The notes under the pieces are model-generated. The model was not told the origin of the DNA, searched no databases, and worked only from the letters and a program-made list of their open reading frames with translations. A stretch of 64,000 nt of DNA from Bacteroidetes bacterium 2013_40CM_41_45 (lineage in GTDB: Bacteria > Bacteroidota > Bacteroidia > AKYH767-A > 2013-40CM-41-45), in the NCBI GenBank assembly GCA_002215675.1, contig NGFH01000005.1, positions 124,001 through 188,000 of the forward strand, in the 5' to 3' direction. Both the position numbers and the translations under genes were made by a program. This document shows positions 1-64,000 of this stretch, in pieces. How positions within the stretch are numbered: position 1 is the first letter of the stretch; each line of letters begins with the position of its first letter.

Positions 1-1
1 A

Positions 2-265
2 ACATCGTTGCGATTATGCGGGGCAGATATACCCGCCGCCCGAAGTAAAATGTATGTTAAGGATTATCCCGGGCCGCAATGGACTGACGTAAGAAATATG
101 TCGGACATTAAGAGTTTTAATCAATATAATGAGCAAAAAAATTTTGGGTCGTATAGCCAGGTATTCTCCGAAAAGTTAGGATTTACAAGCGGTTTATCAA
201 TTCTCGACCTTCTTTTTAACCAGGGGAAACATGTTTTAGAATGCCTGACCGACCCTAAAAACTAA
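2..265 (+). CDS. WbqC-like family protein, C-terminal part (cut by window edge)
   Basis: The reading frame is open from base 2 and ends at TAA 263-265, so only the last 88 or so residues are present. The tail contains FTSGLSILDLLFNQG, which resembles the conserved C-terminal LSIxDLLFNxG signature of WbqC-like proteins, preceded by the usual Y-x-Q-x-F element (YSQVF). WbqC-like proteins are found in polysaccharide and lipoprotein-associated loci; their activity is not well defined. The true start lies upstream of the window. The assignment rests on one motif and the missing N-terminus cannot be checked. Confidence 0.55.
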   Translation, partial: TSLRLCGADIPAARSKMYVKDYPGPQWTDVRNMSDIKSFNQYNEQKNFGSYSQVFSEKLGFTSGLSILDLLFNQGKHVLECLTDPKN

Positions 266-336
266 CGCAGAAATTCTATCAAAAGAATCCATGCGATTGC
301 CCTTATTGTATATATGATTTTAGCGGTTTTACCCTT

Positions 337-344
337 ATCTTTGC
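337..344 (+). promoter_or_regulatory. Candidate Bacteroidota -7 box TATCTTTG
   Basis: This is a perfect match to the Bacteroidota -7 consensus TAnnTTTG, in the spacer after the WbqC-like gene. It could drive the small ORF at 459. No convincing -33 TTTG element is seen at the right distance, so confidence is modest. Confidence 0.35.
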
Positions 345-426
345 CTCGTAAAATCCAGAATTGTTTTAACATCGAACAGTGTAATAAAACGATGTGAATC
401 AAAAATTTTTCGACCTGAAGCTAGAT

Positions 427-434
427 TAAATTTG
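427..434 (+). promoter_or_regulatory. Candidate -7 box TAAATTTG for the small membrane ORF
   Basis: Perfect TAnnTTTG match ending 24 nt before the ATG at 459. It is better placed than the box at 337 to drive the 49-residue ORF. Confidence 0.45.
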
Positions 435-458
435 TGACTGTATAAGTATTATGTGACC

Positions 459-608
459 ATGAAAAGAGTGTTCCTGATTTCTTTATCTCTCGTACTTGTT
501 CTGATCGGTACAATGGCTGCCCCCAGCAATTTCGGTTTTGCGCTGGCATTTTTTGCGCTTGCCACGGGGTATTTCGTTTATGCCTTTTTTCAGAAAAGAG
601 TAAGCTGA
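459..608 (+). CDS. Small putative membrane protein (49 aa)
   Basis: A 49-codon ORF encodes MKRVFLISLSLVLVLIGTMA followed by a second hydrophobic stretch (FGFALAFFALATGYFVYAFF) and a short basic end (QKRVS). It could be a two-helix membrane protein with a positive cytoplasmic tail. It stands alone between the WbqC-like gene and the phosphoglycerol transferase, about 25 nt downstream of a perfect TAnnTTTG box. I do not recognise the family. No strong Shine-Dalgarno sequence is visible, which is normal for Bacteroidota. The ORF could be chance, but hydrophobic character and promoter placement support a real gene. Confidence 0.5.
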   Translation: MKRVFLISLSLVLVLIGTMAAPSNFGFALAFFALATGYFVYAFFQKRVS

Positions 609-730
609 AATATTAATTCTCATCTGCACGGACAAGAAGAGGTTATATTTTTTATCGAGATGAAAAGGCGGCCGTTTATAACGGTTGCACAGAATTTTAT
701 TTTCTAATTTATTGTTTGATTTAATTGCAT

Positions 731-738
731 TAGGTTTG
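731..738 (+). promoter_or_regulatory. -7 box TAGGTTTG directly before the transferase start
   Basis: Perfect TAnnTTTG, ending 5 nt before the ATG at 744. With initiation about 7 nt downstream of the box, the mRNA would begin at or next to the start codon, so this operon is probably leaderless or nearly so. Confidence 0.6.
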
Positions 739-743
739 CCTTC

Positions 744-2642
744 ATGCTTAAAAAGGCAGACAACCTGTTGCTTCTTGTAAAAAGATTTTTACTGCTTTTA
801 TTATTTTACTCTGTAGCCAGAATCCTGTTCCTGGTTTTCAACCTCGAATATTTTTCTGACCTCGGTTTTAAAAATTTGATTTTTTCTTTTGCTTCCGGAA
901 TCCGTTTCGACATCAGCTCCATTATAATTACTAATCTGCCCGTAATTCTGCTTCATTTTTTTTCGCTTCCGTTTTTTTATTCTGCTGCGTACCAGAAATT
1001 CATCAAAGCAGTGTTCATGCTTATCAACATACCCTGTATTTTTCTCAACTGCATCGACTTTGCTTATTTCAGTTTTACCTTCCGCAGAACTACCTTTGAT
1101 ATACTGGGAATTATCTCCGGTGGAGGCGATATTTTTAATACGCTTCCCGTAATGATTAAAGATTTCTGGTACATTCTCCTCATCTGGACTGTGTTGTCAT
1201 TTTTTCTTATCAGATTTTATTCTGCAATAAGTAAAAATCATTTTGACCGTTACAAATTTCAACCGGGCTTTGGTGTACAGCGTATTGCGCTTCATGTATT
1301 TTTCCTTGCATTAATTGTCATCGGGTTCCGCGGCGGAATCCAGCTAAAACCGCTCAGCATTATTTCAGCAGGGCAATTTAATTCTGCCAAGGCGGCACCG
1401 CTTGTTTTAAATACTCCGTTCACCATAATAAAAACCATCGGGGAAAAAGAGCTGGCAGAGCTGAAATATTTTTCGGCTGAAGAAGCGTCAGAAATTTTCT
1501 CACCCGTGCACCGGTATCGCTCCGGAAAACCCTTTTCGCCTTTGAACGTTATTGTAATTGTTCTCGAAAGTTTTTCAAAAGAATATACAGGCGTCAATAA
1601 CAGCGAAGTAAGCTATACCCCTTTTCTGGATTCGCTCATTTCTCACTCGCTTTTTTTTCCTGATGCATACGCTAACGGCAAACGCTCCATTGACGGGATT
1701 CCGGCAATTATTGCTTCCATTCCTTCGCTCGGCCAGGATGCCTTTATCACTTCTGCATACAGCACCAATGCCTTTGATAACCTTGCATCGCTCCTGGGAA
1801 AGAAAAAATATTCCACTGCTTTTTTTCATGGAGGAAATAACGGCACTATGGGCTTCGACCATTTTATACACAATGCGGGATTCGAAAAATATTATGGAAG
1901 AAAGGAGTATAATAACGATGCGGATTTTGACGGGACATGGGGAATTTATGACGAAGAATTTCTGCAATTCACGGCGAGGAAAATAAATGAAATGAAACCG
2001 CCTTTCTTCGCCAGTGTGTTTACCCTTTCATCACATCATCCCTACTCTGTTCCTGAAAAATACAAAGGGAAATTTCCAAAGGGAACGCTGCCAATTCATG
2101 AAAGCATTGGGTATGCCGATTATTCGCTCAAAAAATTTTTTGAAACAGTCCGGAGATATCCCTGGTTTGACAACACGCTCTTTGTAATTACAGCAGACCA
2201 CACTGCGCTTTCTTCCCAACCGTTTTTTCATACCTGGGCAGGAATGTTTGCTATACCGCTCTTGTATTATTACCCTGCAGGTTTGCCTGCCGCAACTGCA
2301 TCTGTTACCACGCAGCAATGTGATATTGTTCCGAGTGTGTTGCATTATCTTAATTTTGATGAACCCTTCATGGCTTTCGGCAACAGCGTTTTCGATTCAG
2401 CGGCATCGCATTTTGCAATTACCATGCATAACAATGTTTACCAGATTATCGAAAACGGTTACTCTCTTCTGGCGGATACTTCTCATACTATCAGCTTATA
2501 TCTTTTCAAGACCGATTCACTTTTCAAAGAAGACCTTTCGAAAAAAAATATTCCTGTTCAGCAATCCATGGAAAGAAAACTGCGGGCATACGTGCAACAA
2601 TTTAACAGCGGCATGATTCATAACAAGCTGAAAGCAGAATAA
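744..2642 (+). CDS. LTA synthase / phosphoglycerol transferase family membrane protein
   Basis: The N-terminal part (about residues 10-200) has five hydrophobic segments; the rest is an extracytoplasmic sulfatase-fold domain. Candidate metal and catalytic positions fit the LtaS/OpgB group: E275 in VIVLESF, S315 in NGKRSIDGIPA at the nucleophile position (Thr in Gram-positive LtaS), W399-G400, and D485-H486 in ITADHT. The family moves phosphoglycerol from phosphatidylglycerol to a glycan or lipid acceptor and releases diacylglycerol. The 632-residue length is normal. The start is fixed by the promoter box at 731-738. The gene is followed after 6 nt by a lipid kinase and then a DgkA-type kinase, which suggests co-transcription and recycling of the diacylglycerol by-product. 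The acceptor in this organism is unknown; a Gram-negative would not normally make true lipoteichoic acid. Confidence 0.85.
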   Translation: MLKKADNLLLLVKRFLLLLLFYSVARILFLVFNLEYFSDLGFKNLIFSFASGIRFDISSIIITNLPVILLHFFSLPFFYSAAYQKFIKAVFMLINIPCIFLNCIDFAYFSFTFRRTTFDILGIISGGGDIFNTLPVMIKDFWYILLIWTVLSFFLIRFYSAISKNHFDRYKFQPGFGVQRIALHVFFLALIVIGFRGGIQLKPLSIISAGQFNSAKAAPLVLNTPFTIIKTIGEKELAELKYFSAEEASEIFSPVHRYRSGKPFSPLNVIVIVLESFSKEYTGVNNSEVSYTPFLDSLISHSLFFPDAYANGKRSIDGIPAIIASIPSLGQDAFITSAYSTNAFDNLASLLGKKKYSTAFFHGGNNGTMGFDHFIHNAGFEKYYGRKEYNNDADFDGTWGIYDEEFLQFTARKINEMKPPFFASVFTLSSHHPYSVPEKYKGKFPKGTLPIHESIGYADYSLKKFFETVRRYPWFDNTLFVITADHTALSSQPFFHTWAGMFAIPLLYYYPAGLPAATASVTTQQCDIVPSVLHYLNFDEPFMAFGNSVFDSAASHFAITMHNNVYQIIENGYSLLADTSHTISLYLFKTDSLFKEDLSKKNIPVQQSMERKLRAYVQQFNSGMIHNKLKAE

Positions 2643-2648
2643 TTTTAT

Positions 2649-3524
2649 ATGAAGAAAAAAATCCGGTTTGTTATAAACCCCCGCGCCGGAGTACGTGCAG
2701 GCAGGGAACTTCCCGGTATTATTGACAGGATTGTTGACAAAAATATTTTTGATGTTGAAATCATCCAGACGCAATATGCAGGGCACGGGGAAGAATTAAG
2801 CGCAGATGCAGTCGGGAAAAATTATTTTGCTGTGGTGGGTGCGGGAGGTGATGGTTCTGTGCAGGAAATTGCCAGGGCAACAGCTGGAACCCAAACTCTG
2901 CTCGGTATTATTCCCAAAGGTTCGGGAAACGGTTTTGCGCGGCATCTTAAAATTCCTATGCATGCGCATGAGGCACTGGAAGTCATTAATCGTTCTCATC
3001 ATGTAACGACAGACGTATTGAAAGTAAACGGAACCGTCTGCGTCAATGTTTTTGGTATCGGCTTTGACGGGCATATCGCAAACCTTTTTTCGAAAATGCC
3101 TGCGCGCGGATATGCTACATACGCAAAACTTGTGTTAAGCAGGTTCAATATTTTTAAGCCGGTGGAGTTTCAATTAATGGTGGACGGCAAACCTCTCCAT
3201 ATAAAAAGTTTTCTTCTCACTTTCGCAAATGGCTCGCAGTTCGGGAATAATGCTGCCATTGCTCCCTATGCAGACGTACGTGACGGAGTGATGGATGTAT
3301 GCTCCATTCAAAAATTTCCTTTTGCGGCTGCGCCCACTTTAATATATTTGCTGATGAAAAGTAAATTAGACCGAAGCCGGTATTACAGTATGTTTCGTGC
3401 CAAAGAAATTGTGATTCACCTTGCGCATCCCGTTGAAGCGCATCTTGACGGTGAGCCGGTGGTGCTGGATAATGAGGTGCGCGTTGAGGTTGTTCCGAAA
3501 TGTCTTAATGTGATTGTTCCCTGA
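2649..3524 (+). CDS. Diacylglycerol kinase family lipid kinase (DAGK catalytic domain)
   Basis: This is a soluble lipid kinase of the DgkB/YegS type, 291 residues. The start shows the INPRAG motif (residues 9-14), followed by the nucleotide-binding GAGGDGSVQE motif near residue 65 and PKGSGNGFARHL near residue 95, all diagnostic of the DAGK catalytic domain. The C-terminal beta-sandwich includes AHLDGEP near residue 265, typical of the family. Such enzymes phosphorylate diacylglycerol or related lipids at the membrane surface. It starts 6 nt after the phosphoglycerol transferase and 9 nt before the DgkA-like gene, so the three probably form one operon. Sphingolipid or other lipid substrates are possible, since YegS-like proteins vary in specificity. 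Confidence 0.88.
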   Translation: MKKKIRFVINPRAGVRAGRELPGIIDRIVDKNIFDVEIIQTQYAGHGEELSADAVGKNYFAVVGAGGDGSVQEIARATAGTQTLLGIIPKGSGNGFARHLKIPMHAHEALEVINRSHHVTTDVLKVNGTVCVNVFGIGFDGHIANLFSKMPARGYATYAKLVLSRFNIFKPVEFQLMVDGKPLHIKSFLLTFANGSQFGNNAAIAPYADVRDGVMDVCSIQKFPFAAAPTLIYLLMKSKLDRSRYYSMFRAKEIVIHLAHPVEAHLDGEPVVLDNEVRVEVVPKCLNVIVP

Positions 3525-3533
3525 AAAATTTCT

Positions 3534-3890
3534 ATGAACAAATTCACCCGATTCCTGAAAAGCTTTCAATACGCATGGTACGGAATTGTCTATACCGTAA
3601 CAACGCAACCTAACTTCAGAAGACACATTGTGGTTGCTGTAATTGCTTTGCTTGCCGGATGGTATTATGACCTCTTCGCCTGGGAATGGTGCATGATACT
3701 TTTGAGCATTGGTTTTGTGTGGACGGCAGAATTAATCAATACAGCGTTCGAGCATCTTACGGATGTAGTTACTCCCGAATATAATCCTTTGGTAGGAAAA
3801 GTTAAAGACATTGCCGCCGGTGCTGTACTATTTGCAGCCATTGCCGCAGGTATTGTGGGACTGATTATTTTTCTGCCTTATATCTTTTGA
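3534..3890 (+). CDS. dgkA: Integral membrane diacylglycerol / undecaprenol kinase (DgkA family)
   Basis: A 118-residue protein with three predicted membrane helices and the DgkA signature: ELINTAFEHLTDVV (catalytic Glu and the E-x-x-N-T-A-x-E motif) followed by KVKDIAAGAVLFAA. Members phosphorylate diacylglycerol or undecaprenol with ATP at the inner membrane. It is the third gene of the probable operon with the phosphoglycerol transferase and the soluble lipid kinase. Carrying both unrelated kinase types beside a diacylglycerol-releasing transferase hints at division of labour, for example diacylglycerol and undecaprenol. The substrate cannot be decided from sequence alone. Confidence 0.88.
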   Translation: MNKFTRFLKSFQYAWYGIVYTVTTQPNFRRHIVVAVIALLAGWYYDLFAWEWCMILLSIGFVWTAELINTAFEHLTDVVTPEYNPLVGKVKDIAAGAVLFAAIAAGIVGLIIFLPYIF

Positions 3891-3939
3891 AGGAAGTTTT
3901 TCCATTCACCAAATATTTATTTCGTCTTCACCCATATAA

Positions 3940-3960
3940 GTTATCCGTTATCGGTTATCC
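3940..3960. repeat. Heptamer micro-array, GTTATNN x3
   Basis: Three consecutive 7-bp units (GTTATCC, GTTATCG, GTTATCC) lie in the spacer between dgkA and the epimerase gene. The same GTTATNN heptamer occurs four times at 39658-39685 and four times at 54104-54131. Confidence 0.7.
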
Positions 3961-4028
3961 GCTAGTGCACACAGGGATATTTTTCTCGAATAACAAATAA
4001 CATTTTTCTCTGCCTATCTTCGCCCCGT

Positions 4029-5021
4029 ATGTCTAAGAGAATTCTCATTACGGGCGCTGCGGGTTTTCTGGGCTCACATCTATGCGACCGTTTTCTGAAA
4101 GAGGGATTCTATGTAACGGCAATGGATAATCTCATTACGGGTTCGTTAAAAAACATAGAGCATCTTTTACAAAATGAAAATTTTGAATTCATCCCTCATG
4201 ATGTTTCGAAATTTGTCGAAGTGCCACACCGCAAAACCGGGCACAACGGTGATGTGCATTACATTCTTCATTTCGCTTCGCCTGCATCGCCCATTGATTA
4301 TTTAAAGATTCCTATTCAAACATTAAAGGTTGGTTCACTTGGAACACATAACCTGCTGGGGCTTGCAAAAGCAAAAGGAGCCCGAATGCTGATTGCATCT
4401 ACCAGTGAAGTTTATGGCGACCCGCTGGTGCATCCTCAAACTGAAGAGTACTGGGGAAATGTGAATCCCGTTGGCCCGCGCGGAGTATATGACGAAGCAA
4501 AACGTTTCCAGGAAGCGATGACGATGGCATACCACCGCTATCACGGAGTAGAGACACGCATTGCGCGAATCTTTAATACATATGGGCCGCGTATGCGGCT
4601 GAATGACGGCAGGGTGCTGCCCGCTTTCATAGGACAAGCATTGCGGGGCGAAGACCTTACCGTGTTTGGCGATGGAAAACAAACGCGTTCGTTTTGTTTT
4701 GTGGATGATTTGGTTGAAGGAATTTACAAACTGCTTTTCTCTGATTATGCAGAGCCTGTTAACCTGGGCAACCCCGATGAGATTACCATACTTGAATTTG
4801 CTGAAGAAATAATAAAGCTCACCGGCACAAAGCAGAAAATTATTTTCAAGCCGCTGCCGCAGGACGACCCGAAACAACGTCAGCCCGATATTTCGCTTGC
4901 AAAAAAAGTTTTAAGATGGGAGCCAAAAATTTCGCGGCAGGAAGGATTAAAAATTACTTATGATTTTTTCCGCAAGCTGCCGCACGAGGAATTGTTTAAG
5001 AGCGAGCATAGGTTTGGATGA
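4029..5021 (+). CDS. NAD-dependent epimerase, probable UDP-glucuronate decarboxylase (UDP-xylose synthase)
   Basis: Extended short-chain dehydrogenase of 330 residues. The Rossmann motif [12 protein letters not shown] (residues 9-20), the catalytic Tyr-Lys pair Y154-x-x-x-K158 in VYDEAKR, and S124-T125-S126-E127 are present. The stretches [11 protein letters not shown] (81-91), [19 protein letters not shown] and DDPKQRQPD are the hallmarks of UDP-xylose synthases, which convert UDP-glucuronate to UDP-xylose. A near-consensus box TATCTTCG at 4015-4022 ends 6 nt before the ATG, so the leader is very short. It stands alone, with a degraded T9SS sequence downstream. A dTDP-glucose dehydratase is less likely given the ASPASP and RQPD motifs. 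Confidence 0.85.
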
Positions 5022-5022
5022 G

Positions 5023-5050
5023 AATGCAGAATTAAGAATTAAGAATCTTC
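5023..5050. repeat. Heptamer micro-array, AATNNNN x4
   Basis: Four 7-bp units (AATGCAG, AATTAAG, AATTAAG, AATCTTC) run directly from the stop of the epimerase gene into the T9SS remnant. This is the point at which the remnant loses its upstream part. Confidence 0.55.
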
Positions 5051-5227
5051 CTAATTTTACCCGACCCGTTAATAAATATTTATGATATGAAGGGACAACT
5101 ATTGGAAACGTTAAATCCGGCTTCGGCAAAAATTACAGTTGACGTGAGCGGGTATGCTCCGGGAAATTATATTGTGCAGGCAACCTCGGGTAAAAAAATT
5201 ATTACGCAAAAGTTTGTGAAGGAGTAA
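5036..5227 (+). pseudogene. Remnant of a T9SS type A C-terminal sorting domain
   Basis: After an in-frame stop at 5033, the frame reads about 63 residues including INIYDMKGQLLETL, VDVSGYAPGNYIVQ and a final KKIITQKFVKE. This is the second half of a Bacteroidota T9SS type A sorting domain: the I-Y-D-x-x-G strand, the S-x-x-x-P-G-x-Y element and the basic terminal strand. No signal peptide or cargo is attached, and the spacer is too short to hold one. It is best read as the tail of a lost secreted-protein gene. Translation from the internal ATG at 5087 would give a useless 46-residue peptide. Confidence 0.65.
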
Positions 5228-5246
5228 GCGGAATTTTTTTATTCTC

Positions 5247-5351
5247 TTTACCTCATCCCCCTACCCCCTTCTCCTTAAAGAGAAAGGGGTTTGCGTTTTT
5301 CCCTTCTCCTAAAGGAGAAGGTGTCGAGCGAAGCGAGACGGATGAGGTAAA
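5247..5351. repeat. Palindromic MITE-like element upstream of the DUF559 gene
   Basis: The element starts TTTACCTCATC and ends with its reverse complement GATGAGGTAAA, giving 11-bp terminal inverted repeats over 105 bp. Inside are two hairpins: a pyrimidine/purine stem around 5263-5290, and a perfect 8-bp stem CCTTCTCC-TAAA-GGAGAAGG at 5302-5321. The first 47 bp recur with 3 mismatches at 5765-5811, on the other side of the DUF559 gene. Confidence 0.75.
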
Positions 5352-5367
5352 AAGTAAGCACAAAACA

Positions 5368-5375
5368 TATATTTG
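5368..5375 (+). promoter_or_regulatory. -7 box TATATTTG before the DUF559 gene
   Basis: Perfect TAnnTTTG ending 4 nt before the GTG at 5380. Placement suggests a leaderless transcript for the DUF559 gene, independent of surrounding genes. Confidence 0.5.
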
Positions 5376-5379
5376 TAAA

Positions 5380-5757
5380 GTGGATTACAAAAAGAACTTA
5401 TTCAGAAGTGCACCACCATTAGGTTTCTCCAAAGCAAGAGCAAACCGCAATGACATGACCGAAGCGGAGCAAATCTTATGGGAGAAATTAAAAAGCAGAC
5501 AAGTCAAAGGCTTTAAATTCAGACGTCAACATCCATTGGGAATATATATTGCAGACTTTTATTGTCACGAGAAAAAGTTAGTTATAGAAGCGGATGGTAG
5601 ATATCACAAGCATGACGATATTATTAAATACGATCGAATCAGAACTTTTACTTTTAATCTTGATAAAATAAAAGTAATTCGGTTTTCTAATTCTGATATT
5701 ACCAATAGGATTGAGTGGGTGATGGAGGAAATCAACAAAGAATTGGAAAAGAGTTAG
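5380..5757 (+). CDS. DUF559 family protein (Vsr-like PD-(D/E)xK endonuclease fold)
   Basis: 125 residues, GTG start. The family signature is clear: TEAEQILWEKLKSRQ (helix, residues 26-40), FKFRRQHPLGIYIADFYC with the first acidic position D61, then KKLVIEADGRYH with E70 and D72, the expected metal-binding residues of a very-short-patch-repair-like nuclease fold. DUF559 proteins are widespread and largely uncharacterised. The gene has its own promoter box and lies between two copies of a palindromic element (5247-5351 and 5765-5811) with no functional link to its neighbours. This suggests an autonomous mobile cassette rather than a host repair gene. Activity is inferred from fold only. Confidence 0.82.
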   Translation: MDYKKNLFRSAPPLGFSKARANRNDMTEAEQILWEKLKSRQVKGFKFRRQHPLGIYIADFYCHEKKLVIEADGRYHKHDDIIKYDRIRTFTFNLDKIKVIRFSNSDITNRIEWVMEEINKELEKS

Positions 5758-5764
5758 CTACTCA

Positions 5765-5811
5765 TTTACCTCATCCCCCTACCCCTTTCTCCTGAAAGAG
5801 AAGGGGGTTTG
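5765..5811. repeat. Downstream half-copy of the palindromic element
   Basis: 47 bp matching 5247-5293 at 44 positions in direct orientation. The pyrimidine/purine hairpin is kept. The second hairpin and right terminal repeat of the upstream copy are missing. It ends just before the promoter-like TATATTCG (5814-5821) of the biotin carboxylase gene. Confidence 0.75.
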
Positions 5812-5827
5812 TGTATATTCGTAACCT

Positions 5828-7336
5828 ATGAAACGCATCAAAAAAATTCTGGTCGCCAACCGCGGAGAAATTGCATTGCGCATTATGCGCTCTGCAAAAG
5901 AAATGGGAATTGGTACGGTTGCCGTTTATTCGCAGGCGGACCGCAATGCGCTGCATGTAAGATATGCCGATGAAGCCATATTCATAGGCGATTCACCGGC
6001 ATCGGAATCATATCTGAATATGGAGAAAATAATTTCTGCGGCAAAGAGAATGAAAGCAGATGCTATTCATCCCGGCTATGGTTTTCTCTCGGAAAATTCT
6101 GTCTTCGCAAAAAAAGTAAAGGACGCACGAATTATTTTCATCGGGCCTTCTTCAGATGCCATGGAATTATTGGGGAACAAGCTTGCTGCCAAAGCCATTG
6201 CAAAAAAGTATAACGTTCCCATACTGCCGGGCACGGCCAAGGCAGTGAATAAAATTGACGAAGCAAAGAAGCAGGCGAAAGCTATCGGCTATCCCGTTCT
6301 TATAAAAGCTGCTGCGGGTGGGGGTGGAAAAGGTATGCGCACGGTTGAGAGCGAAAAAATGCTGGAAGAAAATCTTGCACGCGCCATGAGCGAGGCGAAA
6401 TCGGCTTTCGGAGATGAGAGCGTTTTTATTGAAAAGTATATTGCCTCCCCGCGCCATATTGAGATTCAGATTCTGGGAGATGCGCATGGAAATGTCATCC
6501 ATCTCTTTGAGCGCGAATGCAGCATACAGCGAAGGCATCAGAAAGTGATAGAAGAAGCTCCCTCCAGCGTTCTCACACCGCTGCTTCGGGAAAAAATGGG
6601 AACGTGTGCTGTTACGCTTGCAAAGGCATGCGGCTATTCCAATGCGGGCACAGTGGAATTTCTTTTGGATGAAAAAAATAATTTTTATTTTCTTGAAATG
6701 AATACGCGCCTGCAGGTGGAGCATCCCGTTACCGAAATGATAACAGGGATTGATTTGGCGAAAGAGCAAATTCATATAGCGCAGGGGGAAAAACTTTCGT
6801 TTCGCCAGGATGAAATTAAAATCAGGGGCCATGCCATAGAGGCAAGAATTTATGCCGAAGACGCAACAAATAATTTTCTTCCTGATACCGGAACATTAAT
6901 TCAATATAAAACACCGCGTGGCAACGGTGTGCGTGTTGATGATGGTTACGAGGCAGGAATGGAAATCCCCGTCTATTACGATTCTATGCTCGCAAAGCTT
7001 ATTGCTCACAGCAGCACCCGCAGCAATGCCATAACAGCCATGCACCGCGCATTGAACGATTATATTATTTCAGGTATTGAAACAACTATTCCATTTTGTC
7101 GTTTTGTAATGGAACACCCGGCATTCACCAGCGGAAAGTTTGATACGCATTTTGCAGAAAAATATTTTTCTCATGAAAAGTTGCAGCGGCATAATAAGGC
7201 GGAAGAAGAAATTGCTGCCATTGCTGCCGCATTAGCTTTCTCTGAAACGCAGCAGAATGAAACGAATAATATTTCTTCTGCGGGAACCGTTTCAAAATGG
7301 AGAAACAGAAAATACAACGAAGAATTCGATTTTTGA
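5828..7336 (+). CDS. accC: Biotin carboxylase (acyl-CoA carboxylase subunit)
   Basis: 502 residues with the complete biotin carboxylase layout: N-terminal ILVANRGEIALRIMRSA, ATP-grasp with AAAGGGGKGMR (about residues 162-172), ECSIQRRHQKVIEEAP, and the active-site MNTRLQVEHPVTEM near residue 295. It carboxylates the biotin of a separate carrier protein using ATP and bicarbonate, for acetyl- or propionyl-CoA carboxylase. No biotin carrier or carboxyltransferase gene is adjacent, so partners are encoded elsewhere and the acyl-CoA substrate is not fixed. Promoter-like TATATTCG at 5814-5821 lies 6 nt before the ATG. Confidence 0.93.
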   Translation: MKRIKKILVANRGEIALRIMRSAKEMGIGTVAVYSQADRNALHVRYADEAIFIGDSPASESYLNMEKIISAAKRMKADAIHPGYGFLSENSVFAKKVKDARIIFIGPSSDAMELLGNKLAAKAIAKKYNVPILPGTAKAVNKIDEAKKQAKAIGYPVLIKAAAGGGGKGMRTVESEKMLEENLARAMSEAKSAFGDESVFIEKYIASPRHIEIQILGDAHGNVIHLFERECSIQRRHQKVIEEAPSSVLTPLLREKMGTCAVTLAKACGYSNAGTVEFLLDEKNNFYFLEMNTRLQVEHPVTEMITGIDLAKEQIHIAQGEKLSFRQDEIKIRGHAIEARIYAEDATNNFLPDTGTLIQYKTPRGNGVRVDDGYEAGMEIPVYYDSMLAKLIAHSSTRSNAITAMHRALNDYIISGIETTIPFCRFVMEHPAFTSGKFDTHFAEKYFSHEKLQRHNKAEEEIAAIAAALAFSETQQNETNNISSAGTVSKWRNRKYNEEFDF

Positions 7337-7368
7337 TTGATGGCATGCGAATTGAATACGGGGATGCC

Positions 7369-7968
7369 ATGATAAACAGGCAATTTCTATTCCTCTATAT
7401 TATATGTATGTTCTTCTTTGCAGGAAAGTCATTTTCGCAAAGTCGCGATAGCTCATTGCGGTTGCCTTATATAATAGAGGATGGAGATACCATTCCCATC
7501 TTCACTCTGCAAACAGTAACCATCATTGACTCCCTTGACCCCGAGTATTACAAAAAACTGCAGGCATATTACCGCCTTCGTTACAATGTATTGAAGGTTT
7601 ATCCGTATGCACGATTGCTGGCTGTGAAGCTCAATGAAATCAATATACATCTCTCTACATTGCAGAGCAAAAGAGAAAGAAAGACATATATGAAGGAGGC
7701 GGAGGAACAACTGAAAAAAGATTTTGAAAAAGACGTTAAGAATTTTTCGGAAAGCCAGGGGCGTGTCTTCACCAAACTCATAGACCGGGAAACGGGGCAT
7801 TCATCGTATGACCTTATTAAAGATTTGCGAGGTTCTATAAAAGCGTTTTTCTGGCAGAATTTTGCGCTCGTTTTTGGACAAAATCTTAAATCCCGCTATG
7901 ACCCCAACGGTGAAGATGCCGTTATAGAAGGCATTGTACGGCAGATTGAAGAAGGCAAACTGCAGTAG
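7369..7968 (+). CDS. DUF4294 domain secreted protein
   Basis: The open frame extends back into accC, but the ATG at 7369 begins a proper signal peptide (MINRQFLFLYIICMFFFAGK, cleavage near SFSQ), giving 199 residues. The mature part shows the DUF4294 pattern: YYKKLQAYYRLRYNVLKVYPYA, an alpha-helical middle with many Lys/Glu, and LIDRETGHSSYDLIKDLRG followed by WQNFALVFGQNLKSRYDP. This family is typical of Bacteroidota and its function is unknown. The gene sits 32 nt after accC and could be co-transcribed, with no known link between the two. Confidence 0.82.
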   Translation: MINRQFLFLYIICMFFFAGKSFSQSRDSSLRLPYIIEDGDTIPIFTLQTVTIIDSLDPEYYKKLQAYYRLRYNVLKVYPYARLLAVKLNEINIHLSTLQSKRERKTYMKEAEEQLKKDFEKDVKNFSESQGRVFTKLIDRETGHSSYDLIKDLRGSIKAFFWQNFALVFGQNLKSRYDPNGEDAVIEGIVRQIEEGKLQ

Positions 7969-7985
7969 TCTAAGTATAAAAAATA

Positions 7986-8354
7986 TTAAAACAATTCTGA
8001 TTGCGGAATTCGTTCTGATAAATCAACTAGCTTACTTCGTTTTCCCTTGGTTATGTTCCCTGTTATTAATGAGTGAGCATCGTTCCCGCTAATAGGATTA
8101 TGATTGCAATCTAATTCAGGTACAGAACGTACATTACCCGCTGAAATTTTTAATAGTCCAAATACATTTGGATCAACAACTGTCTTTTTAGGATTGGTTA
8201 ATTTTTCCAAATCAACCGACAGTCCATCTGTATCTTCTTTATCAGGGCAATAAGCGAAGGAGGAAACAGAACCATCTTGGCGAATATAATTTGGGCGGCC
8301 TAATGGGAATCTGCGAAGGAGGTAATCTTCATTCCCAATTGTCACAATTTCCAT
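7986..8354 (-). CDS. Uncharacterised small protein, third gene of the TIGR04255 cassette
   Basis: 122 residues, ATG at 8354. It shows LLRRFPLGRPNYIRQDGSVSS, then SFAYCPDKEDTDGLSVDLEKL, and near the end GNDAHSLITGN with KRSKLVDLSERI. This R-R, S-S-x-A, L-S-V and H-A arrangement is familiar from short uncharacterised bacterial proteins; no function is known to me. The start overlaps the end of the preceding gene by 26 nt (8329-8354), so translation is probably coupled. It is cytoplasmic by composition. The cassette is visibly more AT-rich than its flanks. Confidence 0.75.
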   Translation of the reverse strand: MEIVTIGNEDYLLRRFPLGRPNYIRQDGSVSSFAYCPDKEDTDGLSVDLEKLTNPKKTVVDPNVFGLLKISAGNVRSVPELDCNHNPISGNDAHSLITGNITKGKRSKLVDLSERIPQSELF

Positions 8355-8850
8355 CAGGACAAACTAGCCATTTAAGAGAACAATACTCTGTTGTTTCAGT
8401 TAAAGGATGGTCAAACCTCATATCATTATTAACATAGCCTGAAACTTCTGCTGAATTATCAGGCAAGAAAAGAAATTCAAGTCGAACATTTTCCTCTTGT
8501 AATTCGACAACAATACCCTCATCTGGAGTCGGAATTATCAATGATGGTGATCTCTGCTTCTTAGACAAACGCAACAAAAACTCAATGCTATTTCTAATAG
8601 AGTTTTCGGATGGAGGATTCGCTCCATATCCATTCCAATTAGCAGGTAACCCTTTAAATGATTCAACGGTTGTAATTGCAATCTTAATTTTTTCTGGTAT
8701 AGGGAAAGTTTTGTTGTCTGCAATAGTTATTGTACTGTTCCTTGATCTTGACCTTGATTGTGCGATCGCAAATAAAGAACTAGTAATAACTGCTGTGGCA
8801 AGACCAATATTGAAATTGGCTTCGTTAATTTGCTTTACTGAATCGTTCAT
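8329..8850 (-). CDS. Uncharacterised protein with NWNGYGA motif, second gene of the cassette
   Basis: I chose ATG 8850 over the GTG at 8862, giving 173 residues. A short hydrophobic stretch near the start (IGLATAVITSSLFAIAQ) may be a membrane anchor. The core is GLPANWNGYGANPPSENSIR, a helix (SIEFLLRLSKK), then SLIIPTPDEGIVVELQEEN and a beta-rich end. The WxGYGA-x-P-x-S plus PTPxGGI-like pattern recurs in short bacterial proteins of unknown function. The first codons overlap the TIGR04255 gene by 26 nt and the last codons overlap the third gene by 26 nt. Confidence 0.75.
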   Translation of the reverse strand: MNDSVKQINEANFNIGLATAVITSSLFAIAQSRSRSRNSTITIADNKTFPIPEKIKIAITTVESFKGLPANWNGYGANPPSENSIRNSIEFLLRLSKKQRSPSLIIPTPDEGIVVELQEENVRLEFLFLPDNSAEVSGYVNNDMRFDHPLTETTEYCSLKWLVCPDGNCDNWE

Positions 8851-9592
8851 AAAGTTCTTCACTAATTATATTTTTAAATAGAGTTGAGCAAATATCATGT
8901 GCATACTCTATCCATTTTTCTAATTCTTCAAATTTAATCAAACCATCTGTGTTAACAGAGGTATGCCAAATAATGACTTTTGCTTGATCAATATTTCGAA
9001 CGCCATTATTGAACACAAGATTCAAATGACTTCCATTTTCTAATTTAAACCGTTGGGCTAATTGTAGCCCAGAGAGAACATTTTTTGGCAATTTGATATT
9101 ATTCCTTATGACTGTTTTTAAATTTTTTTCAAGATATTCTGGCAATTTCAAACTCTCTTCATCAGTAATTTCTATTGCATCAATATATTTTATTTCAATG
9201 AAATTGATATTAAGCTTATCGCGATAGCTCTCACGTAGCCATTCTATTCCCTGAAAAATATCCGATTTGAAGGTTTTCCATTTATAGTTCTTATCCGTTT
9301 CGTTGACTGTGAATACACCCGGACCTAATTGAGTTACTGGATACACTTTTTCACTTTTCCAATATTGATGGATTGCTTTATAGGCAAAAAGAGAATCCGG
9401 CATTATTGGTGGTTTGAGTGAGATATAATACGGTAATGTTGAAGAAGCTAGCCTATCAAACCTGCCTGAAGCCAGTTGAAATTCTTTATCAAAAGAAAGT
9501 CCTGATTCTTTTTCTATATCGAGTTGCCAATGTAATTCAAAAATAACCTCTTGTAAGGGTGCCTGTGGTAATTTCTCTATGTGCTCCGGCAT
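8825..9592 (-). CDS. TIGR04255 family protein, first gene of the cassette
   Basis: 255 residues, ATG at 9592. The N-terminus APLQEVIFELHWQ, the middle YPVTQLGPGVFTVNETDKNYKWKTF, and FIEIKYIDAIEI match the TIGR04255 pattern (P-x-x-E-V-x-F-E, then Q-x-G-P-G-x-x-x-V-N with Y-x-W). The family is scattered among bacteria and its role is unknown. The gene has a perfect TAnnTTTG box 39 nt upstream (9632-9639, minus strand) and heads a three-gene unit in which each gene overlaps the next. Gene order, overlap and composition suggest a horizontally acquired unit acting together. Confidence 0.82.
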   Translation of the reverse strand: MPEHIEKLPQAPLQEVIFELHWQLDIEKESGLSFDKEFQLASGRFDRLASSTLPYYISLKPPIMPDSLFAYKAIHQYWKSEKVYPVTQLGPGVFTVNETDKNYKWKTFKSDIFQGIEWLRESYRDKLNINFIEIKYIDAIEITDEESLKLPEYLEKNLKTVIRNNIKLPKNVLSGLQLAQRFKLENGSHLNLVFNNGVRNIDQAKVIIWHTSVNTDGLIKFEELEKWIEYAHDICSTLFKNIISEELYERFSKAN

Positions 9593-10029
9593 CTAATAGT
9601 GATTTTACTATCTTAATATTACAAAGGTTCGCAAATATAGACCTATTATTATCTTTTGACATTTTATGAAAGGACTACATTTCAACTTTTTTCAACTTGT
9701 ACCTTGTTAATATGGTTACTGAACGGTTTTTTCAAATTGATTTATTACTTATAATGATAGAATCTAGTTAACCCTGTTTGTTTCCTTCTTCTCATTTCTC
9801 AATAATTTCTTTACTTATTCCTGTATAAAGGGCAGGATATTAATTTTTATTACATGCCTTTTTTGGCTGTTGACGGCCTATTCCAATAAATTTTCTGTTT
9901 CTATATGACCGGATGAAATAAACCGGGATAAATCTTACATCTGTATTCATGGCTGGTGTTTTTGAAATTGCTGCTGCCCGGTGGAAATACTTTTGGCATC
10001 AGAAACAAAAACACTAACTCTTAAAACCC
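9593..10029. other. AT-rich spacer before the surface-protein genes; minus-strand promoter near its left end
   Basis: 437 bp without a supportable gene. Positions 9632-9639 read TATATTTG on the minus strand, a perfect -7 box for the TIGR04255 cassette. No clear terminator, tRNA or repeat was seen in the rest; a promoter for the gene at 10030 is presumably here but does not match the consensus well. Confidence 0.5.
9632..9639 (-). promoter_or_regulatory. -7 box TATATTTG for the TIGR04255 cassette
   Basis: Perfect TAnnTTTG on the minus strand, 39 nt before the ATG at 9592. It gives the three-gene cassette its own promoter. Confidence 0.55.
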
Positions 10030-10674
10030 ATGAACTCAAAGAACTCAATCAGAATTGCAGGTGCCTTTTGCATCGCTATTTCAATAGCCTTCGGCAGCTA
10101 TGCACAAATGCCTGCTCCGACCCCTACAACAAAAACGGGTCCGAAAACCAAAACTACTAAGGTGACTCCGGCAACTAACCCGGGCAACACCACGGCGGTA
10201 AAAACGACTCCGGTAACAACTCCGACAGGAAAAACAACTACTCCCTCAAAGACCGTTACTCCTGCTGTCACTCCTGCTTCAACTACAGGCACTCCTACTT
10301 CAACAACCGGTACCCCTTCTTCTTCGGGAACTGACTTGAAGCTGGTAAAGCAAACGTTGGTTTATAATTCAGGTAAAGTGTATCTAAACTGGGTGGTTCC
10401 GGGAAATTCTCCTGACTGTATCTATGTTATTGAGCGTTCTTTAGACGGTACAGAGTATGAGCCCATGGGTTTAAAAGAAGGCATACTATCTCCTCTTGAA
10501 CTTCTCTATAGCTGGGTTGATACCAAGCCGATGGAAGGTATGGCTTATTACAGAATCAAAAGAGTGAACAACGATGGTGATGTAACCGCTTTGGGTACTT
10601 CAAGCACGGTAAACACTCCTGCACCGAGCCCGCTCATCCAGGATAAAACCGGAAGAGTTGCTTTTGTAAAGTAA
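10030..10674 (+). CDS. Secreted protein with Thr/Pro linker and fibronectin-like domain
   Basis: 214 residues. Signal peptide MNSKNSIRIAGAFCIAISIA, cleavage near SYAQ. Residues 28-100 are an almost pure Thr/Pro/Ser/Lys/Gly stretch with repeats such as TGTPTSTTGTPSSSGT, probably extended and possibly glycosylated. Residues about 105-205 form a beta-domain with VYLNWVVPGN, YVIERSLDGTEYEPMG and MAYYRIKRVNNDGDV, the fibronectin-like pattern common next to T9SS sorting domains. No sorting domain follows. The giant PKD gene starts 58 nt downstream and may be co-expressed. Confidence 0.75.
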   Translation: MNSKNSIRIAGAFCIAISIAFGSYAQMPAPTPTTKTGPKTKTTKVTPATNPGNTTAVKTTPVTTPTGKTTTPSKTVTPAVTPASTTGTPTSTTGTPSSSGTDLKLVKQTLVYNSGKVYLNWVVPGNSPDCIYVIERSLDGTEYEPMGLKEGILSPLELLYSWVDTKPMEGMAYYRIKRVNNDGDVTALGTSSTVNTPAPSPLIQDKTGRVAFVK

Positions 10675-10732
10675 ACTCTTCCTTCTGAGAAATTTTTATT
10701 CACTGACCTGCACCTTTTAAAAATACAAAACT

Positions 10733-13700
10733 ATGACCTTGCGTCATCTGTTTAATAAGACTCTGCTAATCATTAGCGTCTGCTGTCTGTGCCGAAGCGT
10801 CCTTATGACGTCTTCGGCACTGGCACAGCCGGTGGCTTCTTTCACCGCTAACCCTACCAACGGATGCAGCCCTTTAAATGTACAGTTCACTAATACATCT
10901 ACAGGCGCTGTTTCTTATTTCTGGGATTTCGGTGATGGCAATACTTCAACACTTGTTAATCCATCAAACATTTATTCGGTTGCAAGCAACTACACGGTTA
11001 CCCTGGTTGCAACTTTTGCTCCTGGACAAAGTGATACGCTTATATCTCCCGGGTATATAACTGTAAATCAAAATGCTGTTGCCGCTTTCACGGCTCAAAC
11101 ACTTACAGGCTGTCCCGGAACTTCAATAACATTTACCAATAATTCTGTAAACAGCGTTAGCTGGCTGTGGGATTTTGGCGATGGCAATACATCAACAGCG
11201 CAGAATCCATCGCATACATATATGTATTCAGGTAATTATACTATACAGTTAATTGCATACAGCGCGGCCGGCTGCAGCGACATTCATATTAACAACAATT
11301 ACATTATAATAAATCCTGCTCCGATACCTTTAATAAGTTCAAACATGATTTCATCATGCAATGTGAACCAGGTTTTCAGCTTTAACGAATCAGGTGCGGG
11401 TATAACTTCATGGTTCTGGAATTTTGGCGATGGAAATACTTCAACACAGCATAACCCTAATCATGTTTACGGGGCGTACGGAAATTTTTTTGTAACACTG
11501 GTTACCGGAAATGCTTTTGGGTGTACACTAACCACCAATTATAATACTATAACTATTAATTCTCTTCCCCAACCTGCCGTTACCGCAAGCGTTACGGGTG
11601 GATGTGCTCCTTTGATTGTATCATTCAATTCAATCACTTCAGGAAACATAACTTCTTATGCCTGGAGTTTTGGCGACAACGGCACAGCAACATTCGCTTC
11701 GGGCAACCACATGTATAATTACCCGGGCAGCTATACGGTTCAGTTAACTGTGACCAATAATACCGGGTGTACAGCAACTGTTGTGTATCCTAATCTTATT
11801 ACTATTTCCACTCTGCCTACCTCATCATTCACCATAGCAGATACTATCGGCTGCAGACCTTTTACCACGCAGTTTACCAATACCTCTACAAACGCAACAA
11901 GTTATTTCTGGAACTTTGGTGATGGTGGTACTTCAACACAAACAAATCCTTCGTACACTTATGTTAATGGCGGAACTTATAATGTATCGCTGACGGCTAC
12001 AACATCTTCGGGTTGCGCAAGAACAACAACGGTGAATGCCGCTATAGATGTAACTTCGCCCATAGCGGGATTCAGCGGCTATCCAAGAGCCGGATGTGCA
12101 CCGCTTACCGTATCTTTCACTAACACCTCCTACGGAAACAATCTTACTTATTTCTGGAATTTTGGCGATGGAAATAATTCCACCTCTGCCAACCCCGTTC
12201 ACACCTACAACACATATGGAAATTATAATGTGACTCTTGTAGTGGCTGATGGAATCGGTTGCTCGGACACCATTACAAGAATTAATTATGTAATGGTCAA
12301 CAACCCCACGGCTTCTTTCTCGCCCCAGCCTACAACATCGGGATGCGCTCCGCTAACGACTCAGTTTACCGATAATACAGCAGGTGCAATTTCCTGGTTC
12401 TGGGATTTCGGTGACGGCCATACTTCCACACAGCAAAGCCCGACACATATTTTTACAACTCCCGGATTCTATACTGTTCAGCTTACCATTCAATTTAATG
12501 GGGGCTGTGTGCAGACCGTTTCTAATTTCAGTACGTTTAATATTCTCGGGGCCCAGGCAGGATTTACAGTCAGCAGTTCAATATGCCCTCCGTACATATC
12601 TACTTTTACCGATACGTCTCATAATGCCGTTTCGTGGTTCTGGACTTTTGGTGACGGCAATACTTCTAATCAACAAAACCCCACCCATACATACCCTGCG
12701 CCCGGGTACTATAATGTAACTCTCAGCATAACTGACAACAACGGGTGCTCGCACACAACCATGCTGGCAAATGCCGTTTACTTTGCTCCTTTCGGTGCAA
12801 GTTATATAGGCATTCCACAAGGTACCACTTACCCGCTTCCTGTAGATTTCTTTGCTAATTCTGTAGGAGCAACGGGGTGGTTCTGGGATTTTGGTGACGG
12901 TGGTACCTCTACCCAGGAAAATCCTACTCATACATATTTAGTTAGCGGCAACTATACCGTGACTCTTACCATTACCAACGGACCTTGTTCAATCACGTAC
13001 AGCACGCCTCCGTTGAGTTTCGGAACCGATACACTTACAGGACCCGTATTACCAATACCAACGCCTCAGCAACCCAGAGCGGGGTGCGCTCCCTTTACCG
13101 TTGCATTCAATGATGCGCCTCCGGGAATGATTTCGTGGGACTGGAATTTTGGTGATGGTGATACTTCATCGCTGGAGTTTCCTACTCATACATATCTTCT
13201 ACCCGGAATTTATACTGTAACATTAAATGCAATAGATGCAGTGGGTAATTCCCATTATTTATATCTCCCGAATTATGTATTTGCATCCGGGCCTGTGGCA
13301 AGGTTCGGCTTGAGCTTGAATACCAATTGCAACAGCACGGTTGTAAATTTTTCGGATTCATCATTCAATGCATCGCATTGGTTCTGGAATTTTGGCGACA
13401 ACACCACCGATACCGTTCAGAACCCATCGCACCTCTACCCTGCCGGTTTCTCAAACAACATTGTTACACTTATGGTATTCGATTCGCTTGGATGTTCGAA
13501 TTCGCTTTCTCGCCAGGTGGTATCGAATTTCGTTTCGGCTATCATAACGTTACAGCCGGAAGTGTGCATGAATGATACCGTAAACTTCAACACGAGTTTT
13601 TTATACTACAACAGTTACCTGTGGAATTTTGGTGATGGTAATACTTCTACTATGGTTGCGCCGAGCCACGTTTATACCGCGCCCGGCTCCTACACTGTTA

Positions 13701-16507
13701 CTCTTACTGTGGTGGATAATATAGGATGCTCACAAACATTCACAAGCCTTGTGCCCATGGATGTATTTAATCCTGTTGCTGCGTTCACTACAAGCAACAC
13801 GCGCAACGGATGCGATACTTTAACGGCTCATTTCGTAAACAACTCCACCGGTGCAGACCACTATTACTGGGATTTCGGTGACAATACAATTTCTACTGCG
13901 GCAAATCCTGTTCACACCTATAATTCTCCGGGACAATACACGGTAACTCTTGTGGCGTTTAAAGGAATTTGCTCTTCGATTTCCACCATGCCCAACTATA
14001 TTAATGTTACCAATGTTGTCGCAAACTTTTCTTTAACTCAGTCATCACAATGTCTTCCGTTCACCGTTAATTTTACAGACCTAAGCACCAATGCTGTAAG
14101 CTGGCAATGGAATTTTGGCGATTCAACCTTTTCAACTCTTCAGAATCCTTCACACATATATACATCCTCGCCTGATACCAGCATAACGCTTACGGTTACC
14201 AATGCAGCGGGCTGCACAGCAGACACGTCGGTAACTATTCCAAGTTTCAACGTTGCAATTTCAATGGGAACGGTTTGGGGATGCAATCCTGTAAATATTC
14301 TTTTTTATGATATATCCAATAATGCTGTTTCATGGTTTTGGGATTTTGGTGATGGAGGAACTTCAACCCAGCAGCACCCTTCGCATTCCTATAGCACTGC
14401 CGGCAGCTATACGGTAACCTTTATTGCCACCAGCGCTTCGGGATGCACCGATACGCTTGTGGCTCCCAATTTTGTCAACGTTAATATGATTACGTCTGAC
14501 TTTACCTCACCAACAACTTCGGGATGTGCACCAACTCTTATTAATTTTTCTGACCTGTCGGTAAATGCCATTTCATGGTTGTGGGATTTTGGAGACAACT
14601 CAACTTCAAACCTGCAAAATCCGTCACACATATACAACCAACCGGGTTTTTATACCGTTACCCTTATCACGCGAAATATTAACGGATGCCAGGATACCAT
14701 TGTCAAGCCAAATTATATCACCATCCTGGGGTCTATAACTAATTTTTCTGTTTCGTCTTTAAGCGGCTGTAATCCGTTTAACATTTCTTTCACCGATTTG
14801 TCTGTTAATGCAGTAGCATGGAGTTGGGGTTTTGGTGACGGAAATAATTCTACTTCGCAAAACCCGCAGCACACATACACAGATACCGGCTCATTCACGG
14901 TTACATTAATTACGTGGGATTCTACAGGTTGCTCTTCTTTCTATACGTTGCCGCAGCCCATTGTAATTCACCCTCTTCCGCAGGCATCATTTACTTCGTC
15001 ATCAGCCACCGTGTGCTCTCCGGTTACGGTTTCTTTTACCAACACATCAACCGGGTACAATAATTTAAGCTGGGATTTTGGTGACGGAGATACTTCAACG
15101 CAAATTAATCCCGCGCACGTTTATCTTGCCGGTGGAAATTATACAGTAAAGCTTATAGCCATTACTCAATATGGTTGCACCGATACCTCTATATCTCCGC
15201 AGCCCATTGTGGTGTACCAAACACCAGATGCGGCGTTCATTGCAGCCAATACCAGCGGATGCCCTCCTTTAAGCACTATATTTATAAATCAGTCAACCAG
15301 CCAGGTGGGTGCAACATTCTTCTGGGATTTTGGAAACGGAAATACTTCAACGCAGGCAAATCCATCTGCAGCGTTCAGCAACCCCGGGTTCTATACAGTT
15401 ACTCTTATCGTCACAAATGCAAATGGATGTTCCGACACATTGGTGAAACAAAATTACATCCATGTTTATGATACGATTCCTCCTGCCATCTCGCCTATTT
15501 TAAGTGTAAGCGTTACTTCTAACACAACGGTTGATATTACATGGCAGAATAATTCGGCAACGGATTTAATGGCTTATGTTCTTTACCGCCTTAACCCGAT
15601 AACCGGAAATTATAATATCATTTACACCGATACCAACGTCAACAACGCGAATTTCAATATTACTTCGGCCTATACAGACAACGGGCTCAATACCCTATCG
15701 AATACCTACACGTATAAGCTTCTCACTGTTGACCGTTGCAGTTATGCAATTCCCCTTGATAGCTTAACAGCTCACACCACCATCAACGTATCAGCCATTA
15801 CACTAACAAATAATATACAGGTAAGCTGGAATGCTTATGGCGGTTGTCCGGTAAGCAGCTACCAGGTTTACAGGAGCAGCCCCTACACTCCTTCGCAATT
15901 TATCGCTTCGGTTTCTCCAACCACACTTACCTATTTAGATACCACATTGGATTGTCCGTATAATTATTCTTACAGGATTACAGCCACTTCGCTATGCGGA
16001 AATAATTATACTTCCAACAGTGATACGGCTATCGGCACCCCGATAAATACGTACTTCGGCCAAACGGTTAACGTGGTACGTTCAACCGTGGTAGCGAACA
16101 CAACTATACTCACAGAATGGCTTCCTCCCGTTGTGGAACCAACTAAAGTAATTCAGTACGATGTGTACCGTTCCGAGGACAATATAAACTTTGCTCAAGT
16201 TGCAACGGTGCCCGCCCAGCAAACCGACTACATGGATTATGATGTTGACGTTCATTCTAAAAATTATTTCTACCGCATTGATGTGATTAACGTGTGTAAC
16301 ATACAGGCGATAATCAGCAATGATGGTTCAAGCATTTTGCTTGAGGGAGACAAGCTTGAAGATGGTGGAGTGCGCCTGCACTGGAATCCCTACTTCGGAT
16401 GGAATACTCCTGTAGAGAAATACATCATCGAGCGACTTAATGAAAACGGCCAATGGGATTTGATTGGCGATGTAAACGGAACCGTTACTTCTTTCGAAGA
16501 CCATTAA
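10733..16507 (+). CDS. Giant PKD-repeat surface protein (19 PKD repeats plus fibronectin-like modules)
   Basis: 1924 residues with an N-terminal signal peptide (hydrophobic to about residue 32, SSALAQ). I count 19 PKD repeats, each with the W-x-F-G-D-G core, an N-P-x-H-x-Y turn and a G-x-Y-x-V-T-L strand, covering about residues 33-1580. Four fibronectin-III-like modules follow (for example VDITWQNN, IQVSWNAYGG, YDVYRSEDNINFAQV, VRLHWNPYFGW). PKD proteins of Bacteroidota act as adhesins or ligand-binding surface fibres and normally carry a T9SS C-terminal domain. This one stops at VTSFEDH, within or at the edge of the last module, with no type A or type B sorting domain. It may be C-terminally truncated or exported another way. 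Confidence 0.88.
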   Translation: MTLRHLFNKTLLIISVCCLCRSVLMTSSALAQPVASFTANPTNGCSPLNVQFTNTSTGAVSYFWDFGDGNTSTLVNPSNIYSVASNYTVTLVATFAPGQSDTLISPGYITVNQNAVAAFTAQTLTGCPGTSITFTNNSVNSVSWLWDFGDGNTSTAQNPSHTYMYSGNYTIQLIAYSAAGCSDIHINNNYIIINPAPIPLISSNMISSCNVNQVFSFNESGAGITSWFWNFGDGNTSTQHNPNHVYGAYGNFFVTLVTGNAFGCTLTTNYNTITINSLPQPAVTASVTGGCAPLIVSFNSITSGNITSYAWSFGDNGTATFASGNHMYNYPGSYTVQLTVTNNTGCTATVVYPNLITISTLPTSSFTIADTIGCRPFTTQFTNTSTNATSYFWNFGDGGTSTQTNPSYTYVNGGTYNVSLTATTSSGCARTTTVNAAIDVTSPIAGFSGYPRAGCAPLTVSFTNTSYGNNLTYFWNFGDGNNSTSANPVHTYNTYGNYNVTLVVADGIGCSDTITRINYVMVNNPTASFSPQPTTSGCAPLTTQFTDNTAGAISWFWDFGDGHTSTQQSPTHIFTTPGFYTVQLTIQFNGGCVQTVSNFSTFNILGAQAGFTVSSSICPPYISTFTDTSHNAVSWFWTFGDGNTSNQQNPTHTYPAPGYYNVTLSITDNNGCSHTTMLANAVYFAPFGASYIGIPQGTTYPLPVDFFANSVGATGWFWDFGDGGTSTQENPTHTYLVSGNYTVTLTITNGPCSITYSTPPLSFGTDTLTGPVLPIPTPQQPRAGCAPFTVAFNDAPPGMISWDWNFGDGDTSSLEFPTHTYLLPGIYTVTLNAIDAVGNSHYLYLPNYVFASGPVARFGLSLNTNCNSTVVNFSDSSFNASHWFWNFGDNTTDTVQNPSHLYPAGFSNNIVTLMVFDSLGCSNSLSRQVVSNFVSAIITLQPEVCMNDTVNFNTSFLYYNSYLWNFGDGNTSTMVAPSHVYTAPGSYTVTLTVVDNIGCSQTFTSLVPMDVFNPVAAFTTSNTRNGCDTLTAHFVNNSTGADHYYWDFGDNTISTAANPVHTYNSPGQYTVTLVAFKGICSSISTMPNYINVTNVVANFSLTQSSQCLPFTVNFTDLSTNAVSWQWNFGDSTFSTLQNPSHIYTSSPDTSITLTVTNAAGCTADTSVTIPSFNVAISMGTVWGCNPVNILFYDISNNAVSWFWDFGDGGTSTQQHPSHSYSTAGSYTVTFIATSASGCTDTLVAPNFVNVNMITSDFTSPTTSGCAPTLINFSDLSVNAISWLWDFGDNSTSNLQNPSHIYNQPGFYTVTLITRNINGCQDTIVKPNYITILGSITNFSVSSLSGCNPFNISFTDLSVNAVAWSWGFGDGNNSTSQNPQHTYTDTGSFTVTLITWDSTGCSSFYTLPQPIVIHPLPQASFTSSSATVCSPVTVSFTNTSTGYNNLSWDFGDGDTSTQINPAHVYLAGGNYTVKLIAITQYGCTDTSISPQPIVVYQTPDAAFIAANTSGCPPLSTIFINQSTSQVGATFFWDFGNGNTSTQANPSAAFSNPGFYTVTLIVTNANGCSDTLVKQNYIHVYDTIPPAISPILSVSVTSNTTVDITWQNNSATDLMAYVLYRLNPITGNYNIIYTDTNVNNANFNITSAYTDNGLNTLSNTYTYKLLTVDRCSYAIPLDSLTAHTTINVSAITLTNNIQVSWNAYGGCPVSSYQVYRSSPYTPSQFIASVSPTTLTYLDTTLDCPYNYSYRITATSLCGNNYTSNSDTAIGTPINTYFGQTVNVVRSTVVANTTILTEWLPPVVEPTKVIQYDVYRSEDNINFAQVATVPAQQTDYMDYDVDVHSKNYFYRIDVINVCNIQAIISNDGSSILLEGDKLEDGGVRLHWNPYFGWNTPVEKYIIERLNENGQWDLIGDVNGTVTSFEDH

Positions 16508-16534
16508 TCATTCATATAATTTAATAATCACACC

Positions 16535-16984
16535 GTGCTTACTTTAACTTTCATCATACTTGTTTACTCGATACTGCTGAATCACAGTGACCTGAACATT
16601 ATTAAAGCAACGGCCCAGCGCTGGATGCTAAACGGCATTGCCGGAATCCGCTACCAGATTGTGTTTGCACCCAAAGCATTCATTAAGAATATTTCTATTG
16701 ATGAAGTATGGATTAAAAACCGGCTTTACAAAGTAAGCTCATTATCTTCTTCTGCCATTGCTGTACACCTTGGTAATACCGATGCTGAAATGATATTGTC
16801 CGTTGATTTAAAGGAAGACGCAGAACAAAACACAGACCTTGCGGTAAAGCAAATGCAAAAATTTTTGCCGGGCGATGTTCCGATTGGCACCGGTGATGTG
16901 GTTATCGTCTATAAAATAGGCGACAAAAAAAAGTATCACGTTATTTCCCAGGTAGAAAAACTGCCTTACGCAATAGCGGGTTAA
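16535..16984 (+). CDS. Hypothetical protein with N-terminal hydrophobic segment
   Basis: 149 residues from a GTG 27 nt after the giant PKD gene. Residues 1-17 (MLTLTFIILVYSILLNH) are hydrophobic, a membrane anchor or uncleaved signal. The rest is a small alternating beta/alpha domain (FAPKAFIKNISIDEVWIKN, AVHLGNTDAEMILSVDL, VIVYKIGDKKKYHVI). I do not recognise the family. Its tight spacing suggests it is in the same transcript as the PKD gene. It does not look like the missing sorting domain. Other starts (for example ATG 16625) would remove the hydrophobic part. Confidence 0.55.
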   Translation: MLTLTFIILVYSILLNHSDLNIIKATAQRWMLNGIAGIRYQIVFAPKAFIKNISIDEVWIKNRLYKVSSLSSSAIAVHLGNTDAEMILSVDLKEDAEQNTDLAVKQMQKFLPGDVPIGTGDVVIVYKIGDKKKYHVISQVEKLPYAIAG

Positions 16985-17082
16985 GAAGAAATTACATCCT
17001 GCCATTGACGTGCGGATGAATTACAAAAAATAATATCAGTTCACCCCTGGGGCAGAAATTCCCCGTCTGATTAGAGAACCAT

Positions 17083-17856
17083 TCAGGGTTTTTTCTGCGG
17101 GTTGTTTTCCTGCTCAATAAATTTCTCGAGCGGCTCTTTTGCATATTCATAACCGATACTGAACATTTCTTCGGCTTTTGAAAAATCGTAGCTGGTAAAT
17201 TTTTTCATCTCGGGCGGCTCCATATAAAGAGAGCATTCTTTTTTACGCGACCATATATTTTTATTTATTGCCAGCTCAATGCTGCGTTCAATGACTTGAA
17301 AATTGAAACGGTACTTTTCATGTTTTGCTACCGGGTTTACATGAACCCCTACAATGGGGTAATCATTTCCAACAAAGGGCTCAACGGGCAGATTGTTAAG
17401 CAGCCCGCCATCAAGATACTGGCTTCCGTTTATTTCAACTGTAGGGAAAACCAACGGTATAGAGGCAGACGCTATCAGCGGGCGGATGAGCTCTCCCGAA
17501 GAAAAAAAATCTGTAACACCGGTATTGATATTTGCAGCCGCAACGTATAGAGGAATTGAAAGTACGCTGAAAGAATTCACGGGGAAATATTTTACAAGCG
17601 CTTTTTCCAGGTTATTCCTGCTGAAAAACCCAAGCGTAAACGGCGGGCGCCTTATGTGAAAGTCGGCATTCGTAAGGGCGACCTTCAGAATTTCATCGGG
17701 CTTCATTCCCATAGCAAGAAAAGCACCGGCAATAGCTCCGGCACTCACTCCCGAAATGGCATGAATGGAGATATCAAACTCATGCATCCTTTTCACAACG
17801 CCAAGATGTGCAATGCCTCTTGCACCGCCTCCTGATAAAACAAGATTCACTTCCAC
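17083..17856 (-). CDS. Patatin-like phospholipase family protein
   Basis: The core motifs are GGGARGIAHLGV (oxyanion loop), GVSAGAIAG (nucleophile serine in G-x-S-x-G) and LDGGLLNNLPV (the Asp of the Ser-Asp dyad in D-G-G). It acts as an acyl hydrolase on lipids. It has no signal peptide and is probably cytoplasmic or membrane-associated. The longest frame starts at a TTG at 17865, but that codon lies inside the perfect -7 box TATATTTG (17863-17870), so I prefer the GTG at 17856, which gives the usual MEVNLVLSGGGARG start and 257 residues. It is convergent with the PKD operon and divergent from the decarboxylase gene. Confidence 0.87.
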   Translation of the reverse strand: MEVNLVLSGGGARGIAHLGVVKRMHEFDISIHAISGVSAGAIAGAFLAMGMKPDEILKVALTNADFHIRRPPFTLGFFSRNNLEKALVKYFPVNSFSVLSIPLYVAAANINTGVTDFFSSGELIRPLIASASIPLVFPTVEINGSQYLDGGLLNNLPVEPFVGNDYPIVGVHVNPVAKHEKYRFNFQVIERSIELAINKNIWSRKKECSLYMEPPEMKKFTSYDFSKAEEMFSIGYEYAKEPLEKFIEQENNPQKKP

Positions 17857-17862
17857 CTTGAA

Positions 17863-17870
17863 CAAATATA
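17863..17870 (-). promoter_or_regulatory. -7 box TATATTTG for the patatin gene
   Basis: Perfect TAnnTTTG on the minus strand, ending 6 nt before the GTG at 17856. It excludes the upstream TTG and implies a leaderless or near-leaderless mRNA. Confidence 0.6.
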
Positions 17871-18033
17871 TTTAATCGTTTCTAACTACTGACAAACAAT
17901 TCCTATGCCTGACTTTCTTCCTTCAACTTTAAATATCATATCCGGGTTGCCCACTTTGCAAGAATTATTTCAATCCGCGTGACTTACCTGGAACATTTTT
18001 GTTCTAACTTGCGCTGCTCAAAATAAAACCGGA

Positions 18034-19434
18034 ATGAAAAACCGCTATCGCGATTTAATTGAACAGACCTTTTACTTCCCGCAGGAGGGATACGAAGTGA
18101 TTGACGACTGCCTTCATTTCTACGGGGTAAACCTGATGGAAATTATTGAGCAGTACGGCACACCCCTTAAGGTTACGTATCTCCCCAAGATAGGCACGCA
18201 AATTCGCAAGGCAAAACGCATGTTCAATGTTGCCATTGCCAAGACAGAATACAAAGGAAAATACACATATTGCTACTGCACCAAGTCATCTCACTTTTCA
18301 TTTATTATGGAAGAAGTGCTGAAGCACGATGTGCATATAGAAACCTCGTCGGCATTTGATTTGCCTATCGTGCGCAATCTTTACCAGAGAGGAAAAATTG
18401 GCAAGAACCATTTTATTCTCTGCAACGGTTTCAAGCGCCCCCAGTACATTGACAGCATTTGTTCTTTTCTCAACGAGGGGTTCACCAACATGATTCCCAT
18501 TCTCGACAATAAAAACGAACTGCCGCTGTACGAAAAAAAGCTCAAGGGAAAACGCAAAGTAAAAGTCGGTATCCGCATTGCTGCCGATGAGGAGCCCGAT
18601 TTTGAATTTTACACTTCACGCCTCGGCATCCGCTCCGATGAAATTGTGGATTATTACATGAAGGTGCTGAAAAAGAATAAGCGCTTCGAGCTAAAGATGC
18701 TTCACTTTTTCATTAATACGGGAATCAAGGACAATGTCTATTACTGGAGCGAATTAAATAAGTGCATCAACGTTTATTGCGAACTGAAAAAGGTCTGCCC
18801 CACTCTCGACTCATTCGACATTGGCGGGGGAATGCCTGTTCGCAAGTCATTGGGTTTTGAATACGATTATGAATACATGGTTGAACAGATTGTGAGGCAA
18901 ATTAAATCTACCTGCAAGCAGAAAGGTGTTCAGGAACCTAACCTGTTCACCGAGTTTGGAAGTTTTACCGTTGCAGAAAGCGGTGCCATGCTGTATTCTA
19001 TTATCGACCGCAAACAACAGAACGACAATGAAGAATGGTATATGATTGACAGTTCGTTCATCACCACGCTGCCCGACACCTGGGGAATCAAGCAGCGGTT
19101 TATTTTGCTTGCGCTCAATCACTGGGACAATGATTATACCCGCGTAAACCTGGGCGGCCTTACCTGCGACAGCGATGATTTTTATAACACCGAGAGCCAT
19201 GTGAACCAGGTGTTTCTTCCCAAGAGAAAAGCGGGAGAGCAACCTCTGTATATCGGATTTTTTCATACGGGCGCTTACCAGGAATCGCTGGGCGGATATG
19301 GTGGAATTCAGCACTGCCTTATCCCTGCTCCCAAGCATGTGATTATTGACCGCGATGAAAACGGAGAAGTGGTTACACGGCTTTTCGCCAAAGAGCAAAG
19401 TGCGAAATCTATGCTGAAAATTCTCGGGTACTGA
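18034..19434 (+). CDS. speA: PLP-dependent decarboxylase, probable arginine decarboxylase of the Bacteroidota type
   Basis: 466 residues, fold type III (alanine racemase-like) PLP enzyme. The PLP lysine is probably K84 in YCYCTKSSHFSF (the place of YAVKAN in relatives). Other features are HFFINTGI, DIGGGMPV (glycine loop for phosphate), FTEFGSF and GGLTCDSDD, which holds the active-site Cys and the substrate-carboxylate region. It would turn arginine (or another basic amino acid) into the polyamine precursor agmatine in the cytoplasm. Meso-diaminopimelate or ornithine decarboxylase are alternatives. The symbol is a best guess from overall resemblance. It is followed by pyrF, which has its own promoter box. 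Confidence 0.75.
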   Translation: MKNRYRDLIEQTFYFPQEGYEVIDDCLHFYGVNLMEIIEQYGTPLKVTYLPKIGTQIRKAKRMFNVAIAKTEYKGKYTYCYCTKSSHFSFIMEEVLKHDVHIETSSAFDLPIVRNLYQRGKIGKNHFILCNGFKRPQYIDSICSFLNEGFTNMIPILDNKNELPLYEKKLKGKRKVKVGIRIAADEEPDFEFYTSRLGIRSDEIVDYYMKVLKKNKRFELKMLHFFINTGIKDNVYYWSELNKCINVYCELKKVCPTLDSFDIGGGMPVRKSLGFEYDYEYMVEQIVRQIKSTCKQKGVQEPNLFTEFGSFTVAESGAMLYSIIDRKQQNDNEEWYMIDSSFITTLPDTWGIKQRFILLALNHWDNDYTRVNLGGLTCDSDDFYNTESHVNQVFLPKRKAGEQPLYIGFFHTGAYQESLGGYGGIQHCLIPAPKHVIIDRDENGEVVTRLFAKEQSAKSMLKILGY

Positions 19435-19453
19435 TGGGTTGCGGGAATTAAAT

Positions 19454-19461
19454 TATTTTTG
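19454..19461 (+). promoter_or_regulatory. -7 box TATTTTTG before pyrF
   Basis: Perfect TAnnTTTG ending 18 nt before the ATG at 19480, which suggests pyrF is transcribed separately from the decarboxylase gene. Confidence 0.45.
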
Positions 19462-19479
19462 ATTCCCCATTCTTAGGTC

Positions 19480-20289
19480 ATGAACCGCAAGGAACTTTTC
19501 TCAAACATAAAATCAAAGAAAAGCTTTCTGTGCATCGGGCTCGATACGGAGCTGAAAAAAATTCCCACTCACCTGCAGGTTTACGATGACCCTGTGTATG
19601 AATTTAACCGGCAGATTATTGACGCGACAAAAGATTTATGCGTTGCTTACAAACTCAACCTTGCGTTTTATGAATCATTGGGTAGCGATGGCTTGCTGGC
19701 ATTTGAAAAGACCCTGAAGCATATTCCTGAAAATATTTTTACGATTGCCGATGCAAAGCGCGGAGACATCGGCAACACTTCGCGCATGTATGCCGACACG
19801 TTTTTCGATTATTACAATGTGAACGCTGTTACGGTTGCTCCCTATATGGGAGAAGATTCGGTGAAGCCGTTCCTCGATTACCCCGGCAAGTTCACGATAG
19901 TGCTTGCGCTTACCTCGAATGACGGCTCCAAAGATTTTCAGACAATAACCGATGGAAAAGAAATGGTGTTTGAAAAAGTAATCCGGAAAGTTTCAGAATG
20001 GGGAAATCCCGATAATGTAATGTTTGTTGCCGGGGCTACCCGGAACGAATATCTGAAACGCGTCCGCGAAATTGCACCGGAACATTTTCTCCTGATTCCC
20101 GGCGTGGGCGCCCAGGGAGGCGACTTGCATACCGTTGCCCGTTATTGCATGACCGATTACTGCGGAATACTCGTGAATTCTTCGAGACAGATTATTTATG
20201 CTTCTTCCGGAAAAAACTTTGCCGAAGCGGCAAGAGAGCAGGCAAAAATTCTGCAGCAGCAAATGGAAGTTCTGCTTGAAAGAATTTAA
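19480..20289 (+). CDS. pyrF: Orotidine 5'-phosphate decarboxylase (type 2)
   Basis: 269 residues, the longer bacterial PyrF type. The catalytic Lys-Asp array is in [13 protein letters not shown] (around residue 90). [13 protein letters not shown] opens the barrel, and [11 protein letters not shown] near residue 205 binds the phosphate. It converts OMP to UMP, the last step of de novo pyrimidine synthesis. Length and motifs are normal. Neighbouring genes are not pyrimidine genes, so it probably acts as a single gene. Confidence 0.93.
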
Positions 20290-20307
20290 TTGACATTTTC
20301 TTATTCG

Positions 20308-20315
20308 TAAATTTG
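20308..20315 (+). promoter_or_regulatory. -7 box TAAATTTG with upstream TTGACA, for the DUF2851 gene
   Basis: Perfect TAnnTTTG ending 12 nt before the ATG at 20328. A TTGACA occurs at 20290-20295. The box shows that the ORF extension upstream of 20328 is not translated. Confidence 0.6.
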
Positions 20316-20327
20316 TCATTCGCGCCT

Positions 20328-21599
20328 ATGAAAGAGGACTTTCTTCATTACATCTGGAAACATAAATTGTTTTCGCACAATAACCTGGAAACAACGGAAG
20401 GAGAAAAAATTTCCATTGAAAGCGTTGGCACACACAACATTAATTCAGGGCCCGATTTCTTTAACGCAAAAATTAAAATCGGGAAAACACTTTGGGCAGG
20501 CAATGTAGAAATGCATTTGCGCTCATCAGACTGGCAAAAGCACAACCACCATACGGATAAAGAATATGACACTATTATCCTGCATGTGGTTTTTGAAAAC
20601 GATGCAGAGCTCAAGAGGAAAAACAATTCACATATCCCTACCCTTTCGCTCAAGGGAATCATAAATGAAAAATTTATCTCGCGATACGAAAGTCTACTTG
20701 GCAGCCGCCACCGCATACCGTGCGAAGAAGAAATTTCAAAAGTAAATTCCTTTACCGTTGATAGCTGGCTTGAGCGAATGCTTGTTGAACGCCTTGAAAG
20801 GAAATCCGGCGATATTCTTCAGCGGCTTAAACAAAACAAGAATAACTGGGAAGAAACATTTTACCATCTGCTCGCAAAAAATTTCGGCTTCAAACTTAAT
20901 GCGCAGCCGTTTGAGGAACTGGCGCGCTCACTCCCCCTGCCGGTTCTGGCAAAGCACAGGAACAACTTGCTGCAGGCCGAAGCGATGCTCTTTGGTGCGG
21001 CAGGGCTTCTGTCAAAAAAATACACCGAAAAATATCCTGCATCATTGAAAAAAGAATTTGATTTTCTGAAAGCGAAGTTCAAGTTTACAGATGGAATTCA
21101 TTCGCCGTGGAAATTTTTGCGGCTGCGTCCTGCGAATTTCCCCACTATCCGCATCGCACAGTTTGCACAGCTGGTGCACCGTTCATCGCATTTGTTTTCA
21201 AAGATTCTTGAATGCGAAAACATAGAGCAGCTTGTTAAACTGTTTGATGTATCCGCTTCTGAATACTGGGATACACATTATGTATTCGGCAAAACTTCTC
21301 CAACACTTAGGAAAAATCTTGGCAGGAACGCGATAGAAAACATTATCATTAACACGGCAGCCCCCGTAATTTTTTCTTATGGTATGCATCGCAACGAAGA
21401 AAAATTTAAAGAAACAGCTTTGAAATTTCTTGAAAGCATTCCGCCGGAAAATAATTCAATAATTAAAAAATGGGAATCGCTGGGTATTAAACCGGGCAGC
21501 GCATCACGCTCACAGGCCTTGCTGGAACTGATGAATGAGTATTGTGTCGAAAAAAAATGCTTATTTTGCAGTATAGGAAATAAACTCATTACGTTGTGA
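20328..21599 (+). CDS. DUF2851 family protein
   Basis: The promoter box and family alignment favour ATG 20328 (MKEDFLHYIWKHKLF), giving 423 residues; the frame is open 15 nt further back. The family signature is evident: LHYIWKHKLF, then INSGPDFFNAKIKIG, WAGNVEMHLRSSDW and YDTIILHVVFEND, with four Cys near the C-terminus (NEYCVEKKCLFCSIG plus an earlier one). DUF2851 is widespread in Bacteroidota and uncharacterised. The fold appears cytoplasmic, with no signal or TM. The next gene overlaps by 4 nt (GTGA), so the PspC-like gene is translationally coupled. Confidence 0.85.
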   Translation: MKEDFLHYIWKHKLFSHNNLETTEGEKISIESVGTHNINSGPDFFNAKIKIGKTLWAGNVEMHLRSSDWQKHNHHTDKEYDTIILHVVFENDAELKRKNNSHIPTLSLKGIINEKFISRYESLLGSRHRIPCEEEISKVNSFTVDSWLERMLVERLERKSGDILQRLKQNKNNWEETFYHLLAKNFGFKLNAQPFEELARSLPLPVLAKHRNNLLQAEAMLFGAAGLLSKKYTEKYPASLKKEFDFLKAKFKFTDGIHSPWKFLRLRPANFPTIRIAQFAQLVHRSSHLFSKILECENIEQLVKLFDVSASEYWDTHYVFGKTSPTLRKNLGRNAIENIIINTAAPVIFSYGMHRNEEKFKETALKFLESIPPENNSIIKKWESLGIKPGSASRSQALLELMNEYCVEKKCLFCSIGNKLITL

Positions 21600-21823
21600 T
21601 TAATATTGTTGAAGACATAAAAGCATTTTCAGAAAAGCAGGCATTCGGTGTGTGCACCTGGCTGGGAGAAAAAATTTCGATTCCTTCGTCTGACATCCGG
21701 AAGTTTTTTATTTACACTTCCTTTCTTGCCGTTGGTTCTCCCGTCATCATATATCTTATCCTCGCTTTTTTGCTGAGAATGAAAAATTATTTTCGCAGCG
21801 GAAAAAGCTCCGTTTGGGATTAG
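21596..21823 (+). CDS. PspC domain protein (small membrane protein)
   Basis: 75 residues from a GTG overlapping the previous stop codon. The sequence contains FGVCTWLGEKISIPSSDIRK and the membrane stretch FIYTSFLAVGSPVIIYLILA, the standard PspC architecture. PspC proteins sense or transmit envelope stress. The length is normal for a stand-alone PspC. Coupling to the DUF2851 gene may indicate shared control, with no known functional link. Confidence 0.82.
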   Translation: MINIVEDIKAFSEKQAFGVCTWLGEKISIPSSDIRKFFIYTSFLAVGSPVIIYLILAFLLRMKNYFRSGKSSVWD

Positions 21824-21826
21824 CAG

Positions 21827-23173
21827 CTACGGGAAAAGTATTCCGTCACATTCAAAACAATTCACAAGAGGCAGCGTGGAATTATATTTCGCGTTAGTGG
21901 CTTTGATAAATTCATTAGCAATAAGCGCGTATCCTTTTTGATTGGGATGAAATCCATCTAAGCTGAAAAATCCTCCGCTTATAAATTCTGCATTGTAATC
22001 CGCACCATCCCATTTTATTCCCGCAACGACATTCTTGAAAAACCGGTTCATGTCTGCGAATGCCAAATTATATTGCAATGCCTTCTGCCGTATGATAGCA
22101 TTGTACTGCTGAATGTGCTCTGAAATAACAGCGACTTCTGAAGTATCGAGCACATATTGGTCGTGAATAACTGTTAGAAGCAATCCGTACAGGTTACATC
22201 TCATGGAATCGAGGGGAGCATTGAGCGTAATCATTTCTCCGTTCACCATCTGGCGGTAATTTCCCGGCACTGAAGAATCTTCAATGACAAAAGCATTGTC
22301 GCCTTCGGCAAAATGTATTTGGGGGAATCCGTTCCATAAAGTGTTGAGTGAATCCGCCTGGTTGGCGCTTAACTTCGCCCCATTAAAAGGAACAAGTGTA
22401 TAAAACGGAAATGAATTCAGTTCCGGTATGTCTGCAATAATTCCTTTAGCCCCGTTTGAAGTGAGCGCCAGCAAAACTGAATCAAGATAAATTTCAAATT
22501 GCGCGGGCGGAAGAATAGTTTTATTATATCCTCCGTTGCGTGCGTAATCGTAAATGTCTTCCATTCCTGTCCAGAGGGTAAAGAATGTTGCATTTGCAGA
22601 ATCAATGTCTGACAAAACCGTGGAAGTTCCCGGCGTCTTTGCGAAACGGTGATAAAAAACATTTCCCGAAGATGTTCCTGTTTGTGGATTGAAGATATCT
22701 GAGGTTTTTAAAAATGGGACCGAAAGATTATTCATCGTTCCCGAAACAGGCGATAAATATGCGGCAGCTGATACCTGAGAAATGCCTGCACTTAAAGGAA
22801 ATAAACCGGTCACGCCCTCGCAGTTGGTTCTGTAGCCAAGCACTTTTTTACTCAGGTATATTCCTTCCCAGGGTTTTGGATTAAGTCCAATTCCATAATC
22901 ATCACTCATAAGCGGCTGCGAAAAATTTCCTCCGCCCGCTAAACTGAATTGCTGCGAAAGCAAAGCCGGAATGTTAAGCTCCTGCCCTTTTCTGTGCAAC
23001 GCACCATCTTGATACCCGCTTAAAAAATTATCGCCAACAGCTATGCTTACCGAAAAGTCTGCCTCGCCCCGCTTGGGCACAGGAACCTCTAAATCGGGTT
23101 TGCAGGAAGAAAGAAATATTATGAGACAATAAAGAAGTATGTTGAAGGAATTCTTAGAACCGGAAGTGCTCAT
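21827..23173 (-). CDS. SGNH/GDSL-like lipoprotein with altered catalytic motif
   Basis: 448 residues. Signal peptide and lipobox end at C24 (IIFLSSC), so it is a lipoprotein. The block-I region reads IAVGDNFLSGYQDGAL (about 44-59), where the Bacteroidota family usually has GNSLTAG; the catalytic Ser is replaced by N49. The C-terminal D-x-x-H block is present as SLDGFHPNQKGYALIANEF. Overall layout, length and the QPLMSDDYGIG region match the family of secreted SGNH hydrolases of unknown substrate. Because the nucleophile is missing, this copy may be a binding protein rather than an enzyme. It is convergent with the PspC gene. Confidence 0.75.
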   Translation of the reverse strand: MSTSGSKNSFNILLYCLIIFLSSCKPDLEVPVPKRGEADFSVSIAVGDNFLSGYQDGALHRKGQELNIPALLSQQFSLAGGGNFSQPLMSDDYGIGLNPKPWEGIYLSKKVLGYRTNCEGVTGLFPLSAGISQVSAAAYLSPVSGTMNNLSVPFLKTSDIFNPQTGTSSGNVFYHRFAKTPGTSTVLSDIDSANATFFTLWTGMEDIYDYARNGGYNKTILPPAQFEIYLDSVLLALTSNGAKGIIADIPELNSFPFYTLVPFNGAKLSANQADSLNTLWNGFPQIHFAEGDNAFVIEDSSVPGNYRQMVNGEMITLNAPLDSMRCNLYGLLLTVIHDQYVLDTSEVAVISEHIQQYNAIIRQKALQYNLAFADMNRFFKNVVAGIKWDGADYNAEFISGGFFSLDGFHPNQKGYALIANEFIKATNAKYNSTLPLVNCFECDGILFP

Positions 23174-23577
23174 AGTAAGTGCAAAAATATTTAAGAATCC
23201 GTACGCGCTTCACTCTCCCAACGCTTTTTACCCCGCCAAAGCAGCAAAATAATAAACCGGATGAATAGACCAATCATTCTAATAGAATCTGCTTTAACCC
23301 GGTGGCATATTTGTACTAAGGATTAAACTATCAACAATTCAAAAACATCAAAGAAGCAGAAAATTCATACAAAATTGCACCATCATGAAACCCTTCTGCC
23401 GCAATGCTTTCATCAAAACCCGACCCTTTAAAAAGTAAATCACCCTAATTAAAATCAAGTTGACAAAATATTATTGCATCCTATTGACAAATTTTTTACT
23501 ATTGCTTCCGCTAAGTTCCGGACAAAATTTAGCGAACGTATCATTTTGCGTTTTTTTAACCATCTGACTCAACAAAC
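23174..23577. other. Spacer between the SGNH-like gene and the giant T9SS protein gene
   Basis: 404 bp without a supportable gene. It holds CATATTTG at 23306-23313 (7 of 8 to the -7 consensus, plus strand) and two TTGACAAA motifs at 23460 and 23484 that start similar 24-bp stretches. These may be promoter or regulator sites for the large downstream gene. No terminator hairpin or RNA gene was seen. Confidence 0.4.
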
Positions 23578-26500
23578 ATGAAACAAATCCTTTCAAAAGC
23601 AGGCATTTACCTTAATTGTATTGCTGCTGTTTTATTTTCGCTGGCTACCTCGAATTCAAATGCGCAGGTAACCACTATTTCCGATTACGTAATGTTCTCC
23701 GGAAACGGGGGCGTCGGTACAACGGCACCGGGCTCTGCGGGTTACGGAGTTATTTTCGGCTCGTCATCTACTATCACCGGCGGTATTATTGGTAGCAATG
23801 TGCTGGTGCAAACAACCGGAGGTGCTACACTAACCAGCAATATATACAGCGGAGGGAAGGTAATTCTCGCTAACGGAAATTCAGTTAGCGGAAGAGTCAC
23901 TGCTCAAAATACCGCTGCGCTTTCCGGCAACATTTTTCAGACCGGTTCCAATGCAGTGATTTCCGGTGTGATTGACGTGAATGGAAACATCAATATTCAG
24001 AGCGGAACAGTTACGGGGCCTGTTCACGTAACAGGAACATATACCGGTCCGACACCTACAACCCTTCCTATTACCAATACTCCTTCTTTTCCTGTTCTGC
24101 CAGTTTTCCCTCCCGCTGCGGTTTTCCCTGCTGCCGGCGCAACTAATCTTACAACGACTCAAACTATTTCTCCCGGCTCCTATGGTGATATAATTTTCTC
24201 CAATAACAAAACACTTACTCTAAATGGACCTGGCGTTTATGTTTTTAACTCCATGAACTTAAGCGGAAACAATAATTTCATTTACAACTTTCAGAATCTT
24301 TCCGTCGGAGTTTTTAAAATTTATGTGCATGGCAATGCATTCCTGGGCAAATTCAATGCGTCCATGATAAATGGCGGAAACGCTACCCGCATTCTTTGGG
24401 AAATACATGGTTCCGGAGTGGGTTCTTCGAGCGGTTCAGATGCAGTTACTATAGCCAATGGTTCCAGTGGTGGAAGCGGCTCAGTTAAATTCAATGGAAC
24501 AATTTTAGCATACAATGCCGGGATATTGATTGGTTCGGGAACCGGTTCGAGCCAGTTTACCGGAACACTTCTTAGCCGTGTTCGAGTCATGGTGCAAACG
24601 GGAGTAACACTTACTTATTCATATTTTTCTGAATGCAGTACTCCTGTTGCCAATGCCGGTACGGATGTAAATTTCTGCGGAGCAGGAAGCGCACAGATTG
24701 GTTCAGCACCCATTGCAGGCAACACATATAGTTGGTCTCCCGCTACAGGACTTAACAGTTCTACGGTTTCTAATCCAACCGTTACTGCATCATCTATAGG
24801 AACTACTGTATACACGGTGACCGTTACCGTAGCATCTACAACTTGTACTGCCAGCGACCAGGTTTCGGTTACTGTTAATCCTTTCCCTGTTGCAAATGCT
24901 GGAACAGGTGTAGGTTTCTGCGGAGCAGGAAGTGCGCAGATTGGTTCAGCGCCTGTTGCGGGCAACACATACAGTTGGTCACCCGCTACAGGACTTAGCA
25001 GTTCTACCGTTGCGAATCCTACCGTTACTAAATCAACAGTGGGAACTACAAACTATACCGTTACCGTTACCGCAACTTCCACAAGCTGCACAGCCACCGC
25101 CCAGGTTGCCGTTACTGTTAATCCTCTCCCGGCTGCAAGTGCAGGCACGGATGTAAATTTCTGCGGAGCAGGAAGCACACAGATTGGCTCAGCGCCTGTT
25201 GCAGGCAACACATACAGTTGGTCGCCAGCTACAGGACTTAGCAGTTCTACCGTTGCAAATCCTACCGTTACTAAATCAACAGTGGGAACTACAAACTATA
25301 CCGTTACCGTTACCACAACTTCCACAAGCTGCACTGCTACCGACCAGGTTGCAGTTTCTGTTAATCTTATTCCCAATGTAAATGCGGGGCCAGACGGGCA
25401 GCACGATTGTGTTACCACATCTGTCAATCTTTCCGGTTCTTCCACAACACCGGGCGCTTCATACAGCTGGACGGCCGGGTATCCCGGAAATATTTCTGCG
25501 GGAGCCAATACGGCAACTCCAACCGTTAATGTATTCGGAACTTTTTTCGATACGACTGCAAATTTTATTCTCACCGTTACCGACCCCGCCAGCGGATGTA
25601 CAGCAAAAGATACGGCTAAGGTAACTTTCAATCCATGTATTCTTCCCGGCATAGACCCGCCAAATAATGGCAAGACAGATGAGATTATCAGCACTCCTTT
25701 GGTTTCGCTTTATGACCGTTATATTAATAATGGTAACGACTGCTCTAACCCGAATCTTGATGTATATATCATCAACGACCAGTGCCAGGTGCTGGTCGAA
25801 ATTGTTTATACCGAAGGAATGTATCAGCAGCTTTATAATTTACTGATTGCTCCTCCATTCAACTGTACAGAATTTCCTGAGAATACCACGGGGAACAGAA
25901 TCATTTATACATTTATTTACCTGGGTCAATTGCAGAATCTTAATAACCTGAACATAACCACGGGTATCAATTTAATCAACCATGCTCAGACCGTTTTCAA
26001 AGGAATACCTACTGCGGGTGTGGCGTTTGACAGTTGTGATGTAGCACAGAAATCTAATATAGCCCGTGCCGGTTTCGGGGTTGATGGACAAGGAATTAAA
26101 GTTGGAATTGTTTCGAACAGCTACAATACTATTCTTGGCAATCCGGCACAAATTGATGTGTTGAATGATGACCTTCCGGGCACAGGAAATCCTAACGGCA
26201 ACACTTCTCCCGTGCAAGTTGTTGCGGAATATCCATACGGTATTCAGACGGATGAAGGAAGAGCAATGCTACAGATTGTCCACGATGTTGCTCCTAAAGC
26301 AGACCTCGCATTTGCAACCGGGTTTATTACTCCCGGAAACATGGCTAAAAGAATTAAAGACCTGCAGGCCGCCGGCTGTAATGTTATCAGCGATGACGTT
26401 ACACACATCACCGAGCCGTTCTTTACGGATGGAATGATAGCCCGGGCTGTCGACTCCGTTACCGCTTTGGGTGTGTCTTATTGGACATCCGCAGGAAACT

Positions 26501-29500
26501 TTGGCAATAAGGCTTATGAAGGAATTTATACACCAACCACGGCTCCTGGAAGCATTATCGGCACGGCTCACGATTTTGGTGGCGGAGACCGCTTCCAGAA
26601 CATTTCTCTTGTGCCGGGAAGTTACCTTCTTGTTTTGCAATGGGAGGATGACGCGTATTCCATTGCGCCTCTTCCGCAGGGCACTCAAAATGACCTTGAC
26701 ATTTACCTGACTTATGATAACGGTATAACCCTCTTTGGTTTTAATACCAATAACATTAACCGCGACCCGTTTGAAATGCTTTCATTTACTGTTACCCAGC
26801 CCACTTCAACTAACATATTGGTAACAAGAGAAACGGGAACAGGTACCAATGTGCGTTTTAAATATGTTGTGTTTAAGGCATCTCCCGCACCTGCATATTC
26901 TAATACATCATTTGATAACATGTTTGTCATCAATGAATTTAATACAGGAAACTCAACCATTGTAGGACAGGCAAATTCTGCCGGTGCCATGACGTGTGGT
27001 GCGGTTCTTTACAGAAACACTCCGCCACTTGGTGTCAGCACTCCAACTAAAGCATCGTTCTCTTCTATTGGCGGAACAAGAATTCACGGTGAACTTTCAC
27101 CGAGATTCAAGCCCGATGTGTGCGTACCAAACGGAGGTAACACTTCTGTATATCTTGGTTCTCCGGCTTTTGCTTTTGACGGGGATGCATTCCCGAATTT
27201 CTTCGGAACATCAGCTTCAGCTCCTCATGGTGCGGGTATTGCGGCATTGCTGCTTAATGCAAAAAATAAGTTCTACGGGACAACGCTTACGCCTGCTCAA
27301 ATCAGAACCATTGTTACAAACACTGCTCTTGATATGTACAGTGCCGGTTACGATTCCTTGTCCGGTTACGGACTGATAGATGCTGATGCTGCTCTAAGGA
27401 CTATGGCAGCTCCAACTCCTTTCCTGGTTTCCCTTGATAATTTCCCCTCCGGTTATACGCTGGGCGATACGATTCCTTCATTTACTCTTACCGTAACAGC
27501 CGACTATATAACAACTCAATCCAAAATTGTTTTCCGTGACGATACGCTTCCTACTACATGGATAGACGCACATCACCTGTCAGCAGTGATTCCCACCTTC
27601 TTTGGCAATCCGCCTGTACGGGTTTGCACTCCGCAGATTGTTCCTAACCTGAATGATGGCGGCTGTTCAAACACTTTGTATTTCTTCTCACCGGTTCAGG
27701 TTGATGTTGTGGTTACAGCAGATAATGCATCTAAACTTTATGGAGCAGTGGTTCCCGGGTTCACTGCCACCATCACCGTTAACGGAGTTCCCCTTGCTTC
27801 CTCGGGTTACACACTTCAAGATTTAGGCCTGGACAGTTTAACTTTCAACACTCCGGCTACCAGCACAAGTGATGTCGGTATTTATTTCATTCAGCCGGTA
27901 GCAGATGTTTCGGACGTTGGACTGCAGGAGATTTATGATTATACTTTCACCAACGGGTTGCTTACCATTAACAGGATGCCGCTGCTGATTACCCCTGTAA
28001 ATATGACGGTTAATTATGGCGACCAGATTAACGGAACCAATTTTGATTTCACGTATCAATACGATAGTTCAGGCATTGCTCCTGCAGAGCGGCCAGCGTT
28101 TCTTACTAATTTGCAGAGCGAATATAAATCTGCTATTATTCTGAATGTCGCCCTGATTAATGACCACACCATTGTTGGCGGACATCCGCTTGCCAATTCC
28201 GACTTAACAAATCTTGCCCTGATTTGCGGAGGACGCGCTCTTGCCAATGGAGGACGCGCCCTTGCCAACGGAGGACGGGCTCTGGCTAATAGCACTACAC
28301 CTGACACTACCTATATTATGGACGTGGCTTATCAGTCGCTGGTTCAATACAACACTGAAGATAGTTCCACAACGCTTACACTCGGCCATCCACTCGCAAA
28401 CGGAGGCAGGGGTCTTGTTAATGGACGCCCGCTCGCAAACGGGCACGCTCTTGCTAACGGACATCCGCTTGCCAATGGCCATCCTCTTGCAAACAGCACT
28501 ACGCTTAATGAAGAAAGCAACAGTAATGTGGCGGTTATTATTCATGAATCGGATGTGGCACCCGATTCAGACGGAATCGTGTCGCAATGGTACCCGATTA
28601 ACCTGATTACCGGTACCGATGCCGGATGTCACTACTCAGTTCCTGCTGCGTTCATTACTGCCAACTTTGAAGTGACTTATGGCACCGCAGATTTCTGTGT
28701 GAACCCCTATGAACTCAAGGTTCAAGCGCAGAATAAGACGGTTCAATACGGAACTGCTCCTGCATACACAGCATCGATTACGGGCTTGCAATATGATGAC
28801 AGCTCATCCATAGTTCTTACGGGCGCTCTCTCGTTCAGCCCCTCAAATTGTAATGTGAATACCGGAAATCATGCCATCGTTCCATCGGGCTTGTCGCTGG
28901 TACAACCTTCCAATTATTATCTGACTTATGTCAACGGTACACTCAATGTTACCCCGGCAACGTTGACAGCAACAGCAGATAATAAATCGCGCCCGTATGG
29001 ATTCCCGAATCCTCCCCTCACCATTTCTTATTCGGGATTCAAGTGCAGCGATAGCCCGTCAAATATTACCGCACCAACGGCAAGCACCACTGCTGTCTTG
29101 CTTTCACCTGCCGGAAATTACCCTATTACGCTTGCAGGAGGTTCGGCGCAGAATTATACCATCACTCTTGTGCCGGGAACGCTGAATGTAGCTACTCCTC
29201 CTTCGTGCAGCATTAATTCTCCTTCTCTTCTGCCCGGCTGCAATTCAACAGGCAACGTGCTTACTGCTACAGCACCTGCCGGTTATACCTATTCATGGAG
29301 CGTAACCGGAACCGGGTGGCTGATTACTAACGGAAGCAATTCTCTCTCCGTAACGTATACTGCCGGTGGCTTTGGAACTTCAGGAGTGTTTACACTTACA
29401 TTATACGCCCCCGAATCAACAATCCTCATCAGCACATGCACAATGACCATGGGAGCGGTTTGCTCGGAATACTGTTCTTATCAGCAAACTCTTTGGGCAA

Positions 29501-30384
29501 ATCTTTCTGCAACAGATTGCTATGGAACAACCAGTGTAAATCTGCTTCCTACTCTACTTACCCCCGATTTAGTCAGCGGTGACGGTAACAGAAAAGTTAT
29601 TTGTGCCGTGAGCGATGCCGCATGCCTGCAGGCAAAACTTCTTTCAGGAAATAGTGCCAGCCAGCTTCCGAATGGAGTCGTGAATTGTGTAAATGCGACC
29701 GGGAATAATTACCTGAGCAACGGAAAATTCAGAAGTTATCTCCTTAGCCAGGAAATTTCTCTTGCTCTCTCTGTCCGCATCAGCCCATTGCTTGGCTCTC
29801 TGCATATTACAAACAACTACATAACAACCTATGCTGCCACTACCTGCGTTAACGGAACTGCTGTTGCCGGAACAAAGCAGGTGTACGCAATACCGCCGTC
29901 AGTTGTAACCTATCTTGGCGCCAATAATACAGTTGCCGACCTGGTTGTTCTTGCAAACAAGGGGCTTGGAGCCACGCTGGCAAACAATGCTCCTTCGCTT
30001 ACCGATATTGCAAATGCCTGCAATGCCCTTGTAATAGCATTTGACCATTGCAGAATCTTTGCTGGATTCACAGCAACATCGCAAGGTGCAAGGGTTGAGA
30101 ATACCGATGTAACGGGCAGTGATGTTAATGACCTGTTTGTTTACCCGAACCCTGCATCAGGAAAGACTACGATTTCTTTTGTTGCCGCAGAAGGCAGTCG
30201 TGCAACACTGGATGTTTACGGCATCAATGGTGCCGTTGTATCGAAGGTTCTCGACGGAACGGTAACTGAAGACGGCTTATATTCTGTCGATGTGGATTGC
30301 TCTTCACTTAGCAGGGGCATTTATTTTGTTCGCCTTGCTGTTGACGGAGAAATTTCCATTGCCAAACTGGTAGTGATAGAATAA
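23578..30384 (+). CDS. Giant T9SS-secreted multidomain protein with subtilisin-like, Ig-like and MBG domains
   Basis: 2268 residues. Signal peptide to about residue 30 (SNSNAQ). Residues 31-350 form a Gly/Asn/Ser/Thr-rich beta-solenoid-like region. Three near-identical Ig-like repeats (AGNTYSWSPATGL cores) follow at about 355-600. A subtilisin (S8)-like domain spans about 800-1270: VGIVSNSYN (842-850), DEGRAMLQIVHDVAP (892-906) and GTSASAPHGAG with nucleophile S1212. MBG-type beta domains follow (TADNASKLYGAVVPGF, QAQNKTVQYGTAPAY and TADNKSRPYGFPNPP starts), one holding a hexa/heptapeptide repeat tract. The last 90 residues are a T9SS type A sorting domain (VYPNPASGKTTISF to RLAVDGEISIAKLVVIE). 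It is surface-exposed or released. The Asp and His of the canonical subtilisin triad are N847 and E893, so activity is uncertain. Confidence 0.85.
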   Translation: MKQILSKAGIYLNCIAAVLFSLATSNSNAQVTTISDYVMFSGNGGVGTTAPGSAGYGVIFGSSSTITGGIIGSNVLVQTTGGATLTSNIYSGGKVILANGNSVSGRVTAQNTAALSGNIFQTGSNAVISGVIDVNGNINIQSGTVTGPVHVTGTYTGPTPTTLPITNTPSFPVLPVFPPAAVFPAAGATNLTTTQTISPGSYGDIIFSNNKTLTLNGPGVYVFNSMNLSGNNNFIYNFQNLSVGVFKIYVHGNAFLGKFNASMINGGNATRILWEIHGSGVGSSSGSDAVTIANGSSGGSGSVKFNGTILAYNAGILIGSGTGSSQFTGTLLSRVRVMVQTGVTLTYSYFSECSTPVANAGTDVNFCGAGSAQIGSAPIAGNTYSWSPATGLNSSTVSNPTVTASSIGTTVYTVTVTVASTTCTASDQVSVTVNPFPVANAGTGVGFCGAGSAQIGSAPVAGNTYSWSPATGLSSSTVANPTVTKSTVGTTNYTVTVTATSTSCTATAQVAVTVNPLPAASAGTDVNFCGAGSTQIGSAPVAGNTYSWSPATGLSSSTVANPTVTKSTVGTTNYTVTVTTTSTSCTATDQVAVSVNLIPNVNAGPDGQHDCVTTSVNLSGSSTTPGASYSWTAGYPGNISAGANTATPTVNVFGTFFDTTANFILTVTDPASGCTAKDTAKVTFNPCILPGIDPPNNGKTDEIISTPLVSLYDRYINNGNDCSNPNLDVYIINDQCQVLVEIVYTEGMYQQLYNLLIAPPFNCTEFPENTTGNRIIYTFIYLGQLQNLNNLNITTGINLINHAQTVFKGIPTAGVAFDSCDVAQKSNIARAGFGVDGQGIKVGIVSNSYNTILGNPAQIDVLNDDLPGTGNPNGNTSPVQVVAEYPYGIQTDEGRAMLQIVHDVAPKADLAFATGFITPGNMAKRIKDLQAAGCNVISDDVTHITEPFFTDGMIARAVDSVTALGVSYWTSAGNFGNKAYEGIYTPTTAPGSIIGTAHDFGGGDRFQNISLVPGSYLLVLQWEDDAYSIAPLPQGTQNDLDIYLTYDNGITLFGFNTNNINRDPFEMLSFTVTQPTSTNILVTRETGTGTNVRFKYVVFKASPAPAYSNTSFDNMFVINEFNTGNSTIVGQANSAGAMTCGAVLYRNTPPLGVSTPTKASFSSIGGTRIHGELSPRFKPDVCVPNGGNTSVYLGSPAFAFDGDAFPNFFGTSASAPHGAGIAALLLNAKNKFYGTTLTPAQIRTIVTNTALDMYSAGYDSLSGYGLIDADAALRTMAAPTPFLVSLDNFPSGYTLGDTIPSFTLTVTADYITTQSKIVFRDDTLPTTWIDAHHLSAVIPTFFGNPPVRVCTPQIVPNLNDGGCSNTLYFFSPVQVDVVVTADNASKLYGAVVPGFTATITVNGVPLASSGYTLQDLGLDSLTFNTPATSTSDVGIYFIQPVADVSDVGLQEIYDYTFTNGLLTINRMPLLITPVNMTVNYGDQINGTNFDFTYQYDSSGIAPAERPAFLTNLQSEYKSAIILNVALINDHTIVGGHPLANSDLTNLALICGGRALANGGRALANGGRALANSTTPDTTYIMDVAYQSLVQYNTEDSSTTLTLGHPLANGGRGLVNGRPLANGHALANGHPLANGHPLANSTTLNEESNSNVAVIIHESDVAPDSDGIVSQWYPINLITGTDAGCHYSVPAAFITANFEVTYGTADFCVNPYELKVQAQNKTVQYGTAPAYTASITGLQYDDSSSIVLTGALSFSPSNCNVNTGNHAIVPSGLSLVQPSNYYLTYVNGTLNVTPATLTATADNKSRPYGFPNPPLTISYSGFKCSDSPSNITAPTASTTAVLLSPAGNYPITLAGGSAQNYTITLVPGTLNVATPPSCSINSPSLLPGCNSTGNVLTATAPAGYTYSWSVTGTGWLITNGSNSLSVTYTAGGFGTSGVFTLTLYAPESTILISTCTMTMGAVCSEYCSYQQTLWANLSATDCYGTTSVNLLPTLLTPDLVSGDGNRKVICAVSDAACLQAKLLSGNSASQLPNGVVNCVNATGNNYLSNGKFRSYLLSQEISLALSVRISPLLGSLHITNNYITTYAATTCVNGTAVAGTKQVYAIPPSVVTYLGANNTVADLVVLANKGLGATLANNAPSLTDIANACNALVIAFDHCRIFAGFTATSQGARVENTDVTGSDVNDLFVYPNPASGKTTISFVAAEGSRATLDVYGINGAVVSKVLDGTVTEDGLYSVDVDCSSLSRGIYFVRLAVDGEISIAKLVVIE
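28228..28494 (+). repeat. In-frame ALANG repeat tract inside the giant T9SS protein
   Basis: 28228-28290 holds three 21-bp units (GGRALAN), and 28384-28494 holds six 18- or 21-bp units (GHPLAN, GGRGLVN, GRPLAN, GHALAN, GHPLAN twice). A further GGHPLAN unit lies just upstream, near 28179-28199. All units keep frame. Wobble positions differ between units, so the peptide rather than the DNA seems conserved. Confidence 0.85.
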
Positions 30385-30405
30385 AATCTCTGATTGTACA
30401 GAATT

Positions 30406-30438
30406 AAAAGAGGGACTTTCGGGTCCCTCTTTTTTTTT
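30406..30438 (+). terminator. Strong intrinsic terminator after the giant T9SS gene
   Basis: An 11-bp stem (AAAAGAGGGAC / GTCCCTCTTTT) with loop TTTCGG is followed by a run of nine T from 30430. It ends the transcript of the 23578-30384 gene. Confidence 0.92.
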
Positions 30439-30513
30439 AGACATTCTCAGCTCCTCGTCTATAATGCCACTCAAAAAAATATATACTTTTAGCACGCCTC
30501 AAAAACAGAACCG

Positions 30514-32496
30514 ATGAAAACCCGGCTCATTATTTATCTCGTTGTTTTACTGATTTGTTCATTCGAATGCTTTGCGCAGCAAAGCCCGGTTGACAGCCTG
30601 AAGAAAGTGCTTACCACTGCTGCGGACGATACCAATAAAGTAAACCTGCTGATAGAACTGAGCAACAAACACCTCAGCACTGACCCCGACCAGGCATTAA
30701 AATATGCCAACGATGCAAAAGCGCTGGCAGAAAAATTAAACTACCAGAGAGGGTTGGGATATGCATTAAAAAAAGTGGGGTTGGTGTATAATACAAAAGG
30801 CAATTATGTAGAGGCATTGCAGGCATGGAAAGAAGCGCTTGCGGTTTTTGAAGCTAACGGAATAAAAGTGGGCGCATCTAACATGCTCAATAATATTGGC
30901 GTAGTTTATTACAACAAAAGCATTGAGGACAGCGCGCAGGATTATTACCTTAAATCCCTGAAGGTTGCCGAGGAACTTAAAGATACTCTAAGAATTGCAA
31001 CCGCGCTGGTAAACGTAGGAACTGTTTACAGCAATAAGACGGCAACTTACGACAAGGCACTTGAATATTACCATAGGGCGCTTCCGCTTAGTGAAGCCAT
31101 CAAAGATTTGGACGCTATAGGAACAAGCGCCGGTAACATTGGCGAAATTTACCTGAATAAATTCGAGAAAGTCGATACTAGTGAATCCTATAAGCAAAAA
31201 GATATTGATTCCGCTCTCTTTTATCTTATGAAGTCACGGGAGGCATACATAGGTTCTACTAACCTGCCTTATGCGCTTAATACGATAGGCAGAATTTACA
31301 AAAAAAAGAAAGATTTTAAATTATCTCTGCAGTACCATAAGCAGGCATACGATACAGCAAAAATGCTGGATGCGAAACTAGACATGGCACAGGCGCTGCT
31401 CTATACTGCAGAAACACACAATGAAAAAAAGGATTTCAAGGCGGCTATAGTTGTCTTTAAAAAGGCAGAGAAAATATTCAACAAAATCGGGCTCGAAGAA
31501 AGTTATGATCTTGAAAAGGTTTACCAGGGGCTTGTCGTGGCTTATTCCGAACTTAAAGATTTTGGTAATGCCTTTAGGTCGCAAACAGCGCTTCTGGATG
31601 TGAGGAAGAAAATCTATGACCTTGAGGTTGATAAAAAACTTGGAACAAAATTGTTTGCGTTCGATATAGAAAAAAAGCAGGGAGAAATAAACCTGCAACA
31701 CGCGGTTATAGGAAAGAAGCAAAGTGAAATAAACTTGCAGCAGGCAGTTATAGGCAGGCAAAAACTGTTGCGCAACACTTTTATGGGCGGCTTTGCCATT
31801 GTGCTCTTGTTTGCCGGAGTGTTTTTGACGCAGCGAAACAGGATAACTAAAGAGAAAAGACGCAGTGATGAATTGCTGCTTAATATTTTGCCCGAAGAAA
31901 CCGCGGAAGAATTAAAAGCCACCGGCAGTGCCAAAGCAAAAAGCTTTGATTCTGTAACTGTGCTCTTCACCGACTTTAAAAACTTTACGCAGGCATCCGA
32001 AAAATTATCTCCCGAAGAATTGGTTTGGGAAATTAATCACTGCTACAGTGAGTTTGATAAGATTGTAACCCGATACGGGATAGAAAAAATAAAAACAATT
32101 GGCGATGCGTATATGTGCGCTGGTGGATTGCCGGTCACTAACCAGTCGCATCCCGAGGATGTGGTAAAAGCCGGATTAGAATTTCAGCAGTTCATTGCGC
32201 AGAACAAAAAGGAGCGGACTGAAAAAGGATTGCCGTTTTTCGAGCTGCGGTGCGGCATTCATACCGGGCCTGTTGTTGCGGGAATTGTGGGTATTAAAAA
32301 ATTCGCTTATGATATCTGGGGCGACACGGTGAATACCGCTTCGCGTATGGAATCATCAGGCGAAATCGGCAAAGTGAACATCAGCGGGCCAACCTATGAA
32401 CTGGTGAAAGACAAATTCAACTGCAGTTATCGCGGAAAAATCCAGGCAAAAAATAAAGGCGAAATAGATATGTACTTCGTGGAGGCACAAATCTAA
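30514..32496 (+). CDS. TPR-sensor class III adenylate cyclase, membrane-bound
   Basis: 660 residues. Signal peptide MKTRLIIYLVVLLICSFECF (cleavage near AQQ), then 7-8 tetratricopeptide repeats (about 35-370) in the periplasm, a coiled-coil with repeated NLQxAVIGxKQ (about 385-415), one TM helix (about 420-440) and a C-terminal cytoplasmic cyclase domain. Catalytic residues are intact: metal Asp D487 (LFTDFKNFT) and D531 (KTIGDAYM), adenine-selecting K527 and D600 (YDIWGD), and N607 and R611 (VNTASRM). It should make cAMP from ATP in response to a periplasmic or protein-interaction signal. A paralogue lies at 32968-34758. Near-consensus box TACTTTTA is just upstream. Confidence 0.9.
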   Translation: MKTRLIIYLVVLLICSFECFAQQSPVDSLKKVLTTAADDTNKVNLLIELSNKHLSTDPDQALKYANDAKALAEKLNYQRGLGYALKKVGLVYNTKGNYVEALQAWKEALAVFEANGIKVGASNMLNNIGVVYYNKSIEDSAQDYYLKSLKVAEELKDTLRIATALVNVGTVYSNKTATYDKALEYYHRALPLSEAIKDLDAIGTSAGNIGEIYLNKFEKVDTSESYKQKDIDSALFYLMKSREAYIGSTNLPYALNTIGRIYKKKKDFKLSLQYHKQAYDTAKMLDAKLDMAQALLYTAETHNEKKDFKAAIVVFKKAEKIFNKIGLEESYDLEKVYQGLVVAYSELKDFGNAFRSQTALLDVRKKIYDLEVDKKLGTKLFAFDIEKKQGEINLQHAVIGKKQSEINLQQAVIGRQKLLRNTFMGGFAIVLLFAGVFLTQRNRITKEKRRSDELLLNILPEETAEELKATGSAKAKSFDSVTVLFTDFKNFTQASEKLSPEELVWEINHCYSEFDKIVTRYGIEKIKTIGDAYMCAGGLPVTNQSHPEDVVKAGLEFQQFIAQNKKERTEKGLPFFELRCGIHTGPVVAGIVGIKKFAYDIWGDTVNTASRMESSGEIGKVNISGPTYELVKDKFNCSYRGKIQAKNKGEIDMYFVEAQI

Positions 32497-32512
32497 AGAC
32501 AAACCTATCCTG

Positions 32513-32533
32513 CAGAATTGCAGCGCAATTCTG
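32513..32533. other. Perfect hairpin after the first cyclase gene
   Basis: CAGAATTGC and GCAATTCTG form a 9-bp perfect stem with a 3-nt loop, 17 nt after the stop codon. There is no T-run, so it is not a standard intrinsic terminator; it may stabilise the mRNA 3' end. Confidence 0.55.
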
Positions 32534-32569
32534 TGTAAACATTATTTCATTTCCGCTTCGCTTTCACAC

Positions 32570-32598
32570 AAAAAAAACCACCGGCTTGTGGCTGGTGG
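32570..32598 (-). terminator. Intrinsic terminator for the small minus-strand gene
   Basis: Read on the minus strand, CCACCAGC-CACAA-GCCGGTGG (one internal mismatch) is followed by eight T (the A-run 32570-32577 on the plus strand). It lies 25 nt beyond the stop of the gene at 32623-32868. Confidence 0.8.
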
Positions 32599-32622
32599 CT
32601 CATCTAATAATCTTACAGTCGC

Positions 32623-32868
32623 TTAAGCGTCTGCCGGAACCTTAGAAGGAGGAACAGGAGCCGGAATCAATACCTTGGTTACCGTGCAGTCTGTGCGAGA
32701 ATCAATAGTGCATTCAACAACATCTTCCACGTTCACCGTAAATCTGGGTGCAGCGAAATTAAGTGAGTCGCCAACCCTTACTCCAAAAGGATTTGAATCT
32801 GCGATAGTGATTTGCAGTTGACCCAAAACGCCTGGTCTCGGGGTAACTCTTACGATACCTTGTGACAT
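32623..32868 (-). CDS. Small hypothetical protein between the two cyclase genes
   Basis: 81 residues, ATG at 32868, with its own terminator. The sequence (VRVTPRPGVLGQLQITIADS, VRVGDSLNFAAPRFTVNVED) looks like a small all-beta protein, with two Cys (VECTIDSRTDCTV) and a Pro-rich end PAPVPPSKVPADA. It has no signal peptide or TM. I do not recognise a family. It is the only minus-strand gene between two plus-strand cyclase paralogues and is divergent from the second one, with a palindrome in the shared spacer. Confidence 0.7.
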   Translation of the reverse strand: MSQGIVRVTPRPGVLGQLQITIADSNPFGVRVGDSLNFAAPRFTVNVEDVVECTIDSRTDCTVTKVLIPAPVPPSKVPADA

Positions 32869-32943
32869 GTTTTTAAGTTTTAAATTGTTTAACTAATCAG
32901 GTTTAATTAAGCAATAATAAACATTATTTATATTAAATCATAT

Positions 32944-32968
32944 TTTTACAGCATATATAGCTGTAAAA
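32944..32968. promoter_or_regulatory. Palindrome touching the start codon of the second cyclase gene
   Basis: Arms TTTTACAGC and GCTGTAAAA (9 bp, perfect) flank a 7-nt centre ATATATA. The last base of the palindrome is the A of the ATG at 32968. A -7-like TATTTTTA (32941-32948) overlaps its left arm. It could be an operator for a dimeric regulator or an RNA hairpin blocking the start codon. Confidence 0.55.
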
Positions 32969-34758
32969 TGCCCCGGCCTGACAATTTTATAGGAATTTTA
33001 ATATTTTGTTTGCTATTTAATTTATCCCATGCTCAGCAAAGCAAAATAGATAGTTTGAAAGACCATTTGCGTCAGGCGCAGCCAATTGAAAAAATAAAGG
33101 CCAATTACGCTTTAGCTTTCCAATACGAAAGATTACTTCCCGACACCGCGCTTGCATATTATGAGGCAGGATTAAAATTGTCGGAAGAAATAAACAATGA
33201 CACACTAATTGCAAAAGGATATAATGGAATAGGGAATTTAAATTCTATTTCCGGAAAATATATCCAGGCCCTTGATTATTTGTTCAAGGCGCTGAAAATA
33301 TTTGAAAGCAAGCATTTAGATAATAGTACCATTTATTGTTTGCAGTCCATAGGAATTGCTTATAATGAACAAGGCATTTTCGATAAAGCAATGGATTACT
33401 CAATGCAGGCATTAGGCATAGCTGAATCTCTTCAGGATAAATACAAAACTGCCGTAAGCATGATAATGGTTGGGTCGATTTACTATTCACAACACAATTA
33501 TGACATGGCGCTGAATTATTTTCAGCAAGCATTGTTTAACATGGAAAAAGCAGGAGATAAACAGGGAATTTCTGATGCTCTTAATAATGTAGCATTGATT
33601 TATGAAGAGAAAAAAGATTTTAATAAAGCGCTGGAATTCCATCTTCGCTCCCTGAAGATGGCAGAAGAATTAAAAGATAAAAGAGGAATGGCTGCCACTT
33701 TTCACAATATCGCACTGGTATATAAAAGTCTAGAAAAGTTTCCAACTGCAATTAAATATCTCGACAGTTGTGTGGCAGTTGCGAAAGAGTTGGATGACAT
33801 GTCTCTCATGAAAAAATCCTATAACGTACTCTCAGAGCTTTATGCACAAATGGGAAAATTTGATTTAGCTTATCAAGCTCATTTAATGTTTTCAAAACTT
33901 AATGATACATTGCTGAATACGGAAAGCAAAAAACAATTTGCCGAAATGAGTACGAAATATGAGAGTGAAAAAAAAGATAATGAAATTGAAATCAAGAATC
34001 AGAAAATAAAGCGGCAGGCGGTTATGAGAAATGCATTTATAGGTGGATTTGCACTGGTACTTGTGTTTTTAATTATTGTTTTCTCCCAGAAAAAAAGACT
34101 GACTAAAGAGAAAATGCGAAGCGATAAATTGCTTCTTAACATTCTACCCTCTGAAGTTGCCGAAGAATTAAAACTGAATGGCCACTCCCAGGCCAGAACC
34201 TATAGTATGGTTACGGTTATGTTTATTGATTTCTGGGACTTTACCGAGGTAAGTGAAAAGGTAAGCGCGGAACTATTGGTTGCTGAAATTGATTATTGTT
34301 TCAGCGCCTTCGACAACATCATTGAGAAGCATGGAGTAGAAAAAATAAAAACCGTTGGCGATGCATACATGTGCGTGGCCGGTTTACCCGTACTGACTTT
34401 TACTCATGCTGCTGATATTATTAATGCCGCCATTGAAATCCGGAATTTTATGCTTCAACGAAAAAAAGAAAAAGAAGAAAAAAGTGAAATCCCTTTCCAG
34501 GCACGAATTGGAATTCATACCGGCTCCGTTGTTGCAGGAATTGTCGGCATCAAAAAATTTGCATACGACATTTGGGGTGATACCGTGAACATTGCTTCGC
34601 GCATGGAGTCAAGCGGTGAAGCAGGAAAAGTAAACATCAGCGGAGCTACTTTTGAACTGGTAAAAGATAAATTTAAATGCATGCACCGCGGAAAAATCCA
34701 GGCAAAAAATAAAGGTGAAATAGATATGTACTTCGTGGAGGCACAAATCCAGGAATGA
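32968..34758 (+). CDS. TPR-sensor class III adenylate cyclase, paralogue of the upstream gene
   Basis: 596 residues with the same plan as 30514-32496: signal peptide (ILIFCLLFNLSHAQQ), TPR repeats (about 40-320), a short coiled-coil, TM (about 352-372) and a cyclase domain. Catalytic set: D421 (FIDFWDFT), K461 and D465 (KTVGDAYM), D534 (YDIWGD), N541 and R545, so ATP is the expected substrate. The last 63 bp shared with the first gene differ at one base, although the N-terminal sensors have diverged. The two enzymes probably feed one cAMP pool from different inputs. No cAMP-binding regulator is visible in the window. The start is placed at the ATG adjoining the palindrome. Confidence 0.9.
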   Translation: MPRPDNFIGILIFCLLFNLSHAQQSKIDSLKDHLRQAQPIEKIKANYALAFQYERLLPDTALAYYEAGLKLSEEINNDTLIAKGYNGIGNLNSISGKYIQALDYLFKALKIFESKHLDNSTIYCLQSIGIAYNEQGIFDKAMDYSMQALGIAESLQDKYKTAVSMIMVGSIYYSQHNYDMALNYFQQALFNMEKAGDKQGISDALNNVALIYEEKKDFNKALEFHLRSLKMAEELKDKRGMAATFHNIALVYKSLEKFPTAIKYLDSCVAVAKELDDMSLMKKSYNVLSELYAQMGKFDLAYQAHLMFSKLNDTLLNTESKKQFAEMSTKYESEKKDNEIEIKNQKIKRQAVMRNAFIGGFALVLVFLIIVFSQKKRLTKEKMRSDKLLLNILPSEVAEELKLNGHSQARTYSMVTVMFIDFWDFTEVSEKVSAELLVAEIDYCFSAFDNIIEKHGVEKIKTVGDAYMCVAGLPVLTFTHAADIINAAIEIRNFMLQRKKEKEEKSEIPFQARIGIHTGSVVAGIVGIKKFAYDIWGDTVNIASRMESSGEAGKVNISGATFELVKDKFKCMHRGKIQAKNKGEIDMYFVEAQIQE

Positions 34759-34782
34759 TATTAAGAATTCCGGGTGGGCGGC

Positions 34783-34810
34783 ATTAAGAATTCAAAATGA
34801 AGAATGACAA
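34783..34810. repeat. Heptamer micro-array, ATNNANA-like x4
   Basis: Units ATTAAGA, ATTCAAA, ATGAAGA and ATGACAA follow one another without gaps in the short spacer between the convergent cyclase and BNR genes. The core is looser than in the other arrays. Confidence 0.45.
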
Positions 34811-34830
34811 TTTCCGGACACCTATAAAAT

Positions 34831-37392
34831 TTACCTGGTGATAATAAGTTTCTCTGTGCGCACTTCGGTGCCGTTTCTTATTTGAAGAAAATAAATTCCG
34901 TTGGGTTGGGAGGATAAATTGACTTCTGTCTTTGATGATGAAATTTCGCGCTCATATATTTTTTCTCCAAGCTGGTTGGTGATTATAATTTGAGATGGTT
35001 TTCCCGAATTGAGCCCGCCGGGCGCAGCGTTTGCAACGACTGCGAAACTACCGGAAGAAGGATTAGGATACAGATAGAATGAAACCGGTTTCGACTGTTC
35101 TGAAACTCCTACTCCAAAACCAAGCATTGATTCCCACAACCCACGACCGTACGTAGCAGCCCGTATTTTTTGCGAACCATAATGTATTTCGAGCTCGCTG
35201 ACAATGCAATTAGGCAAGCCGGTATCGAATGGAGCCCAGTCATTCATCGTGTTGTCTCGATAAAATATCCCGAAGTCAGTACCGATATATAAAGCGTCAG
35301 GACTATCATTTTGATAAACGATGCAGTTAACAGGAACATTGGGCAACGTGCCGGAAACGTTTGTCCATGTAGCGCCACCGTTAACCGACTTAAAAACTTT
35401 ATTGCCGCTTTGATAACCGATAAATGTTATCCAAAGCTTCATAGGGTCTGTGCCAGAGACAGCAATATAAGAAGGAACATTATTTGCAAACGGCAACCCC
35501 AGGGAAATATTATTCCACGATGCGCCTCCATTTGTAGTGCTGAACAATGCAGTATTTGTACCTGCATATATGGCGTTGCTGTTGGAGGGCGCAGCAGCAA
35601 GCACCGTATAGGAGCCACCGCTTGAAAGATTAGACGTGAGCGCATTCCATGTCCATCCCCCATCAGGGCTTTCCATCACCTCATCCCACGCTCCGAACAT
35701 TAGAAAAGGATTGGAAGCATGAATCTCATATGGTGTAATCCATGCTCCGAAGCCCGCCGTGGGCGGAGTAATTTCAAGGGACGTTAATCCGCCATCAATG
35801 GATGAGAACAAACGTCCGTATTGCAAGGCGTAATAAACATTATCAGGATTAGTCGGGTCGACAGCCGTCTCCATTCCATCGCCAAAGCTTATCATGTTCC
35901 AGCTATTCCCGATGCGTTGCGCAGTCCCCTGGTCTTGCTGTCCTGCGTAAATAATAGATGCATCAGACGCAGAGCCGCCGAGCCGATAGTATTGCGCAAT
36001 GGAAAGCCCGCTGCTCAAATCCATCCACGTGATTCCTGCATTTAGCGATTTGAAAATGCCGCCATCATTGCAAGAAAATATTACATTGCTATTGCCGGGA
36101 ATAAATTCAATATCATGTTGGTCGGCATGAAGATAATCCGGATTACCCATATTCTGCCAATCACCGACAGTGCTCCATGTGCCTCCGCCATTAGTTGATT
36201 TCGCAAGTTTAAGTCCGCCGGCATAAACAGTGTTCGCATTTGTTGGTGAAACATTTAATACACAACTATAATAGCCATAAGAAGAAGCGAAAGATGCAGG
36301 GTCAGTGACAGGTGTAAAGAGCGCTCCGCCGTTTACCGACTTGTAGAGACCAACTCCATCAACCCAAACATAAACATAATCAGAATCAGCTGGGGTTACA
36401 GCAAGAGATGCCTTGCCGGGTGAGAATCCAAATTGTGCAATCATGTTCCATGTGTTTCCACCATCTGATGAATAGTAAACGTTTCCAAAATCTGCCGTAG
36501 CATAAATGCGCGATGAATTCATGGGCTTGAATTCAACGTCATAAATATTATCCGGTGAAATAACGGCAGACCATGTTGTTCCTCCGTTTGATGTTTTCCA
36601 TAGCCCGCTATCGGTGGCCGCAAATAATATTTGAGGATTGGCAGGGTCGATGACTAAACGATGGATGATTTTGTTTTGACTTTGCGTGAAACTAAAGCCG
36701 GTAGTATTCCATGTTGTTCCTCCGTCTGTCGATTTGAGAATTCCCGCAGAGTATGTTCCGCCCCAGAAATCGCCCTGGTAAACGTAGCCATAACCATCTC
36801 CGGTAGCAATATAGAGTACATTAGTATTCACGGGGTCAATGGCAATATCGGCTATGCTCAGGGTAAGAATATTATCTGTTGCTGTATTCCATGATGCGCC
36901 ACCATTTATGGATTTCCATAATCCACCGTTTGCTGCGCCAACATAAATCACATTCGGATTTCCGGGAGCCAATTCAACACAATTTATTCTTCCCGCACCG
37001 CCACCACTCGGAAGGGTTGCCGGGCCGATGAGCGTCCAGTTTGATGTGAGCGTTTGCCGGGTTGAATTATTTTGCAAACGATTTGCTTTATACTTCGTCC
37101 ATTCGTCCCACAAAATTCCGGGATTAAAATACCCGGTCGGATAAACCCGGGGTTCGGAAAACCATTCCAAACGTTTGAACTTTTCATATTCTCCGTCATG
37201 GAATTTTTCTTCGTAAGGCGCGCGGTTTTCTTTTACACGCTGCCGTTCATAAAATCTTTTCTGTACATCATAGAAATTGACGCCCGCAGTTTTTTCGCTT
37301 GCCCTTTGCTGGGGATAGCCATGAAATGCAACAGCAGAAAACAGGATAAGAAAAAAAATCTTCCGTTCTGCAGAAAGAAGTTTAGATGTCAT
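34831..37392 (-). CDS. T9SS-secreted BNR / sortilin-type beta-propeller protein
   Basis: The ATG at 37392 starts a good signal peptide (ERKIFFLILFSAVAFHGYPQQ), giving 853 residues. The mature part has about a dozen BNR/Asp-box repeats of the form S-x-(D/N)-G-G-x-T-W (SINGGASWNT, STDGGTTWNT, SSDGGNTWNM, SVNGGATWTNV), typical of sialidase/VPS10-type beta-propellers. Alternating Y-V-G-A/T and V-x-F-x-P-x-x strands support 2 propellers. The C-terminus (FYLYPNPSSGSFAVVA to GTEVRTEKLIITR) is a T9SS type A sorting domain. It is probably a surface protein with a binding role; no sialidase catalytic residues are obvious. The promoter box at 37429-37436 supports the start. Confidence 0.88.
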   Translation of the reverse strand: MTSKLLSAERKIFFLILFSAVAFHGYPQQRASEKTAGVNFYDVQKRFYERQRVKENRAPYEEKFHDGEYEKFKRLEWFSEPRVYPTGYFNPGILWDEWTKYKANRLQNNSTRQTLTSNWTLIGPATLPSGGGAGRINCVELAPGNPNVIYVGAANGGLWKSINGGASWNTATDNILTLSIADIAIDPVNTNVLYIATGDGYGYVYQGDFWGGTYSAGILKSTDGGTTWNTTGFSFTQSQNKIIHRLVIDPANPQILFAATDSGLWKTSNGGTTWSAVISPDNIYDVEFKPMNSSRIYATADFGNVYYSSDGGNTWNMIAQFGFSPGKASLAVTPADSDYVYVWVDGVGLYKSVNGGALFTPVTDPASFASSYGYYSCVLNVSPTNANTVYAGGLKLAKSTNGGGTWSTVGDWQNMGNPDYLHADQHDIEFIPGNSNVIFSCNDGGIFKSLNAGITWMDLSSGLSIAQYYRLGGSASDASIIYAGQQDQGTAQRIGNSWNMISFGDGMETAVDPTNPDNVYYALQYGRLFSSIDGGLTSLEITPPTAGFGAWITPYEIHASNPFLMFGAWDEVMESPDGGWTWNALTSNLSSGGSYTVLAAAPSNSNAIYAGTNTALFSTTNGGASWNNISLGLPFANNVPSYIAVSGTDPMKLWITFIGYQSGNKVFKSVNGGATWTNVSGTLPNVPVNCIVYQNDSPDALYIGTDFGIFYRDNTMNDWAPFDTGLPNCIVSELEIHYGSQKIRAATYGRGLWESMLGFGVGVSEQSKPVSFYLYPNPSSGSFAVVANAAPGGLNSGKPSQIIITNQLGEKIYEREISSSKTEVNLSSQPNGIYFLQIRNGTEVRTEKLIITR

Positions 37393-37428
37393 AGCGGGAG
37401 AGATTGAAAATATCGTCAGTCGTATGTA

Positions 37429-37436
37429 CAAATGTA
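37429..37436 (-). promoter_or_regulatory. -7 box TACATTTG for the BNR protein gene
   Basis: Perfect TAnnTTTG on the minus strand, 36 nt before the ATG at 37392 and overlapping the longest open frame, which starts at 37431. Confidence 0.5.
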
Positions 37437-37528
37437 AGACAATATTTCAGCATGAAGTTCCCGTTCAAAAAATGCTGATTATGAATTAAAAAGGCAGGGT
37501 GGGCAAACAAAAAATTGACTAGCTTTAT

Positions 37529-38536
37529 TTATTTCAAGCTCTCATATGTTATTCTTGAAATATTCCCCATGATATCAGAAAGCTTTTCGTAGTCGGTTCC
37601 GCGAGTCATAATGCAAAGAATGTAAGGCCGGTTTTCAACGTAAACGATTCCGCCTTCATGCAATTCTTTAAACCCGTTTCCCGTGCGCTCTCCGAATTTA
37701 TGAGCTACGGTTACCGGGTTGTCTAATCCTTTTAGAATACCGTCTTTGTAATCGCAGTGAGTAAGTAATTCAAGAGCGTATTCAGACATGTCTCTTCCCA
37801 GATACGTTGCAGAGAACAGGAGACGAAAAAATTTGGAGCACTCCATTACACTCATAGTATAATCAGAATGAAAAATATCCGGTTCAGGTAAATTAAGGTC
37901 GCTGAATAATTTTTTATAAAGCTTTTGGTCCATATTTCGTGCCAGCAGGGACGAAGCATCATTATCTGAATGGACTATGAGCGCATAAAGCAATTCAGAA
38001 ACAGTATAATAATTGTTTTCGCGCAGGCGGGTTGAGATTATATTCTGCCGGTTCAGTTCGGGGTCACGCTTTTCGAAATATATTTTACGCTGCAGCGCAT
38101 CAGGGTTAATTCTTGCTTCGAGAAGGTAAGGAATCATTATAGAGATTTTCATAATACTTGATGGCATATACATTTCACTGCCATTAATCTCGAACCATGA
38201 AATGGTATTGGGTTTTCGCAGATACACAGAAACATTAGTAGCCTCTCCCCTTTTCTGCGCTCCGTCAATATATTGTGCAAGCTCGTCTTTCAGAACCGTC
38301 AAATCACCACATTCTACATATTCATCATTCAAAAGATTGGGCCGGGTATATTTGTTTGCAGCATGACGTGATACATCCACTTTGGGGGCGCAAGGGTCGT
38401 ATTTGTTAACAACTGTTACCGGGTGTGTATCCTTGGCAACTACCATAATAACAAGTGCCATAATGATGATGTAAGCCAAAACTTTGGAACCTATTATGCT
38501 GAGAAACAAGTTCGGCTTGCTTTTTTTGTCTTCCAT
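37529..38536 (-). CDS. Membrane-anchored serine hydrolase, class A beta-lactamase-like
   Basis: I use ATG 38536 (335 residues). A TM anchor at about 17-34 (SKVLAYIIIMALVIMVVA) is followed by a periplasmic penicillin-binding/beta-lactamase fold: S127-I-M-K130 (S-x-x-K), S190-D191-N192 (SDN) and H279-K280-F281-G282 replacing the usual K-T-G. Class A enzymes are soluble and carry E166-x-x-L-N, which I cannot place here, so this is more likely a penicillin-binding-like peptidase or esterase than a true beta-lactamase. It stands alone, divergent from the receiver-domain gene. Confidence 0.78.
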   Translation of the reverse strand: MEDKKSKPNLFLSIIGSKVLAYIIIMALVIMVVAKDTHPVTVVNKYDPCAPKVDVSRHAANKYTRPNLLNDEYVECGDLTVLKDELAQYIDGAQKRGEATNVSVYLRKPNTISWFEINGSEMYMPSSIMKISIMIPYLLEARINPDALQRKIYFEKRDPELNRQNIISTRLRENNYYTVSELLYALIVHSDNDASSLLARNMDQKLYKKLFSDLNLPEPDIFHSDYTMSVMECSKFFRLLFSATYLGRDMSEYALELLTHCDYKDGILKGLDNPVTVAHKFGERTGNGFKELHEGGIVYVENRPYILCIMTRGTDYEKLSDIMGNISRITYESLK

Positions 38537-38702
38537 AATTAAAGGTTTTAGGATGGTTGTACGATAAAAATATAAAAACAATTGTCAGTTTAAAATGAAA
38601 CTCAGCGTAGTATGCCAGGCACTCTGTTGTTTTCTTCGATCTTCCATATAAAATATTTATTTTGCCATATATTTACCCCGTTTAATCTTAGATACCCGTA
38701 AT

Positions 38703-39191
38703 ATGCCAAGCAATAAATCACTGAAGGTTCTTGTCATTGAAGACAATGAGCAGATGTCTGAAATGATAAAGGACAGTATCATTCATAAGTTCAGCAATGC
38801 CCATGTCTCCGTTTTCAACACGGGTGAGGCAGCGCTGAGCGAAGCTAAATCTGAACCCGATGTTATTATTCTCGACTACCAACTCGATTCACAAAATCCG
38901 AAGGCGCTAAACGGAATCCAGATTTTAGGCAAGTTGAAAAAGCAGTTCGCCTCGCCGGTAATTTTTCTTTCTGCACAGGAGAAGCCGGAAGTGTCGGCAA
39001 ACATTATCAAATATGGCGCTTATGATTACGTGGTAAAAAACCAGCAGTCGTTTCAGCGGCTGGAAATCATCATCAACAATATTCTTAACAGCAGGAATCA
39101 AAAAGGACGTTCGCAGAAAACGCTTATCACTGTGCTTATCGGTATCATCATCATCTTAACTGTAGTTATTGCAGGGATGATGATGAAGTGA
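38703..39191 (+). CDS. Response-regulator receiver domain with C-terminal membrane helix
   Basis: 162 residues. The receiver domain covers 1-130: acidic pair E13-D14 (VIEDNEQ), phospho-acceptor D58 (IILDYQL), the Thr/Ser switch in IFLSAQ, and the conserved Lys in YVVKNQQ. There is no DNA-binding or enzyme output domain. Instead residues 139-160 form a hydrophobic helix (LITVLIGIIIILTVVIAGMM) ending in Lys. A receiver tethered to the membrane by its C-terminus is unusual; it may sequester phosphate or recruit partners. No histidine kinase gene is adjacent. It is followed by the tRNA cluster on the other strand. Confidence 0.85.
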   Translation: MPSNKSLKVLVIEDNEQMSEMIKDSIIHKFSNAHVSVFNTGEAALSEAKSEPDVIILDYQLDSQNPKALNGIQILGKLKKQFASPVIFLSAQEKPEVSANIIKYGAYDYVVKNQQSFQRLEIIINNILNSRNQKGRSQKTLITVLIGIIIILTVVIAGMMMK

Positions 39192-39214
39192 ACCACTTTA
39201 GCATTATTTCTCGT

Positions 39215-39235
39215 GTGATCCCGGCAGGAATCGAA
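39215..39235 (-). repeat. Duplicate 3'-end fragment of tRNA-Arg
   Basis: 21 nt identical to 39324-39344, the 3' acceptor and T-arm part of the tRNA-Arg gene, in the same orientation 109 bp away on the downstream side of the tRNA. The remaining tRNA sequence is absent. This is the pattern left by integration into a tRNA 3' end. Confidence 0.75.
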
Positions 39236-39285
39236 TGCTGATGTTTCAATCAGCATGCTGACTTGCACTTTGCGCAACGTCAGCA
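39235..39285. repeat. Two adjoining strong hairpins in the tRNA-Arg flank
   Basis: Hairpin 1: ATGCTGAT / ATCAGCAT, perfect, 6-nt loop (39235-39256). Hairpin 2: TGCTGACTTGC pairs with GCAA-c-GTCAGCA, 11 bp with one bulge (39256-39285). They lie directly after the tRNA fragment and share the TGCTGA core. Confidence 0.65.
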
Positions 39286-39324
39286 CCTGTAGTTTTATTC
39301 CTATTAATGAGTTGCCTCTTTTCG

Positions 39325-39397
39325 TGATCCCGGCAGGAATCGAACCTGCAGCCCTCAGATTAGAAATCTGATGCTCTATCCGTTGAGCTACGGGACC
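39325..39397 (-). tRNA. tRNA-Arg (anticodon TCT)
   Basis: Minus strand, 73 nt: acceptor GGTCCCG pairs with CGGGATC; the anticodon stem TCAGA/TCTGA encloses TTTCTAA (anticodon TCT, codon AGA); the T-arm is GCAGGTTCGATTCCTGC. CCA is not encoded. Reads rare AGA/AGG arginine codons. Confidence 0.93.
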
Positions 39398-39403
39398 GGA
39401 ACA

Positions 39404-39438
39404 TTGTGGGTTGCGGATTGAAAATTGCGAATTGGAAA
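39404..39438. repeat. Heptamer micro-array, TTGNNNN x5
   Basis: Units TTGTGGG, TTGCGGA, TTGAAAA, TTGCGAA and TTGGAAA follow without gaps between tRNA-Pro and tRNA-Arg. Confidence 0.6.
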
Positions 39439-39468
39439 ATCCGAAATCAATAATTCGCAATCGCATTG

Positions 39469-39543
39469 TCGGGGTGGCAGGATTCGAACCTGCGGCCTAC
39501 AGCTCCCAAAGCTGTCGCGATAACCGGACTACGCTACACCCCG
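39469..39543 (-). tRNA. tRNA-Pro (anticodon TGG)
   Basis: Minus strand, 75 nt: acceptor CGGGGTG/CACCCCG, anticodon stem ACAGC/GCTGT with loop TTTGGGA (anticodon TGG, codon CCA), and T-arm GCAGGTTCGAATCCTGC. CCA is not encoded. Likely transcribed with tRNA-Arg downstream on the same strand. Confidence 0.93.
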
Positions 39544-39570
39544 TAATTAATAGTATACAAAGAACTAACC

Positions 39571-39729
39571 TTCCTGCGACCTCTCCGATTCTAATCGGAG
39601 CGCGATAGCTGGACGGAGTTTATCCCGATAAATATCGGGACTACACCCGAAATAACCGTTATATGTTATTTGTTATTTGTTATAAGAATGAAAGAACTGA
39701 TAATTTTTTTTCCTGCGACCTCTCCGATT
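39571..39729. repeat. Direct 20-bp repeat with internal hairpins near the tRNAs
   Basis: The same 20 bp (starting TTCCTGCGACC) occurs at 39571-39590 and 39710-39729. After the first copy come two perfect hairpins: CTCCGATT-CT-AATCGGAG (39583-39600) and TCCCGATA-AA-TATCGGGA (39623-39640). The rest of 39730-39917 shows nothing I can name. Confidence 0.6.
39658..39685. repeat. Heptamer micro-array, GTTATNN x4
   Basis: Units GTTATAT, GTTATTT, GTTATTT and GTTATAA, gapless, between the two 20-bp direct repeats. Same core as the arrays at 3940 and 54104. Confidence 0.7.
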
Positions 39730-39917
39730 ATATACCCGGCAATAATGAGGCCTTAAAACAGGGGCACAAGGTAAAAATGATTTTGATTGATGCGCTCTTG
39801 TTTAAGGGCACATAAAAGATTATTTCTGATGTTTGCTTAGAAATAAAATCCCCAAAAAAGAAAAGGATATTTTAAACCCAGGGGTTTTAAGGTGATATAA
39901 AAGTAAGTCGCAAAGGT

Positions 39918-42887
39918 TTATTGCTTTATCACTTTTCCAAATAGCTTACCATGCATAGTGTTGAGCCGGGCAAAATAGATTCCTTTTGGCAGCGAAGAAA
40001 TATCAAGTTCATTTTTATCTGCAATCATCTTCTTAAACACCATTTTTCCCAGCATATCGTAAAACTCAATTGCATCTCCTGTTCCGGGTTTATAATTCTG
40101 AATAATGAGCAATCCTGTTGAAGGGTTCGGAATGAATTCTAAACTGCTGTAAGCAGCAGCGGAAATACCTACATCAATAACTGTGATAGCCGTAGTAGTT
40201 GTGTCACAGCAAATCCCGTTACAGGCAATTAAAGTAACCATATATATCCCTGCCGCAGAATATGCATGTGAAGGATTTTGTTGCGTGGAAGAAGGGCCTG
40301 CATCACCAAAAGTCCACAGCCAGCTCGTAGAATTTGCAGATGTGTTGGTAAAGTTCACCGATAAGCTGGTTGTCGAATATGTGAACGATGGTATGGGGCC
40401 ATTTATTAATGCTGTTACCGGAACTCTCGGGCTGACACAGTCATTCGGCATAACCAGCCAATGATAAAAATAATAATAGTGAACTGCATCGGGAATATCG
40501 TTGCCTGTGATAGTAACAGCTCCACCTGCCACTGTATAGGGAAAGACGGCTCCGGAAGAATTCCTGAAAAGATTTATCAAAGCGCCTCCGCAGCTTAGCT
40601 GATAACCACTACCCGGAGTTAACGGGAAATTGATCGTTACGGTGCTTGTTCCGTTAGGAATATTTACGGTTGTTGTTTGTAAAACATTGGCTGAAGCATC
40701 GAGCAAATTAATTGTCCTGTTTCCCGAGGCACCGGAATAAACAACTACAGAAACCAAGGTAGATGCTGTATTCACATCAAAAATAACTGCGTGAGCATTT
40801 GTATTGGTAAAATAACTGCCTGCACCGATAGTGTTATCGACAGGGCCAACGTACTGAGAAATTCCCGGTATCGTACTTGAAACGTAATACGTTGTTGTTG
40901 AAGAAAGCGCAGGAGTAATAAATGTGCTGCCTGTATGAACAAGATTCCCTCCCACCGGAGCATCGTACCAATTAAGTGTACCGCTGCCTGACGCATTAAG
41001 CGTAAATGCCCGGGCTGAGCATGACGTGTCGCCAAGAACAGAAGTTATACCAGGGACTACGATAACAACAACATTGGAAGTTGAAGCCCCTCCTGAATTA
41101 ATACAACTGACCACACAACGATAATATGTTGTTGCATTTAGCAAAGCCGTAGTGTACACATCTGTGCCATTACCGCTGCCACCGGTAACGGTTGTCCATC
41201 CGTTTACTCCATCCGGAGATTGTTCCCAATTCATATCAACTCCTGTGAAACCGGAAGTGAATCCCGACAGGGTGAGCACTGCGTTTTGTCCGCTGCATGA
41301 TAAGGTATCGCTTAACGGAGAAACTGTTCCGGCAACAGGAGTACCTGTACATGCAATGCCCGCAACATTTGCAATTACTGTCGCCCATGTGTCCACAGTA
41401 GCATTTGCCCACTCCTGGAAAGTCCAGAAAGAATTATTCGCAGGGTCAATACAGGTGAATGAAAAATCGCCCCAGCGGTTTCTGCCGCTTCCGAAATCCT
41501 GGAAATAAGTATTAAGCCCGCTTTTGAAAAGGTATCCGCTTTCAAACGTGTTGGGCGCATCGGTGGACTGGCGAAAAGAATACTGTGCGCTGGGATGCAT
41601 GGCAGAAGATGAAACCGAGTATCCGATTAACGCATCATTATTTGTGTTCACTGCAATGCTCGGATAGAAATAAAATTTTTGTGCCGTTGCATCTTCAATT
41701 CTTCCGAACTGTTGAACGGCGAGTGATGCAGGATTTACCTGGTACCAATCTACAGCGTCATGAGTCGGGTTTCCGGATGGTAAAAAAACGGTATGCGTAA
41801 ACCAAAGCGAGCCATTAATAAATTGTGCGTTTGCGATTCTTGTATCTCCATCTTCCAACGATTGCGCGCCGGTCTGTGGCGCCCCTACTGGATTTTCATC
41901 CCACGGCTGATTTACTCCAACGAAACCTGCTGCAGAATATACCGGAGAACCCACGGGTCCCGAGATTTGATATATTCTCACATAACCGTAGTTTGCTGAG
42001 TCACCCATCCAGTCCGTTACCATATATTCGTTTGCAAGTGTTGTATCATATGTAACTGCAGGAGCAATTGTAAATGCTTGCTGGTCTGTGAATGTTGTTA
42101 CCGAAAGAATTCCTCCGCTGTAAAGGGTGGCACGGCTCATCACATATATTTTACTGTACGCGTTATTGCTGCTGCCTATGAAATCATTTCCGGTCATCAC
42201 AATCCATTTATTGTTCATCCCCAGAAGCGGGTAATCGAGAAAGTCGTTCGCGTTGCCGATGGCATCAAATCCATAAACGTACCAGTTACCCGTAGGCATG
42301 CTGGTTTGAGAAATGGCAATGAACAAACCGCTGTTTCCGTTGGGAGCATTACCTGCAATGCATACAACGTAACGATGATAATTTTTATCGAAGTAAATAT
42401 GCGGGTCAAAATAACCGCTGCCACCTGAGGCGCTGAAAAATGTACTGATGGTTAAAGTACTTACATGCGTTCCGCTTCTTTGATAAATATCAAACCGCTG
42501 GTTGTCGGTTTCCATAATTAAACTGTCACCGCAACTGCCGCTCACATCAGGCGGAATAAGAGAAATGGTTGTAGGGCACCATCCATTGAATACTATGTTT
42601 GGAGAAGGAGAAACCGAACGGGTATTTTCTTCACCAGGCGTAATATCGAATTGAGATACGTTGCCGGTTACAGCTTTCGGAGTGCGCTTAAACTTTTCTT
42701 CCCTGTCTTCACCTTGTTCAATAACCCGCCTTACTTCGGCAGGTGGATGCGTTGCTTCGAAAGCGGCAAGCTGCTGAAAGTTCACAACGTGCGGGGCGCC
42801 ACCATTAATTAGTTCGGGAGGATATTGTGCTAAAGTGCCGACAGCATAAAAGAAAAAAGTTACCAGCGGTAAGTAAATTTTTTTCAT
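39918..42887 (-). CDS. T9SS-secreted protein with beta-propeller-like, Ig-like and PKD domains
   Basis: 989 residues. Signal peptide MKKIYLPLVTFFFYAVGTLA; an acidic, charged pro-region (about 20-90); then a large domain (about 95-510) with repeated W/Y-rich strands (FDPHIYFDKNYHRYVVC, WYVYGFDAIGNAND, NSFWTFQEW) that looks like a beta-propeller. Two Ig-like modules follow (about 515-690), then a beta-domain, one PKD repeat (WLWTFGDAGPSSTQQNPSHAY, about 845-880 region) and a T9SS type A sorting domain (FIPNPSTGLLIIQ to MHGKLFGKVIKQ). No catalytic motif is seen. Substrate or ligand binding at the cell surface is likely. Confidence 0.87.
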   Translation of the reverse strand: MKKIYLPLVTFFFYAVGTLAQYPPELINGGAPHVVNFQQLAAFEATHPPAEVRRVIEQGEDREEKFKRTPKAVTGNVSQFDITPGEENTRSVSPSPNIVFNGWCPTTISLIPPDVSGSCGDSLIMETDNQRFDIYQRSGTHVSTLTISTFFSASGGSGYFDPHIYFDKNYHRYVVCIAGNAPNGNSGLFIAISQTSMPTGNWYVYGFDAIGNANDFLDYPLLGMNNKWIVMTGNDFIGSSNNAYSKIYVMSRATLYSGGILSVTTFTDQQAFTIAPAVTYDTTLANEYMVTDWMGDSANYGYVRIYQISGPVGSPVYSAAGFVGVNQPWDENPVGAPQTGAQSLEDGDTRIANAQFINGSLWFTHTVFLPSGNPTHDAVDWYQVNPASLAVQQFGRIEDATAQKFYFYPSIAVNTNNDALIGYSVSSSAMHPSAQYSFRQSTDAPNTFESGYLFKSGLNTYFQDFGSGRNRWGDFSFTCIDPANNSFWTFQEWANATVDTWATVIANVAGIACTGTPVAGTVSPLSDTLSCSGQNAVLTLSGFTSGFTGVDMNWEQSPDGVNGWTTVTGGSGNGTDVYTTALLNATTYYRCVVSCINSGGASTSNVVVIVVPGITSVLGDTSCSARAFTLNASGSGTLNWYDAPVGGNLVHTGSTFITPALSSTTTYYVSSTIPGISQYVGPVDNTIGAGSYFTNTNAHAVIFDVNTASTLVSVVVYSGASGNRTINLLDASANVLQTTTVNIPNGTSTVTINFPLTPGSGYQLSCGGALINLFRNSSGAVFPYTVAGGAVTITGNDIPDAVHYYYFYHWLVMPNDCVSPRVPVTALINGPIPSFTYSTTSLSVNFTNTSANSTSWLWTFGDAGPSSTQQNPSHAYSAAGIYMVTLIACNGICCDTTTTAITVIDVGISAAAYSSLEFIPNPSTGLLIIQNYKPGTGDAIEFYDMLGKMVFKKMIADKNELDISSLPKGIYFARLNTMHGKLFGKVIKQ

Positions 42888-43055
42888 GTGAGATGATTTT
42901 GATATGTGTAAATATATAGGTTAATTATGACTTGATGATTCACTTATTATTTTCCCCATAAATTGATTTATTAACTGACCAATATAAAATCAATTACCAG
43001 AATGAGAATGCAAAATATAAACGAAAAATTTTTTCACCAACCTCGGCAAGAATGT

Positions 43056-43076
43056 TTTAGCGGAGAGAGTGGGATT
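43056..43076 (-). repeat. Duplicate 3'-end fragment of tRNA-Ser
   Basis: 21 nt identical to 43218-43238, covering the trailer, acceptor and start of the T-arm of tRNA-Ser, 162 bp away in direct orientation. It mirrors the tRNA-Arg fragment. Confidence 0.75.
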
Positions 43077-43108
43077 ACCTACGGTGATCCCTGTTGGCAT
43101 GGCTTAAA

Positions 43109-43216
43109 CAAAATAAAGCCCGGCACTTCGTGCCTTGGCAATTTCATTTCTTTCACTTAGTCAAGCAAGCTTGCCACGCTCAAAAAATAAATTGCCACAA
43201 GTGAGGCTTTATTTTG
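43109..43216. repeat. Nested palindromic element between tRNA-Ser and its fragment
   Basis: Outer arms CAAAATAAAGCC (43109-43120) and GGCTTTATTTTG (43205-43216) are perfect. Inside are hairpin GGCAC-TTC-GTGCC (43122-43134) and inner arms TGGCAATTT (43136-43144) / AAATTGCCA (43189-43197). The whole could fold as a multi-branched structure. The rest of the 335-bp spacer (42888-43222) holds nothing else recognisable. Confidence 0.7.
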
Positions 43217-43222
43217 CTTTAG

Positions 43223-43310
43223 CGGAGAGAGTGGGATTCGAACCCACGGTACCCTTTAGAGGTACGACAGTTTAGCAAACTGTTCCTTTCGGCCACTCAG
43301 GCATCTCTCC
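43223..43310 (-). tRNA. tRNA-Ser (anticodon GCT)
   Basis: Minus strand, 88 nt with the long variable arm of a class II tRNA. Acceptor GGAGAGA/TCTCTCC, anticodon stem ACAGT/ACTGT with loop TTGCTAA (anticodon GCT, codons AGC/AGT), T-arm GTGGGTTCGAATCCCAC. CCA is not encoded. Confidence 0.93.
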
Positions 43311-43355
43311 GAAAAAATGAGGTGCAAAAGTAACAATCAGCACCTGCCTGTCAAA

Positions 43356-45407
43356 CTAATGTTCGGGGTACTCGGTGCGGACGTGGTAAATGCTCATAAG
43401 CATCTTTATGAAAATCTTTTTTACATCAGAAATATCGCGCATCGTAATAGGGCAATTAATAAACTGTTCCTGAGCAACCTGGCTATTTATTATTTTTTCT
43501 ACCAGTGAGTCGATGGTTTGCTGGTCCACTTTTTTAAGGCTGCGCGAAGCGGCCTCAACAGAGTCGGCCATCATAAGTATGGCAGTCTCTTTTGAAAACG
43601 GCAGGGGCCCGGGATACCTGAATCGTTCTTCCTTTAGCTCTTCTTTCGGAAAATTTTTAAGAAACGATTGATAAAAATACTGGACAAACGTAGTGCCGTG
43701 GTGTGTCCTTATGAAATCAATAACCTGGTCGGGAACACCTTTCTTACGCGCAATCTCAATTCCTTTTATAACATGGCTGATGATGATACCCGCACTTTCC
43801 TCGAACGGCAAATCATCGTGAGGATTGTTTTGTGTGCTTAAGTTTTCGATATAATAAAGCGGCATCTCAATTTTTCCGATATCGTGATACAAAGCCCCTG
43901 CCCTCACCAGCAATGTATTCCCACCTACTTTGAAAGCCGCGGCCTCGGCAAGGTTGGCAACCTGCAGCGAATGTTGAAAAGTGCCGGGCGCCTTCAACGC
44001 AAGCTCGCGCAACAGAGGGCGGTTTGAATCTGCAAGCTCCATAAGCGACACATCGGAAAGAAAACTGAATATTTTTTCGAATAAAAATATCAATGGGAAT
44101 GCCGCCAGTGACAGTGCTGAACTGACAAATAACCATTTTATGGTTTCTGTTTCAACTTCATAAATATTTCCATGGTGAAGAATTGAAATACCTGAATACG
44201 TAATAAGATATGAAATGAAAATCAACCCCACCGTAATAAAAAATTGCGAACGGCTTCGGAGGTTTACTATGCTGAATGTTGCCGTCATTCCGGCGATAAC
44301 CTGGATGAACATATAATCATATCCGTCAGGAGCAATGAAGCTGATGATTAAAAGTGCAACAATAGAAGTGAACAGCGCTATCCGGGTGTCAAAAAAAGTT
44401 CTGACGATAATAGGGAGTATGCAAACCGGCGCAATGTAATGGCTGGGTACGTTAAGCTTGCGGAGCCAGACATACAGGTAACAGGTACCTACAATCTGAA
44501 GCATTAAAAAAAACACTTTCCGGTTTTCAGAAAAAATTTCCTGGCGGAACTGGGCAAGAAAAATAATAAGCATGGCAAGAGCTGCCGATACGATAATGAA
44601 ATGTCCGAACAAGACAGTAAGCCGGCTGGAAAAAGTAAGTTCCATGCTCTGCAGTTCGACCCGAAGCGAATGGAGTTTCTGAAATTTATCGTTGTCAACC
44701 AGTTCACCTTTGCGGATAATACTTTCTCCGGCTTGCACCATTCCGTGGGTGATTGAAATGTTTTCGAGCGCTTGTTTTTGAAATTGCTCCGTCTTGTTTT
44801 TATCGAAGAAAACATTGTGGGCAGTATGGTCTTCGAAAAGGTTTAACAATTTGTCTTTATGAGCGGGGAAACTTTTCTGTATCTCGTTTGCACAATATTC
44901 AAGAGCCATTTTTACAGTATACAAAGTGTTGATATCCCTGTCTTCGGCATAATTATTTTTCAGCACGGTTACTGTTGAAAAGCTCTGCATTTCCGGCTTT
45001 TCCGAAAACTGCATAATTCCTTTTTCATATACATTCGATAAAAGCAAAACGCAAAATTCAAGCTCACCCGGTGCGTGAGTTTTATTATCAGGAAATTGCA
45101 CTTGGTAGGCATCCTTAAAACCGGCTATTTTTTCTGCTGCAATTGTGGTATCCATTACAAACACAGGGTGAACGGATTTTTTGGCATCAATCCGCTCCTG
45201 CGTCAGTTCCGACTCCGATTTATAAATCGCAAAGTCAAACGGGGCAATAAGCGGTTCGTAGGGCCAGGGCTTGCCTTTGCGGATTTCGAAATTAAACTGC
45301 GTGTCGTAAGGAAGCGCAGCCACAATAAGCACCACAGAACCAAGAATAATAACGTATTTAAAAATTTCCTCGTGGTAGTTGCTAAGTAAGATGAAAAATT
45401 TCTTCAT
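43356..45407 (-). CDS. 7TM-HD cyclic-di-AMP phosphodiesterase family protein (PgpH-like)
   Basis: The ATG at 45407 gives 683 residues (MKKFFILLSNYHEEIFKYV); the frame is open further upstream but crosses into the thiolase promoter region. Architecture: TM1, an extracytoplasmic 7TMR-HDED domain (about 45-275), a block of seven TM helices (about 280-470) and a cytoplasmic HD domain with HDIGKIEMPLYYIEN and the upstream FQHSLQVANLAEAAA. In Gram-positives this PgpH/YqfF family hydrolyses c-di-AMP. The gene is divergent from the thiolase gene. Confidence 0.87.
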   Translation of the reverse strand: MKKFFILLSNYHEEIFKYVIILGSVVLIVAALPYDTQFNFEIRKGKPWPYEPLIAPFDFAIYKSESELTQERIDAKKSVHPVFVMDTTIAAEKIAGFKDAYQVQFPDNKTHAPGELEFCVLLLSNVYEKGIMQFSEKPEMQSFSTVTVLKNNYAEDRDINTLYTVKMALEYCANEIQKSFPAHKDKLLNLFEDHTAHNVFFDKNKTEQFQKQALENISITHGMVQAGESIIRKGELVDNDKFQKLHSLRVELQSMELTFSSRLTVLFGHFIIVSAALAMLIIFLAQFRQEIFSENRKVFFLMLQIVGTCYLYVWLRKLNVPSHYIAPVCILPIIVRTFFDTRIALFTSIVALLIISFIAPDGYDYMFIQVIAGMTATFSIVNLRSRSQFFITVGLIFISYLITYSGISILHHGNIYEVETETIKWLFVSSALSLAAFPLIFLFEKIFSFLSDVSLMELADSNRPLLRELALKAPGTFQHSLQVANLAEAAAFKVGGNTLLVRAGALYHDIGKIEMPLYYIENLSTQNNPHDDLPFEESAGIIISHVIKGIEIARKKGVPDQVIDFIRTHHGTTFVQYFYQSFLKNFPKEELKEERFRYPGPLPFSKETAILMMADSVEAASRSLKKVDQQTIDSLVEKIINSQVAQEQFINCPITMRDISDVKKIFIKMLMSIYHVRTEYPEH

Positions 45408-45463
45408 AGTCGGTGTGTAAATATCTGTAAAAAAACGGTCACGCATTCGCAGATTATTTCCTG

Positions 45464-45471
45464 TAACTTTG
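45464..45471 (+). promoter_or_regulatory. -7 box TAACTTTG for the thiolase gene
   Basis: Perfect TAnnTTTG ending 21 nt before the ATG at 45493; it marks the longer frame from 45469 as untranslated. Confidence 0.6.
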
Positions 45472-45492
45472 CAGCATAATTTAAATCGTTTT

Positions 45493-46671
45493 ATGAAAGA
45501 AGTATTTATAGTATCAGCCGTGCGTACACCCATAGGGAGCTTTGGCGGGGTGTTGTCCGGTTTTTCTGCAACACAATTAGGAGCCCAGGCCATCAAAGCT
45601 TCGCTGGAAAGAATATTCCTCCAATCATCGCATGTTCAGGAGGTTTTTATGGGAAATGTTTTATCGGCAAACCTCGGCCAGGCGCCGGTTACCCAAGCAA
45701 CCATTTTTGCAGGCATAACGCAGGCAATACCCGGCACAACCGTGAATAAAGTATGCGCCTCGGGGATGAAAGCGGTAATGTTTGGCGCACAAAGTATTTT
45801 ACTGGGAGACAATGATGTAGTTGTGGCGGGCGGAATGGAAAGCATGAGTAATGTTCCTTATTACCTGGATAAAGCGCGCAATGGTTATCGCCTTGGGCAC
45901 GGGACGGTGACGGACGGACTTGTGAAGGATGGCTTATGGGATGTGTACAACGATTATCACATGGGCAGCGCGGCAGAGCTTTGTGCAGCAGAATGTAAAA
46001 TATCGCGCGAGGAGCAGGATGCTTATGCCATTGAATCCTATAAGCGCAGCGCAGCAGCGTTTGCAGCCGGAAAATTTAAAAATGAAATTGTTCCTGTCAA
46101 GGTGGAACAGCGTGGTAAAGACCCTTTGTTGGTTTCAGAAGATGAGGACTATAAGAATGTAAAGTTTGAAAAGATACCTACGCTGAAGCCCGTCTTTAAG
46201 AAAGATGGAACAGTGACGGCTGCCAACGCTTCAAATCTGAATGATGGCGCAGCTGCTTTGGTTTTGATGAGCGGAGAAAAAATGAAAGAGCTTGGATTAA
46301 AGCCGTTGGCAAAAATTATTTCTTATGCTGATGCACAACTGGCTCCGGAGTGGTTCACAACGGCTCCTTCCAAAGCGATGCCGCGGGCTGCTGAAAAAGC
46401 CGGAATCAGCTTAAAGAATGTCGACTATTTTGAAATCAACGAAGCGTTTTCTGTAGTTTCCATAGTAAACAACAGGGAAATGTCGCTCGACCCAACGCGT
46501 GTAAACGTAAACGGAGGAGCCGTTTCTCTCGGGCATCCGCTTGGAGCTTCCGGGGCACGAATACTGACTACGCTTATTAATGTCCTGAAACAAAATAACG
46601 GAAAACTTGGCGCTGCTGGAATCTGTAACGGTGGCGGTGGCGCAAGCGCTATGATTATTGAGAACTGCTGA
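45493..46671 (+). CDS. Acetyl-CoA C-acyltransferase (thiolase)
   Basis: 392 residues from ATG 45493. All thiolase marks are present: the acylated Cys in [12 protein letters not shown] (about residue 88), NEAFSVVS near 318, [11 protein letters not shown] (catalytic His) near 348, and the second Cys in [12 protein letters not shown] near 380. It joins two acetyl-CoA or cleaves 3-ketoacyl-CoA. Biosynthetic (AtoB-like) or degradative use is not decided by context: no other beta-oxidation gene is near. The NlpC/P60 gene starts 7 nt downstream, so the two are probably co-transcribed although unrelated. Confidence 0.92.
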
Positions 46672-46678
46672 TACAAAA

Positions 46679-47452
46679 ATGGAATACGGCATTTCCCTTC
46701 TAAGTGTTATTCCGTTGCGCTCCGAACCATCGGACAAAAGCGAAATGGTTACACATGCTCTTTTTGGCGAACAGTTCGAAGTGATTGAAAAAAATGCGCA
46801 GTGGCGCAAGGTTCGCACTGCTTATGATAATTATGAGGGATGGACGGACGTAAAGCAAATTACTCCGCTTCCGGCAAAAGATTTTTTTGTGATGGCCGAT
46901 TCAGGGTATTCTGTAACACTTGATGTGGTGCAGATTATGGTATACAACCGCAACCACATGATTCCCGTCTTACTAGGTAGCTCACTGCCCGGATTCGTTG
47001 ACAAAAAATTTTCAATCAATGGAACCGATTATTTTTACGAAGGCAACGTGCGCAGTGGAAAAGTGACTGATAAAAAATCTGTTGTGGAAAATGCATACAT
47101 GTACCTGAATGCGCCTTACCTGTGGGGCGGGCGCTCGCCATTCGGGATTGATTGTTCGGGCTTTACGCAGATGGTTTACAAGCTCTGCGGAATGAAAATA
47201 AGACGCGATGCAGCCCAGCAAGCCGAGGAAGGCAAAACGGTTCACTTACTTGAAGAAGCACAGCCGGGCGATATTGCTTTCTTTGATAATGAGGAAGGGC
47301 GAATTGTGCACTGCGGTATTGTTCTTCCCGGGGAGCGGATCATTCATGCCAGCGGCAGGGTACGTATTGACCGCCTCGATCATCATGGCATTTACAATAC
47401 CGACACAAAAAAATATTCACATCACCTTCGCCTGGTGAAAAGAATTTTTTAG
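46679..47452 (+). CDS. NlpC/P60 family cell-wall peptidase with SH3-like domains
   Basis: 257 residues from ATG 46679. Residues 1-120 hold two SH3-like segments (VIPLRSEPSDKSEMVTHALFGE, then VTLDVVQIMVYNRNHMIPVLLG). The C40 peptidase domain follows: YLWGGRSPFGIDCSGFTQMVY with the catalytic Cys, HCGIVLPGERIIHASGRV with the His. It should cut the gamma-D-Glu-diamino acid bond in muropeptides. There is no signal peptide, so it may act on recycled muropeptides in the cytoplasm, as dipeptidyl-peptidase VI-like enzymes do. It is in a tight pair with the thiolase gene. Confidence 0.88.
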   Translation: MEYGISLLSVIPLRSEPSDKSEMVTHALFGEQFEVIEKNAQWRKVRTAYDNYEGWTDVKQITPLPAKDFFVMADSGYSVTLDVVQIMVYNRNHMIPVLLGSSLPGFVDKKFSINGTDYFYEGNVRSGKVTDKKSVVENAYMYLNAPYLWGGRSPFGIDCSGFTQMVYKLCGMKIRRDAAQQAEEGKTVHLLEEAQPGDIAFFDNEEGRIVHCGIVLPGERIIHASGRVRIDRLDHHGIYNTDTKKYSHHLRLVKRIF

Positions 47453-47478
47453 ATAACCGTTCTTAAAAAATAGTACTC

Positions 47479-48147
47479 ATGAAAAAGAATTTAATGTTTC
47501 TCTTTTTGCTGATTAGTTTTCAAATCCATTCGCAGGTCATTAATAATATTTATTCTGTCCCTGCTAATCCCTCCACTTCAGATTTTGTTTACATGCTGGT
47601 AGATTGTCAATTTACAAGCTCCGGTTGCAGCGCGCATACACAGGGATATTCTTTTATCACTGCAAACAGCATCGGTGCGTGGGCGCTTCACTGCCTGGGC
47701 CCGTTGGCAACTATATGCAACTATTCCGACACTTTTCCGCTGGGAATATTACCAATGGGCAATTATACTTTCTCATTTCAACTGGATGAAGGTCATGGCG
47801 GACCACCCTGCACTCCGGGAATTGCGCCCGGCCCCAGTGACTCATATCCATTTACGGTTTCACTTCCTACTTCAGCAGAAGAAATTGAAAAAGTTGAATT
47901 CAACATTTATCCTAATCCCGCTTCTGATAAATTAAAAATTAATCCCGATGCCTCGGGATCAGAATTAAAAATTGAAGCTGTAAAGATTTATAATATGATT
48001 GGTGAAGAATTCTTTAGCCAAAAGCTAATGGCAAACGGCCAACAGCAAGTTGTGATTGATATTTCAAAGCTTTCTCCGGGGATGTATGTTGCCGAGCTGA
48101 AGGCGGGAGAAAAATCTTCAAGGAAAATGTTTTCGGTTCAGCGCTAG
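47479..48147 (+). CDS. Small T9SS-secreted protein
   Basis: 222 residues. Signal peptide MKKNLMFLFLLISFQIHSQ. Residues 20-130 form an unrecognised beta-domain with four Cys (YMLVDCQFTSSGCSAHTQGY, LHCLGPLATICNYSDTF) and a Gly/Pro-rich loop with a fifth (GHGGPPCTPGIAPGPSDSYP). Residues about 140-222 are a T9SS type A sorting domain (EFNIYPNPASDKLKINPD, KIYNMIGEEFFSQ, LSPGMYVAEL, SSRKMFSVQR). It is secreted or surface-attached; function unknown. It starts 26 nt after the NlpC/P60 gene. Confidence 0.85.
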   Translation: MKKNLMFLFLLISFQIHSQVINNIYSVPANPSTSDFVYMLVDCQFTSSGCSAHTQGYSFITANSIGAWALHCLGPLATICNYSDTFPLGILPMGNYTFSFQLDEGHGGPPCTPGIAPGPSDSYPFTVSLPTSAEEIEKVEFNIYPNPASDKLKINPDASGSELKIEAVKIYNMIGEEFFSQKLMANGQQQVVIDISKLSPGMYVAELKAGEKSSRKMFSVQR

Positions 48148-48159
48148 AAACGAAAACGG

Positions 48160-49113
48160 TTACTTTAGCAAAAAGTTTTTTATGTAATCTCTTACTCCAT
48201 TTTCAAGGGAGATGAACGGCTTATCGTAGCCGATGCTCCTTAGTTTTTCCATTTTTGCCTCGGTAAAATACTGGTATGTGTCTCGAATGTCAGCAGGAGT
48301 GTCTATAAATTCAATGTTCGCTTTTTTATCCATGGAAATAAAAACATTCTGAACCAAATCAATAAATGTTCTCGCCTTTCCCGTACCCAGGTTATATATG
48401 CCTGAATTTTTACGGTGCTGCATCAGGAAAAAACAAACATCAACAGCATCCTTCACATAAATAAAATCCCGAAGCTGCTCGCCATCTTTATATTTTGGAT
48501 TATGCGAGTGGAACAATTTCATTTTTCCCGTTTCCTTTATTTGATTGAACGCGTGAAAAACCACCGAAGCCATTCTGCCTTTGTGATATTCATTAGGGCC
48601 GTATACATTAAAAAATTTAAGCCCTGCCCAGAAGTAGGGCTCGCGCTCCTGTTTCAGTGCCCATTTATCAAATTCATTTTTTGATTCTCCGTATGGGTTA
48701 AGCGGCTTCAGCTTTTCGATGAGTATGTGTGTATCATCATATCCATTTTCTCCCGCTCCATACGTTGCCGCAGAAGAGGCGTAGACAAGAGGTAGTCCAA
48801 ATTCCACACAAGCATTCCAAACCGATTTGGTATAATTAAGATTTAATTTATCGAAAACGGATTTGTCAAATTCTGTAGTGTCAGTTCTGGCACCTAAATG
48901 AAATACAAACTGAACCAACCTGTGATTTTGTTTTAACCATTCAATAAAATTATCGCGATGAATTTTTGCAGTAAACTTTTTTCCCTCCAGGTTCCTGTTC
49001 TTTTTTTCATTTGAAAAATCATCAACAAGTATCAAGTCAACATATCGTTCGTTGTTCAGCTTTTCAACCAAACAACTTCCTATGAAACCGGCAGCGCCGG
49101 TGATGATAATCAT
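48160..49113 (-). CDS. hldD: ADP-L-glycero-D-manno-heptose 6-epimerase
   Basis: 317 residues. Rossmann motif ITGAAGFIGSCLVEKL at the start, the family-specific DDFS element (LILVDDFSNEKK), HLGARTDTTE, catalytic Tyr/Lys in NPYGESKNEFD, FNVYGPNEYHKGRMASV and QLRDFIYVKD. It makes ADP-L-glycero-beta-D-manno-heptose for the LPS inner core. The start overlaps the stop of mqnD by 4 nt (ATGA), so it is translationally coupled to a menaquinone gene with no metabolic link; it is the last gene of the mqnB-mqnD-hldD unit. Confidence 0.88.
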   Translation of the reverse strand: MIIITGAAGFIGSCLVEKLNNERYVDLILVDDFSNEKKNRNLEGKKFTAKIHRDNFIEWLKQNHRLVQFVFHLGARTDTTEFDKSVFDKLNLNYTKSVWNACVEFGLPLVYASSAATYGAGENGYDDTHILIEKLKPLNPYGESKNEFDKWALKQEREPYFWAGLKFFNVYGPNEYHKGRMASVVFHAFNQIKETGKMKLFHSHNPKYKDGEQLRDFIYVKDAVDVCFFLMQHRKNSGIYNLGTGKARTFIDLVQNVFISMDKKANIEFIDTPADIRDTYQYFTEAKMEKLRSIGYDKPFISLENGVRDYIKNFLLK

Positions 49114-49979
49114 GCGTGAACTGTTGTATTCAAAAAAATATTTCCGGGAATGGAATGGATAATCCCGAATTGTAATGCTTTATCAAAAAATATTTCAATT
49201 GCTTTTCGCCCACCCGTTCCTAAATCAACAGAGTGCCCGTTCACATATAAAGCAATATGTTTTTTTCTCACTTCTTCGTCCATTTCCTGCGCGTGCTGTT
49301 TTACATAATCGTAGCTCGAACCGGGGTTTGCCATTGCGAATTCAACACTTCTCCGCACCACACGGTTTATTTTTTCCTTCGTTTCATCGGGCAGGTTTCT
49401 TCTCACTGCAATTCCACCGAGCGGTATAGGCTGACCCGTTTCTTTTTCCCAAAGTTCTCCAAGGTCGCATATTTTTTTTAACCCCCTGCTTTCATACGTA
49501 AACCTGTTTTCATGAATAATAACTCCTGCATCTACTTTGCCCGAGAGAACAGCGTCCTCTATTTTAGAAAAAACCATTTCGGTTTTATAAGGCACCTGCG
49601 GAAAGAAAAATGAAAAAAGAAAATTGGCGGTGGTGTTCATTCCCGGAATAGCTACCATACCCGTAGTTTGTGGTTTATAACTTTCGCTTTTTGAAACAAG
49701 CAACGGCCCCACTCCATTTCCGAGTGCGCTTCCTGAATCAAGAAGTTGATATTTGTCTGTGATTTTTGTAAACGCAGCAAAGCTTACTTTGATGACATCA
49801 GCATCTCCCCGAAGGCTGCGTTGATTCAATGCTTCCACATCTTCCATTACAATATCAAATTGCAACCCTTCTGTATCTACCTTACCATGAACTAAAGCAT
49901 CAAACATAAAAGTGTCGTTTGGGCAGGGAGAAAAGCCGAACGTTAGTTTGTTGTCTGTCGTTTGTCGTTTGTCGTTCAT
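49110..49979 (-). CDS. mqnD: 1,4-dihydroxy-6-naphthoate synthase (menaquinone, futalosine pathway)
   Basis: 289 residues. LTFGFSPCPNDTFMFDALVH is the MqnD signature, with KVSFAAFTKI, LGNGVGPLLVSKSE, GMNTTANFLFSFFFP and DAGVIIHENRFTY further on; the fold is a periplasmic-binding-protein type used in the cytoplasm. It converts cyclic dehypoxanthine futalosine to 1,4-dihydroxy-6-naphthoate. The first ten codons (NDKRQTTDNK) are extra to the usual start and lie over a 7-bp repeat (49957-49977). The gene follows mqnB and overlaps hldD by 4 nt. Confidence 0.9.
   Translation of the reverse strand: MNDKRQTTDNKLTFGFSPCPNDTFMFDALVHGKVDTEGLQFDIVMEDVEALNQRSLRGDADVIKVSFAAFTKITDKYQLLDSGSALGNGVGPLLVSKSESYKPQTTGMVAIPGMNTTANFLFSFFFPQVPYKTEMVFSKIEDAVLSGKVDAGVIIHENRFTYESRGLKKICDLGELWEKETGQPIPLGGIAVRRNLPDETKEKINRVVRRSVEFAMANPGSSYDYVKQHAQEMDEEVRKKHIALYVNGHSVDLGTGGRKAIEIFFDKALQFGIIHSIPGNIFLNTTVHA
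49957..49977. repeat. Heptamer micro-array, GTCGTTY x3, over the mqnD start
   Basis: Units GTCGTTT, GTCGTTT and GTCGTTC end at the first base of the mqnD start codon (CAT on the plus strand at 49977-49979), so the repeat is translated as the N-terminal extension of MqnD. Confidence 0.6.
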
Positions 49980-49997
49980 AAAATAAAATCAACCATT

Positions 49998-50648
49998 TTA
50001 TGTCCCCTTGAGAAAATCAAAAGTCACTTCCGTAAGGTTTTTTAATGCAAGCGGAATGTTCCACTTTTTTTTATCTCTAATCCCTGCAGCATTTGAAACC
50101 GCCCGCAGCTGAACACATGGAATCTTTTCGAGCATGCAAACATAAAAAAATGCTGCGCCTTCCATACTTTCTATACCAGGATTAAATTTTCGTGCTGCTG
50201 TTTTCAAATTTCTGCTATTGTCGTGAAGCGTATTTACTGTGATAGAGCTTACGCGATTTATATGTTTCAAAGACGGGTGCCTTTTTGCCCATGCATTAAG
50301 AAGTTTTTCGTCCCGGAAAGGAAACTGATTTTTTTTATGCAATCCTATTTCAGCAAGCGTAAGGAAATTATTTCGACTTTTCGCTCCCAAATCTGCAAAA
50401 CGATCGCTGACGACATTTACAACTTTGCCAATTGGGATTTCTTTTCTAAAACTTCCCGCAAGGCCTATGTTAACGGCTATATCATATTTATTTTTATAAA
50501 TATTTTTTACAAGATGATATGCAGTTGCAGTCATCCCCACACCTGTTACCAGGAAATCTAACTTTTTTTTGAGCGCAGAATTTTTCGTTACTGCCTTTTT
50601 TAGCGGTTCAAGTTCCATTTCTGTTGCAGCGGCAATAAGTATTTTCAC
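49998..50648 (-). CDS. mqnB: Futalosine hydrolase
   Basis: 216 residues from a GTG. It belongs to the nucleoside phosphorylase fold: MKILIAAATEMELEPLKK, VNIGLAGSFRKEIPIG, ESMEGAAFFYVCMLEKIPCVQLRAVSNAAG with the substrate-binding Glu/Met/Glu and catalytic Asp region (SNAAGIRDKKKWNI). The VSNAAG end is typical of futalosine hydrolases rather than MTA/SAH nucleosidases. It removes hypoxanthine from futalosine. It is first in the mqnB-mqnD-hldD unit, with promoter-like TACCTTTA just upstream. Confidence 0.87.
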   Translation of the reverse strand: MKILIAAATEMELEPLKKAVTKNSALKKKLDFLVTGVGMTATAYHLVKNIYKNKYDIAVNIGLAGSFRKEIPIGKVVNVVSDRFADLGAKSRNNFLTLAEIGLHKKNQFPFRDEKLLNAWAKRHPSLKHINRVSSITVNTLHDNSRNLKTAARKFNPGIESMEGAAFFYVCMLEKIPCVQLRAVSNAAGIRDKKKWNIPLALKNLTEVTFDFLKGT

Positions 50649-50681
50649 GGGATAAAGGTAAAGGTACTACGGAAATCAGCT

Positions 50682-52517
50682 CTAAAAATCCTGATGCCTT
50701 TTAATTCCGCTAAACTGAAGTGAGAAATTATCCAGCAGAAAAGATTCCTCCTGGGGATTCCACAAATAAATCCTTATCGCATCACCGGGCGAATTAAGTG
50801 GCGGTAAGTCTAACGTATATTTTTTTTCCCTCCATTTTCCGGGTTCAGTTACGCGAAGTTCATTAATTCTGAAAGTATAATAATACATCAAGCTATCACC
50901 TTTATTTTTATATTCCACCGCAAACCTCGCCTCAGAACATTGAATGGGATTGGCAAAATTAATTTCAAAACTGGTTGTAAGAAAATATCTCCGGTACATG
51001 GATAAGTCATTGCCGGTTACTTGGTAAAGGGTACAAAATTCTCTGCCGGAATAGTCACATACGTGTGAATTTATTTCTTTATTAAAAATTATAGTATCAC
51101 TGCTCCAGCCGGCATATTCTTTCTCATAGTCATTTACCGTTATAAATATCTCTTCCAATTTATTTTCAGGATAGGGAGGTATATCCTCATTGCCTCCAAA
51201 GCAACCGGGAGAAAAATTCATGAAACTGTATTTATACTTTTCATAATTCATTCCGTCCGCAGAGAGCATCCCGTTTTTGTACTGGTAATTCTGAAGTTGG
51301 TTGAAGGCGAGAAAGGCCATAGCGGGTATCGCAAAAAATAATTTCGCTTTTGAGTGCATCCCGAAATGAACCGTATAAGCAACCGGAATAACAAGTACGG
51401 AATAATAATCAACCAGCGGGCGCATGCCGAATGAATCTCCATAGTACCAATTCCACCATGAGGACGTAACATAAATAGCAGGAATAAAAAACAAAAAGAA
51501 TAAAAGAGCTTCATGGGTGATTTTGCGCAACTGAACTACGAAAAAAATAACAGCAAAAAAGAAAAGAGGCGTGTAAATAAAAAATCCTTTTCTGAAACCG
51601 AATAAAATATCGTACAGATGTGGCTTTAAAAAATAAAACCCTTCGTCCTTATAACCCCAGACAAAAAACTTTCCTGATTGCAGGTACCACAGCAACGGTT
51701 GAATAAAAACAACTGCGAGAAAAATTATTACAGCTATCATCAATGCTTTTTTCCCTCCTGAAAGATGAATGATTCGTTCCCTTAACTTATAAAAAGAATC
51801 ACATAAAAACGGCAAAGCTGTCAGGCATACAATATTTACGGGACGGATTAAAACAACAAGCCCGAGAGCCAGGGCTGCAAGAAATAAATCACGTCTTCCC
51901 GTACCGCAAACAACCATGTAAAAGAAGCAAGCCATAGCCGCAAAGGAATAAATGTGCGACATGGACGGTTCTATTGCAACATATGTAAAAAGATTTGTTC
52001 CGAATGCCAGCAAAAAAATGGTGGTGGCCGTTTCTATCTCTGAAAATTTAAGATGCAGGAGAATTTTTCGCACAAAAAACAATCCGACTACACAATAAAA
52101 CATAGCAGCAAGTCCCGTAAAAAACTGGAAAGGCTGAGAAGCTCCGTCTATCGGAGAGCCTGTCAAAAAACAATAGGCACATGCGCTAAAGAAAAAAGGG
52201 GCAAGCAGAATGGCGGTGCCTGCAAAATATTTATTGACACCTCTTCCTGAAAATTCTATAATGAATCTTGAATCGGGTTTTTGCCTAGTAAAATTGTTTT
52301 CAATAAAAATACTCTGCAGGTAGCGATAAAATCCTTTTCCATCACCTTCTATAATGTAGTATCTATCGCTTGCATGTCTCCATGAATAGAACCATGCTGA
52401 AACGAAAATGAGAAAAGCGCAAATCCAAAATAACACCGCGCTTGGCGCCGTCTTACCGGGCGTTACTATTTGAAAGGGGCTAATTTCTTTTTCGCCAAAG
52501 CTAAAGTTTAAACGCAT
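50682..52517 (-). CDS. Multi-pass membrane protein, probable GT-C type glycosyltransferase
   Basis: 611 residues, ATG 52517. About 10-11 TM helices occupy residues 28-415, then a C-terminal extracytoplasmic beta-rich domain (about 430-611) like a carbohydrate-binding or jelly-roll module (ITVNDYEKEYAGW, FLLDNFSLQFSG). The first loop has YIIEGDGKGFYRYLQSIF, reminiscent of the acidic first loop of GT-C enzymes that use polyprenyl-phosphate sugars. Family not identified; O-mannosyl or arabinosyl transferases are relatives to consider. It is divergent from the queD-like gene, whose -7 box adjoins this start codon. Confidence 0.65.
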   Translation of the reverse strand: MRLNFSFGEKEISPFQIVTPGKTAPSAVLFWICAFLIFVSAWFYSWRHASDRYYIIEGDGKGFYRYLQSIFIENNFTRQKPDSRFIIEFSGRGVNKYFAGTAILLAPFFFSACAYCFLTGSPIDGASQPFQFFTGLAAMFYCVVGLFFVRKILLHLKFSEIETATTIFLLAFGTNLFTYVAIEPSMSHIYSFAAMACFFYMVVCGTGRRDLFLAALALGLVVLIRPVNIVCLTALPFLCDSFYKLRERIIHLSGGKKALMIAVIIFLAVVFIQPLLWYLQSGKFFVWGYKDEGFYFLKPHLYDILFGFRKGFFIYTPLFFFAVIFFVVQLRKITHEALLFFLFFIPAIYVTSSWWNWYYGDSFGMRPLVDYYSVLVIPVAYTVHFGMHSKAKLFFAIPAMAFLAFNQLQNYQYKNGMLSADGMNYEKYKYSFMNFSPGCFGGNEDIPPYPENKLEEIFITVNDYEKEYAGWSSDTIIFNKEINSHVCDYSGREFCTLYQVTGNDLSMYRRYFLTTSFEINFANPIQCSEARFAVEYKNKGDSLMYYYTFRINELRVTEPGKWREKKYTLDLPPLNSPGDAIRIYLWNPQEESFLLDNFSLQFSGIKRHQDF

Positions 52518-52525
52518 TATCTTTG
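52518..52525 (+). promoter_or_regulatory. -7 box TATCTTTG for the queD-like gene
   Basis: Perfect TAnnTTTG ending 18 nt before ATG 52544, placed directly against the start codon of the divergent membrane-protein gene (52517). It shows the start at 52523 is not used. Confidence 0.6.
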
Positions 52526-52543
52526 CCGCCTCTTAGAACAATT

Positions 52544-52957
52544 ATGGTTTATATTACAAGAAAAGAAACTTTTACGGCAGCGCATAAGTTGTTTCGCGAG
52601 GGATGGAGCAACGAAAAGAACCTTGAAGTGTTTGGCAAATGCGCCAACCCCAACTGGCACGGGCATAATTATACCCTGCTGGTAACGGTGAAGGGAGAAA
52701 AAAGCCCTGAGACCGGTTTTGTGGCTAACCTTTCTGATATGAGCAAAATCATCATGGAAAAAGTCATTAATAAAGTCGACCACAAAAACCTGAACCTTGA
52801 CGTTGATTTTATGAAAGATAAATTATCCACCACCGAGATACTTGCCGAAGAAATCTGGCGCCAGATTGAAAAACCCATCAATGCGCTGGGCTGCAAGCTG
52901 CATTGCGTAAAAGTTCAGGAAACAGAAAAAAATTACGTTGAATACTTTGGGGAGTAA
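52544..52957 (+). CDS. queD: 6-carboxy-tetrahydropterin synthase / 6-pyruvoyl-tetrahydropterin synthase family
   Basis: 137 residues from ATG 52544. Zinc His residues lie in FTAAHKLF and NWHGHNYTL, the catalytic Cys in FGKCANPNWHGH, and the C-terminal VQETEKNYVEYF glutamate binds the pterin. QueD makes 6-carboxy-tetrahydropterin for queuosine; PTPS makes tetrahydrobiopterin precursors. folE, the enzyme that supplies the substrate, lies just downstream, with the S23-family gene inserted between, so the two probably work in one pathway. Confidence 0.85.
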   Translation: MVYITRKETFTAAHKLFREGWSNEKNLEVFGKCANPNWHGHNYTLLVTVKGEKSPETGFVANLSDMSKIIMEKVINKVDHKNLNLDVDFMKDKLSTTEILAEEIWRQIEKPINALGCKLHCVKVQETEKNYVEYFGE

Positions 52958-52985
52958 ATCAGAAATTCGAATATCGAAATACGAA
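52958..52985 (-). repeat. Left inverted arm of the S23 element, TTCNNAN heptamers x4
   Basis: Read on the minus strand: TTCGTAT, TTCGATA, TTCGAAT, TTCTGAT. 25 bp (52961-52985) match the reverse complement of 53406-53430 with 3 mismatches, so the two arms can pair around the S23 gene. Confidence 0.75.
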
Positions 52986-53015
52986 AGAAAAATGAAATTT
53001 TAAATTCAAAGAAAA

Positions 53016-53393
53016 ATGTCTGACGAGGAAAAACCTGACAAACCTGTCTATGACCTTGAAGAAAGAACATTGATTTTTGCGCAACGAGTTCGTAAGCTGA
53101 TTAAACAAGTTCCTAAAACAGTTTCTAACATCGAAGATTCAAAACAATTATCCCGCGCTTCGGCTTCGGTTGGAGCAAACTACATTGAGGCAAACGAATC
53201 GTTAGGTAAAAAGGATTTTTTAATGCATGTTAAAATTTCAAGGAAAGAATCAAAAGAAACACGATTCTTTTTAAAATTAATTGATATTCCTGACTCAATT
53301 GAAATCGAAAGAAAGTTCCTAATCCAGGAATCTACAGAATTGATGAATATATTTGGAGCGATATACAGGAAATCAGAAAATAATAATTCTTAA
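53016..53393 (+). CDS. Four-helix-bundle protein of the 23S rRNA intervening-sequence (S23) family
   Basis: 125 residues, all helical: [20 protein letters not shown], then [18 protein letters not shown] (the family signature, Q-L-x-R-A-x-x-S-x-x-x-N-x-x-E), [22 protein letters not shown]. This family was first found inside intervening sequences of 23S rRNA genes; its role is unknown. Here it lies between two pterin genes and is enclosed by inverted arms made of 7-bp repeats (52958-52985, 53406-53433). The unit of about 476 bp resembles an intervening-sequence element that has moved to a protein-gene spacer. Confidence 0.85.
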
Positions 53394-53405
53394 TTTATAT
53401 CTTGC

Positions 53406-53433
53406 TTCGGATTTCGAAATTCGGATTTCTAAT
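53406..53433 (+). repeat. Right inverted arm of the S23 element, TTCNNAN heptamers x4
   Basis: Units TTCGGAT, TTCGAAA, TTCGGAT and TTCTAAT, gapless. The last unit runs into TAATTTTA (53430-53437), a near-consensus -7 box placed 8 nt before the folE start, so the arm may also supply the folE promoter. Confidence 0.75.
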
Positions 53434-53445
53434 TTTAATGTACCT

Positions 53446-54081
53446 ATGAGCATCGACAAAAAAATGTTGGAACAAAACGAGATGGACGGTTATGCCAAGA
53501 TTGACCAGTATAATCCGCGCCTCGTTAAAACGATTTCGGAGCATTATGCTTCTATTATCTCTAGCCTTGGAGAAGACATTGACCGGGACGGCTTAAAGAA
53601 AACACCGGAGCGGGTTGCCAAAGCCCTTCAGTTTCTTACGCATGGCTATGACCTTAACGCGGCGGATATTCTTAAATCGGCAATGTTTAAAGACAAATAC
53701 CAGCAAATGGTTATTGTAAAAGACATAGAAATTTATTCGCTGTGCGAACATCATCTCCTCCCCTTTTTCGGCAAAGCGCATGTGGCATATATTCCGAACG
53801 GATGTATTGTTGGCTTGAGCAAAATTGCAAGGGTGGTTGAAGTTTTTGCCAGGCGGCTGCAGGTGCAGGAGCGCCTTACTACTGAAATCCGCGACTGCAT
53901 CCAGGATACGCTGAATCCGCTGGGTGTTGCTGTGGTCATAGAAGCAAAACATCTATGTATGCTCATGCGTGGCATTCAGAAACAAAACTCTGTTGCCACT
54001 ACGTCAGCTTTTACGGGCGAATTTGAAAATGATAAAACACGCGGAGAATTTATCCGCCTTATTTCTGCCAAACTTGCATAG
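53446..54081 (+). CDS. folE: GTP cyclohydrolase I
   Basis: 211 residues from ATG 53446 (the frame is open back to 53353 over the repeat arm). Motifs: [33 protein letters not shown] with zinc Cys and His, [23 protein letters not shown], and [15 protein letters not shown] with the second zinc Cys. It opens GTP to dihydroneopterin triphosphate, feeding folate and queuosine. The queD-like gene upstream uses its product. Confidence 0.94.
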
Positions 54082-54089
54082 TAACTTTG
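54082..54089 (+). promoter_or_regulatory. -7 box TAACTTTG after folE
   Basis: Perfect TAnnTTTG directly after the folE stop, 80 nt before the Bax-inhibitor gene. The leader it would create includes the heptamer array 54104-54131. Confidence 0.45.
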
Positions 54090-54103
54090 CTGGCGCGAAA
54101 TTA

Positions 54104-54131
54104 GTTATATGTTATCCGTTATAAGTTATAC
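54104..54131. repeat. Heptamer micro-array, GTTATNN x4
   Basis: Units GTTATAT, GTTATCC, GTTATAA and GTTATAC, gapless, between folE and the Bax inhibitor-1 gene. Confidence 0.7.
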
Positions 54132-54169
54132 GAATAAAAAAAACCTTAATCATAACCTCTAAACCAACA

Positions 54170-54877
54170 ATGGAAAACACATTTTCACAAACCCAACAGG
54201 CGCCCCTGGTAATGAAGCGCACATTTGTTGCCAGCGTCTTCTCATGGATGAGCGCTGCGCTAGCCATCACCGCCATTACCGCTTATATTTTCGGAACAGA
54301 TGCAAATTATCTGCGGTATTTAGTAAGCGAAACCGGATTGACCGGCTTTGGATACTTTGTCATGTTTGCTCCCATTGGCTTTGTACTACTTATGAGCTTC
54401 GGCTACCAGCGGTTGTCCGAGATGATGCTCACGGTGCTCTTCCTCGTCTACTCTGTAATTATGGGAATGAGCTTGAGCTTTATCTTTTTAGTTTATGCGC
54501 ACAGCGAGATTTACATGACCTTCGGAATATCTGCTGCTTTGTTTGGCGTAATGGCTCTTACAGGCTATACAACCAGCACAGACCTCACCAAGCTCGGTTC
54601 TATTCTTTTTATGGCGCTTATAGGAATCATTATTGCATCGCTGGTGAATATGTTTATGAAGAGTTCTTCGTTCGACTATATCATCAGCTTTATTGGTGTA
54701 ATTGTCTTTACCGGCTTAACAGCTTATGATGTACAGAAACTGAAACGCATCGGTGCGGGTGTTGAATACGGGAGTGAAGCCGCCGGCAAACTCTCCATCA
54801 TGGGTGCTCTGAATCTGTACCTTGATTTCATCAACCTCTTTCTTATGCTCCTGCGTTTGTTCGGGAACAGAAAATAA
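54170..54877 (+). CDS. Bax inhibitor-1 / YccA family membrane protein
   Basis: 235 residues with seven TM helices. Family marks are TFVASVFSWMSAALAITAITAY at the start, GYTTSTDLTKLGSILFMALIG, and FTGLTAYDVQKLKRI near residue 185, with conserved Asp residues in the last part (YLDFINLFLMLLRLFG) that gate the Ca2+/H+ leak in the BsYetJ relative. It is an inner-membrane protein. Followed by a clear terminator, so transcription ends here. Confidence 0.92.
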   Translation: MENTFSQTQQAPLVMKRTFVASVFSWMSAALAITAITAYIFGTDANYLRYLVSETGLTGFGYFVMFAPIGFVLLMSFGYQRLSEMMLTVLFLVYSVIMGMSLSFIFLVYAHSEIYMTFGISAALFGVMALTGYTTSTDLTKLGSILFMALIGIIIASLVNMFMKSSSFDYIISFIGVIVFTGLTAYDVQKLKRIGAGVEYGSEAAGKLSIMGALNLYLDFINLFLMLLRLFGNRK

Positions 54878-54905
54878 TTTGGCGGTTAATCTTCCGCAAA
54901 AAATT

Positions 54906-54931
54906 AACCCCGCTATAGTGCGGGGTTTTTT
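54906..54931 (+). terminator. Intrinsic terminator after the Bax inhibitor-1 gene
   Basis: Stem AACCCCGC / GCGGGGTT (8 bp) with loop TATAGT, followed by a T-run (54926-54931). Confidence 0.9.
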
Positions 54932-54949
54932 ATTTTGGGTTGAGTAAAA

Positions 54950-55714
54950 TCATTCGTCCTCATCGGGAAAATTTACTTCGTGAAGGTCTTTCCATTGGTT
55001 ATTCATATGAACCTCTATGCGGTAAACAGGATGTATCTCCCATGAGGATGCCCTGGTCCCGTCAGGGTTGTCAGCACAGGAAGTATGAGAAGCATCGAAA
55101 AATAATTGCCCGGTAATCCGCACCTTCAGCAAAGAGTTTTTCACTGCTTTCAGCTTATCCACATTCCAGTCGTTAGGGCGAAAATGTGGCGATATCTCCG
55201 CCGATATTCTTTTGCATTTATTGACTTCATCTTTCCTGTACGCCAGTTCTATATGTATATCATTATTCTCTGCGTCCGGATGCTTGCAATTCACTCCTTC
55301 GCCATCGCCCGTGTTGGCATATTTTACATCATTAATGTAGCCGGTGAAGCTCACACGAGTGCCTTCCCCCAATGTCTGCAAGCCGCTCCTATCTGCGGGC
55401 ACAGCCTGATAATTTCCAAACGTAATGCCGTTGGCTTTTACGCGTTGGTGCAGCTCTCTTAAGCTCATTACCGAAACCATTTTAATAGTGCCTGTTGCAC
55501 AAAAATTATTTTTGGCCGCATTCTGAAGTTCATTGGCTGCCGCATTCTTGCTCGTACCCTTGCCTTTGATGCCGCATCCATCATCAATACTATGTTTCAC
55601 AGCAATGGATTGAAACGGCAGCTCACATCCCGGAACAAACGGCATGCCAGGTTGAGCGTGCGATAGCCCGTACACAAATGCGAACAGGCATGCAATCAGG
55701 TTTTGTTTTTTCAT
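54950..55714 (-). CDS. Secreted hypothetical protein with WEIHPVY motif
   Basis: ATG 55714 starts a signal peptide (MKKQNLIACLFAFVYGLSHA), giving 254 residues; the open frame reaches 55792. The mature part has four or more Cys (PGCELPF, DDGCGIKG, NNFCATG, VNCKHPD, SCADNPDG), possibly disulfide-linked, the stretch YINDVKYANTGDGEGVNC, and RASSWEIHPVYRIEVH near the end with a very acidic tail (FPDEDE). I recall this D-x-x-x-P-x-x-S-x-W-E-I-H-P pattern in uncharacterised bacterial proteins of OB-fold look, but cannot name the family. It is convergent with the Bax inhibitor gene. Confidence 0.7.
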   Translation of the reverse strand: MKKQNLIACLFAFVYGLSHAQPGMPFVPGCELPFQSIAVKHSIDDGCGIKGKGTSKNAAANELQNAAKNNFCATGTIKMVSVMSLRELHQRVKANGITFGNYQAVPADRSGLQTLGEGTRVSFTGYINDVKYANTGDGEGVNCKHPDAENNDIHIELAYRKDEVNKCKRISAEISPHFRPNDWNVDKLKAVKNSLLKVRITGQLFFDASHTSCADNPDGTRASSWEIHPVYRIEVHMNNQWKDLHEVNFPDEDE

Positions 55715-56085
55715 TGAGGGAGTTTTATCGCACGAAGATAACCGAAGCGTCAGTTCTTTACCGGCTCGTAAACTAAAACTGTTATGCCGCACTCGTATGG
55801 TGTTGCCGATTGCAGGGAGAGATTTAATTTTTTATCGAGAGAGTTAAATATCGTCATTCCCTTTCCTATTGCCGAAGGGTTCTCTGCGCTCCTAGCATAG
55901 TCACATTATATTTTCATTTGTTCTTAACACTTAGGGATTCCTCACTTCACTTCGTTTCGTTCGGAATGACAGTGTAATGTAGAGAGCAACTTAGTCGGGC
56001 TAAAGCCCGACTATATTTGACCCTCTCCGCTATTGTCATTCCGAGTGGAGCGTAGCGGAACGAGGAATCTGCTTATTGATTACAT
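55715..56085. other. Gene-free spacer with a palindromic element
   Basis: 371 bp without a supportable gene. It contains the inverted-repeat element at 55936-56069 and nothing else I can name; the part next to 55714 should hold a promoter for the secreted protein. Confidence 0.5.
55936..56069. repeat. Inverted-repeat element with central hairpin
   Basis: Outer arms start GATTCCTC and end GAGGAATC, and continue as imperfect complements through TCGGAATGACA (55961-55971) and TGTCATTCCGA (56034-56044). Between them is a perfect 8-bp hairpin AGTCGGGC-TAAA-GCCCGACT (55993-56012). Typical of dispersed palindromic REP/MITE-like DNA. Confidence 0.7.
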
Positions 56086-56868
56086 TCACTTTTCGGGATA
56101 ATCTTCTCTAACTGGATTCTTTTTTAGACTGCTGATTAAATATTCATAAAAGTCTAAAGTATTGTCTACATATCTTCTCGATTTACCTGAAACAGATAAA
56201 TAGAATTTTTTAATCTTTTCTTTTTCATATGGTGTTGGCGAATAAGTTCTCTCTCTAAAATCAATCTTTCCATCTTTAGGCTTTGGCATTATAGAAGGCA
56301 AATTGAGCCAGAGCCAGTTTAAACAGTAATGATTTATTTTTCCATTCTTAGTCGGAGCTTTATAAGAAATCATTGTTGAATCCAAATCGAATGCCTCCCC
56401 AAAGACACCTGCATGTTTGAGCTCAATAATTTTTTTCTCTGCATTAAAATCAAAGAGAACCCCATACATTTCCAATTCTTCATGCAGTAAGTATGCATCG
56501 ATAATAGGTTGACCCACAAAAATTGAATTCTCAATATCAATTGTAATTTTTCCATAGGAAATTGCACCCTTAATAGGAATTCCAAGAGCAATACTCCGGT
56601 GCATAAATCCAATTGATGCTATAAATAAACCGGTTACATCATTAATAGAATCAGACATGGTGAATGAAAAAATTGAATCAGAAAATTGATATGATTTAAT
56701 AGTCCCAGCCGTAAATTCATCAAAAGCGGAGTGTGCGGCATTTTTTATAAATGTAATTTTATCAAGGACATAGGAATGGTCATTTCGCATGACCATATCC
56801 TTAAAACCCATTATATCAAAAAAGGCAACAAATCTATTTGCCGTCTTTTCCCATTTTGGTTTTTCCAT
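56086..56868 (-). CDS. Orphan class III nucleotidyl cyclase-like protein
   Basis: 260 residues, no signal or TM. The N-terminal 140 residues follow a class III cyclase layout: FVAFFDIMGFKDMV with D18 (first metal), YQFSDSIFSF with D64 (second metal), GIPIKGAISYGKI, and VGQPIIDAYLLHE in the place of the WGDTVNxASR helix. Compared with the two adenylate cyclases in this window, the adenine-selecting Lys is Y60 and the Asn/Arg pair is not evident. The C-terminal half is not recognised. Relatives with pyrimidine specificity occur in Pycsar anti-phage systems, but no effector gene is beside it. Locally AT-rich, next to a palindromic element, so possibly acquired. Fold assignment is by motif only. 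Confidence 0.5.
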   Translation of the reverse strand: MEKPKWEKTANRFVAFFDIMGFKDMVMRNDHSYVLDKITFIKNAAHSAFDEFTAGTIKSYQFSDSIFSFTMSDSINDVTGLFIASIGFMHRSIALGIPIKGAISYGKITIDIENSIFVGQPIIDAYLLHEELEMYGVLFDFNAEKKIIELKHAGVFGEAFDLDSTMISYKAPTKNGKINHYCLNWLWLNLPSIMPKPKDGKIDFRERTYSPTPYEKEKIKKFYLSVSGKSRRYVDNTLDFYEYLISSLKKNPVREDYPEK

Positions 56869-57002
56869 TCAAGTAATCTATTTATTCACCCACAAAACTG
56901 CAACTTATTTCCTCATTCCCTCAAAACTTTTTTCAAACCAATACTTTCTCGTAAGCAAAAAAGCAATACTTTCGCCCGCGAAAAATTAAAGTATATTCAT
57001 AA

Positions 57003-58511
<1,509 letters not shown>

Positions 58512-58512
58512 G

Positions 58513-58612
58513 TTACTAATTAACTAATCTATTACGAATGTTACGAATCGCATTAATTAAGAGTTGTAATTGTCATCATTCGTTATATTCGTAACCATTC
58601 GTTATTAGTAAG
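58513..58612. repeat. Imperfect palindrome between atpD and atpC
   Basis: The left half (TTACTAATTAACTAATC, then two TTACGAAT units) is an imperfect inverted match to the right half (two ATTCGTTAT units, ending TTATTAGTAAG). A related element lies after atpC at 58880-58975. Confidence 0.65.
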
Positions 58613-58625
58613 CATTATTGCAACC

Positions 58626-58859
58626 ATGTTATTAGAAATCATAACCCCAGACAAAAAGCTTTTCGAAGGCGAAGTGTCATCGGTAATTGTTCCGGGGAAA
58701 AATGGAAAATTCCAGATGCTGAACCGTCACGCACCGGTTATCTCGGCATTGAAGAAAGGAAAAATTAAAATCAAAACATCGCAGGGCGTTCAGCAGTTTG
58801 ATGTGAATGGCGGTGTGGTGGAAATGCAGAAGAATAAAATTATTGTTCTGGCCGAATAA
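58626..58859 (+). CDS. atpC: F1 ATP synthase epsilon subunit, short form
   Basis: 77 residues: MLLEIITPDKKLFEGEVSSV, VPGKNGKFQMLNRHAPVIS and a final VVEMQKNKIIVLAE. Only the N-terminal beta-sandwich domain is present; the C-terminal two-helix inhibitory domain of the longer (about 130-residue) form is absent, as is usual in many Bacteroidota. Inhibition by the epsilon helix is therefore unlikely. The gene lies 114 nt after atpD with a palindromic repeat in between and another behind it. Confidence 0.9.
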   Translation: MLLEIITPDKKLFEGEVSSVIVPGKNGKFQMLNRHAPVISALKKGKIKIKTSQGVQQFDVNGGVVEMQKNKIIVLAE

Positions 58860-58879
58860 GCTGGTATCTGCAAGACTGG

Positions 58880-58975
58880 ATACTAATTAACCAATCTTTT
58901 ACGAATATTACGAATTGAAGTAACACAGATAGTTGTTACTATTTGTAACATTCGTTACCCATTCGTAATTAGTAT
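58880..58975. repeat. Second copy of the atp palindromic element
   Basis: Begins ATACTAATTAACCAATC with TTACGAATATTACGAAT and ends TTCGTAATTAGTAT, paralleling 58513-58612. It ends at the stop codon of the convergent DUF4783 gene. Confidence 0.65.
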
Positions 58976-58976
58976 G

Positions 58977-59369
58977 CTACTCCGTTTCAAACCGGAGTTC
59001 CTGAATCAAATATTTTTTTCCTGACTGCCTGGCAAAATATGAAGTCCGGAAAACAGCTCCTTTAGTAGTCGTCAGGCTCCCGATACCATAAAGCGTTTCT
59101 TCTTTTGACGAGCCTTTATGAAGAATTGAAAATGTCTTGGGAGGGTTCTTAGAAAAGAAATCGCGCACAATAAGCTCTGCCTGCGTTTTGCTGTATGTGT
59201 CTTCGCGATTCATAATCGTCAGGTCAATGGTATTGCCAAAGTAAGAAGCAAGCTGTTTTGAATCACCGGCACGAATAGCGTTGCCTATGTCCTCGCAAAT
59301 GTCATTTTCGGAGAAACTGCTTGATGCAAGCAGAACAAAACACACCAGGAAGTATCTGACCAGGTTCAT
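58977..59369 (-). CDS. DUF4783 domain secreted protein
   Basis: ATG 59369 is preferred over a TTG two codons upstream; 130 residues. Signal peptide MNLVRYFLVCFVLLASSSFS. The mature part DICEDIGNAIRAGDSKQLASYFGNTIDLTI, AELIVRDFFSKNPPKTFSILHKG and SYFARQSGKKYLIQELRFE matches the DUF4783 (NTF2-like) pattern common in Bacteroidota. Function unknown; exported small alpha+beta domain. It is convergent with atpC. Confidence 0.83.
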   Translation of the reverse strand: MNLVRYFLVCFVLLASSSFSENDICEDIGNAIRAGDSKQLASYFGNTIDLTIMNREDTYSKTQAELIVRDFFSKNPPKTFSILHKGSSKEETLYGIGSLTTTKGAVFRTSYFARQSGKKYLIQELRFETE

Positions 59370-59487
59370 TTTCAATGCCTTTAAACAAAAATCAAGCCAT
59401 AGGGTTATTCAGCTTTAAATCAAATGGCGATAGTAAAAGTATAAAAAAACCCTTCTCAGCAAATCTTCCCGCTGCCCCAAATTAAAA

Positions 59488-60684
59488 CTACTTTACCACA
59501 GCTACTTTTTCGGTGGTCACCGTATTTCCGTGGCGCACAATAAGATAGTAAATCCCCCGCTCAGCTTTACTTATGTCGAAGAAATAGGTGATTGCCGGCT
59601 GTATTAATTCCTGCTCAAAAATTTTCTGCCCGAGTGAATTGACAAATGTTGCCTTGCTGTCATTGAAAGAAGATGGCGAAATAAACAACGCCAAAAATTC
59701 ATTTGCAGGATTTGGATAGACTGAAAACTTAATTTCATTTTCCAATTCATTCATACCTGTCGGGTTGTAGGTTGTAACCGATTCTGACGGAACATTATGC
59801 CCGGAGCCCGGTCCCGTGTTTCCCGGCTGCACGATTCCGTAATATGTTCCGAAAAATGTGTACGGAAATTCGGGAGTCAGCGAAGCATCAATCGTAACAA
59901 AGTAAGCGTATGTGCCCGAAGGGTATTCAGGAGTAATGCAAAATCTTCCGTTGCTTGCATCCAAATCGCCGGAGCCTGCCGAATAAACATAGTCTTCTAT
60001 ATAGCATCCTGCCGGGTAGGTTGCGTTAACATTAGGCCCGTTAGTCCTTGCGGTAGCAGTTGAAACTATATAGCTGCTTCTCATTCGTTTAATAGGGCCT
60101 GTGCCATTGGTATTTGTATAAGCATACGCGCCATATACAGGAAAGCCATCAAAGGCATAACCGATAATGGGAGAGTGCACCGTGCTATCCGTTTCGTCAT
60201 ACAAACATTTTGGGCTTACGTGGTGATGATACTCTCCATTCTGTTGCGGATGGCCAAGGCAATTATCAAATCCCGAACCTTCCCAGAAATATGCATTGCG
60301 GTTCCATACTCCCTGGTTATTGTACGACTGCCCGTCGGACACATTAAAAATGCTGACACCGTTAGACCATACCCCGATGTGGCCAAGACCCACAGCCGTT
60401 GGAGTTCCCGTATTTTGCTGAGGGCTGCGGGTAATTTTAAAAACAAAATTCTGGTTCGAAGCAATGTTGGGATTTCCCGGCCATGGACCGATGTTGTAGG
60501 CGGGAATACATGTGCAGCTTACATAAACGTTCAGCGCTGAATACTGCACCTGCTGAACATTGCTGGGAATACCGGCATAACCTGTGGCTGCGGTGGTATT
60601 TATAATCCACGAAGTAACTTCAGGGCCTTGTGAAAAGGCATTGAAGCCCGTTAACAGGAAAATAAGAGTAGTAATTTTTCTCAT
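59488..60684 (-). CDS. T9SS-secreted YHYH domain protein
   Basis: 398 residues. Signal peptide MRKITTLIFLLTGFNAFSQ. Residues about 100-290 form a YHYH-type domain: NGEYHHHVSPKCL (variant of the Y-H-Y-H motif), HSPIIGYAFDGFPVYGAYAYTN, and NGRFCITPEYPSGTYAYFVT. The C-terminus (KFSVYPNPANEFLALFI to GNTVTTEKVAVVK) is a T9SS type A sorting domain. YHYH proteins are of unknown activity; the His cluster and Asp suggest a metal site. A perfect -7 box lies 24 nt upstream (60709-60716). Confidence 0.87.
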   Translation of the reverse strand: MRKITTLIFLLTGFNAFSQGPEVTSWIINTTAATGYAGIPSNVQQVQYSALNVYVSCTCIPAYNIGPWPGNPNIASNQNFVFKITRSPQQNTGTPTAVGLGHIGVWSNGVSIFNVSDGQSYNNQGVWNRNAYFWEGSGFDNCLGHPQQNGEYHHHVSPKCLYDETDSTVHSPIIGYAFDGFPVYGAYAYTNTNGTGPIKRMRSSYIVSTATARTNGPNVNATYPAGCYIEDYVYSAGSGDLDASNGRFCITPEYPSGTYAYFVTIDASLTPEFPYTFFGTYYGIVQPGNTGPGSGHNVPSESVTTYNPTGMNELENEIKFSVYPNPANEFLALFISPSSFNDSKATFVNSLGQKIFEQELIQPAITYFFDISKAERGIYYLIVRHGNTVTTEKVAVVK

Positions 60685-60708
60685 AGTTTTTTAGTTGTAG
60701 ACAATTTT

Positions 60709-60716
60709 CAAATATA
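60709..60716 (-). promoter_or_regulatory. -7 box TATATTTG for the YHYH protein gene
   Basis: Perfect TAnnTTTG on the minus strand, 24 nt before ATG 60684 and just downstream of the terminator of the previous gene. Confidence 0.6.
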
Positions 60717-60742
60717 AAAGTTTAATAGGAAATGCTGTTAAA

Positions 60743-60775
60743 TAAAAAAAACTCCGCAGATGAGCGCGGAGTTTT
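60743..60775 (-). terminator. Intrinsic terminator after the lipoprotein gene
   Basis: On the minus strand, AAACTCCGC and GCGGAGTTT make a 9-bp perfect stem followed by a run of T (A-run at 60744-60751 on the plus strand). Confidence 0.9.
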
Positions 60776-60836
60776 TCCCAACTATTAACCAAAAAAACCA
60801 ACCAATTTTATTCCATTGATATTTAAGTAGTAGGGT

Positions 60837-61766
60837 TTAAAGATTAGCAAGTGAATCAAAAATCTGCTGGTCTGTCATCTGCGAAACATTGACGCTTACA
60901 TTTTGAGGAGAGGTAACGGTGAAATTTGTTTTCCCGAAATACGCTTTGTTTGTAATTCTCCCTATACCCACAACCGCTGCCACCGCCTGCATGCCGATAG
61001 GAATATTATGTGCTGTAACGCTCTGCTGGCTTGAAGTATTACTTACATTCATAACTGAATTTACTGAGGGGAACAATAAATAAACAGCAAGGTCAACGGG
61101 TTCTCCTCTTTCCGTATTCACTATGGGAGTTATTGCTACATCGGCCGGATTGACAATGGGAAAAACCTTGTTGACGCTCATCCATCCGTAACTCAACGAA
61201 TCAAACGAAAACGCATGTGAATTCAGAGTATCAATGACAACCGAAGACGAATCAATTATCCAGTTGATTCCATAATCTAAATCCGGTTGGCCATAATAAA
61301 CCTTCATGCCCAACATTCCGGTGTCCGAAGGCATAGCCGCACCCAAAACAGTATCAGGTTTGTATGAAACATTGTTTGCGGAAAATTCCAGGTAAAACAT
61401 ACCGCCCGATTTCAGAATTGTTCCGTTCGAAGTAGTCGGCCTATGCGAAAGCACCATACTTTTAATATCATAGATTTCCCTCATAGTAACTTTCACCACT
61501 CCCGATGGCGGAAAACCACTGTTGTCAACTAAAGAATTGGGGGCTATTCCAATTATTGTTCCGCTATCTCCCGCAATGATGTTATTTTGATCGGGATAAA
61601 TAAAAAATGTTTGCGTAGCAACACCATTCTGGTCATAAAAATCCTGAAGCGAATGATACTTTCCTGCAGGGGAAAGTTCAGTTGTTTCGAGCACATCTTT
61701 TTTACATGAACTCACTGCTATAATCATCACAACAGTTGTCAGCAGAATTATTTTACTCCTTTTCAT
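60837..61766 (-). CDS. Lipoprotein of unknown function
   Basis: 309 residues. Lipoprotein signal MKRSKIILLTTVVMIIAVSS with lipobox Cys at residue 21 (SSCKKD). The mature protein is beta-rich: AGDSGTIIGIAPNSLVDNSG, VVKVTMREIYDIKSMVLS (similar to ZU5-like lipoprotein modules with a G-T-x-x-x-x-x-P-x-x-x-L start), then a long all-beta C-terminal part (VTSPQNVSVNVSQMTDQ). No enzyme motif. Anchored in a membrane, probably the outer one. It follows the sigma/beta-barrel genes at a distance of 72 nt and has its own terminator. Confidence 0.78.
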   Translation of the reverse strand: MKRSKIILLTTVVMIIAVSSCKKDVLETTELSPAGKYHSLQDFYDQNGVATQTFFIYPDQNNIIAGDSGTIIGIAPNSLVDNSGFPPSGVVKVTMREIYDIKSMVLSHRPTTSNGTILKSGGMFYLEFSANNVSYKPDTVLGAAMPSDTGMLGMKVYYGQPDLDYGINWIIDSSSVVIDTLNSHAFSFDSLSYGWMSVNKVFPIVNPADVAITPIVNTERGEPVDLAVYLLFPSVNSVMNVSNTSSQQSVTAHNIPIGMQAVAAVVGIGRITNKAYFGKTNFTVTSPQNVSVNVSQMTDQQIFDSLANL

Positions 61767-61838
61767 TTTGTGGCTTATGATTTTTATTTAAGACAATGGT
61801 TTATTATTATTTGCTGCTTTATCAAAAAGTTTTTCATT

Positions 61839-63314
61839 TCAGAACTTATACATCAATCCGGATGCGAGAGAAAAGCTTCGCAGGAAAAGTTCAACCGGAA
61901 TCCGGTCGTAAGTAGGGTGTTTGGTGACCGGGCTAAAAGAATGCCTGTACGCAGGTTCAATATATACATTCCATTTCGCGCCAACAGGAATTTCCACTCC
62001 GGCAGAAATTACCATCACCAGGCTCGCAGACGATGCATTAAGGTTTACACGCTCTCTTTCTGGATTAGAAAATTCACTATACGAGGTCCGCGAAAAATAA
62101 TCGCTCGAGTCGTTGTGAGCTGGCAAATTAAAACTACCCGCTGCGCCCAGCGTGGCATAGAAAGAATTTTTCTTCTGACTGAGATAGTATTTTGCTCTTC
62201 CATAAATCTCGACATACCGGCCTTTGTAGTCGTACGTAAAATCTGAAAATATTTCTTCTCCCGAATTCGCTGAGTACGCCGGTGTGTATATATCTGCATG
62301 AAGTTTTTTCTTCTGGGAATAAAACACGCCTGCTTCAAGAGATAATTTCTGCGTGAATAAATATCCGCCTATTATTCCAACGGTATACTGTCCTCCCCAT
62401 TTATTGTCTTTCATTAAATCAGACTGACGTACATAGTCTGATTCTGCCTGTGCTGCACTGGTGTTCTTTTTTAACGAGTAATAATTATAATCCAGTGAAA
62501 CATAAATACCCAGACGGAAACGCTTACGTGCCGTGGAATCACGGATACTGATTTTATTATCCGCAGCTAACAAGGTTGAATCATTTTTACCGGCAGCCAG
62601 TGACTTTTCTGAAGCCGTACTCAGCGTATCCCCCGTTGCAAGTGTTGACGGAATATTGTTTTCATCCGGTGTGCCTGTTTGCGTTGAAGCGGTGGTTACT
62701 CCGGAAGAATTTATTTTTTCATCCGCAGCATTGCTTTCAGGTTTAGAAATATTATCACCTGGAAGTGGCACAACAGCATCGTTCTTTCCAACATCATTGG
62801 CTGTAATTTCTTTTTCCCCTGTTTGAGGCGCTGATTTATTTTCCTCACCGACCCTTTTCTCCACATTTGTTTTTGTGAAAGAATTCATTTTGATTGCTCC
62901 CGTAATTTTATTTTTACTTGCAGGCAGGTAAGCCGGCGGCTCATTCAATGAAGCGGTTCCGGAATTTATTCCCTTCTCTTCTGCTGTCGCAACTCCCTTT
63001 GTTTCAAATGTTACATTTTTATTCGTTGCATTTTCATTCCCCGATTTTGCAACAGGTTGTATAGTTTCCTTTTTTACATTTTCAATTTTATTCTTCATTA
63101 AAAATGGTAACGACACGAATCCTGATAAAAGAGCAAACAATAATACAAGGAAAAAATACTTTCTCCCGTTTGAATTATTTCCAAGCAGGCCATCGGACTT
63201 AATCCGTAAATTCATCTGCTGCCAGTCATCGGCAGACGGTTTTTCTTCAGGAAGATTTTCCAGTTCTTTCCTGAAGAAATCATCCATTTCGTTGTTGAAT
63301 TTTTCGTCATTCAT
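61839..63314 (-). CDS. Single-TM protein with C-terminal outer-membrane beta-barrel domain, next to sigma factor
   Basis: 491 residues. Residues 1-47 are cytoplasmic-type and acidic (FRKELENLPEEKPSADDWQQM), as in Bacteroidota proteins linked to ECF sigma factors. One TM (about 52-74: YFFLVLLFALLSGFVSLPF) is followed by a long low-complexity Lys/Glu/Asn/Ser/Thr linker (about 80-265) and a beta-barrel domain (about 268-491: GIYVSLDYNYYS, YTVGIIGGYLFTQKLSLEAGVFYSQKK, ending LFLRSFSLASGLMYKF with aromatic last residue). The start is 3 nt after the sigma gene, so an anti-sigma or signalling role is plausible. Linker and barrel would have to span the envelope. Confidence 0.75.
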   Translation of the reverse strand: MNDEKFNNEMDDFFRKELENLPEEKPSADDWQQMNLRIKSDGLLGNNSNGRKYFFLVLLFALLSGFVSLPFLMKNKIENVKKETIQPVAKSGNENATNKNVTFETKGVATAEEKGINSGTASLNEPPAYLPASKNKITGAIKMNSFTKTNVEKRVGEENKSAPQTGEKEITANDVGKNDAVVPLPGDNISKPESNAADEKINSSGVTTASTQTGTPDENNIPSTLATGDTLSTASEKSLAAGKNDSTLLAADNKISIRDSTARKRFRLGIYVSLDYNYYSLKKNTSAAQAESDYVRQSDLMKDNKWGGQYTVGIIGGYLFTQKLSLEAGVFYSQKKKLHADIYTPAYSANSGEEIFSDFTYDYKGRYVEIYGRAKYYLSQKKNSFYATLGAAGSFNLPAHNDSSDYFSRTSYSEFSNPERERVNLNASSASLVMVISAGVEIPVGAKWNVYIEPAYRHSFSPVTKHPTYDRIPVELFLRSFSLASGLMYKF

Positions 63315-63317
63315 GGT

Positions 63318-63905
63318 TTATACTTTTTGTGCAAAAGGTGAGAGTATCATTTGTTTTAATTTTTGCCGAGCCTTGGCAAGATTAGCGCGCGAGGTGCTTT
63401 CGGTTATATGCAGCTTCTCAGCAATTTCATGATGCGTGTATCCCTCCAGCGCATGCAGGTTGAAAACTATGCGGTACCCGGCAGGCAGGTTTTGTATCAT
63501 CTTGAGCAGGCGTTCGGCATCATAATTTTTCTTCGCTTCGTTTATATCAAATCCGAAATCCGTTTCATTCATTACTGAAGTAAGATGAAGGTGGTCCATA
63601 TACTCGACTGTTTCTTTGCTGTGGTGCTTGTGATAATAATTAATGCATGTGGTTACCATTACCCGGCGCATCCATCCTTCAAATGAACCTTCACTTCTGT
63701 ATTGGAGGATATTCCTGTAGATGCGGATAAAACCTTCCTGCACCATATCGCGCGCTTCCTCGCGGTTTTTTGCATACCGCCTGCAGACGTTGAACATCTT
63801 TCCGTAATACTTTTCAAAAAGCAAACGGTAATGCTCCCCGCTTTGCTGGGAGCATCCTTTGACGAGTTCTTCCTCGGAAATTGCTTTTGGTTTAACTTCT
63901 TGCAT
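63318..63905 (-). CDS. ECF-type RNA polymerase sigma factor
   Basis: 195 residues. Region 2: YYGKMFNVCRRYAKNREEARDMVQEGFIRIYRNI, with the 2.4 motif EGSFEGWMRRVMVTTCINY. Region 4: LPAGYRIVFNLHALEGYTHHEIAEKLHITEST, then SRANLAKARQKLKQM (the helix-turn-helix). It directs RNA polymerase to an envelope-related regulon. The next gene, 3 nt downstream, encodes a TM plus beta-barrel protein that is a candidate regulator. ATG 63905 fits the family length. Confidence 0.92.
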   Translation of the reverse strand: MQEVKPKAISEEELVKGCSQQSGEHYRLLFEKYYGKMFNVCRRYAKNREEARDMVQEGFIRIYRNILQYRSEGSFEGWMRRVMVTTCINYYHKHHSKETVEYMDHLHLTSVMNETDFGFDINEAKKNYDAERLLKMIQNLPAGYRIVFNLHALEGYTHHEIAEKLHITESTSRANLAKARQKLKQMILSPFAQKV

Positions 63906-64000
63906 CAGTGACAGTAGTAAGACAACTATTGCCCGGTAAACGCTGCATGCAAGTTAACTTTTCCTTTGCTAACAATGCGGTTCCCTCACTTTTCTGAAGC

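Follow-up and report, generated by a model that had tools for sequence, protein, structure and literature searches.

An S23 gene enclosed by heptad arms at the queD–folE junction

The window analysed here, 64,000 nt of contig NGFH01000005.1 of Bacteroidetes bacterium 2013_40CM_41_45, carries a small gene of the S23 family between a queD-like gene and folE (Table 1), as an initial annotation of the same DNA had proposed. Its product matches both PF05635 (E 6e-12, 46.2 bits against a cut-off of 33.8) and TIGR02436 (E 1.8e-16, 60.3 bits against a cut-off of 24), and the AlphaFold2 model is a confident four-helix bundle (pLDDT 91) whose best PDB matches, 2RLD and 2GSC, are both solved S23 structures. 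Weaker matches were to the Avd protein of diversity-generating retroelements (DGRs), alone and in an RNA–RT complex (4DWL/8UB7), and this predicted fold relationship suggests that S23 may bind nucleic acid. The upstream neighbour did not reach the QueD equivalog cut-off in the profile search. The site is a protein-gene junction, outside any rRNA gene.

Table 1. Features of the queD–folE locus, in window positions
Feature	Position	Strand	Evidence
PTPS/QueD-like upstream host gene (6-carboxytetrahydropterin synthase family)	52547..52957	+	PF01242 E 3e-33
Left arm, ~7-nt units, starting at the queD stop codon	52956..52985	+	Period-7 score 13.2
S23/23S_rRNA_IVP four-helix-bundle gene, 125 aa	53016..53393	+	PF05635, TIGR02436
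Right arm, inverted ~7-nt units, ending ~10 nt 5′ of the folE ATG	53406..53435	+	Period-7 score 9.8
folE (GTP cyclohydrolase I), downstream host gene	53446..54081	+	PF01227 E 8e-74; TIGR00063
Solo heptad array, no S23, 3′ of folE (TTAGTTATATGTTATCCGTTATAAGTTATACG)	54101..54132	+	Direct sequence reading

Both arms are 7-nt-periodic and built of diverged ~7-nt units. Their best alignment is ungapped, with 26 of 30 columns complementary, and the inverted 25-nt pair described initially forms its core. The arm score of 18 was equalled by none of 20,000 random pairs of the same geometry drawn from 464 kb of the genome, among which the maximum was 15. S23 is the sole gene between the arms, and a transposase gene is absent from the element. 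We discarded membership of a phage or defence system, as a PHROGs search gave no match and the only PADLOC match was negligible.

The predicted fold of the transcript pairs the left arm with the right, and its overall stability is unremarkable (z -1.77). A G-U bias among arm mismatches was sought and none was found (110 vs 124, p 0.40; negative at both sample sizes), so that RNA pairing as a selected trait is unsupported; the missing bias weakens an RNA-level role for the arms, without excluding such a role. The suggestion that folE takes a near-consensus promoter from the right arm finds no support: no sigma-70-like site was found there on the + strand, and the closest occurrence of the Bacteroidota-type motif TAnnTTTG, at ~53348, falls in the S23 ORF and is within chance expectation.

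Armed S23 genes within the genome, the order and the phylum

There are ten PF05635 genes in the genome and, once oriented and aligned, all ten have inverted arms of short tandem units, with arm scores of at least 13; an armless S23 gene did not appear among them. The units are mostly 7 nt long, 8–9 nt in a few elements, and the heptamers vary from element to element. Every one of the ten sits between co-directional protein genes, consistent with the earlier proposal that protein-gene spacers serve as insertion sites; given a control rate of 41% for co-directionality on both sides, this would arise by chance with a probability of ~1e-4. Recognisable operon partners flank most of them (nuoH/nuoI, pstA/pstB, exbB/exbD, serC/serA, paaB/paaC, hutI/formimidoyltransferase and queD/folE; names were read from neighbour sequences and are profile-based only for the queD-like gene and folE), and the ten sites are metabolically unrelated. 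At L007 and L008, the S23 ORF takes in the right arm at its 3′ end, which adds a variable C-terminal tail, and the stop codon of the ORF overlaps with the beginning of the gene that follows.

An arm score of at least 12 was found for 66% of 98 S23 genes of the order, as against 3.8% for mismatched flanks (left and right flanks taken from different elements) and 2.2% of 320 control genes from this genome. Phylum-wide, 75% of 116 S23 genes were armed, compared with 8.8% of mismatched flanks; this set combined the phylum with a named genome collection that included strains of Pedobacter, Flavobacterium, Sphingobacterium and Litoribacter. For between a quarter and a third of S23 genes, the arm score detects no arms. 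Of the armed elements with both neighbours callable, 47 of 57 in the order and 79 of 86 in the phylum-wide set point the same way as both neighbours, against the control rate of 41%. The left arm contains more G than C in 119 elements, and the opposite holds in 10. One candidate for reversed arms, L209, was rejected, as its nested outer arms are oriented like those of other elements.

Three pairs of S23 genes at orthologous sites gave dN/dS values of 0.04–0.08, with dS near saturation; S23 is under purifying selection.

Empty junctions and S23-less derivatives

The gap between queD and folE is 491 nt in this genome; among 29 relatives compared, most have an S23-free gap of 5–38 nt, as expected of an insertion relative to those relatives, and the pattern of an armless S23 gene at this place in all of them did not appear. 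The other two junctions compared, in relatives with both genes on the fetched locus, resemble it: at nuoH–nuoI, S23 was seen only in this genome and G002, the others having mostly short gaps, and at serC–serA it was seen in this genome only, gaps elsewhere being mostly short. These comparisons are of gap length and gene content, as the arm ends of the elements are fuzzy and the empty-site relatives are too diverged for base-level alignment.

Several same-family relatives (G005, G006 and G008) carry heptad structures at these junctions without the gene. At nuoH–nuoI, G005 (L271) has a hairpin that lacks the gene but has ATTTCGG-type arms, as do the S23-bearing elements of G000 and G002; G006 has an AGTTTAC hairpin without S23 (fold z -7.1); and the spacer of the G008 complex I operon (L269) is 364 nt long and holds a long AGTGAAC-type array (period-7 score 94.8), also without S23. 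At serC–serA, G006 has a AGGTTCGA hairpin without S23. Heptad arrays occur at 4 of 21 such loci in S23-less family members against a background of 5.2% (p 0.02), an excess that rests on three junctions picked for having S23 in this genome. The S23-less hairpins and arrays at shared junctions look as if certain junctions were favoured and the gene had been lost or exchanged there. To call the element at queD–folE stand-alone is too modest: it is one of ten of its kind in the genome, and hairpins lacking S23 occupy the same junctions in some relatives.

Arm type follows the S23 lineage

Among 136 armed elements, arm similarity climbs with S23 protein identity (Mantel r 0.23, 0 of 1000 permutations as high, leaving out pairs with any similar neighbour). 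Different-site pairs with less than 20% S23 identity have a common arm type in 0.5% of cases, as against 54% of the 13 pairs above 70%; those 13 pairs span 70–86% identity and include no near-identical recent copies. None of the 92 same-genome pairs has a common arm type. Arm type tracks S23 protein relatedness, different sites included, rather than the genome. An S23 subfamily whose arms are of the GAGATATGAGACGTGAG type spans Pedobacter, Mucilaginibacter, Sphingobacterium, Daejeonella and this genome. Several of its members (seen among L162, L164, L221, L184, L156, L214 and L001) lie beside genes of acyl-CoA metabolism, in several genera, the neighbour identities being read from sequence; because they are partly at one common junction, part of the pattern is inherited position.

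Arms turn over at orthologous sites, in some cases to a different unit, and stay complementary. An element’s own arms pair better than ortholog-mixed arms (Wilcoxon p 0.0008; the test admitted armed elements only, which somewhat inflates the effect size), as exemplified by L062 and L149, with arm scores of 29.5 and 31.5 within and 11–12 across elements. Either selection acting on a stem or DNA repair templated by the hairpin may have preserved the complementarity. Two S23 genes ~2.3 kb apart on G004:C7 (L114, 2557–2904 and 5216–5563) share their arms and resemble each other in their flanks, and represent a local duplication.

Heptad repeats beyond S23

In 464 kb of the genome we counted 21 period-7 arrays, with period 7 dominant, and none in shuffled sequence; the 464 kb includes a 400 kb sample, so genome-wide array counts are extrapolations. 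Most solo arrays have no S23 gene nearby and no inverted partner, and we therefore rejected an exclusive association between heptads and S23. Solo arrays without S23 lie in or beside window spacers at 3935–3964, 5021–5046, 39658–39683 and 49946–49976, as well as 3′ of folE at 54101–54132, the last falling outside the array survey at its threshold.

Four S23-free Bacteroidota genomes (G192, G063, G065 and G131; L319–L330, L337 and L338) yielded no heptad arrays in the 280 kb sampled, and 16 other genomes yielded 49 in 1.38 Mb. Across these 20 genomes, heptad density showed a weak positive correlation with S23 count (rho 0.47, p 0.037), and the contrast between low- and high-S23 genomes was not significant (p 0.16). 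A scan for inverted heptad pairs, which requires exact 9-mers and missed the window’s own element, returned hairpins without an ORF, an A-rich hit that is probably false, and a single ORF-sized pair (L345), the ORF of which is S23-like by eye. An ORF-less heptad hairpin in G093 (L341, 10175–10305) has an additional structured loop (fold z -7.5).

The available portions of two earlier reports bear on these repeats: in a SPADE survey, heptamers are the most frequent of the tandem repeats in prokaryotic intergenic regions, with no known function (PMC6344855), and TAACTGA intergenic heptamer repeats have been described without explanation (PMC4679880). S23 is not mentioned in those portions, and in the open-licence literature searched we found no report of a link between S23 and heptamer repeats or operon junctions; the novelty of the association is provisional, as the search was confined to open-licence papers.

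Discussion

Our data point to the locus being a compact element, mobile now or in the past, in which an S23 gene and inverted, diverging ~7-nt arms occupy a co-directional intercistronic gap, and we consider this the probable explanation. We read the element as transposase-less, related to rRNA intervening sequences and resident in operon junctions. The core idea of the initial annotation is right, and it reaches well beyond the window locus. Its proposal of a mobile unit finds support in the presence or absence of the element at the same junctions, in the arm type common to related S23 genes at different sites and in the S23-less derivatives, which together suggest mobility; a recent copy with a matching donor did not come to light. 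A search for near-identical elements at two unrelated sites found none, and the only identical copies within one genome are those of the local duplication (L114), with similar flanks. Some sites are old, being common to up to eight genomes, and vertical inheritance therefore accounts for part of the distribution.

In the model we propose, the element would be co-transcribed with its host operon in sense, and the arms would form a long mRNA stem with the S23 ORF in the loop. An S23 oligomer, with its Avd-like fold, could bind its own stem, and RNase III-like cleavage of that stem, by analogy to the rRNA intervening sequences of Coxiella, would let the operon tolerate the element. Arms and S23 would move as a unit, without a transposase gene of their own, and loss of S23 would leave a heptad hairpin or a solo array behind.

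Alternatively, the heptad arrays could be independent spacer repeats, produced by slippage in the manner of STRR sequences; hairpin-templated (quasipalindrome) DNA repair, and not selection, would keep inverted arms complementary, with S23 merely settling or persisting in such palindromes. Such an origin, which we regard as possible but doubtful, would account for the abundance of solo arrays (21 in 464 kb), for arm mismatches without G-U bias and for S23-less arrays and hairpins at the same junctions, and would suit repeats that are, in the part of the survey available, the commonest prokaryotic intergenic tandem repeats, with no known function (PMC6344855). It fits poorly with arms that track the S23 lineage across sites and genomes and differ between elements of the same genome, with the consistent G excess of left arms (119 vs 10 elements), and with the lack of arrays in 280 kb of S23-free genomes against 49 in 1.38 Mb elsewhere, although the low-versus-high contrast alone is not significant.

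A domesticated module for operon processing or attenuation, in which the stem tunes the flanking cistrons, S23 autoregulates and movement is rare and ancient, is a comparably tentative proposal, and it may overlap with the mobile-element explanation. That three tested junctions are S23-free in most relatives, and that no common metabolism links the ten sites of this genome, speak against such a module; conservation of sites in up to eight genomes, the recurrence of a related subfamily at acyl-CoA metabolism junctions in several genera (read from sequence), strong purifying selection on S23 and the nearly uniform co-directionality of sites phylum-wide speak for it. The resemblance of the S23 model to Avd of DGR ribonucleoproteins raises the further idea of an accessory unit of a diversity-generating or other retroelement. 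We consider it very improbable, and for this genome largely refuted: no RVT_1 reverse transcriptase (PF00078, E <= 0.001) was found in a 99.5% complete genome with ten elements, making a resident DGR-type partner unlikely, and no template or variable repeat was noticed at the window locus.

If the mobile-element explanation is correct, a further kind of insertion would be known within core operons (nuo, pst, ser, paa), which it apparently leaves in working order, and a little-recognised hairpin element, gained and lost over time, may lie behind part of the 7-letter repeats of bacterial genomes that have lacked an explanation. We would go further only tentatively, to a distinct transposase-less mobile class of operon junctions in which each S23 recognises its own heptamer, and of which the intergenic heptamers of Bacteroidota, perhaps of other phyla, could largely be the arms, solo hairpins and relics. 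The coupling of S23 and heptads makes several points testable, namely binding of the heptamer stem by S23, cutting of the stem in operon mRNA and joint movement.

Comparison with known systems

Cyanobacterial STRR sequences are 7-nt tandem repeats in spacers. As far as the available text of two reports goes (PMC4679880, PMC6344855), intergenic heptamer repeats share with our arrays the 7-nt tandem spacer units, in Bacteroidota, Cyanobacteria and others; they differ in that the arrays here are inverted pairs around an S23 gene. MITEs and palindromic units such as BrickBuilt (PMC4596501) are likewise short inverted-repeat elements with ORF-less forms, whereas the arms here are heptads specific to a lineage and have no fixed terminal sequence, and the gene that goes with them is S23, with no parent transposase. 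Unlike a classical transposon or IS, the S23 element has no transposase gene between its arms. REP and BIME sequences are further palindromic units, short inverted-repeat elements that also have ORF-less forms. We know of no DGRs with heptad arms; Avd of DGRs (4DWL, 8UB7) shares the four-helix fold of the S23 model, but a reverse transcriptase was not found in this genome. With mobile elements generally, the S23 element has in common an empty site in relatives, at queD–folE, nuoH–nuoI and serC–serA.

There is also a close likeness to the intervening sequences of 23S rRNA with an S23 ORF, in Leptospira and Coxiella, which are of similar size (428 nt in Coxiella, where RNase III excision has been shown; PMC4990558) and likewise place an S23/PF05635 ORF inside stem-forming inverted repeats. 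In our elements, by contrast, the host is a protein-gene operon junction, the arms consist of 7-nt tandem units and one genome has ten copies. Its location sets the element apart from rRNA intervening sequences; in anatomy it matches one that has been moved into operon junctions.
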